The notes under the pieces are model-generated. The model made no database searches and had not been told where the DNA came from. It was given only the letters and a program-made list of their open reading frames with translations. Shown in pieces: positions 1-26,764 of a stretch of 26,764 nt of DNA (the first letter of the stretch is position 1; the number at the start of each line of letters is the position of its first letter). The stretch comes from a virus, in the IMG/VR virus record IMGVR_UViG_3300032246_001130, positions 1-26,764 of that record; one strand, written 5' to 3'. The translations under genes and the position numbers were made by a program.

Positions 1-5
1 AGAAT

Positions 6-133
6 GTTTGTGTTGACAAAGCCTTTGGCTTTGTACAAATGCTTCGCATTTGTTTAATGGTGAGGATAGGGGGGCGGCCAACACAAACTTATCCACAAGG
101 AGGGAAGCCCCTGTGGATAAGTCCTGTGGATAA
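6..133. other. Putative replication origin: DnaA boxes plus tandem hairpins
   Basis: Three exact copies of the consensus DnaA box TTATCCACA are seen: 89-97 on the plus strand, and 112-120 and 125-133 in the opposite orientation, the last two 13 nt apart. Boxes 1 and 2 form an 11-bp inverted repeat (87-97 with 112-122). Just upstream are two adjacent perfect 8-bp hairpins, 16-23/27-34 (ACAAAGCC) and 35-42/46-53 (ACAAATGC), enclosed by a 10-bp inverted repeat GTTTGTGTTG (6-15) with CAACACAAAC (79-88). No coding region lies here; the minus-strand operon ends at 134. Clustered DnaA boxes with inverted repeats are typical of bacterial and plasmid origins, so I infer host DnaA binding. An alternative is that the 87-122 hairpin terminates the minus-strand operon, although its T-run (reading leftward) is short. 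Confidence 0.55.
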
Positions 134-400
134 CTATTCAATGCAAGAGTTGTAGCCTTCCATAGTTGTATCGTTATCGTGTAGATATTGGCACACAACA
201 CAGTACCAACCGCGGTAGTTATCCAAACACTCACCAGAGCATAGGTACTGAAGGTGATGATAACTATCTAGAACCTTAGGCGCACCGCGCCATACGACCT
301 TACGGCATACCGCGCACCTGCGCTCACGGATAGTTTCATAGAGCATTGGGATTAAGAACGGAACTATAAAGAGGCATACGCCCCACTCAAATGTAGTCAT
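134..400 (-). CDS. Membrane-anchored Cys-rich (zinc-ribbon-like) small protein
   Basis: An 88-residue protein of unrecognised family. Residues about 6-24 are hydrophobic (WGVCLFIVPFLIPMLYETI) and should form one membrane helix. Three Cys clusters follow: CAVC near 29-32, CSGEC near 54-58 and CVVC near 67-70, consistent with a zinc-binding domain on the cytoplasmic side. It is the last gene of a three-gene minus-strand operon, its start overlaps the end of the upstream gene by 14 nt, and its stop abuts the DnaA-box cluster. Function is unknown; metal binding is inferred from Cys spacing only. Confidence 0.7.
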   Translation of the reverse strand: MTTFEWGVCLFIVPFLIPMLYETIRERRCAVCRKVVWRGAPKVLDSYHHLQYLCSGECLDNYRGWYCVVCQYLHDNDTTMEGYNSCIE

Positions 401-668
401 TTAGAGCCACCTTCTGTAGTCGTTGGGTAAACTCGCGCACTGCCAAATCGCGAGCAATTTGGATATCTGAGCGTTCATCTAATTCACACTGCCAGCAAGC
501 GCAATCGTAATCTACCCACATGTTCACGCCGTGGATACAGTACTGAGGGCGGAAGCCTTGCTTGTAGTATTGCTCACATTCCTTGCGGTATTCCTCGCGC
601 CGTTGGACAAGCCACTCACGCGCTTCTTTATATAGGGGATAGATTTCTTTAGCGATAGTTGGTCGCAT
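387..668 (-). CDS. Small Cys-rich phage protein, unknown function
   Basis: A 93-residue protein with an N-terminal charged helix (about 8-35, rich in Glu, Arg and Tyr) and a central C-x-H ... DCACWQC cluster at about 44-61 that could hold one zinc ion. The C-terminus is again helical and charged. No family is recognised with certainty; small proteins with a C-x-H-G then C-x-C-x2-C pattern occur in phage accessory regions. It is the middle gene of the minus-strand operon. The upstream gene is separated from it by a 58-nt gap that holds a terminator-like hairpin (692-716), so read-through or a second promoter is needed for its expression. Confidence 0.7.
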   Translation of the reverse strand: MRPTIAKEIYPLYKEAREWLVQRREEYRKECEQYYKQGFRPQYCIHGVNMWVDYDCACWQCELDERSDIQIARDLAVREFTQRLQKVALNDYI

Positions 669-691
669 GATTTATGCCTTTCTAATAAAGA

Positions 692-716
692 GGGGAGGCG
701 CGCCTTGCGCCTCCCC
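692..716 (-). terminator. Rho-independent terminator of the 727-1047 gene
   Basis: A perfect 10-bp GC-rich stem (GGGGAGGCGC 692-701 with GCGCCTCCCC 707-716) has a 5-nt loop. On the minus strand it is followed by TCTTTATT, a moderate T-rich tail. It sits just after the stop of the minus-strand gene 727-1047 and before the start of 387-668, so it probably attenuates transcription between them. Confidence 0.75.
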
Positions 717-726
717 CTACTTCTAT

Positions 727-1047
727 TTAGTTGTATTCGTCGTCATATTGTTCTTGCATTTGACGATTAAACGCGAGCATGTCACTTTCACAAGAGAAGC
801 ATAGGGGGTGACCCTCGCTCATAATGTCGGCGCTTTCGTCCTCACAAGTGAAGCATAGAGCGTCGGTAGGTACAGCCTCGCGGGCTTTTGCGCGTTGGGT
901 CTTGCAACCCTCCGCTTGAGAGTGATACGGGCTAGAGGCTCGCGCCTCAATACAGACATTACATGGCACGACTTCATTGGGACTAACCCAATCGCAACCA
1001 AGCCCGTCTGTATGCCCGCAACAAGGATAATCCTCGCACATGGACAT
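727..1047 (-). CDS. Small multi-Cys zinc-ribbon protein
   Basis: A 106-residue protein with 11 Cys residues arranged in pairs: C4, C9-C10 and C18 in an N-terminal YPCCGHTDGLGC segment, CNVC at 29-32, CFTC near 65-68 and CFSC near 83-86. The N-terminal motif resembles one I recall from other small actinophage proteins; the rest suggests two zinc ribbons. The C-terminus is acidic. The start at 1047 has AAAGGT about 6 nt upstream on the minus strand; the second in-frame ATG two codons in is also possible. First gene of the leftward operon. Function unknown. Confidence 0.7.
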   Translation of the reverse strand: MSMCEDYPCCGHTDGLGCDWVSPNEVVPCNVCIEARASSPYHSQAEGCKTQRAKAREAVPTDALCFTCEDESADIMSEGHPLCFSCESDMLAFNRQMQEQYDDEYN

Positions 1048-1294
1048 AGATAGACCTTTCGTCTAGGTTGGTGGATTTCACACTATAGAATTATCAAAGA
1101 ACAAGCCCGATGTCACGGCAACATATAGAACCACAAGCGCGCCCTATCTATTCCCATACGGCGACTCTCAGACTACTCACAGAATAGAGACCCCCCACGG
1201 TTAAGTGACTCACGCCACAGGACGGGCACCAGGGCTTACGCACCATTTTCATCATTATGGGGGAAGGCAGTAGCCCTTCGTCGCGCTTTGTGAA
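1048..1294. other. Gene-free divergent control region
   Basis: This stretch lies between the divergent starts at 1047 (minus) and 1330 (plus). I see no convincing ORF, tRNA or strong terminator. It holds TATA-like elements on the minus strand (TATAGT and GATAAT, in the reverse complement of about 1081-1100), which may be the leftward promoter, and a weak long-range inverted repeat AGGGCT/AGCCCT around 1230-1276. Nothing else is supported. Confidence 0.4.
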
Positions 1295-1323
1295 TTGACT
1301 GATATTGCCGGTAGGTGTACGGT
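1295..1323 (+). promoter_or_regulatory. Putative sigma70-type promoter for a leaderless gene
   Basis: TTGACT at 1295-1300, a 17-nt spacer and TACGGT at 1318-1323. The -35 is near consensus and the -10 is weak. The -10 ends exactly 6 nt before the ATG at 1330, which would place the transcript start at or next to the start codon. No clear Shine-Dalgarno sequence precedes that ATG. Confidence 0.4.
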
Positions 1324-1329
1324 GCGGTA

Positions 1330-1428
1330 ATGATTATTGGATTATTGATATATATCGGTGCACTCAACACGCTAGGAATCGCCTTTGGTATCTATGGCTA
1401 TGGTTCCGCTAAGGGGTGGTGGAGATGA
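1330..1428 (+). CDS. 32-residue single-pass membrane protein
   Basis: A short ORF: MIIGLLIYIGALNTLGIAFG is hydrophobic, followed by a Gly/Tyr-rich end and a GWWR terminus. It should be one membrane helix with a basic cytoplasmic tail. Support that it is real: it ends in TGA at 1426-1428, overlapping the next ATG at 1425 (an ATGA junction), and it begins a co-directional chain of small genes. Its start lacks a Shine-Dalgarno sequence and appears leaderless. Function unknown. Confidence 0.55.
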   Translation: MIIGLLIYIGALNTLGIAFGIYGYGSAKGWWR

Positions 1429-1628
1429 CACACGATGAATTGCTTACCCATATTGCTATTGATGGCGGAAGTCAAAAGCTTAAAGATGCTCTTCTTGCGG
1501 TAGTGAACCTGCATAAGCCACAAGAAATTACTTTGCCTGATGGCGCATGGGGTACCAATTGTTATGAGTGTAATGGTTTGCAATATCCCTGCCAGACCAT
1601 CCGTGCGATTGAGAAGGAGCTAAAATGA
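1425..1628 (+). CDS. Small actinophage-type Cys protein (YPCxTIRAIE motif)
   Basis: A 67-residue protein. The C-terminal half carries C-x2-C then YPCQTIRAIEKEL, a pattern I recall from many small actinobacteriophage proteins of unknown role, in which the Cys residues probably bind zinc. I prefer the ATG at 1425 over the GTG at 1416: it forms the ATGA overlap with the previous gene and has AAGGGGTGGTGG upstream. It overlaps the next gene by 4 nt (ATGA at 1625). It lies in a chain of mini-proteins and is probably translated by coupling. Confidence 0.7.
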   Translation: MTHDELLTHIAIDGGSQKLKDALLAVVNLHKPQEITLPDGAWGTNCYECNGLQYPCQTIRAIEKELK

Positions 1629-1747
1629 GCAAAGTAGGAGTTAAAGGATATTGCAGTGAGTGTGGCTCGTGGGCAACCGATTGTAAGACTATAATTATCT
1701 ATAGCATTCCAGAGAAGGTCTGCAAAGATTGTCGGGAGAAGCTATGA
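1625..1747 (+). CDS. 40-residue zinc-ribbon mini-protein
   Basis: The ORF encodes 40 residues with Cys at 10, 13, 20, 33 and 36: C-x2-C near the N-terminus and CKDC near the C-terminus, the layout of a minimal zinc ribbon. Both ends use 4-nt ATGA overlaps (1625-1628 and 1744-1747) with co-directional genes, which strongly supports it being coding despite its length. Function unknown; it may be a protein-protein or nucleic-acid binding knuckle. Confidence 0.65.
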   Translation: MSKVGVKGYCSECGSWATDCKTIIIYSIPEKVCKDCREKL

Positions 1748-1875
1748 GTTTAACTGTTCTTTGCTTTGATTGCGGTGGTAGCTACAAAATGCCCCAAGGA
1801 ACGCCTAATCCAACACAGCAATGCCCAAGATGCGATAAAGGAGTTAAGCATGAAGCTACCTACTTGGTGCCATAG
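1744..1875 (+). CDS. 43-residue zinc-ribbon mini-protein
   Basis: The ORF begins at the ATGA junction 1744 and encodes 43 residues: CFDCGG at about 7-12 and CPRCDKG at about 27-33, a classical two-knuckle zinc ribbon (C-x2-C, about 16 residues, C-x2-C), like the FmdB/rubredoxin-type knuckles. It has no other domain. It belongs to the same translationally coupled chain as its neighbours. Confidence 0.65.
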   Translation: MSLTVLCFDCGGSYKMPQGTPNPTQQCPRCDKGVKHEATYLVP

Positions 1876-1900
1876 AATTAAGCTTAAGAAGGAGTCAACT

Positions 1901-2050
1901 ATGAGATGTAATGTATGCAACGACCGTATGGAGCTAGAAGACGCAACACCGGTCTCAACCGCGCAGAAGTTCTCCCTGGAGCCTTTTGAATACTCAGCAC
2001 TCGTCTGTGAAGACTGTGTAGAAGACGTCTTCGAGCTAGACCTAATCTAA
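1901..2050 (+). CDS. 49-residue Cys-pair protein
   Basis: From ATG 1901 the protein is 49 residues with CNVC at 3-6 and CEDC near 39-42, again a zinc-ribbon layout. AAGGAG lies 6 nt upstream in non-coding sequence, which is why I choose this start. An in-frame ATG at 1850 also has AAGGAG 6 nt upstream and would give 66 residues, but it would overlap the previous gene by 26 nt and add a basic segment with no recognisable feature. Unknown function; last gene of the first mini-protein chain. Confidence 0.6.
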   Translation: MRCNVCNDRMELEDATPVSTAQKFSLEPFEYSALVCEDCVEDVFELDLI

Positions 2051-2231
2051 ACAACTTAATATTGGAACGCCCAACGTTGTTTCCCACGGGATGCATAGGG
2101 CGTATGGGGCAACCCACGGTGGGGCAGCACACTAGTTCGACAGACTGCGTTGTTGTACCCGGGGCGCATCACGACTGATGTAGCCTCGGGATAACTTCTT
2201 TGGTGTAAGGCGTATTTTTTTTTCTCGAAGC
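2051..2231. other. Intergenic region without a recognised gene
   Basis: About 180 nt between two co-directional genes. I find no ORF with a credible start on either strand; the minus-strand reading frame here shows no domain. A T-run (about 2215-2223) lies ahead of the -10-like element at 2235. A short TTCGA-containing stretch near 2135 was tested as a tRNA T-arm and does not pair. It could hold a regulatory or small RNA element that I cannot recognise. Confidence 0.35.
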
Positions 2232-2240
2232 TGTCATACT
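2232..2240 (+). promoter_or_regulatory. Extended -10 element for a leaderless gene
   Basis: TGTCATACT is an extended -10 (TGn plus CATACT at 2235-2240). It ends 6 nt before the ATG at 2247, the same spacing as at 1323/1330. No convincing -35 is present, which extended -10 promoters can tolerate, and no Shine-Dalgarno sequence precedes the ATG. Confidence 0.4.
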
Positions 2241-2246
2241 CCTGAC

Positions 2247-2483
2247 ATGAGATTCGTGAGCTGGTTATGGGAACAATTGGATACCAGCGGTCCCTCTTCA
2301 ACATTTGCAAAGATTTGCTGGGATGACGTTAATAATGGGTGCGCGCATGCAAGGTTCGACGCCAATCAATGGTTAAGCCATTTTAAAGATAAACATTCTG
2401 AGAAGATTGACCTATTGACGGAGTTGCTTCTTAGTACTTATTTAGAATACATGGGGGATACTCGACATGAAAAAAAGATGTGA
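2247..2483 (+). CDS. Hypothetical 78-residue protein
   Basis: No family recognised. Composition looks like a real folded protein: aromatic-rich N-terminus (RFVSWLWEQL), a central Cys/His-containing segment (CAHARFDANQWLSHFKDKH) and a Leu-rich helix near the C-terminus. No Shine-Dalgarno site precedes the ATG, while an extended -10 element ends 6 nt upstream, suggesting a leaderless mRNA. Its end overlaps the next small gene by 17 nt. Confidence 0.55.
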   Translation: MRFVSWLWEQLDTSGPSSTFAKICWDDVNNGCAHARFDANQWLSHFKDKHSEKIDLLTELLLSTYLEYMGDTRHEKKM

Positions 2484-2562
2484 ATACTGTGACCATACTT
2501 TGGAGTATGGAATTTGCGAGTACGACGATTGCAAATGTATCTGTTGGAAGGGTAAATCATGA
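2467..2562 (+). CDS. 31-residue Cys-rich mini-protein
   Basis: A short ORF with six Cys residues in 31 (positions 5, 8, 17, 22, 24 and 26), so probably one zinc site. GGGGGA lies about 9 nt upstream, within the end of the previous gene. It ends in the ATGA junction at 2559 with the next gene, supporting translation. Unknown function. Confidence 0.55.
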   Translation: MKKRCEYCDHTLEYGICEYDDCKCICWKGKS

Positions 2563-2819
2563 AAGACCCAGCATTAGGTCGTACACGCGCTGAGCGCGCA
2601 CTAGGCGAAGGCCACCCTAATAGAACAAAGAAAGCTTCTACTAAGAAGGTTGTCAAGTCACCTTTTAAAAGCCAGAATCAAAAAAGCAAATTAGAAGAGT
2701 TAAGAGTTGTACATGTTGGTCAGTATGACGGGCCAAAGGCTTCCTATGGACGATACAATGTATCTAAGACTGCATCTGATGGGTTGAACCGTCAGAAGCG
2801 CAATATGGACGCGAGGTAA
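2559..2819 (+). CDS. Small basic protein, unknown
   Basis: An 86-residue protein rich in Lys and Arg (a KKASTKKVVKSPFK stretch in the middle), without Cys. The N-terminal segment has an RTRAERALGEGHPNRTKKA patch. It is predicted soluble and likely nucleic-acid associated or disordered. It starts at the ATGA junction with the Cys mini-protein upstream and ends 3 nt before the next gene. It begins the run of lysine-rich proteins that continues to 5803. Confidence 0.65.
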   Translation: MKDPALGRTRAERALGEGHPNRTKKASTKKVVKSPFKSQNQKSKLEELRVVHVGQYDGPKASYGRYNVSKTASDGLNRQKRNMDAR

Positions 2820-2822
2820 GTC

Positions 2823-4214
2823 ATGAAAGAAGCAGTAAGCGGTGGCAGTGACGTTGCAACAACCGGCGTTAATAAAGTAAACGGCTCTTATCAGTTTGCG
2901 TCCCTTGCAGTACCGGATACTTTTAAACCAAGCGAGTTTCCTTCCGTAGCGCCTGCCGCGGCGCCTACCGCTTTTGTTGGGCCTATTCCAGCTACAGCTA
3001 CACGAACAGAGACTGGTTACACAAAAGCCTCAGGTACTGAAGTAATACCGAACCCTGCGCCAAAGCCTGCACCGACACCAGCTACCTCTAATCAGTTCTC
3101 TGGTATTTCTAATAATGCAGACTCTACTGCAACTGTAAAAACACCGGAAGTTAAATTAACAAATACTCCAGTTACAAAAACAGCAACCCCTAAGAAAAGT
3201 CTTCTTGGGTACGCGGCTCCATTTATAAATGTAGGATTAGACGTATTGACAGCTGCTGACGTTGCTGGGGCTGTTGCTGGAGCGCCTTTTACTGGAGGAG
3301 CAAGTGCAGCTGCTGGTGCAGCAGGTGCAGCCGGTCTACAAGGTTTAAAGTTTGGAGTAAAACAAGCTATTAAAGCTGAGACTAAAAGAGAAACTAAAAC
3401 TTATGCAGAAAAAGCAGCTGCTATTGCTGCCGAAAAAGCTGCGGCAAAGACATCTATTAAAGACTATGGGGCTGCTGTTCCTAAACAAAAAGCACCTTCT
3501 TATCCAAAACCTGGAACACGTTCTACTACTATAGGTGACCATCCCACATTTACTCCGCCTAAAGCTCCTATGCCAAAAGTTAAAGCTCCAGAAATTACTT
3601 CACCAAAAGTTAAAGCCCCAGAGATTACTCCACCAAAGGTTACTACACCAAAAGTTAACCCTAAGCCACTATCCGCTTCAAGCATAGCAACAGCTGGCGC
3701 TGGAACTGCAGCTACGGTGGAGGCTGGTATGATTGCTGCTGGTGGTAATTCATCTAAGACAAATAGAAAAAACGAATTTGAATCTGGTATGGGCCCGGGT
3801 TCTTCTTTCCGAAAAAACCTAGACAGTATTATTCCTAAGGTAACGCCTGAAATCACTACTTCAACTAAATTAAATCCTAACCCTAATCCTAACCCTAATC
3901 CTAACCCTAATCCTAACCCTAATCCTAACCCTAATCCTAACCCTAATCCTAGAAAACCAAACCTTCCTCCAGAAGAACCAAACATTCCTAAACCTGGTAT
4001 AGATACAGGTCTAGGCCTAAATCCCATAAACCATCCAGGTACGGCCCCAGATGACGTAACATATACGACCCCAGAACCAGAATTTAACCCAAAACCAGAA
4101 AACCCTCCTAAAACAGTAGTCGGTACTAAGGTAGAAGAAAAAAAGAAACGCCCTCGTCCTCGTATTAAAGTTAAGGGTCAGGGTAGCCAATGGAATCCGA
4201 GCTCAATCGTATGA
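2823..4214 (+). CDS. Long Ala/Pro/Lys-rich protein with Asn-Pro repeat
   Basis: A 463-residue low-complexity protein, unrecognised. Layout: Ala/Pro/Thr-rich N-terminus (1-125); a Gly/Ala-rich hydrophobic region at about 127-175 that could insert in a membrane; a helical Lys/Ala-rich stretch (175-215); KVKAPEIT-type repeats (about 245-280); a second short hydrophobic Ala/Gly patch (about 283-305); 13 consecutive Asn-Pro pairs near residues 351-376; and a Pro/Lys-rich tail. Such modular, disordered and partly membrane-active composition fits a virion internal or ejection protein, but this is inference. It ends in an ATGA junction with the next gene. Confidence 0.7.
   Translation: MKEAVSGGSDVATTGVNKVNGSYQFASLAVPDTFKPSEFPSVAPAAAPTAFVGPIPATATRTETGYTKASGTEVIPNPAPKPAPTPATSNQFSGISNNADSTATVKTPEVKLTNTPVTKTATPKKSLLGYAAPFINVGLDVLTAADVAGAVAGAPFTGGASAAAGAAGAAGLQGLKFGVKQAIKAETKRETKTYAEKAAAIAAEKAAAKTSIKDYGAAVPKQKAPSYPKPGTRSTTIGDHPTFTPPKAPMPKVKAPEITSPKVKAPEITPPKVTTPKVNPKPLSASSIATAGAGTAATVEAGMIAAGGNSSKTNRKNEFESGMGPGSSFRKNLDSIIPKVTPEITTSTKLNPNPNPNPNPNPNPNPNPNPNPNPNPRKPNLPPEEPNIPKPGIDTGLGLNPINHPGTAPDDVTYTTPEPEFNPKPENPPKTVVGTKVEEKKKRPRPRIKVKGQGSQWNPSSIV
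3873..3950 (+). repeat. 12-nt tandem repeat encoding (Asn-Pro)13
   Basis: The unit AATCCTAACCCT repeats 6.5 times without interruption over 78 nt, giving 13 Asn-Pro pairs within the 463-residue protein. Units are identical at the DNA level, including alternation of the Asn codons AAT and AAC, so the array expanded by unit duplication. The unit length is a multiple of three, so slippage would change length without shifting the frame. Confidence 0.95.
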
Positions 4215-4399
4215 GTAAGACAATTAAAGTTGCCGGTAAAGGCCACACTATTAAGAAGAATAAAAAGGGCGATGTTATCGTTGACCACGCTGGAAACATT
4301 GGAAAATACGATAAAATTAACCTTACTAAAAAAGCAGGCGTTAAAACTATTAAGCAAGGCGTAAAGGCAACTAAAGATTGGCATAAGAAAAATGGCTGA
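4211..4399 (+). CDS. Small lysine-rich protein
   Basis: A 62-residue, highly basic protein (about one-third Lys) with no Cys. I choose ATG 4211, forming an ATGA overlap with the preceding stop, over the ATG at 4190, which would overlap by 25 nt. The sequence has a KNKKGDVIVDHAGNIGKYDK segment suggestive of a small beta-hairpin flanked by basic tails. Unknown; nucleic-acid binding or packaging is a guess from charge. It overlaps the next gene by 8 nt. Confidence 0.65.
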   Translation: MSKTIKVAGKGHTIKKNKKGDVIVDHAGNIGKYDKINLTKKAGVKTIKQGVKATKDWHKKNG

Positions 4400-4661
4400 A
4401 GCATGGACAAAGAAAGCCGGTAAGAACCCTAAGGGGGGGCTTAATGAAAAGGGACGCAAGTCCTATGAAAAGGCACATCCAGGTTCTGACCTTAAGCCTC
4501 CTGTAAAGAAAGAACAAGCTAAGAAATCACCAAAGTCTGCGGCACGCCGTAAATCTTTCTGCGCACGCATGGAAGGTATGAAGAAAGTAAACACTTCTAC
4601 AAAGACTGCTAAAGACCCTAATTCACGTATTAACAAATCATTGAGAGCGTGGGACTGCTAA
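4392..4661 (+). CDS. Conserved small phage protein (DUF6321-like)
   Basis: An 89-residue basic protein. GGLNEKGRKSY near 15-25, RRKSFCARMEGM near 52-63 and a C-terminal RAWDC match a pattern I recall from many marine and freshwater phage proteins of unknown function (recalled as near DUF6321). The conserved Cys residues are at 57 and at the C-terminus. It precedes the AGRPYPNLVDNM protein, which I recall as its frequent neighbour. Overlaps are 8 nt on the left and 1 nt (TAATG) on the right. Not experimentally characterised as far as I know. Confidence 0.75.
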   Translation: MAEAWTKKAGKNPKGGLNEKGRKSYEKAHPGSDLKPPVKKEQAKKSPKSAARRKSFCARMEGMKKVNTSTKTAKDPNSRINKSLRAWDC

Positions 4662-4822
4662 TGGCTAAAAAAGTATGGGAAACCCCAGACCCAACAAAGA
4701 AAGATAAGAAGCTTTCACCTGCTAAGAAGTCTGCGGCTAAAGCACGCGCTAAAGCTGCTGGTCGCCCTTACCCTAATCTAGTAGACAACATGGCTGCTGC
4801 TAAGAAGAAAAAAAGCAAGTAA
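4661..4822 (+). CDS. 53-residue Lys/Ala-rich phage protein (AGRPYPNLVDNM motif)
   Basis: An ORF encoding 53 residues: a KLSPAKKSAAKARAKAAG helix followed by RPYPNLVDNM and a poly-basic tail. The SPAKK/AKA composition is similar to histone-H1-like tails. The PYPNLVDN motif recurs in short proteins of many aquatic phages, in my recollection. It starts by TAATG coupling and its stop overlaps the HNH gene start by 1 nt. Role unknown; a DNA-condensing or virion core protein is possible. Confidence 0.7.
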   Translation: MAKKVWETPDPTKKDKKLSPAKKSAAKARAKAAGRPYPNLVDNMAAAKKKKSK

Positions 4823-5115
4823 TGTCAGAATTGAAGAAGTTCGGGCCCTACAAGGGAAGCAACGCTAATGGCGGACGCCCTATCTACGTTTACAAGAAAA
4901 AAGTAGGCGGTAAGTGGGTTACTACATCTAAGAACAAGGCACGCGCTGATTACGAGTCTAAGACTGGTAAGAAGCTATCTAAGAACACAGATGTAGACCA
5001 CAAGGATAATAACAAGAACAACGATGGTAAAGGAAACCTTCGCGCACTCAGCCATTCTAAGAACGTGGCTAAAGAGAACAAGCGTCGTGTTGGTAAGAAA
5101 GAGAACGAGAAGTGA
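4822..5115 (+). CDS. HNH endonuclease (small, HNH_3-like)
   Basis: A 97-residue protein with a C-terminal HNH-like motif: VDHKDNNKNN at about 58-67 (metal-ligand Asp59-His60), then GNLRALSHSKN (Asn72, Asn81) about 10 residues on. This spacing resembles the HNH_3 group of homing-type nucleases. The N-terminus (1-50) is basic with aromatic residues and could be a DNA-binding segment. It is freestanding, embedded in a chain of small basic genes, with 1-nt and 4-nt overlaps on its two sides, so it may be a mobile homing gene now domesticated in the operon. Nicking or packaging-related activity is inferred only. Confidence 0.8.
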   Translation: MSELKKFGPYKGSNANGGRPIYVYKKKVGGKWVTTSKNKARADYESKTGKKLSKNTDVDHKDNNKNNDGKGNLRALSHSKNVAKENKRRVGKKENEK

Positions 5116-5288
5116 TTAACCGCCACCAGGACGCTGCATCTAAAAGAGAAGAAGAGTTTCAATCTCAAGTACAGCAAGCGCGCCAAACACCAGGTGGTAT
5201 GGAAAAGGCTTCACCTGAAGTACGTGAGGCAGCTACACGTCAGGCTAATTTTGCAGAACAACGTAAAAAGTATCTAGGAGGAATGTAA
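5112..5288 (+). CDS. 58-residue charged helical protein
   Basis: A GTG-started ORF at the GTGA overlap with the HNH gene. The protein is mostly helical: Gln/Glu/Arg-rich (KREEEFQSQVQQARQ), then PGGMEKASPEVREAATRQ and FAEQRKKYLGGM. No recognised domain. The stop overlaps the next ATG (TAATG at 5286-5290), and the last codons TAGGAGGAATG supply a strong Shine-Dalgarno sequence for the following gene, supporting coupled translation. Confidence 0.65.
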   Translation: MINRHQDAASKREEEFQSQVQQARQTPGGMEKASPEVREAATRQANFAEQRKKYLGGM

Positions 5289-5803
5289 TGGCTATCTATC
5301 GTAAGGGTGATGACCTAACTTTGTTACAGAACGCAGCTAAAGAACAGAAGACTCAACGCCGTGAAGCCGGACCAGTTGCACGTGCAGCGGCTGGCCGTGC
5401 CCCTCTTTCCAATGCTATGGTTCGCCCGGATAGCACTGCTTATAGAGTTGCTTATGAAAAGCCAGTATTAGCTAGTGGTAAGCGTCAAACAGAAGATATT
5501 ACTAACCAACCTGTTAGTGGAACTGTGGTTGCAGAGCGCGCAGCAAAGATGAAAGCAGAAGGTAAACTAGCTGAGCTACCTAGCCAAGGTAATCGTACAG
5601 TTGTAGGTGGCGGGGTTATTAATAAGGGAGAAGTTCAAAAACTTTCTTGGAAAGGTAAGAGCTACGAAAAGAAAGCTCCTAAAAAGAAAGCTGCTGGAGC
5701 TAAAGATGTCCGTGTAGCTCTTAAGGGTGGACATATTACAGCTGATGAAGCAGCTGACTTAAACAAGAAACTAATGACACCTTCCGTAAAAAAGAAGAAG
5801 TAA
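5288..5803 (+). CDS. Basic protein sharing a C-terminal motif with the 9550 gene
   Basis: A 171-residue basic protein with no recognised family. The N-terminus contains Arg/Ala-rich helices; residues 120-140 are Lys-rich (KKAPKKKAAGAK). Near residues 140-161 it carries DVRVAL ... ITADEAADLNKK, which aligns without gaps to DVREAL ... ISIEEASKLNPK in the 9550-10014 protein (11 identities over 22 positions); both are preceded by a basic linker. The motif looks like two short helices and may be a docking element. It has the strongest Shine-Dalgarno site of this block (AGGAGG). Confidence 0.65.
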   Translation: MAIYRKGDDLTLLQNAAKEQKTQRREAGPVARAAAGRAPLSNAMVRPDSTAYRVAYEKPVLASGKRQTEDITNQPVSGTVVAERAAKMKAEGKLAELPSQGNRTVVGGGVINKGEVQKLSWKGKSYEKKAPKKKAAGAKDVRVALKGGHITADEAADLNKKLMTPSVKKKK

Positions 5804-5814
5804 CTTTTAAAAAC

Positions 5815-6036
5815 ATGAAGATTTCTAAAAAATACAAGTATCAAGACCTATGGCCTAATCGTGGTGTGTGGGATGTACTACACCCTTCGTATTTAACTAT
5901 TGGTGGCTCTGGTGTAGTTGGTAATGGTGGCGCAGAATCACCTATGTCAAACACCGAAGAAGGTGCTAGTATGAACTCTGGAAGCGGCGAAGCGGCTGGC
6001 GCAGGTATTACAGGCACGGGAGGCGGTTTAGCATGA
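5815..6036 (+). CDS. Small Gly-rich protein, unknown
   Basis: A 73-residue protein with a basic aromatic start (KISKKYKYQDLWPNRGVWDV) and a Gly/Ser/Ala-rich, Cys-free C-terminal half ending GITGTGGGLA. No family recognised; the Gly-rich tail suggests a flexible structural protein. It overlaps the next gene by 4 nt (ATGA at 6033). Confidence 0.6.
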   Translation: MKISKKYKYQDLWPNRGVWDVLHPSYLTIGGSGVVGNGGAESPMSNTEEGASMNSGSGEAAGAGITGTGGGLA

Positions 6037-6221
6037 CAGATAAGCGCTCAGAGAGCCAATGGGACGGCGTTACCCCAGAAGGTATAGATTGGTCATGGAC
6101 AGCAGAATCACAGAACGAACAGGCTGAACACCACCGTCGTCATATGAGAGAACCACGCCCTATGTCGCGTGAAGAAGAAGATATTGAAAACTCTAAGCGT
6201 TCACGCGGGGAACGCCTATAA
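6033..6221 (+). CDS. Small charged protein, unknown
   Basis: A 62-residue hydrophilic protein with two Trp in a DGVTPEGIDWSWTAESQ segment and a His/Arg/Glu-rich C-terminus (HHRRHMREPRPMSREEEDIE). It is predicted to be helical or disordered. No family. Junctions are ATGA upstream and TAATG downstream. Confidence 0.6.
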   Translation: MTDKRSESQWDGVTPEGIDWSWTAESQNEQAEHHRRHMREPRPMSREEEDIENSKRSRGERL

Positions 6222-6409
6222 TGCAAACAGATGCTGTTCAACGCGTATGTACAGCATTAGATAGATGTGACTCTTGTGGCGCAGGCGCAAGAGTTATCGT
6301 TACATTTATAAATGGCGAATTAATGTTTTGCGGACATCATGCTAAAGAGATGTCACGTGCACTCGTTGATAAATCAATTTCTATTTATGACCCGGATAAT
6401 TACATTTAA
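6221..6409 (+). CDS. DUF7455-type zinc-ribbon protein
   Basis: A 62-residue protein with RCDSCGAGARV near 15-25, a beta-hairpin FINGELMFCGHHAKE and the tail SIYDPDN. This matches the DUF7455 family as I remember it from Actinobacteria and their phages: C-x2-C, about 17 residues, C-x2-H at the end of a ribbon fold. No role is established. It is the best single marker for an actinobacterial host in this window. Last gene of the small-gene block; a promoter element follows at 6412-6420. Confidence 0.75.
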   Translation: MQTDAVQRVCTALDRCDSCGAGARVIVTFINGELMFCGHHAKEMSRALVDKSISIYDPDNYI

Positions 6410-6411
6410 AT

Positions 6412-6420
6412 TGATATACT
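6412..6420 (+). promoter_or_regulatory. Extended -10 promoter for the secreted protein/lysis operon
   Basis: TGATATACT is an extended -10 (TGn plus TATACT at 6415-6420). There is no strong -35. It would start the mRNA near 6427, leaving a short leader that holds CGGGAGAGAG (6434-6443) before the ATA at 6450. Similar TATACTA/GATACTA elements after T-rich sequence precede the genes at 15341 and 17807. Confidence 0.5.
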
Positions 6421-6449
6421 AGTCTTAACCTCACGGGAGAGAGACTAAA

Positions 6450-8246
6450 ATAAGACAACTGCGTTTATTCGCAGCATTATTTGTATTAACATCCGCAGCT
6501 TTTTTTCCAGCATTATTTGCAGAATCTGCTTACGCTACTTGCGTTAACACCGCTCAAGCTGCCGCCATTGCCGCAGCTGCTACACCTACGCCTGAAGGCG
6601 AAACTCCTACAGTAACTACTTTAGATACTTGCGGTGGTGATGACGTTTCATATCAAGTTCCGGTTACTACAACTGTTACTTTTGATGGTCAACAATATAC
6701 TTCAGTTTATGCGACTACAAACGCAGTAATTACATTTGGTCGTCCGGACAATACCTATTGGACTTACCCGCAAACACCTTCTATATCTTTGTACAGCATG
6801 GATTGGTTTGTATATCCGCAAGGGCACGAAGATGAGCACCTTATTATTAATTCAAGTGACGGCGGCTTTCAAGTAGATATTTCAGCAAGGCCATGTTGTA
6901 GTGGAGCGCCCATTAGTCGTTTAGGTGCCGCAACAAACATAATTATTACTGCAGCCATAAATACAGATGGAACTGTTGCTATTGTTTACGCTGTTACTGG
7001 ACCAACCTATGATGGTCAAACAAGAACAGGTGTTCGTTTAAATGATGGAAGTATTGTTACTCTTGAGCAGTATGGGGTTGTTCATGTTGAGACTGCTCCA
7101 ATTCTTGCTCCTGATGCAGGCGGGACAGTGATAACTCCTGAGCCTTCTGCGAGTCCTTCCGCAAGTACAAGTAGTGAGCCGTCTCCTTCTCCGAGTCCTT
7201 CAGATTCTCCATCCATATCACCAACACCAAGCCCAAGCCCCACACCAAGCCAAACACCAACTGAGACACCATCTCCTACTCCTTCCCCATCAGCTTCACC
7301 GTCTGATAATCCAACGCCATCTCCAACTCCGACACCCGAAGTAACGCCCGAGCCAAGTCCGACTCCAGCCCCTTCACCCGAGCCAACAAATACTCCTGTG
7401 TTGTCTGAACCATCTCCTACTCCTTCTCCTGCCCCTGAGCCTGTAATTGCTCCCGTTCCGCCCGCTGTCGAGCCAGAGCCTTCAGTAACGCCGCCTGAGC
7501 CGCCTGCTCTAGAGCCTGAGCCGTCTCCGGAGCCATCTCCTGAGGTAGTTCCTGAGCCACAGCCTACCCCAGCTCCAGAGGAAGTTGTGGAGCCTGCTCC
7601 AACCCCTGAGCCTGAACCAGAGCTACCGCCAGCCCCAGAACCCGAACCTGCTCCGCAGCCAACTCCTGAACCTGTTCCTGAGCCTGCTCCAATGCCTGAA
7701 CCAACGCCCGCACCTGCTCCTGCTCCTGCACCTGAACCTCCAATAGTTCCTGGGCTTATTCCAAATAGCCCTGACCAATTATCAGATACTACACCAAAGG
7801 AAGCGCCTAAGGAAGTTTTAGTACCTCATATCCAAGTAGATAAGCCTGGTGTTGAGAACGGAGGTATTGAGTTCTTTGGTATTAAATCCGCGCCTCAAGT
7901 TGTTGGTGAAGATGGAAACTTAACCCCACCCGCCCCACCACCTGGCTCTGGTCTCCCAATCCCACCAGATGCAATTACAACTACAGATACTTTTATTGGG
8001 CAACCAGGTGGAACAACATTTAACGCACCTGATATTGCGGTTCCTGTAGAATTAGTACCTGTTGATGTACCCGCAGCATTAGACGTAATCCCTGGCGCTG
8101 GAGCAGCTGTTCAAGCTGTTAACCAAGCCTATGTAGCACTAGCCAATATCGGTAACGATATGTCTCCTATTACTCGTAAAAAAGCAAAGAAGATATTGGT
8201 TATCACAACCGTGATAGCTGCAGTACGGAGGAGATTCGGTAGCTAA
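6450..8246 (+). CDS. Secreted Pro-rich surface-like protein, apparent ATA start
   Basis: The open frame extends 113 codons upstream of the ATG at 6789 and encodes a clear Sec signal peptide: two Arg in RQLR, a hydrophobic core LFAALFVLTSAAFFPALF and a cleavage site ESAYA/TC around residue 29. No ATG, GTG or TTG exists between the upstream in-frame stop at 6426 and this peptide; ATA at 6450 follows GGGAGAGAG at suitable spacing (CTG 6459 is an alternative). The 598-residue product has a beta-rich domain (about 45-225), a Pro/Glu/Ser tract (about 230-435; PSPSP and PEPEP types) and a C-terminal domain ending ITRKKAKKILVITTVIAAVRRR, possibly membrane-associated. Its stop overlaps the holin-like gene (TAATG). 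Possible roles: modified host surface, superinfection exclusion or envelope disruption; none is shown. Confidence 0.75.
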   Translation: MRQLRLFAALFVLTSAAFFPALFAESAYATCVNTAQAAAIAAAATPTPEGETPTVTTLDTCGGDDVSYQVPVTTTVTFDGQQYTSVYATTNAVITFGRPDNTYWTYPQTPSISLYSMDWFVYPQGHEDEHLIINSSDGGFQVDISARPCCSGAPISRLGAATNIIITAAINTDGTVAIVYAVTGPTYDGQTRTGVRLNDGSIVTLEQYGVVHVETAPILAPDAGGTVITPEPSASPSASTSSEPSPSPSPSDSPSISPTPSPSPTPSQTPTETPSPTPSPSASPSDNPTPSPTPTPEVTPEPSPTPAPSPEPTNTPVLSEPSPTPSPAPEPVIAPVPPAVEPEPSVTPPEPPALEPEPSPEPSPEVVPEPQPTPAPEEVVEPAPTPEPEPELPPAPEPEPAPQPTPEPVPEPAPMPEPTPAPAPAPAPEPPIVPGLIPNSPDQLSDTTPKEAPKEVLVPHIQVDKPGVENGGIEFFGIKSAPQVVGEDGNLTPPAPPPGSGLPIPPDAITTTDTFIGQPGGTTFNAPDIAVPVELVPVDVPAALDVIPGAGAAVQAVNQAYVALANIGNDMSPITRKKAKKILVITTVIAAVRRRFGS

Positions 8247-8428
8247 TGCGACAATTCTTTAAAGATATTTCTAAAGATTTCTTTAGTGAAATCTGGACCT
8301 TTGTTGGTCTTTTCTCTGCGTGGCTTGTATTAACAGGTAGCGCAAAAACCGTTATTGGAAAAGTAACACTTGCATCATTCGTCGTATGGTGCATCACACT
8401 CAGACTCAGAAACCCAGGAGATGAATAA
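8246..8428 (+). CDS. Two-helix holin-like membrane protein
   Basis: A 60-residue protein: an amphipathic charged N-terminus (RQFFKDISKDFFSE) and two hydrophobic helices (about 17-31 WTFVGLFSAWLVLTG and about 37-52 VIGKVTLASFVVWCIT) separated by a short Gly/Lys turn, with a basic tail. Size and topology fit a class II-like holin. It is flanked by 1-nt TAATG overlaps on both sides and lies two genes before the CHAP endolysin, which supports a lysis role. Which of this and the next protein is the holin and which a partner or antiholin cannot be told from sequence. Confidence 0.6.
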   Translation: MRQFFKDISKDFFSEIWTFVGLFSAWLVLTGSAKTVIGKVTLASFVVWCITLRLRNPGDE

Positions 8429-8790
8429 TGAAAATGTTTGGAAACATTCTGCTAAGAATTGTTGCAGTATTTGCAGCTAGTGGTCTTGGCGTAATTGGTG
8501 CTGGCTCTATTGCTGGCATCTCAGTAGCAAAAGCAGTTACAGTTGCCGGTCTTACAGCAGTCGCAGCAGTTGTTGAAAAGCTTGCTCGTGGCTTCATGAA
8601 TGACGGTAAGCTTTCACTAGATGAAATCAACTCAGCATTTGCAGCAGTTGATGTTAATTCTAAGACAGCAGCAGACCTTCAGGTTGAGGCTAACCAGTCA
8701 GGTACAGCAATCACAATCGCACCTACTTCAGCAAAGCCAGACGGACAGGTACCAGCTGAGCATCCAGTAGACGAAGATTGGGATAAGTAA
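8428..8790 (+). CDS. Holin-like membrane protein with acidic tail
   Basis: A 120-residue protein: residues 5-30 and 33-52 are Ala/Val/Gly-rich hydrophobic helices (NILLRIVAVFAASGLGVIGA; ISVAKAVTVAGLTAVAAVV), followed by NDGKLSLDEINSAF, which resembles the second half of an EF-hand loop but lacks the first acidic ligands, and a disordered acidic C-terminus. The two-helix N-terminal part and its position directly before the endolysin (2 nt gap) fit a holin. Codon use is rich in GCA, CCA and ACA, as in the likely highly expressed genes. Confidence 0.65.
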   Translation: MKMFGNILLRIVAVFAASGLGVIGAGSIAGISVAKAVTVAGLTAVAAVVEKLARGFMNDGKLSLDEINSAFAAVDVNSKTAADLQVEANQSGTAITIAPTSAKPDGQVPAEHPVDEDWDK

Positions 8791-8792
8791 AC

Positions 8793-9353
8793 ATGGCGGA
8801 CCAAGGCACAGCTGCGCGACTCATTGAAGTTGCTAAGGCAGAAGTAGGAACTATCGAAGGCCCTAAAGATAATGAAACAAAGTATGGCGCTTATACTAAG
8901 GCTAACTTTCAACCATGGTGCGGGTCTTTTGTAAACTGGTGCGCTAATGAAGCTGGTGTAAAGGTACCTAATACCGTTTACACACCAGGTGGTGCAGCAG
9001 CATTTAAGAAGGCTGGCGCGTGGATTGATGGGGACATTGCTGACCCAGAGCCTGGCGATATTGCTTATTTTGATTTTCCCTCAGATGGCGTCGATAGAAT
9101 ATCTCATGTTGGAATTGTTATTAAGGACAACGGAGATGGAACAGTCGTATGTATCGAAGGAAACACTAGCCCAGACAAAAAGGGAAGCCAAAGAAATGGC
9201 GGACAGGTTTCACAGAAAGTCCGCGGTTTTAAAAAGAACAAAAAGGGCGAAATGATTTCAATTGTTGGATTTGGACGCCCCAAGTTTAAAAACGCTACAA
9301 CAGCTACAGTGGCATCTGACTCAAAGCCAGTTTGCCCAACTTGCGGTAAATAA
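8793..9353 (+). CDS. CHAP-domain endolysin
   Basis: A 186-residue cysteine peptidase/amidase that should cleave peptidoglycan peptide bonds. Visible CHAP features: catalytic Cys43 in PWCGSFVNWC, His105 in RISHVGIV, and Glu122-Asn124 in IEGNTS. The N-terminal helix (LIEVAKAEVG) is typical of the family. The C-terminus is a short basic linker plus a CPTCGK knuckle and not a recognised cell-wall-binding domain. No signal peptide, so export relies on the holin. The gene lies directly after two membrane proteins and its stop overlaps a further small membrane protein. Confidence 0.9.
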   Translation: MADQGTAARLIEVAKAEVGTIEGPKDNETKYGAYTKANFQPWCGSFVNWCANEAGVKVPNTVYTPGGAAAFKKAGAWIDGDIADPEPGDIAYFDFPSDGVDRISHVGIVIKDNGDGTVVCIEGNTSPDKKGSQRNGGQVSQKVRGFKKNKKGEMISIVGFGRPKFKNATTATVASDSKPVCPTCGK

Positions 9354-9448
9354 TGTACTTTCTGACCCACTTCACATTCCAAGGGACATTCTTAGTAACG
9401 CTAGTCGTTATTACCGCCCTTGGAATGTGGTGGGCAGACCGTGGATGA
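9353..9448 (+). CDS. 31-residue membrane protein of the lysis cassette
   Basis: Begins in the TAATG overlap with the endolysin stop. Residues about 12-27 (TFLVTLVVITALGMWW) form one hydrophobic helix; the C-terminus WADRG is short. Position suggests a lysis accessory or spanin-like/antiholin role, but no motif proves it. An overlapping GTG-started ORF follows from 9441. Confidence 0.55.
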   Translation: MYFLTHFTFQGTFLVTLVVITALGMWWADRG

Positions 9449-9560
9449 TAAGGAGCGCTTAAAGCGCTGGACTTGCGACCTATGCGGTAAAAGGTTTGTT
9501 GTTCCAGACTTAGCCCGACAATGCGAACAGAAGCACCTAGAATTAGAGTATGAGCGCTGA
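9441..9560 (+). CDS. 39-residue C2H2-like zinc-finger mini-protein
   Basis: A GTG-started ORF of 39 residues: RWTCDLCGKRF then LARQCEQKHLELE, giving C-x2-C ... C/H spacing like a C2H2-type finger (Cys12, Cys15, with Cys28 or His32 as further ligands). It overlaps the upstream ORF by 8 nt and the next gene by 11 nt. No clear Shine-Dalgarno sequence precedes the GTG, so the call rests on the motif. Function unknown. Confidence 0.5.
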   Translation: MDDKERLKRWTCDLCGKRFVVPDLARQCEQKHLELEYER

Positions 9561-10014
9561 ACTAAATGCAATAGGTAACCTTATATCTGGTGTGAGAAAA
9601 AGTACCGGAAAAGGCCAGGCTGGAGTTAGGAAACTATCTAGAACTGTTGGTAAAATTTCATCTGATAAGAAGAAAAAACAAGATATCGAAAATAAGCGCA
9701 AAGCTAAAGAAGAAAAGCGCAAATTAAACGAAGGTAATAAGAAGCCTTCGGCATCTCCAGCTTCTACAAATAAAAACACCTCTTCTACAAAAAACAACTC
9801 TTCTAAGGGTAAAACCCCCAGAGTAGGTGACGTAAGAGAGGCTCTTGGTTCTAAGAAAATCTCTATTGAAGAGGCATCTAAGCTAAACCCAAAGGGAACT
9901 AGTACCCCGCTTAGTAAGAAGCCCTCTGATACTTTTACACCAAAATCTAAGACAAAGAAAGCTACTCAGCCAGCTCTTCCGGGCATGAGCAAATCAAAAG
10001 TAATTCAGTCATAA
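9550..10014 (+). CDS. Basic Ser/Lys-rich protein sharing a motif with the 5288 gene
   Basis: A 154-residue protein, very rich in Lys, Ser and Asn and without Cys. N-terminal half: helical basic segments (VRKLSRTVGKISSDKKKK, 27-43), then a low-complexity KNTSSTKNNSSKGK linker. Residues about 94-115 carry DVREAL ... ISIEEASKLNPK, the counterpart of the motif in the 5288-5803 protein. The C-terminus repeats KPSDTFTPKSKTKK-type basic patches. Probably nucleic-acid associated or virion internal; inferred only. It ends in TAATG with the next gene. Confidence 0.65.
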   Translation: MSAELNAIGNLISGVRKSTGKGQAGVRKLSRTVGKISSDKKKKQDIENKRKAKEEKRKLNEGNKKPSASPASTNKNTSSTKNNSSKGKTPRVGDVREALGSKKISIEEASKLNPKGTSTPLSKKPSDTFTPKSKTKKATQPALPGMSKSKVIQS

Positions 10015-10178
10015 TGAAAAAGAAGTCACAGAGTATAAAAGCTTCAGTGACCTCTCCCGTTACTACTGGAACCTCAAGTCGACAGTTTAGAGAACGGCTA
10101 ACTCGAGTAGGGATAGTGACAAAGCCCATTAAAGGTAGAGACACTAATGCAAAACATTGGAACCGATGGACACCGTAA
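10014..10178 (+). CDS. 54-residue basic protein
   Basis: Starts in the TAATG junction and encodes 54 residues, Lys/Arg/Thr-rich (KKKSQSIKASVTSPVTTGT; RQFRERLTRVGIVTKPIKGR), ending NRWTP. No domain recognised. Its end overlaps the next ORF by 13 nt. Likely a small virion or nucleic-acid-binding protein; unsupported beyond composition. Confidence 0.55.
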   Translation: MKKKSQSIKASVTSPVTTGTSSRQFRERLTRVGIVTKPIKGRDTNAKHWNRWTP

Positions 10179-10333
10179 AGCGTAAAAAAGAGTTTAAAAA
10201 CGCTGTGCCTGTTCCGGCTAATATAGTTGATTCTCGTTTTGGCATTCGTAAGATGATTTTAAGTAATGAGCGCTCTAGCATAGCTGGGTATCAAAACCAA
10301 GGTCGTGGGCAAAACGGAGAGCATCAAAACTAG
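10166..10333 (+). CDS. 55-residue hypothetical protein
   Basis: An ORF with ATG 10166 that encodes 55 residues with a basic start (DTVKRKKEFKN), a PVPANIVDSRFGIRKMILSN centre and a Gln/Gly-rich end. It overlaps the previous ORF by 13 nt in another frame. No recognised family. It is followed by a gene-free 63-nt gap before the tail fibre. Confidence 0.5.
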   Translation: MDTVKRKKEFKNAVPVPANIVDSRFGIRKMILSNERSSIAGYQNQGRGQNGEHQN

Positions 10334-10396
10334 CGTTTACGCAGAAAATAAGCACCATTTGCTTTACCTTAGTAACTAGTAGTTGAAAGGATATCA

Positions 10397-12151
10397 ATGG
10401 CTTCCTATCCATCCCAAGTAGCGACTTTCCCCACACACGTTAATATCACTGAGATTATTGATGCGTCTCACCCTAATAATATTCAAGGTGAAGTTGTTGC
10501 TATTGAGTCTACCATTGGTGTTGACCCAACTACCTCTACCACGCCTAGCCCAAGCGGTACATTTAACGGCACTTCTACAACTTTTAGCTCTGTAAAAGCG
10601 CGCATTGATAATATTGAAACTGGCGTAGTATCTGATGCGCACACTCAATACATTCGTAAAACTGGTGATACCGCCAACGTTATTATTCCAAGCGCCATCA
10701 CTACTAAAGGCCTTATTGTAAAAGCCACTTCGGGTCAGACAGCCAATCTTCAAGAGTGGCAAACCTCTGGTGGAACAGCTACAACTTACATTAACTCTTC
10801 TGGCGCGCTTATTGGAACTGCTTCTGGAAACGTAGCGCTATCTACCGTTACAGCTGCGGGTGACCTTATTATTGGTACGGGCTCAGGTGCGGTAAGCAAT
10901 CTTGCAATTGGGACTAACGGTCTCGCATTGGTATCTAATGGAACAACTGCTTCATGGCAGGTACCAACAGATACAACTAAGATTCCTCTTTCAACAGTAA
11001 CAACTGCTGGAGACATTATTGTTGCTACAGGCTCAGGAGCGGTAACACGTGTAGCTCTTGGAACAAACGGTCAAGTTCTTAAGAGCAACGGTACTACTAC
11101 AGTTTGGGCAGACTCTGTTCAAGGTACAACAGGTGCGCAAGGAACAACAGGTTCTCAAGGAATTCAAGGTACTCAAGGTACTCAAGGTTCACAAGGAACA
11201 ACTGGCATTCAAGGAACACAAGGACTGACTGGTCTTCAGGGTACTACAGGAACGCAAGGCATATCTGGTGCTGTAGGCGCGCAAGGTACTCAAGGAAGTC
11301 AAGGAACTTTAGGTTTACAAGGAACAATAGGGGCTCAAGGTATTACGGGTACTCAGGGTACTACTGGCACTCAAGGCACAACCGGTATACAGGGCATTCA
11401 AGGAATAACTGGGGCTCAGGGAACTACAGGCTCTCAAGGTATTCAAGGCGCACAAGGTATTGGTTATATTGGTGTAACTTCAACAACACTATTGACACCA
11501 GCTAGCACAGGAACTATAACTGTTACTACAAATACTCAAGGCGCTTTTATATCAGGTAATCGCATTAGAGTTATTAATACCGTATCTAACTACTTTGAAG
11601 GTGTTGTAACAATCACTAGCGGTACTACTTTTGCGGTAGCAGCCGACTACAGTGTTGGGACAACTCAAGCTAGCAACTGGACCGTAGTCCTTGCTGGAAC
11701 CGTAGGCCCACAGGGTATTCAAGGCATTCAAGGAACGTTTGGAACACAAGGCGTGCAGGGAACTGTTGGAGTAAGCCTTCCAACACAAACAGGTAACGGT
11801 GGAAAGTATTTAACAACCGATGGCTCTACAGCATCCTGGGGAACCGCTCAAGCTAAGTTCACTGTTAATACAACAGCTAAAACCGCTGCTTACACATTAG
11901 CAAGCACAGACTATGAATCTATGGTTCAAATGAATGGCGCATTTGCTTTTACGATTGATACATCTTTAAGCGCAGCTCCGGCAGGAACACAGATTCATTT
12001 GCTTGCTTTGTCCTCAGGCGTATCAGTAACAGCAACAGGCGTTACGGTAAACGCTACCCCAGGTCTTAAGCTGCGTACTTCATATTCGTCAGCAACTCTT
12101 ATTTGCCTAGGCACTAACAACTGGGTTCTTATCGGTGATTTGAGCGCGTAA
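10397..12151 (+). CDS. Collagen-like tail fibre protein
   Basis: A 584-residue receptor-binding fibre. Visible layout: an N-terminal virion-attachment-like segment; SDAHTQYIRKTGD near 80-95, a motif frequent in phage tail fibres; two tandem copies of about 45 residues (LSTVTxAGDxIxxTGSGAV ... GTNG, about 148-240); a Gly-x-y collagen-like stretch at about 242-357; a beta domain (VTSTTLLTPASTGTITVTT) at 358-435; a second short Gly-x-y stretch (about 436-458); and a C-terminal head domain of about 125 residues. Gly-Thr-Gln/Gly-Ile-Gln triplets are usual in phage collagen-like fibres, which form trimers. SD GAAAGGA lies upstream, and the stop overlaps the next gene (TAATG). Confidence 0.85.
   Translation: MASYPSQVATFPTHVNITEIIDASHPNNIQGEVVAIESTIGVDPTTSTTPSPSGTFNGTSTTFSSVKARIDNIETGVVSDAHTQYIRKTGDTANVIIPSAITTKGLIVKATSGQTANLQEWQTSGGTATTYINSSGALIGTASGNVALSTVTAAGDLIIGTGSGAVSNLAIGTNGLALVSNGTTASWQVPTDTTKIPLSTVTTAGDIIVATGSGAVTRVALGTNGQVLKSNGTTTVWADSVQGTTGAQGTTGSQGIQGTQGTQGSQGTTGIQGTQGLTGLQGTTGTQGISGAVGAQGTQGSQGTLGLQGTIGAQGITGTQGTTGTQGTTGIQGIQGITGAQGTTGSQGIQGAQGIGYIGVTSTTLLTPASTGTITVTTNTQGAFISGNRIRVINTVSNYFEGVVTITSGTTFAVAADYSVGTTQASNWTVVLAGTVGPQGIQGIQGTFGTQGVQGTVGVSLPTQTGNGGKYLTTDGSTASWGTAQAKFTVNTTAKTAAYTLASTDYESMVQMNGAFAFTIDTSLSAAPAGTQIHLLALSSGVSVTATGVTVNATPGLKLRTSYSSATLICLGTNNWVLIGDLSA
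11122..11466 (+). repeat. Gly-x-y collagen-like codon repeat
   Basis: A degenerate 9-nt periodic region (ggt/gga-NNN-caa patterns) encodes about 38 Gly-x-y triplets of the tail fibre. The triplets vary in the x and y residues, with Thr, Ile and Gln predominant. Tandem repeats of this kind are prone to recombination and length change. Confidence 0.9.
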
Positions 12152-12720
12152 TGCCAATCCCAGGTAATACGTCCTCTGAGGGTAAGAAGCCCAACACCCC
12201 TACAGTGGGCACTGCTTCATCTAGCGACTCTTCAGCTAGTCTATCTTTTACCCCCTCCACTTACGTTGGAAAAAACACTATCACTTACTATGCCACCTCT
12301 AATCCTGGAGGGGTACAGGGAACATCAACCTCTTCTCCTATTTCTATATCTGGATTAAATAATGGAACTGCGTATACATTTGTTGTAAACGGATTAACTA
12401 ACTACGGTGTAACCTCAGATACTTCTTCTTCATCTAACTCTGTAACTCCAACGGCTCCGGTTTATTATGCACCACCCGTTTATTACGCAGCTCCTCAATA
12501 TTATGCAGCTCCTGAATACTACGCTGCACCTGTTTATTATGCAGCCCCTCAATATTATGCAGCCCCTCAATATTATGCAGCCCCTCAATACTACGCTGCA
12601 CCTGTTTATTATGCACCAGTATGTATTAATTACACCTGTACATCTCAAAACGTCAGAAACGGTATTTGCGGACCTGCTGGCTGTAATGGCGGAACAGGTT
12701 CTTGCTGTCAATACGGTTAA
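12151..12720 (+). CDS. FN3-domain protein with YYAAP repeats and Cys-rich end
   Basis: A 189-residue protein. Residues about 15-105 look like a fibronectin type III domain (ASLSFTPSTYVGKNTITYYA ... ISGLNNGTAYTFVVNGLTNYG). Residues about 103-158 are nine YYA[A]P units. The last 35 residues hold seven Cys (VCINYTC ... ICGPAGC ... SCCQYG), perhaps disulfide-linked or zinc-binding. It follows the tail fibre by TAATG coupling, so it is likely a tail-tip or adhesive accessory. The YYAAP tract resembles adhesive repeats seen in other aquatic phages, in my recollection. Confidence 0.75.
   Translation: MPIPGNTSSEGKKPNTPTVGTASSSDSSASLSFTPSTYVGKNTITYYATSNPGGVQGTSTSSPISISGLNNGTAYTFVVNGLTNYGVTSDTSSSSNSVTPTAPVYYAPPVYYAAPQYYAAPEYYAAPVYYAAPQYYAAPQYYAAPQYYAAPVYYAPVCINYTCTSQNVRNGICGPAGCNGGTGSCCQYG
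12457..12621 (+). repeat. 18-nt tandem repeat encoding YYAAPx
   Basis: Nine hexapeptide-like YYA(A)Px units; three of the middle units (about 12535-12590) are identical at the DNA level (TATTATGCAGCCCCTCAA), which points to recent duplication. The outer copies differ in their third codon positions. Confidence 0.9.
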
Positions 12721-12724
12721 CAGT

Positions 12725-12755
12725 TTGACTGTTTAGTCATGTAATGGTTTAATAT
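12725..12755 (+). promoter_or_regulatory. Possible promoter before 12772
   Basis: TTGACT (12725-12730) and TAATAT (12750-12755) are near consensus, but the spacer of 19 nt is longer than usual; a -10 reading of TTTAAT (12748-12753) gives 17 nt. The downstream gene also has a strong AAGGAG Shine-Dalgarno site. Weak to moderate support. Confidence 0.35.
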
Positions 12756-12771
12756 ACAAAAAGGAGAACAC

Positions 12772-13230
12772 GTGTTAACTGATACCGACTTGGCGTATGT
12801 GTACGACGAAAACGATGAAGGCATAGCCTTAGCTTGGGTTATAGGTGAGGACGTTTTATACGATGTCCCTCTTCCTCTTGCTACAGGTAAGTTATTTTTA
12901 GAGTGCACCCGAGTTGAAGATGTTTCTGTTGATTACCCTGAGCATGAAGGTCTATCAGTAAGGTTGTTTAAAGGCGATGACTTATTGACTGACCTACAGA
13001 CTTCTGAGTATTTTGGAAGCATACTTTTGAGTGAACCCAAAGTAATTAACCTTGATAACCATAAGAACGGGTCATTTGTTATAGCCCCAAACGCAAAGTT
13101 TGTAAATTACGAATTTGTTGTTGACCCCGAGTTTAATCCTCGTGGTCTTGACCCATGGTACCCGCACTCTGCTCCAGAAAATGGGAGTGTAGCAAACTGC
13201 ACACAGCTTTGTAACTGCGGTATTAACTGA
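12772..13230 (+). CDS. Hypothetical 152-residue acidic protein
   Basis: GTG start with AAGGAG 8 nt upstream. An acidic, beta-rich protein with a repeating hydrophobic/charged pattern (ALAWVIGEDVLYDVPLPL; LSVRLFKGDDLLTDLQTSEY) and a C-terminal NCTQLCNCGIN cluster of three Cys. Unrecognised. It opens a block with a DUF6171-like zinc ribbon, a glycosyltransferase and a DUF6065-like protein, so a role in virion or host surface decoration is possible. Confidence 0.6.
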   Translation: MLTDTDLAYVYDENDEGIALAWVIGEDVLYDVPLPLATGKLFLECTRVEDVSVDYPEHEGLSVRLFKGDDLLTDLQTSEYFGSILLSEPKVINLDNHKNGSFVIAPNAKFVNYEFVVDPEFNPRGLDPWYPHSAPENGSVANCTQLCNCGIN

Positions 13231-13231
13231 A

Positions 13232-13471
13232 ATGCCTGAGTCAACTAAGTCTAAGTGGGAGCTGTATAAAGAAAAAAATGGGGTTACCCCCCTGGACTTA
13301 TTAAACCCAAAAACAATAAAAGCTGACGCCTCTACTGCCGAGTCTCGTATGGCTATTTGTTTAATGTGCCCTGAGATAGTTCCGGTAACTCACCAATGCA
13401 AACAGTGTGGGTGTTTCATGAAAGCTAAGACTAGGCTTGAGTCAGCAAAATGTCCTCTGTCCAAGTGGTAA
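13232..13471 (+). CDS. DUF6171-like zinc-ribbon phage protein
   Basis: A 79-residue protein with ICLMCPEIVPVTHQCKQCGC and a C-terminal CPLSKW: C43, C46, C56, C59, C61 and C74. The CKxCGCFM ... K.RL ... CPL.KW layout is one I recall from small proteins of cyanophages and other tailed phages (DUF6171), often next to tail-module or glycosyltransferase genes. Probably binds zinc; role unknown. The next gene starts 5 nt after its stop. Confidence 0.7.
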   Translation: MPESTKSKWELYKEKNGVTPLDLLNPKTIKADASTAESRMAICLMCPEIVPVTHQCKQCGCFMKAKTRLESAKCPLSKW

Positions 13472-13475
13472 TGCA

Positions 13476-14537
13476 ATGAGTACTATATTTGTAAATATAG
13501 CTGCATACAATGAAGAAGACCTTGTAGATACTGTACAAACAGCTTTAGAAAAAGCAACTAACCCAGATAATATACATATTGGAATTGTACTTCATTACCC
13601 TGCAGGTAACTTCCCTGATTTGAGCAAGTGGCCTACTGTAAAAACTATTAAAATTACTGAATCTATCGGGCTTGGGTTAGGTACTGCACGAGGGATGGCT
13701 GCTTCTTTATATAATAATGAAACGTATTATTTACAAATTGATGCGCATACGGTTTTTAAACAAAATTGGGATTCTTGTTTAATAAATAACTACAACGAAT
13801 TAAATAAAAGTGTAAAAAAACCAATTATATCTGCCTATGTTCCATATTATTTTAGAGACCGAGTTACCGGTGAAAAACTTACTATGGCTAAAAATACTGA
13901 TTGGGAAGGGTACTACACCCCTTGGACTTTAGTAGCTAAGAGCCACCCTTTAGCTATAGGTATGGAAGACAAAGAGCGTTATTATACTTTTGCATATGGC
14001 ATAGAAGCCTTAGACTCTCCTGCCGCGGCTGCGGGAACGTTTTACCAATCAAACTACGATGAACAATACTTTATATCAGGTCATTTTTTATTTGCATCAG
14101 CCTCTTTTATTAAAGAGGTAAAGTATGACCCTAAGCTTGCATATCATGAAGAAAATGTTATTGCTATGCTCGCATGGACACGTGGATATAGGATATTTAA
14201 TATGAAAGACCATGTTTTATGGACTAGAGAGATGCACACTATGGGTAGGGATGTACCTAACTCTTGGAAAGAGACATATCTTGAAAAGAATGAAGAAGGT
14301 ATATCTTTTAAAGATAAAGTAGTGTTAGGGACTTTAAGAAACAAAGAGATATTAACGGGTAAGGTTTTAGGGGAATGGGGAGCCCCCACATTAGAGCTTT
14401 TACAAGACTATGAAGCGGCCGCTGGATTGAATTATAAAAAGTTTTATGCGGACATGTACACTATGGTAGAAAAAACTGGTCATAAATACCCCGCTGCTAA
14501 AGCTCTATATGATTTGGAGAAAAGTTTAAATGACTAA
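13476..14537 (+). CDS. Glycosyltransferase, GT60/GlcNAc-like
   Basis: A 353-residue protein. I choose ATG 13476 over the upstream in-frame 13437 start, because 13437 lies within the previous gene and lacks homologous sequence. TIFVNIAAYNEEDLVDTV opens a Rossmann-like GT-A fold; YLQIDAHTVF (Asp89-His91) is the expected metal-binding D-x-H. The layout resembles Glyco_transf_GlcNAc (PF11397), which adds GlcNAc to proteins in eukaryotes and occurs in phages. Likely to glycosylate a virion protein, perhaps the tail fibre or the 15341 protein; acceptor and sugar donor are unproven. Overlaps the next gene by 8 nt. Confidence 0.75.
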   Translation: MSTIFVNIAAYNEEDLVDTVQTALEKATNPDNIHIGIVLHYPAGNFPDLSKWPTVKTIKITESIGLGLGTARGMAASLYNNETYYLQIDAHTVFKQNWDSCLINNYNELNKSVKKPIISAYVPYYFRDRVTGEKLTMAKNTDWEGYYTPWTLVAKSHPLAIGMEDKERYYTFAYGIEALDSPAAAAGTFYQSNYDEQYFISGHFLFASASFIKEVKYDPKLAYHEENVIAMLAWTRGYRIFNMKDHVLWTREMHTMGRDVPNSWKETYLEKNEEGISFKDKVVLGTLRNKEILTGKVLGEWGAPTLELLQDYEAAAGLNYKKFYADMYTMVEKTGHKYPAAKALYDLEKSLND

Positions 14538-15246
14538 CATAATTGAGTTTTACCCCTGGGGTTCCGGCGCAGGTAGTTATTTATCGCCAGCCCCCGCTAA
14601 AAAGAATATAGCCCCTTACTGGAAAGATATGCCCAGGTTTCATGGAGAAGGCGACGCGGATAAGATGAGAGAGGGCACCGCCAATCGTAAAAATGTGTTT
14701 TTAAGCTTAAAGCATTGTATGCCCTACTACGACGCTATGACTGCCGGGTACCACTACCTTTTACATACAGATTTGAATGTATCTATAGATAAAAATGGCA
14801 TACCCAACCTAAGTTGGGACTCCCCATCTGAACCCGCGGGAAATCGAATACTTAAAGAAATGCCGGTACCTACCGGTCATTACAAAGCCCATTTTGGGTG
14901 GCAAATGCACTGGGGCTTTCAAATGCCTGCTGGTTGGTCTGCGTTAATCACACACCCGTTAAATAGATATGATTTACCATTTACTACGGTTTCTGGGATA
15001 GCCGATTATGACGTATACCCCCTTCCAGGTAACGTAAGCTTTCATATTAAAGAAGGATTTGAGGGTGTAATTCCTGCGGGTACGCCCATTTTTTCAATTA
15101 TTCCAATTAAACGTGAAGACTGGGACCACCGCATAAATGAAGAACCAGCCTTTTTTGAAAGTAAAATGGAATTGGTTAGGGAAAAAGAATCTGTACCTTT
15201 GGCTCATTACAAAAAAGGTTACCGAATTGGTATGGAAGCTAATTAG
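14530..15246 (+). CDS. DUF6065-like phage protein
   Basis: A 238-residue protein with short aromatic motifs: APYWKDMPR, SLKHCMPYYDAMTAGYHY (about 58-75), HFGWQMHWGFQMPAGWSALI and HPLNRYDLPF, GIADYDVYP, and AGTPIFSIIPIKREDW. This order matches a conserved aquatic-phage family recalled as DUF6065, which I expect to adopt a double-stranded beta-helix fold. No catalytic role is proven. It lies directly after the glycosyltransferase with an 8-nt overlap, so sugar or virion modification is plausible. Confidence 0.6.
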   Translation: MTNIIEFYPWGSGAGSYLSPAPAKKNIAPYWKDMPRFHGEGDADKMREGTANRKNVFLSLKHCMPYYDAMTAGYHYLLHTDLNVSIDKNGIPNLSWDSPSEPAGNRILKEMPVPTGHYKAHFGWQMHWGFQMPAGWSALITHPLNRYDLPFTTVSGIADYDVYPLPGNVSFHIKEGFEGVIPAGTPIFSIIPIKREDWDHRINEEPAFFESKMELVREKESVPLAHYKKGYRIGMEAN

Positions 15247-15255
15247 TATTAAGCC

Positions 15256-15284
15256 CTGACACCATTCCTTTTCTATTAGATACT
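15256..15284 (+). promoter_or_regulatory. Strong sigma70-type promoter for the 15341 protein
   Basis: CTGACA (15256-15261), a 17-nt spacer, then GATACT (15279-15284): five of six -35 positions and four of six -10 positions match consensus. It lies in the gap after 15246 and is the best-placed promoter in the window. The downstream gene has AGGAAA ahead of its ATG and a strong terminator after it. Confidence 0.6.
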
Positions 15285-15340
15285 AAGTGTGTCCCCTCGC
15301 GCATGGGATATACCTAACATCTATAGATAGGAAATAAACA

Positions 15341-16651
15341 ATGGCAACAAATAACAACGGAACGCTGCTTGATTCCGCTGGGAACCCAGCAGTTGATTTC
15401 GTCTGGGGAAACATGGCTATCCAGCCAAACGACCAGCGTACAGAGACCGCCGCAGTTAACATCGGCGGAGGAACAGGCACATCTCAGGTTTCATACAAGA
15501 CAGCTACAGTAACAGCAGCTACAAGCAGCGGAAGCGGCGGAACAGCTATCATTACGTACACAGCTGCAAACACATTTAACGTAGGACAGCAGGTAACCAT
15601 CACAGGCCTTACAACAACTGCTGCTAACCTAACAAACGCAACAATTAACACCCTCGTAGGCTCAGCTGGAGCTTACACAGGCTTCACAGTTCTAAGCACA
15701 GTTTCTGTATCTGATACAGCTCAGACAGCTGTAGCTAAGGTTGGAGACAACGTTCTTCCAGGAGTTGGCGCTGACTACGGTTGGGGTACAACAACTGCTG
15801 TAACAGGAGCTCGTCTAGACTTTGCAGGAACTTCTGCATACTCAGGCTCAAACGTTATTGCTAACAAGACTGTTTATAGCAACCGTCACGAAACTGTAGA
15901 AAGCGGATGGGCTGGATATCCAGGCTTTACTGCAGCTACAGGTAAGTTCAACATCACACAGGTTGATGGAGACGGGACAACTATTAATTACTCTTGCCAA
16001 AACTTCTTGAGCGCAGGAGACACTGTGGATATTACAGGATGTAGCGGATTTAACCTTACTTCAGCAACAGTTGCTAAGGCTACCCGTGACTACTTTACAG
16101 TAACTAATTCAACAACTGGTTCACTTATCAACATCAACAACGGTATCGTACAACGTTCAGATGCCCTAACAGCAGCTGATGGTTCATACGTTTCGGGTGT
16201 TGCTTACATTAAGGTTCCTTCAATCCTTGGTCTCACAACAGCCCTCGGCCTTGATGCCCTTAAGGATGCTGGATACGCTACAGCTAACATCACAAATACA
16301 ACTGGTGTTACAAACACAGCTACACAGCCTACACAGATTAACGTAACAACAACTACTGCAGCAACTGTAACTGTTTCTGGTGGAACAGGCACATGGCCAG
16401 TAGGTACTAAGGTCACTATCGCTACAGGTACAGGTATCCCAGCAGCACTTGTTGGTACTTGGACTGTAACAGGTGGTTCAGGAAGCACACTTGTTATTGC
16501 TGGTTCAGGATGGACAGTTGCCGACTCAGGCGCTATCACACCTGGTACAAAGCTAACTGGTGCATCAGGAACAGTGAAGACTCAATCAACTGCAGCGAAT
16601 GCAGCTTCAGTAGCTCTATCAGCTACAATCACAATGACATCTTGGGCTTAA
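15341..16651 (+). CDS. Modular virion structural protein
   Basis: A 436-residue protein rich in Thr, Ala, Val, Gly and Asn, with three related beta segments: about 55-120 (TAIITYTAANTFNVGQQVTI), about 208-265 (GDTVDITGCSGFNLTSATV) and about 330-400 (INVTTTTAATVTVSGGTGTW). Between them lies a conserved-looking core (HETVESGWAGYPGFTAATG; YIKVPSILGLTTALGLDA). I do not recognise the family. Codon use is strongly biased to ACA, GCA and CTT-type codons, and it has its own promoter and terminator, so it is likely abundant: a decoration or fibre protein of the virion. Confidence 0.7.
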   Translation: MATNNNGTLLDSAGNPAVDFVWGNMAIQPNDQRTETAAVNIGGGTGTSQVSYKTATVTAATSSGSGGTAIITYTAANTFNVGQQVTITGLTTTAANLTNATINTLVGSAGAYTGFTVLSTVSVSDTAQTAVAKVGDNVLPGVGADYGWGTTTAVTGARLDFAGTSAYSGSNVIANKTVYSNRHETVESGWAGYPGFTAATGKFNITQVDGDGTTINYSCQNFLSAGDTVDITGCSGFNLTSATVAKATRDYFTVTNSTTGSLININNGIVQRSDALTAADGSYVSGVAYIKVPSILGLTTALGLDALKDAGYATANITNTTGVTNTATQPTQINVTTTTAATVTVSGGTGTWPVGTKVTIATGTGIPAALVGTWTVTGGSGSTLVIAGSGWTVADSGAITPGTKLTGASGTVKTQSTAANAASVALSATITMTSWA

Positions 16652-16675
16652 TAGCTTAAGACCAGCATTAAACAG

Positions 16676-16703
16676 AAGAGCCCCTGGGTAACCAGGGGCT
16701 CTT
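16676..16703 (+). terminator. Strong terminator, probably bidirectional
   Basis: A perfect 12-bp stem (AAGAGCCCCTGG 16676-16687 with CCAGGGGCTCTT 16692-16703), loop GTAA, followed by TTGCTTT on the plus strand. It lies between the converging 15341 gene and the minus-strand transglycosylase, whose stop is 6 nt away. On the minus strand the tail (CTGTTTAAT) is weaker, so it likely ends transcription from both sides. Confidence 0.9.
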
Positions 16704-16708
16704 TTGCT

Positions 16709-17248
16709 TTAGTACCAAGTATGTTTTTGCCAGAACTTCCACGCGCTACATGCGCCGTTCGGGTCAGCTGTGGTTCCGTATCGTTTTTCAATATAACGTA
16801 GGCCGTATTTAATCTGGAGCCGAGCATCGGCTGTCTTTGTAACTTTATAGTTCCCCCAAGTAGAGGGTAAGAACTGCGCTATTCCGTAAGCACCCGAGCT
16901 AAGATTCTTAGCTTTAGGGTTAAAGTGGCTCTCATGTGTCCACAGCGTACGTAAACAGGTCCAGTCTTTTACTTTCCAATCTTGTGAATAAGAAGTCAAG
17001 AAAGCAGTAGCTTCCGCATCAAAGTACTTTGAGTGGGGGCTAGCCAAAGCTGCCTTGGCCTGTGATTTAGTTGTTGTTACTTTCAGATAAGTCAGGCTGA
17101 CCGTTATTGGCTTCTCCGGCAGAGCAGTGGCAGTTAGCGCACTTGCAGTTGGCGGCATCACCAGGTGAGAGAACATTAAGACGAATGTCGTCCATATAAC
17201 TCCTACTTTCTTTAGGTCAACACTGAAGTTGATTCTGATATTAAGCAT
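16709..17248 (-). CDS. Secreted SLT-like lytic transglycosylase
   Basis: A 179-residue protein from ATG 17248, which has AGGAG 5 nt upstream on the minus strand; the longer 17296 start has no such site. Residues 1-36 are a Sec signal (basic N-terminus with VGVIWTTFVLMFSHLV core, TASA site). The mature part carries a C-terminal SLT-type domain: catalytic Glu106 in THESHFNP, SSGAYGIAQFLPSTWG and ARLQIKYGLRYI, ending WKFWQKHTWY. This resembles actinobacterial aggregation-promoting-factor-like transglycosylases that cut glycan strands. Signal-guided export makes it independent of the holin. It is the only minus-strand gene in the structural region; release, entry or host-acquired origin are alternatives. 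Confidence 0.8.
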   Translation of the reverse strand: MLNIRINFSVDLKKVGVIWTTFVLMFSHLVMPPTASALTATALPEKPITVSLTYLKVTTTKSQAKAALASPHSKYFDAEATAFLTSYSQDWKVKDWTCLRTLWTHESHFNPKAKNLSSGAYGIAQFLPSTWGNYKVTKTADARLQIKYGLRYIEKRYGTTADPNGACSAWKFWQKHTWY

Positions 17249-17411
17249 TGCTGCTCCTCTCAGTCGGCAAAGGAACCCATACGGCTCTTTAGTCATGTAC
17301 TAGCAAACCAAAGAGTTACAGGGTATGTCAAGTTGAACTAAGCGTGTTTACGTGTTTATTTATTTATTTATGTGTAAAATTGTATTAATTCGCATATTTT
17401 GGGATATTATT

Positions 17412-17439
17412 TGGACAATAATTCTGTATATATTAAAAT
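17412..17439 (+). promoter_or_regulatory. Putative promoter before 17461
   Basis: TGGACA (17412-17417), a 16-nt spacer and TAAAAT (17434-17439), five of six matches each, in a very AT-rich region (17340-17440). It ends 21 nt before the ATG at 17461. The 160-nt gap to the left also separates the divergent minus-strand transglycosylase gene, so the AT-rich stretch probably serves both. Confidence 0.5.
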
Positions 17440-17460
17440 ACAAACACAGAATGGATACAA

Positions 17461-17760
17461 ATGTCCGCAACAGATATAGCGACCATCATAGCCGCATACA
17501 CAGGCGTAGCAGCAGTTGTAGGCGGAATAGCCTGGAAATTGTTTAAAACGGTTGTACGGCAGGCTATAGAGGCTAATACAGCTACTATGGAAGAGCCTAT
17601 CAATGAACTACGTCACAATGGCGGAAGTTCCCTTCTAGATGTAGTTAAGCTTCAAATCCTACCTATTGTTAAAGAACTACGTGAGCACCAAATAATCATA
17701 GCTGATAGAGTTGCGCGCCTTGAAGGACGATTTGAGCAGCATGTGGACGACGTAGAATAG
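17461..17760 (+). CDS. Membrane-anchored coiled-coil protein (DUF2746/DUF7365-like)
   Basis: A 99-residue protein: a single N-terminal membrane segment (about 5-28, IATIIAAYTGVAAVVGGIAW), a basic-charged helix, RHNGGSSLLDVVK (about 51-63) and a C-terminal coiled coil with REHQIIIADRVARLEGRFEQH. The NGGSSL...RLEGRFEQH pattern matches small phage membrane proteins grouped as DUF2746-like in my memory. Proposed roles in the literature are vague. The gene has its own promoter and stands apart from its neighbours. Confidence 0.65.
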   Translation: MSATDIATIIAAYTGVAAVVGGIAWKLFKTVVRQAIEANTATMEEPINELRHNGGSSLLDVVKLQILPIVKELREHQIIIADRVARLEGRFEQHVDDVE

Positions 17761-17780
17761 CCCCTATAGCTTTTTTACTA

Positions 17781-17786
17781 TATACT
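17781..17786 (+). promoter_or_regulatory. TATACT -10-like element before 17807
   Basis: TATACTA after a T-rich stretch (17771-17776) lies 20 nt before the ATG; the gene's AGGAGG Shine-Dalgarno site follows. There is no good -35. It matches the TATACTA element at 6415 and GATACTA at 15279. Confidence 0.4.
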
Positions 17787-17806
17787 AAATGCTTTAGGAG
17801 GAACTA

Positions 17807-18022
17807 ATGCTTACATGTGATAACTGTGCGCAAACCGCAATATACACTTGCGCGGACCCGGGCTTGAGCCCAATCAACTACTGTGCAGATTGTCTTCCTG
17901 TTTGGTTGCATAGCCGAGCAGAAGCTGGACATTTTCCATTAGCTGTCGTTGAGGCGCCGTTAGAAGAAACAACTGCGCCTAAAACTAAAAAGAAGGCGGC
18001 GCCTTCAGATGAGAATAATTAA
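17807..18022 (+). CDS. Zinc-ribbon protein with Lys-rich tail
   Basis: A 71-residue protein with CDNC at 4-7, a single Cys at 15 and CADC at 26-29, a two-knuckle ribbon, then a Pro/Lys-rich tail (TAPKTKKKAAPSDENN). AGGAGG precedes the ATG. It overlaps the next gene by 14 nt. Unknown; the ribbon plus basic tail suggests a nucleic-acid contact. Confidence 0.65.
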   Translation: MLTCDNCAQTAIYTCADPGLSPINYCADCLPVWLHSRAEAGHFPLAVVEAPLEETTAPKTKKKAAPSDENN

Positions 18023-18287
18023 TACTCAAGCTGTACAGGTACATCCAGTTCCAGATAAGTTAACTGCGCCAAAAGGCCCGTTCCCACCAGAGCTAACTAT
18101 AGGTCATTCTTTATCTGAACCTGAAATTGTTTATGACTATGATGAAGCTTATGCGGAAGACGGTTCAGGGTTTTTACCTGGCGCTACTGTGCAAAACAAT
18201 TACAAGCCTTTACGTTATCTAAGATGTTCTGTATGCTCTGAGCGTGTAGTAGAAACAGAAACCGAATTTCATATTTGTGAGGAATAA
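18009..18287 (+). CDS. Small protein with C-terminal zinc knuckle
   Basis: A 92-residue protein: Pro-rich N-terminal region (QVHPVPDKLTAPKGPFPPEL), an acidic middle (EPEIVYDYDEAYAEDGS) and a C-terminal CSVC ... HICEE knuckle with His and Cys ligands. No family recognised. It is chained by overlaps of 14 nt (left) and 1 nt TAATG (right) to the KTSC gene. Confidence 0.6.
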   Translation: MRIINTQAVQVHPVPDKLTAPKGPFPPELTIGHSLSEPEIVYDYDEAYAEDGSGFLPGATVQNNYKPLRYLRCSVCSERVVETETEFHICEE

Positions 18288-18871
18288 TGCCAAAAAAACC
18301 TAGCATACCAAGCTTTGATGAGATGCAGTATCCAGCACCTAAAAACAAAACTAATCTTCCTACATTTGATGAAGTTACGTTTGGTCGTCAAGTTGAACAG
18401 CGTACAGCGCGCAATGAACAACTTGCTGATAATTGGGATATTACTATTCCAAAAGATGTATCTGGTTACGCTGATAATGAACTAGATTCCGTTGGTGGCG
18501 AACTTATTACAGCGCCCACAACAAACCCTAAACGCCCTCGCGCATTAACTATCGGGTACAACCCAAACACACGAGCCCTTATCGTAGTATTTAGAGATAA
18601 CACTTGGTGGCAATATAACGATGTTCCAGTTCACATGTGGATTGGTTTAAAAGATAGTGGGTCTACGGGAGAGTTCCTAAGAGTTGAAGGCCTTGATACA
18701 TGGCCTGATATGGGACCTGCTGATTTAGATGCTATGTCCGCTGGTGTAAAAGCTCAGATATCTGAATCCGCACAGACCGCTAACAAAATGCAGAAGAGCA
18801 AGGCTTTTTCTGAGGGGCAGGTAAACCTACAAAGCTTTACGGCAGAGGAGCTATTTAAAGGTTATCTATGA
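18287..18871 (+). CDS. KTSC-domain protein
   Basis: A 194-residue protein. Residues about 85-133 match the KTSC domain (PF13619): a LTIGYNPNTRALIVVFRDN strand pair, Tyr/Trp-rich WWQYNDVP and a SGSTGEF turn. The domain is found at the C-terminus of some lysyl-tRNA synthetases and as small standalone bacterial or phage proteins; its ligand is uncertain. The N-terminus repeats [IL]PxFDE (IPSFDEM, LPTFDEV), perhaps a short binding motif. It has TAATG on the left and ATGA on the right. Confidence 0.75.
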   Translation: MPKKPSIPSFDEMQYPAPKNKTNLPTFDEVTFGRQVEQRTARNEQLADNWDITIPKDVSGYADNELDSVGGELITAPTTNPKRPRALTIGYNPNTRALIVVFRDNTWWQYNDVPVHMWIGLKDSGSTGEFLRVEGLDTWPDMGPADLDAMSAGVKAQISESAQTANKMQKSKAFSEGQVNLQSFTAEELFKGYL

Positions 18872-19173
18872 AAACATTCGGACCACTATACGTTGGAAGA
18901 CTTGAGTACTACCACACAAAGCTATTACCTATTGTTGAAGTTGGAACCACACAAGAAACTGAGATGCCTTACCGGCTTGGCAAGTGTTTAGTTTTTAGGG
19001 TACCCTTTACAAAACCTGGATATTACCTGGGGTTGTTCTACCATAACCCCCGACTTCACTGGGATGACAATGAGGCTATAGATGAGCTTCTTTTTAAAGC
19101 CATGTGGTCTAGGACAGCTTGGAAACCTGAGGATGGGGATTATGATGAGATTTTTAAAGAAGAACAACACTAA
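18868..19173 (+). CDS. Hypothetical 101-residue protein
   Basis: Begins at an ATGA overlap. A beta-rich, aromatic protein (FGPLYVGRLEYYH; YRLGKCLVFRVPFTKPGYYL; LFYHNPRLHWDD) ending in an acidic helix. No recognised family; it looks like a conserved small phage protein. It overlaps the next ORF by 32 nt. Confidence 0.55.
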   Translation: MKTFGPLYVGRLEYYHTKLLPIVEVGTTQETEMPYRLGKCLVFRVPFTKPGYYLGLFYHNPRLHWDDNEAIDELLFKAMWSRTAWKPEDGDYDEIFKEEQH

Positions 19174-19387
19174 TTGGGATAAACCCTTTTCTGAAAAAGT
19201 AGCTAAAAGGGTAGCTAAAATCCCTACTGGTGAATTAGAACAATGGGTAGACCAGTCTCTTACTGAGATAGGTCGTTGTTTATCTGGTTATCAAAGAAGT
19301 CGTGAAATGTTTTATTTAGATGAAGCTAGACAAGGTGCTGAAGCTCTTCATGCGGTGGTTGAGGAATTGCACAAGCGTATGCGCTAG
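19142..19387 (+). CDS. Hypothetical 81-residue helical protein preceding TerL
   Basis: Start at ATG 19142 or the adjacent ATG 19145 (ATGATG), with GAGGATGGGG upstream. A helical protein: KPFSEKVAKRVAKIPTGELE then QWVDQSLTEIGRCLSGY and a C-terminal AEALHAVVEELHKRMR. No HTH or terminase small subunit domain is obvious, although its position right before TerL is where a small terminase gene often sits. It is followed by a 101-nt gap holding a hairpin. Confidence 0.6.
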   Translation: MMRFLKKNNTNWDKPFSEKVAKRVAKIPTGELEQWVDQSLTEIGRCLSGYQRSREMFYLDEARQGAEALHAVVEELHKRMR

Positions 19388-19435
19388 TGTAAACTAAACC
19401 TGCCTTTCTTTCTCTCCCCGTAGATGGCATCAGAC

Positions 19436-19461
19436 AAGTCTGGGTTTAACGACCCAGACTT
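19436..19461 (+). terminator. Hairpin between the 19142 gene and TerL
   Basis: A perfect 10-bp stem (AAGTCTGGGT 19436-19445 with ACCCAGACTT 19452-19461), loop TTAACG, followed by TCTGTTTAC. The T-tail is broken, so this may be a partial terminator or an mRNA structure upstream of TerL. A 26-codon ORF (19424-19504) crosses it without a Shine-Dalgarno site. Confidence 0.55.
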
Positions 19462-19488
19462 TCTGTTTACTTCTAAACTAGGGTCTAT

Positions 19489-21063
19489 ATGGAACACTTA
19501 TTAGATGACGAAGAAGACGAGTTCATTCCTGATATTGAAGAACCGTTACCGGATGATGAAGAAATTGAACTTGACGAGCTTTCTAAAGAGTTTGTAAACA
19601 AGCTCATTGACCGTTGCATTCAGTTCATGGATGCCCTCGTAGGTCATAGCCTGCACCCATACCAAATGCCGTTAGCCCGTCGCATTATTGAATCAGTTAT
19701 CATTAATGATGGTGAAGAAATAACTGCACTAGCCGCACGTCAGTCAGGTAAATCAGAAACAATTGCTAACACAGTAGCTACTCTTATGGTTCTACTTCCA
19801 CGCTTAGCAAAGATGTACCCAGACCTGCTTGGTAAGTTTAACAATGGAATTATGATTGGTATGTTTGCGCCAGTAGAGGGTCAGGTAGAAACTCTCTTTG
19901 GCCGTACCGTTAATAGGCTCACATCAGAGCGCGCATTAGAGATTCTTGGTGACCCAGAGATTGATGATAACTTGGGTAGAGTAAGCGGAGTTAAGCGTAA
20001 GATTGTCCTAAAGAACTCAGGCAGTAGCTTGACCATGATGACCGCTAACCCTAGAGCTAAGATTGAATCTGAGTCTTTCCACCTCATTGTTATTGATGAG
20101 TGTCAAGAGGCTGACGACTTTGTAGTATCTAAGTCTATCTCCCCTATGTTGGCATATTACTCGGGAACTATGGTTAAAACAGGAACCCCCACAACAAGTA
20201 AGAACAACTTTTACAGGTCTATTCAATTAAACAAGCGCCGTCAAACTACTCGCGGTAAACGACAGAATCACTTTGAATGGGATTGGCGTGAAGTGTCTAA
20301 GGTTAACGCTAACTATGGTAAGTACATTAAAAAAGAAATGCTTCGCATTGGTGAGGACTCTGATGAGTTCCAAATGTCCTATAACTGCAAGTGGTTACTT
20401 GAGCGCGGTATGTTCATAACATCATCTATTATGGATGAGCTCGGTGATACATCAGCTGAGATTACTCGCGCTTGGCACCGTACGCCTGTTGTAGTAGGTA
20501 TTGACCCTGCGCGTAAACTTGACTCTACAGTTGTAACAGTAGTCTGGGTTGACTGGGATAGACCAGACGAGTTTGGTTACTTTGACCATAGAGTTCTTAA
20601 TTGGTTAGAGCTTCAGGGTGATGACTGGGAAGACCAATACTTCCAGATTGTTAACTTTTTATCTAACTACGATGTGATGTACGTCGGAGTAGATGCCAAC
20701 GGTGTGGGGGATGCAGTAGCTCAGCGCTTAAAGATTCTATTACCTAGGGCTGAGGTAATCCCTCTTACATCCAGCCAAAGCGAGCAGTCTAAGCGATGGA
20801 AGCATCTTAAAGCTCTGATTGACCGCCGAATGATTGGGTGGCCTGCTAACTCAAGAACACGCCGTTTAAGCTCATGGCGCCGTTTCTACCAGCAGATGAC
20901 TGACCTAGAAACCAAGTTTACAGGCCCGAACTTCTTGGCGGCAGCCCCAGACGAGGCACACGCCCACGATGACTTTGCTGACTCATTAGCTATTGCCTGC
21001 TCTCTAACCCTAGACCAGACAATGCCTTCGGTAGAGGTTACAAGTTCGCCATTCTTTAATTAA
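19489..21063 (+). CDS. terL: Terminase large subunit
   Basis: A 524-residue packaging motor that translocates DNA into the prohead and cuts the concatemer. ATPase domain: Walker A ARQSGKS (83-89), Walker B LIVIDE (199-204), coupling motif TGTPT (231-235). RNase-H-type nuclease: Asp339 in GIDPA, Asp402 in VGVDANG and Asp494-Asp495 in HAHDDFADS. Length is normal. The N-terminus is acidic (LDDEEDEF). Start ATG 19489 lacks a strong Shine-Dalgarno site; AGGG lies a few nt upstream. It begins the packaging-head module. No small subunit is recognised next to it. Confidence 0.92.
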   Translation: MEHLLDDEEDEFIPDIEEPLPDDEEIELDELSKEFVNKLIDRCIQFMDALVGHSLHPYQMPLARRIIESVIINDGEEITALAARQSGKSETIANTVATLMVLLPRLAKMYPDLLGKFNNGIMIGMFAPVEGQVETLFGRTVNRLTSERALEILGDPEIDDNLGRVSGVKRKIVLKNSGSSLTMMTANPRAKIESESFHLIVIDECQEADDFVVSKSISPMLAYYSGTMVKTGTPTTSKNNFYRSIQLNKRRQTTRGKRQNHFEWDWREVSKVNANYGKYIKKEMLRIGEDSDEFQMSYNCKWLLERGMFITSSIMDELGDTSAEITRAWHRTPVVVGIDPARKLDSTVVTVVWVDWDRPDEFGYFDHRVLNWLELQGDDWEDQYFQIVNFLSNYDVMYVGVDANGVGDAVAQRLKILLPRAEVIPLTSSQSEQSKRWKHLKALIDRRMIGWPANSRTRRLSSWRRFYQQMTDLETKFTGPNFLAAAPDEAHAHDDFADSLAIACSLTLDQTMPSVEVTSSPFFN

Positions 21064-21105
21064 CGTTTAGCCTGAAATTTAACTAAATACAGGTCAAACT
21101 TTACT

Positions 21106-21117
21106 TGAAGTACTTCA
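21106..21117. promoter_or_regulatory. 12-bp perfect palindrome
   Basis: TGAAGTACTTCA is its own reverse complement and lies 18 nt before the ATG of the 21135 gene, overlapping where its promoter or Shine-Dalgarno (AGGAG) begins. It may be an operator or simply chance; no repressor is identified in this window. Confidence 0.35.
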
Positions 21118-21134
21118 CACTTTAGGAGTTATAA

Positions 21135-21533
21135 ATGACAATCGCACCAGACCCAAAGTTCCCAGAACGTCCAGGCACTGTCTATGACCGCAAGTTCTCA
21201 CCTGCTACACCAGGTCAGCGCGGCCCACTACGCTTTGAAGAAGGCGTAGCAACAGATACAGATGTTCCAATGGAATTCACAAATGGCGCAATGCAGGGAT
21301 ACATGCCTGCACCAGGCCGCCCAAACCGTAATCAGAATGTGTTTGAGAAGCTACCAGAAGAGACAATGCGTGAGCGTGCTCACGTTGGTTCTGCAGCATG
21401 GGTAGAAGCTCCAGACCATCTTACTGAGTTTGCAGCTGGTGGTTTTGCAGACCACGGCGACAACCGTATCGAGGAAGTATTCCGCAGCGGTGGCGTTCAG
21501 AAGTCCGTAAACCCAGCAGTAGTAACTGATTAA
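21135..21533 (+). CDS. Probable small virion protein (portal-adjacent)
   Basis: A 132-residue hydrophilic protein with many Pro, Gly and Arg residues (PEFPxRPGTVYDRK style N-terminus; EFTNGAMQGYMPAPGRPNRNQ) and a repeated acidic pattern. No family recognised. Codon use is like that of the capsid gene (CCA, GCA, ACA), and it has its own terminator at 21545-21580, so it is probably abundant. Position between TerL and portal is common for a small head or scaffold-like protein. Confidence 0.6.
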   Translation: MTIAPDPKFPERPGTVYDRKFSPATPGQRGPLRFEEGVATDTDVPMEFTNGAMQGYMPAPGRPNRNQNVFEKLPEETMRERAHVGSAAWVEAPDHLTEFAAGGFADHGDNRIEEVFRSGGVQKSVNPAVVTD

Positions 21534-21544
21534 TTAGGAACTTA

Positions 21545-21580
21545 GCTCCCCACCATCCTGGCAACAGGATTGGTGGGGCT
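21545..21580 (+). terminator. Rho-independent terminator
   Basis: A 13-bp GC-rich stem with one bulged base: CCCCACCATCCTG (21548-21560) with CAGGATTGGTGGGG (21565-21578), loop GCAA, followed by CTTTTCC. It lies 12 nt after the 21135 gene stop, before the 21598 gene. Confidence 0.85.
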
Positions 21581-21597
21581 TTTCCAAAGGATTATAA

Positions 21598-21882
21598 ATG
21601 GCATTAATTAGAGGTAGAGAAGTTAAGAAGGCCCCTAAACAAGAGGCGGCTAACCCTAAACTATGGAACATGATTACTGCTCAAGCATTAACTCGTTTTT
21701 CTAAAAACTCTCCTGCACGCGGTCACTGGATTCACACTCGTTACCTTCAGCTAGGTGGCAAATTTGTAGATTCCAAAAAAGATATTGACCCTAGGTTTAG
21801 AGACTATAAGCAAGAAGAGTTAGATAAAAAAGAAGAGATGTCAAAGAAGAAGGTTACCCACCCGGTAACTAAGAAGGTATAG
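21598..21882 (+). CDS. Small basic protein between terminator and portal
   Basis: A 94-residue protein, strongly basic. N-terminus RGREVKKAPKQEAANPKLWN; a central LTRFSKNSPARGHWIHTRY motif with aromatic residues looks conserved; a KKDIDPRFRDYKQEELDKKE helix and a VTHPVTKKV tail. AAAGGA precedes the ATG. No family recognised. The gap after it (21883-21962) holds a 15-bp near-palindrome ACTTAAC-C-GTTAAGT at 21884-21898. Confidence 0.6.
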   Translation: MALIRGREVKKAPKQEAANPKLWNMITAQALTRFSKNSPARGHWIHTRYLQLGGKFVDSKKDIDPRFRDYKQEELDKKEEMSKKKVTHPVTKKV

Positions 21883-21883
21883 A

Positions 21884-21898
21884 ACTTAACCGTTAAGT
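21884..21898. promoter_or_regulatory. Near-palindromic operator-like site
   Basis: ACTTAAC and GTTAAGT are perfect 7-bp arms around a central C. It lies about 65 nt before the portal GTG, with no T-tract, so it is not a classical terminator; it could bind a regulator or be a short hairpin. No direct support for either. Confidence 0.3.
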
Positions 21899-21962
21899 CA
21901 AGCGTTGTACAGCTTTAGTAATTAGTGGTAGGATATGCCTAATAAAGTGAAAGAGGTGATTA

Positions 21963-23693
21963 GTGAGCGGTGTTGATTTCTCCCCTCCGAGTTATCGCGC
22001 AGCATCGTCTGACTTAACAATCTCCATTTCCCCACTAGGTCTTGTTGAACTAGCGGATGAAGAGTTTGAAGTCCACGGCCCTCGCTTAAACCGTTACAGC
22101 CTTAACTGGGCCATGTATCTTGGTCATCATTATTCATATCGCCGCAACACTGGCGAGACCCAGCTAGTACTTAACTATTACCGCGCTTTCACAGACTTTA
22201 TTACTAACTTTACTTTTGGTAAGGGTGTCAACTTCCGTAGCGTAAAAGAGACGGAAGCTATTGTCCCTGACCTACTTGAAAGAGTATGGGAAGTAGATAA
22301 CAACAAAGCCACTGTTCTTTGGGAAGTGGGCCAACAAGGCGCGGTTTCCGGAGACGTATTTATTAAGGTTGCATATGAAGAATCTTATACTGACCCTTCT
22401 GGCCGCACTCACCCTGGCCGTGTTCGCATTTTACCTCTTAACGCGGCTTTCGCTTTTCCAGAGTTTCATCCTCATGACCGCGAGCGCCTTATTCGTTTTA
22501 AGCTCAAGTATCGCTTCTGGGGCACTTCGCTTGAAGGCACACGTCAAGTCTTTACTTACACGGAAATCTTGACAGATGATGTTATCGAAGAATACATCAA
22601 CGACGAACTCATTGACTCACGCCCTAACCCGCTTGGCACTATTCCTGTTATTCACATTCCAAACGTTCGTATTAGTGGCAGCCCTTGGGGTCTGGCTGAT
22701 TGCTTTGACATTATCAATATCAATCGTGCTTATAACGAAACTGCTACTGATATTGCCGACATTGTTAATTACCATGCTGCACCGGTTACAGTTATTATTG
22801 GAGCAAAAGCATCCCAGCTTGAAAAGGGAGCAAATAAAGTCTGGGGAGGACTTCCTAAAGATGCCCGCGTTGAGAATCTTGAAGGCGGCGCGCAAGGGCT
22901 AAAGGGTGCTATGGAGTTTCTTGCAATGATGAAGAAGTCAATGCATGAAATGATTGGTATTCCAGAGACTGCTTTAGGTCAAGCTATGCCTATCTCTAAC
23001 ACTTCCGGTGTTGCGCTTTCTATTATGTTCCAGCCTTTGATGAACCGTTATCACCAGAAGATTATTCAATACGCGCATGGACTAGAGCGCGTCAATGAAC
23101 TTATCCTTTTGAACCTTGCTCTTAAAGAGCCAGAGACCTTCAAGTGGGACCCTGATAAGAGCACAGTTCCTCTTAAAGAAGGTCAGCTAGCACAGCTAGA
23201 TTTTAATGACCCTATTACATACCGCTCTTACGTACACTTCCCACAGCCACTTCCTCTTGACAAGCTTATTGCTATCAATGAGGTTCAGTCTATGCTTTCT
23301 CTTGGTCTTGAGTCTAAGGAAGGCGCTTTGCGCATCCTAGGTGAAGAGTTCCCAGTTGAAAAGCTAACTGAAATCCGCAGAGAGCTACAGGATGAAGCGG
23401 TTGCCGATGGCGCGCTTAAGCTTATTCAGACACAGATTGAACAAGACATTTTGACACTTACAGGCCAAATGCCTGAGCCAGTAGGCCCTGGCGGAGGAAC
23501 TGGGGGAGGCTCTTCAGCTTCATCTAAGAACCCAACCCAGCCAATGGTCCCAACACAAACAGAACCAGCAGTTATGGATGACGCAACTATTGACGCTCAA
23601 GTTGCAGACCAGTCCATCAGAAACAGGCTGGTAACAGAAGCTTACGGCACCAAACTTCCACAGAAGAGAGTTCCGCAAGACTACGAAAAATAA
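21963..23693 (+). CDS. Portal protein (SPP1 gp6-like)
   Basis: A 576-residue dodecameric ring at the capsid vertex that takes in DNA and joins the head to the tail. GTG start, preceded by GAAAGAGGTGATTA. The architecture fits SPP1-type portals: an N-terminal region with RAFTDFITNFTFGKGV, a central wing/stem region around SISPLGL and SGSPWGLADCFDI, NINRAYNETATDIADIVNY and MHEMIGIPETALGQA with long helices, and a Gly-rich, Ser-rich C-terminus (GGGTGGGSSASS) typical of a crown. No head-protease fusion is seen. Runs with scaffold and capsid genes next. Confidence 0.9.
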   Translation: MSGVDFSPPSYRAASSDLTISISPLGLVELADEEFEVHGPRLNRYSLNWAMYLGHHYSYRRNTGETQLVLNYYRAFTDFITNFTFGKGVNFRSVKETEAIVPDLLERVWEVDNNKATVLWEVGQQGAVSGDVFIKVAYEESYTDPSGRTHPGRVRILPLNAAFAFPEFHPHDRERLIRFKLKYRFWGTSLEGTRQVFTYTEILTDDVIEEYINDELIDSRPNPLGTIPVIHIPNVRISGSPWGLADCFDIININRAYNETATDIADIVNYHAAPVTVIIGAKASQLEKGANKVWGGLPKDARVENLEGGAQGLKGAMEFLAMMKKSMHEMIGIPETALGQAMPISNTSGVALSIMFQPLMNRYHQKIIQYAHGLERVNELILLNLALKEPETFKWDPDKSTVPLKEGQLAQLDFNDPITYRSYVHFPQPLPLDKLIAINEVQSMLSLGLESKEGALRILGEEFPVEKLTEIRRELQDEAVADGALKLIQTQIEQDILTLTGQMPEPVGPGGGTGGGSSASSKNPTQPMVPTQTEPAVMDDATIDAQVADQSIRNRLVTEAYGTKLPQKRVPQDYEK

Positions 23694-23815
23694 TGCTATT
23701 TAAGCAGACATTTTCATAGTAAATTGTCAGAATAAAGACAGTAATAAATACGTTCGGTCAGATGTGCTACGCCGCAAGGCATTCGGAAAACGACCCCTAG
23801 GATAAGGACATAATC

Positions 23816-24610
23816 ATGTCAGATGCAAATGAAATGGCTACTGCTTTTGAAGCAGAAGCTGGTACCGCTCCAGTAGTAAATGTGTCGGGCGTTGACGCGC
23901 CTACTGTTACTACTGAACAACCTGAAGTTAAAAACCCTAAGTTTTATACTGATGAGGATTTAGCTAAGGTTCGTTCTCAAGAAAAAGATAAACTCTATCC
24001 AGAGATTGAAAGATTAAAGGAAGAAGTTCTTTCTCTTAAGAAAGATAAAGAAGAAAAAGCAGCTCGCAAAGCAGCTGAAGCGGCAGAAAAAGAAGCAGCT
24101 ATAGCAGCTAAAACCCGCGAACAACTTGAAAACGACTTGGACGCCAAGGACCTTATCAAGTTAACAGCAGATGAGTTGCGTGAGCAGTTGGAGCGTGAGC
24201 GTCAAGAACGCGAACGAGCCTTCGCTCTATTGGAGCAGGAACGTCAGTTTGCAAGCTTGAATGAATTTCGTCGTCAAGTTATTGAACAAGAACGTGACAA
24301 TATTATACCGCAGTTGATTGGGTACATTCAGGGGAATACTCCTGAAGAGATTCAAGCAAGTGTGGATTCTCTTAAAGAACAATCCGCAAGCATTATGGAA
24401 GATGCATTATCTGCAACTCAGAATGCTCGCAAGGAGATGTCAGGAACACGAGCAACGCTCCCTGCATCCGGACCTCTGGACACCTACTCGGAATCACGCC
24501 AGTTCACGGCGCAAGATATTGCGTCAATGTCGGTAAACGAATACGCCAAGGTACGCGACCGACTCATGAGCGATTCCGCTCGTGGGAAGAACCGCGGACT
24601 ACTGGGTTAA
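23816..24610 (+). CDS. Capsid scaffolding protein
   Basis: A 264-residue protein that guides prohead assembly. Residues about 45-160 are a long charged coiled coil (DEDLAKVRSQEKDKLYPEIE; RLKEEVLSLKKDKEEKAARK), followed by EQERDNIIPQLIGYIQGNTP and a C-terminal basic domain (SMSVNEYAKVRDRLMSDSAR) of the kind that binds capsid protein. The position between portal and major capsid is classical. A 122-nt gap upstream has no gene. AAGGA precedes the ATG. Confidence 0.8.
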   Translation: MSDANEMATAFEAEAGTAPVVNVSGVDAPTVTTEQPEVKNPKFYTDEDLAKVRSQEKDKLYPEIERLKEEVLSLKKDKEEKAARKAAEAAEKEAAIAAKTREQLENDLDAKDLIKLTADELREQLERERQERERAFALLEQERQFASLNEFRRQVIEQERDNIIPQLIGYIQGNTPEEIQASVDSLKEQSASIMEDALSATQNARKEMSGTRATLPASGPLDTYSESRQFTAQDIASMSVNEYAKVRDRLMSDSARGKNRGLLG

Positions 24611-24651
24611 ATAAAATCAATCAACCCCAATACTTAAGGAGTCATAGTTAA

Positions 24652-25737
24652 ATGGCATCAAGCATCACAGGTACAGGCAATCTAGCCGCAGCACCTACCG
24701 CCTACTCAGGCACAAATACACAGCTTACACAAGCGATTCAGACCATCTGGTCAAAGGAAATCCTTTTCCAGGCAATGCCTATCCTTCGCTTTGAGCAGTT
24801 CGCAGTTAAGAAGACAGAACTTGGTGTTGCACCAGGTCTTCAGATTAACTTCATGCGTTACAACAACCTCGGCTTTGCAGCCCCATTGGTTGAAGGCGTA
24901 CGTATGCAGACCAACGCTCTCACAGCACAGCAGTTCTCAATCACAGTAGCTGAGCATGGTTATGCTCTTGCTGTATCGGAGCTCTTGCTCAACGCTTCAT
25001 TCGATGACGTAATGGCTTCAGCTTCACGTCTTCTTGGTCGTAACATGGCTATCTATCTTGACCAGCTATCACGCGATACACTCTACGCAGCAACTTCAAC
25101 AATCTATGGTGAAGACCGCTCAAACCTTTCTGCTGTCAACAACTGGTATGCAGATGGTACAAAGATTTCAAGCACAGGAAATACTGCTCGCGCAGCAATG
25201 ACAGGTGCATACTACTTGACACCACACACAGTCAAGGACGCAGTTGAGACACTTGCAACCAAGAACATCCCTCGTTTGGGCGAAACTTACGTTGCGTTTG
25301 TTCACCCCCACCAATCACGTAAGCTCCGTGACAATCCTGAATTCATCGAAGTAACCAAGTACGCAGCACCAGGTAACTTCATGCTCGGTGAAATTGGTCG
25401 TCTTTACGACACAGTATTCATCGAAACAACTCAGGTCCTCAAGGTTGCTGGTGGAGCTGGTACTTCTTACGCTGGCGATGTTGCTGTTGCTAACCCAACA
25501 GTTGCAGCTGGTGGAGGATACACAACACCTGCTACATACACAGGCGCTGGTTCATCAGACCGTTACTCAGCTATCTTCATCGGAGATAACGCATTCGGTC
25601 ACGCAATCTCACTCCCAGTAGAACTCCGCGATGGCGGTATTCTTGACTTCGGTCGTGAGCACGCACTTGCTTGGTACTCAATCTTCGGCCTTGGTCTTAT
25701 CACAGACCAGTCTGTAATCATTGCAGAAACCAACTAA
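24652..25737 (+). CDS. Major capsid protein (N4-gp56/HK97-fold-like)
   Basis: A 361-residue shell protein. It lacks a clear protease-cleaved delta domain, in keeping with a separate scaffold. Features: TIWSKEILFQAMPILRFEQF near the N-terminus, an insertion with VEGVRMQTNALTAQQFSITV (about 85-105), ELLLNASFDDVMASASRLLG helix, FVHPHQSRKLRDNPEF and GRLYDTVFIETTQVLKV. These fit the N4-gp56 family of HK97-fold capsids (PF13252) in my reading. Codon use is strongly biased (ACA, CGT, GCA, CTT) and a GC-rich terminator follows at 25751, consistent with very high expression. Confidence 0.88.
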   Translation: MASSITGTGNLAAAPTAYSGTNTQLTQAIQTIWSKEILFQAMPILRFEQFAVKKTELGVAPGLQINFMRYNNLGFAAPLVEGVRMQTNALTAQQFSITVAEHGYALAVSELLLNASFDDVMASASRLLGRNMAIYLDQLSRDTLYAATSTIYGEDRSNLSAVNNWYADGTKISSTGNTARAAMTGAYYLTPHTVKDAVETLATKNIPRLGETYVAFVHPHQSRKLRDNPEFIEVTKYAAPGNFMLGEIGRLYDTVFIETTQVLKVAGGAGTSYAGDVAVANPTVAAGGGYTTPATYTGAGSSDRYSAIFIGDNAFGHAISLPVELRDGGILDFGREHALAWYSIFGLGLITDQSVIIAETN

Positions 25738-25750
25738 TACATAGCTTGAC

Positions 25751-25774
25751 GGGCGGGGGCGAAAGCCCCCGCCC
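25751..25774 (+). terminator. Strong terminator after the capsid gene
   Basis: A perfect 10-bp GC stem: GGGCGGGGGC (25751-25760) with GCCCCCGCCC (25765-25774), a GAAA tetraloop, then TATTTAAA. It lies 13 nt after the capsid stop. Its tail has a short T-run. Confidence 0.9.
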
Positions 25775-25808
25775 TATTTAAACAGAGACACTAAATTGGA
25801 GAATACTA

Positions 25809-26177
25809 ATGGCAACAAAAGCAAAGCCCACTGATGCAACAGGTCGCGTACGCGAGCAGCTTCTAGAAGCTAATATTCAAGCTCAAGCAGACCGTGCAAA
25901 TGAAATGTCTATGGCAACAGCCCAGGCAAAACTTTCACTAGACGTTGATGTAATCGACGCTACTGTCCCAGACCGCCAGACTATCATCGTAGATGAGCCG
26001 GTTACTGTAGGCAGCCCTAGTGATGAAAACGTAGAGATTCGTGTAATTCAAGATGTTGAGAACATGACACTCGGAGTTGGAAACAACTACAACTTTAAAG
26101 CTGGACAGCGCTATAAGGTAACTAAGGACGTAGCCCTTCACCTAAAGGAAAAGGGATACCTCGCAGGAGTTATCTAA
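25809..26177 (+). CDS. Small virion protein after capsid
   Basis: A 122-residue protein: N-terminal helix rich in Ala/Gln (VREQLLEANIQAQADRANEM) and a C-terminal beta region (EIRVIQDVENMTLGVGNNYN ... QRYKVTKDVALHLKEKGYL). It resembles small head proteins that follow the capsid gene in aquatic actinophages. Own terminator at 26197; TTGGAGAA precedes the ATG. Family not recognised with confidence. Confidence 0.65.
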   Translation: MATKAKPTDATGRVREQLLEANIQAQADRANEMSMATAQAKLSLDVDVIDATVPDRQTIIVDEPVTVGSPSDENVEIRVIQDVENMTLGVGNNYNFKAGQRYKVTKDVALHLKEKGYLAGVI

Positions 26178-26196
26178 GACATATCTATCGGAGTGG

Positions 26197-26218
26197 GCGC
26201 CTCGTGTTTACGAGGCGC
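26197..26218 (+). terminator. Rho-independent terminator
   Basis: A 9-bp stem (GCGCCTCGT 26197-26205 with ACGAGGCGC 26210-26218), loop GTTT, followed by TTCTTCGTTT. Located 20 nt after the 25809 gene and before the 26268 gene. Confidence 0.8.
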
Positions 26219-26267
26219 TTCTTCGTTTATACAAGTATTATTGTTACAGCAACGTGAGGAGTAACAG

Positions 26268-26764
26268 GTGGCTGTCTTATCTGATTTAATATCAAGAGTG
26301 CGCCTTGAACTAGGTGACCAACCAGTCCAATTCACGTTTAAAGCTACAGGCGATGGTGTAACTAAAGACTTTACTTTAGAATGCAAGCCTATCGACCCAG
26401 CCACACTAGTGGTCACTAAAGCAGGCTCTCCAGTAGCAACCCCAGCGGGATATACCCTTGAGCAAGATATCGGGGTAGTTCATTTTGTTACAGCCCCGGC
26501 TTCAGGCGCGGCTATTGTAATAACTGGTGTTAGATACCGTTACTTCACAGATTCAGACATTACTAACTTCTTGAGCACAGCTATTGAACAGCATACTTAT
26601 AATCGCTCAGACTCCTACGGCTCAACGGTAAAGCTAAGCTCTATTCCGGCCGTAGAAGAGTACCCACTAGCTATCCTAGCTGTCATTGAGGCACTGTGGG
26701 TATTGGCTACTGACTCAGCTTTTGACATTAACATTAGCGCGCCAGACGGCGTAGTAATCCCACG
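26268..26764 (+). CDS. Head-tail connector/adaptor-like protein (partial)
   Basis: GTG start with AGGAG 7 nt upstream; 165 codons are visible before the window end cuts the gene. The N-terminus (VLSDLISRVRLELGDQPVQF) is helical; then a beta-sandwich-like region (DGVTKDFTLECKPIDPATLV; GVVHFVTAPASGAAIVITGV) and RYFTDSDITNFLSTAIEQH. Its position after the capsid genes and the helical N-terminus fit a head-completion adaptor, but family assignment is uncertain and the C-terminus is missing. Confidence 0.6.
   Translation, partial: MAVLSDLISRVRLELGDQPVQFTFKATGDGVTKDFTLECKPIDPATLVVTKAGSPVATPAGYTLEQDIGVVHFVTAPASGAAIVITGVRYRYFTDSDITNFLSTAIEQHTYNRSDSYGSTVKLSSIPAVEEYPLAILAVIEALWVLATDSAFDINISAPDGVVIP

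Follow-up and report, generated by a model that had tools for sequence, protein, structure and literature searches.

Conserved fold-back elements and predicted host DnaA sites recur at gene boundaries in a group of actinophages

A cluster of exact DnaA boxes next to nested hairpins in a phage genome raises the question of whether such a structure is an origin of replication fired by the initiator of the host or serves a different function. The case considered here is located at the left end of a virus record from IMG/VR that was analyzed over its entire length of 26,764 bases (hereafter, the window). The original prediction presented this locus as an origin-like element through which a phage with no replication gene in view could replicate, in an episome-like manner, by means of host DnaA, or alternatively titrate DnaA. 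The description of the structure proved accurate: the three DnaA-box 9-mers within 45 nt, the inverted and the tandem box pairs (the latter with a 13-nt period), and the two 8-bp hairpins held inside a 10-bp inverted repeat were all found again, the hairpins and repeat exactly (Table 1). A Markov estimate yields approximately 0.2 exact boxes expected in the window versus the three that are present, and 0 of 300 Markov simulations contained three boxes within 45 nt. The predicted fold of positions 1-140 is more stable than those of all 200 shuffled sequences with the same dinucleotide composition (z about -6).

Table 1. Sequence features identified at the left end of the window
Feature	Position	Strand	Basis and remarks
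Fold-back element: GTTTGTGTTGGCC, C-rich spacer, two hairpins, CAACACAAAC	6-88	- (gene direction)	Inverted repeats; same element in L002; 51 distinct family members in relatives
Terminal inverted-repeat arm GTTTGTGTTG	6-15		Exact complement of 79-88; nearly invariant family core
Inner hairpin 1, ACAAAGCC TTT GGCTTTGT	16-34 (arms 16-23/27-34)		8 bp, 3-nt loop; inverted repeat, folding
Inner hairpin 2, ACAAATGC TTC GCATTTGT	35-53 (arms 35-42/46-53)		8 bp, 3-nt loop; inverted repeat, folding
Spacer rich in G (in C when read on the minus strand), corresponding to the CCCACCC spacer of relatives	54-78		Comparison with relatives
Terminal inverted-repeat arm CAACACAAAC	79-88		Inverted repeat; family core
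14-bp hairpin formed by boxes 1 and 2; minus-strand tail GTTTGTGTT	87-122	-	Inverted repeat (87-100/109-122, 14 nt, 93% complementary), folding
DnaA box 1, TTATCCACA, directly abutting the fold-back element	89-97	+	Exact match; kept in L002
DnaA box 2, forming an inverted pair with box 1	112-120	-	Exact match; kept in L002
DnaA box 3, in tandem with box 2 (CCTGTGGATAA copies, 13 nt apart)	125-133	-	Exact match; kept in L002
Small gene, the last in the leftward operon ending at the module	134-400	-	ORF and family search; no family match

The hairpin formed by boxes 1 and 2 could also terminate the transcript of the adjacent leftward gene; it has a stable stem but only GTTTGTGTT as a tail, and is absent from the terminator-scan calls on the window. 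Scans of the window for Rfam families, tRNAs and sigma-70 promoters returned nothing useful. Elsewhere, tandem TGAGAGT repeats accompanied by a GGGAATAGAT motif are found upstream of leftward genes (window 1140-1200 and L002:10584-10700) and are possibly another operator and promoter.

The products of the window genes include a terminase large subunit, an SPP1-type portal and a major capsid protein. The terminase is 81-99% identical to the terminases of 17 other records, several of which are 90-100 kb long, and the capsids are similar as well; the window is a fragment of an actinophage genome of ~95-100 kb. The close relatives are all metagenomic contigs in which gene starts were called mechanically, and the isolated relatives are the Streptomyces phages BRock, GiJojo, LuckySocke, Alone3 and pSt2308 (112-116 kb; about 53% identity in the terminase and about 70% in the capsid), among which GiJojo is a cluster BS myovirus (PMC11465772). 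A further terminase relative, at 56% identity, sits in an Actinomadura contig, and a blastn search of window positions 1-2800 against phage records produced no match. The window also encodes highly repetitive virion-type proteins (2823-4214, 10397-12151 and 12151-12720) with an NP dipeptide run, GTQG collagen-like repeats and YYAAPQ repeats. The apparent lack of replication genes is misleading, because the record covers only 26.8 kb of the genome and which genes it retains depends on where it was cut: the 100 kb relative G012 has its own replisome genes, encoding a DnaB-like helicase, a Toprim primase, an SNF2-type helicase, a family A DNA polymerase and RecA, along with ribonucleotide reductase.

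With respect to the protein that would recognize the boxes, a phage-encoded DnaA was rejected, no homologue having been detected in 16 phage records. Judging by nucleotide composition, the actinobacterial relatives and the analogy with phages of Ca. Planktophila, the hosts are presumably small low-GC actinomycetes. The known Ca. Planktophila phages belong to a different phage group and also encode sigma factors (PMC10202952). Low-GC actinomycetes with small genomes (1.3-1.6 Mb) have pairs of TTATCCACA in the interval from dnaA to dnaN; one of them also has such pairs at the start of dnaA. The boxes in the window are predicted, with high probability, to be sites for the DnaA of the host. To this extent, the combination of a host DnaA motif with hairpins can be retained, the hairpins being a conserved structured element, and the part of the prediction that lacks support is the single origin with episome-like replication.

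A survey of relatives for conservation of the boxes recovered the fold-back and all three boxes in the nearest one, contig L002 (record G001; 99% identity in the terminase), which extends further to the left. There, it carries a minus-strand gene for an ECF-type sigma factor (Sigma70_r2 and Sigma70_r4_2; sigma70-ECF superfamily), the start of which is ~200 bp away from the boxes, with the fold-back intervening. Beyond this gene follow a hairpin rich in GC, another inverted pair of boxes and the start of a further copy of the element, at which the contig ends. A close homologue of the sigma factor gene (L002:10703-11230) was not found elsewhere in the viral collection. The contig L003 also terminates inside an element of the same family, so that three contigs, including the window, break in or at a fold-back, which would explain the poor assembly of these phage genomes.

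A strict pattern derived from the window hairpins matched only L002 as a true copy, and the notion that the element is unique to these two contigs was rejected once the broader pattern GTTTGTGTTGGCCCACCC uncovered a family. The intergenic regions of the leftward block were read in G012, G004 and G005, and then in the records that match GTTTGTGTTGGCCCACCC (43 stretches). The collection comprises 51 distinct fold-backs of 59-143 nt within the leftward block of small genes, the majority of them directly after a terminator, and the order in the direction of the genes is: upstream gene, T-run terminator hairpin, fold-back bounded by GTTTGTGTTG and CAACACAAAC, short gap, operator, next gene. The outer 10 bp of the fold-backs are almost invariant, and the inner arms vary in sequence yet stay complementary. 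Changes in the outer arms (T6 to G in G012 and, in some copies, T9 to C) are matched by a change in the opposite arm, and in 27 strong hairpins, 96% of arm positions 11-20 are paired with their own partner compared to 51% across elements. This excess of within-element pairing reflects compensatory change and implies selection on the fold-back, either for its structure or for a symmetric site recognized by a protein. All three fold-backs in the leftward block of G012 contain GTTTGGGT on both arms in place of GTTTGTGT, a concerted change that suggests a trans-acting partner or gene conversion. Some copies, that of the window included, have a short outer stem, internal hairpins and C-rich spacers. 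The window copy further represents a subtype in which the boxes follow the preceding gene and lie on the terminator side of the fold-back, and two of its three boxes are oriented opposite to those of most relatives; the same order is found in G019 (80.9 kb) and G025 (16.2 kb). The motif CAACACAAAC by itself is enriched as well (61 occurrences versus about 3 expected, many of these copies being coding or redundant). At L013:9348, L018:6544, L031:9223 and similar positions, this fold-back end is found right after a terminator-like hairpin, and the gene that follows the capsid gene has its start codon ~30 nt further on. A search of 151 genomes from the likely host order did not recover the fold-back element.

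An exact DnaA box is present within 45 nt of 32 of the 51 fold-backs, compared to 0.4% of random positions in the same genomes, and the reversed motif used as a control occurs beside none of the 51. Genomes with DnaA boxes mostly possess 3-10 sites apart from one another, and almost all of these share a strand; examples are G032 and G027 (10 each), G034 (8), G023 (7), and G012 and G030 (6 each), with the large majority of the sites inside the leftward block. In the relatives, the boxes lie upstream of genes and are consistently oriented relative to the gene. The general consensus of the DnaA box is TT(A/T)TNCACA, and the variants TTATACACA and TTTTCCACA that flank exact boxes fit this consensus. 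Hexamers resembling the -10 element peak 39-40 nt past the box (9 of 30 sites), a modest signal given that the related phages are not independent.

The position of the box can be taken by a different motif or by none. In G025, all five modules contain TGTGA-N6-TCACA in place of the box, 18-26 nt from the element (five of eight cases); the 6-nt spacer is specific, accounting for 13 matches, and other spacers for 0-3 each. This motif resembles CRP/GlxR operators. Sites of the same type are found next to or near fold-backs in the leftward block of G029. No DnaA boxes were detected in G020 and G021, and no box clusters in LuckySocke, an isolated Streptomyces phage with the same gene plan; the boxes are accordingly dispensable in the wider lineage. 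LuckySocke contains six Streptomyces-type boxes (TTGTCCACA), which are scattered inside annotated genes and do not cluster.

The leftward block differs between phages in gene content. A unit of ~0.85 kb in G032, consisting of one gene with its element, is absent from G024, and the junction is at the box and element; other pairs of genomes also differ in gene content along the block. These comparisons support, without proving, the view that the modules are boundaries of cassettes.

The repetition, position, strand bias and structure of the module are observed directly, as is the presence of DnaA or CRP-like sites beside it; DnaA binding, an effect on transcription and the role of the fold-back are inferred. 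The explanation that we favor, and consider reasonably probable, is that the structure in the window is a cassette-boundary module where host DnaA would act mainly on the transcription of cassettes. In the leftward array of small genes, each module would combine the terminator of the upstream gene, the fold-back, an operator for a host protein and the promoter of the next gene. With DnaA boxes as the operator in the window phage and many relatives, host DnaA would most likely modulate cassette transcription, and the fold-back would most likely insulate the neighboring units and offer shared homology for the gain and loss of cassettes; insulator, recombination site and protein site are its candidate roles. 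In the window copy, where the boxes come before the fold-back in gene direction, the next gene would be, as in the nearest relative, that of the ECF sigma factor. Several observations weigh against this explanation: the distance between boxes and sigma gene, spanned by the fold-back, is large for direct activation, two of the three boxes have the less common orientation, the -10 signal is modest and comes from phages that are not independent, the hosts are assigned by indirect criteria, and LuckySocke, G020 and G021 do without clustered boxes or without boxes altogether.

As a transcription factor, DnaA is well established; in phage lambda, it activates transcription at ori-lambda (PMC8203912; PMC3985674). 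The lambda case is similar in that a phage promoter region contains host DnaA sites, but there a single regulatory region is tied to the origin, whereas the module places a site at each of many cassettes, with no origin function indicated. The extended start-associated sequences (ESAS) of cluster K mycobacteriophages (PMC3203893) are likewise inverted repeats upstream of many small genes, with a phage-specific consensus and a function that is unknown. Unlike the module, however, the ESAS are 17-bp imperfect repeats, mostly with 4-13 bp spacers, and are tied to the SAS near start codons; the fold-backs are 59-143 nt long, have variable complementary arms, lie between terminator and promoter and are accompanied by boxes for a host factor. 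The SAS motif GGGATAGGAGCCC has no match in the window at up to 2 mismatches and none in the four relatives tested at up to 1 mismatch. Arrays of integron attC sites also consist of variable fold-backs with conserved ends between gene cassettes; identity with attC was rejected, the core order being reversed (GTTGGGC...GCCCAAC versus RYYYAAC...GTTRRRY) and no PF00589 tyrosine recombinase being detected in the 16 phage records.

Could the boxes simply act as a decoy, with many copies on replicating phage DNA titrating DnaA and thereby halting initiation in the host? This is unlikely: the boxes, up to 10-11 per genome, would be multiplied by the phage copy number, but the fixed location beside each cassette and the CRP-type replacement in G025 fit gene control better, and boxes are few or absent in several relatives. 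Titration of DnaA is a possible by-product. It is equally improbable that the sites belong to a phage repressor or another regulator, with an operator that merely resembles the DnaA box. GATAAC-type palindromes and repeats of ATAAC are found both next to boxes and where boxes are lacking, and the arrangement looks like the stoperators of mycobacteriophages, which are operators dispersed on one strand; however, the 9-mer itself is maintained as single copies, tandem pairs and inverted pairs with variable spacing, some of the neighboring sites follow the DnaA consensus, and no such repressor has been identified.

An origin in the strict sense, where DnaA would bind the cluster, open the DNA and load the helicase, has to be regarded as quite improbable, even though the boxes match the consensus exactly and form inverted and tandem pairs as in oriC-type arrays, and LuckySocke encodes a DnaC-like helicase loader. 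An origin occupies one or a few loci, whereas the boxes are found at many sites per genome, six to ten of these at successive gene boundaries, and members of the family have CRP-like sites, or none, instead. The core replication genes of G012 are ~20-35 kb away, and no AT-rich stretch suitable for unwinding stands out (60-nt windows in the box region have AT contents of 0.45-0.63, with no marked peak). A replication origin is normally located near the minimum of the cumulative GC skew; in nine near-complete relatives, this minimum, confounded as it is by gene strand, is never at the block. The original proposal of replication through host DnaA is further disfavored by the replisome encoded in G012 and by the lack of a detectable integrase in 16 phage records (PF00589 search). 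One of the box sites may nevertheless contribute to replication as well.

Control of DNA entry similar to that by the injection stop signal of phage T5 is the least credible alternative and is very improbable: the T5 terminal repeat does combine inverted repeats near early genes with three exact boxes (two between the pre-early promoters and one in the annotated iss), but it is a single locus, whereas the present sites recur over many gene boundaries of an internal block, and the T5 region lacks the GTTTGTGTTG element and shares no other sequence element with the module. The T5 iss has been described as containing repeats, palindromes and DnaA boxes (PMC13250531). The exact boxes map to L381:622, 695 and 4011, so T5 is a precedent for DnaA boxes near early phage promoters, although their function there is not settled.

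Returning to the cassette-boundary module, the large freshwater phages that carry it probably tie gene expression, rather than replication, to host DnaA, and clusters of DnaA boxes in phages should not be called origins without a survey of relatives. More speculatively, the early accessory genes of lytic freshwater actinophages might be exchangeable cassettes, separated by fold-backs that serve as recombination sites or insulators and equipped with interchangeable operators for DnaA or a CRP/GlxR-type regulator, such that an infection would read the replication or energy state of the host gene by gene. If so, a family of freshwater phages would have the replication initiator of its host feed into the transcription of many genes simultaneously, and relatives that exchange DnaA for another host regulator would provide a natural experiment on the sensing of host state by viruses.
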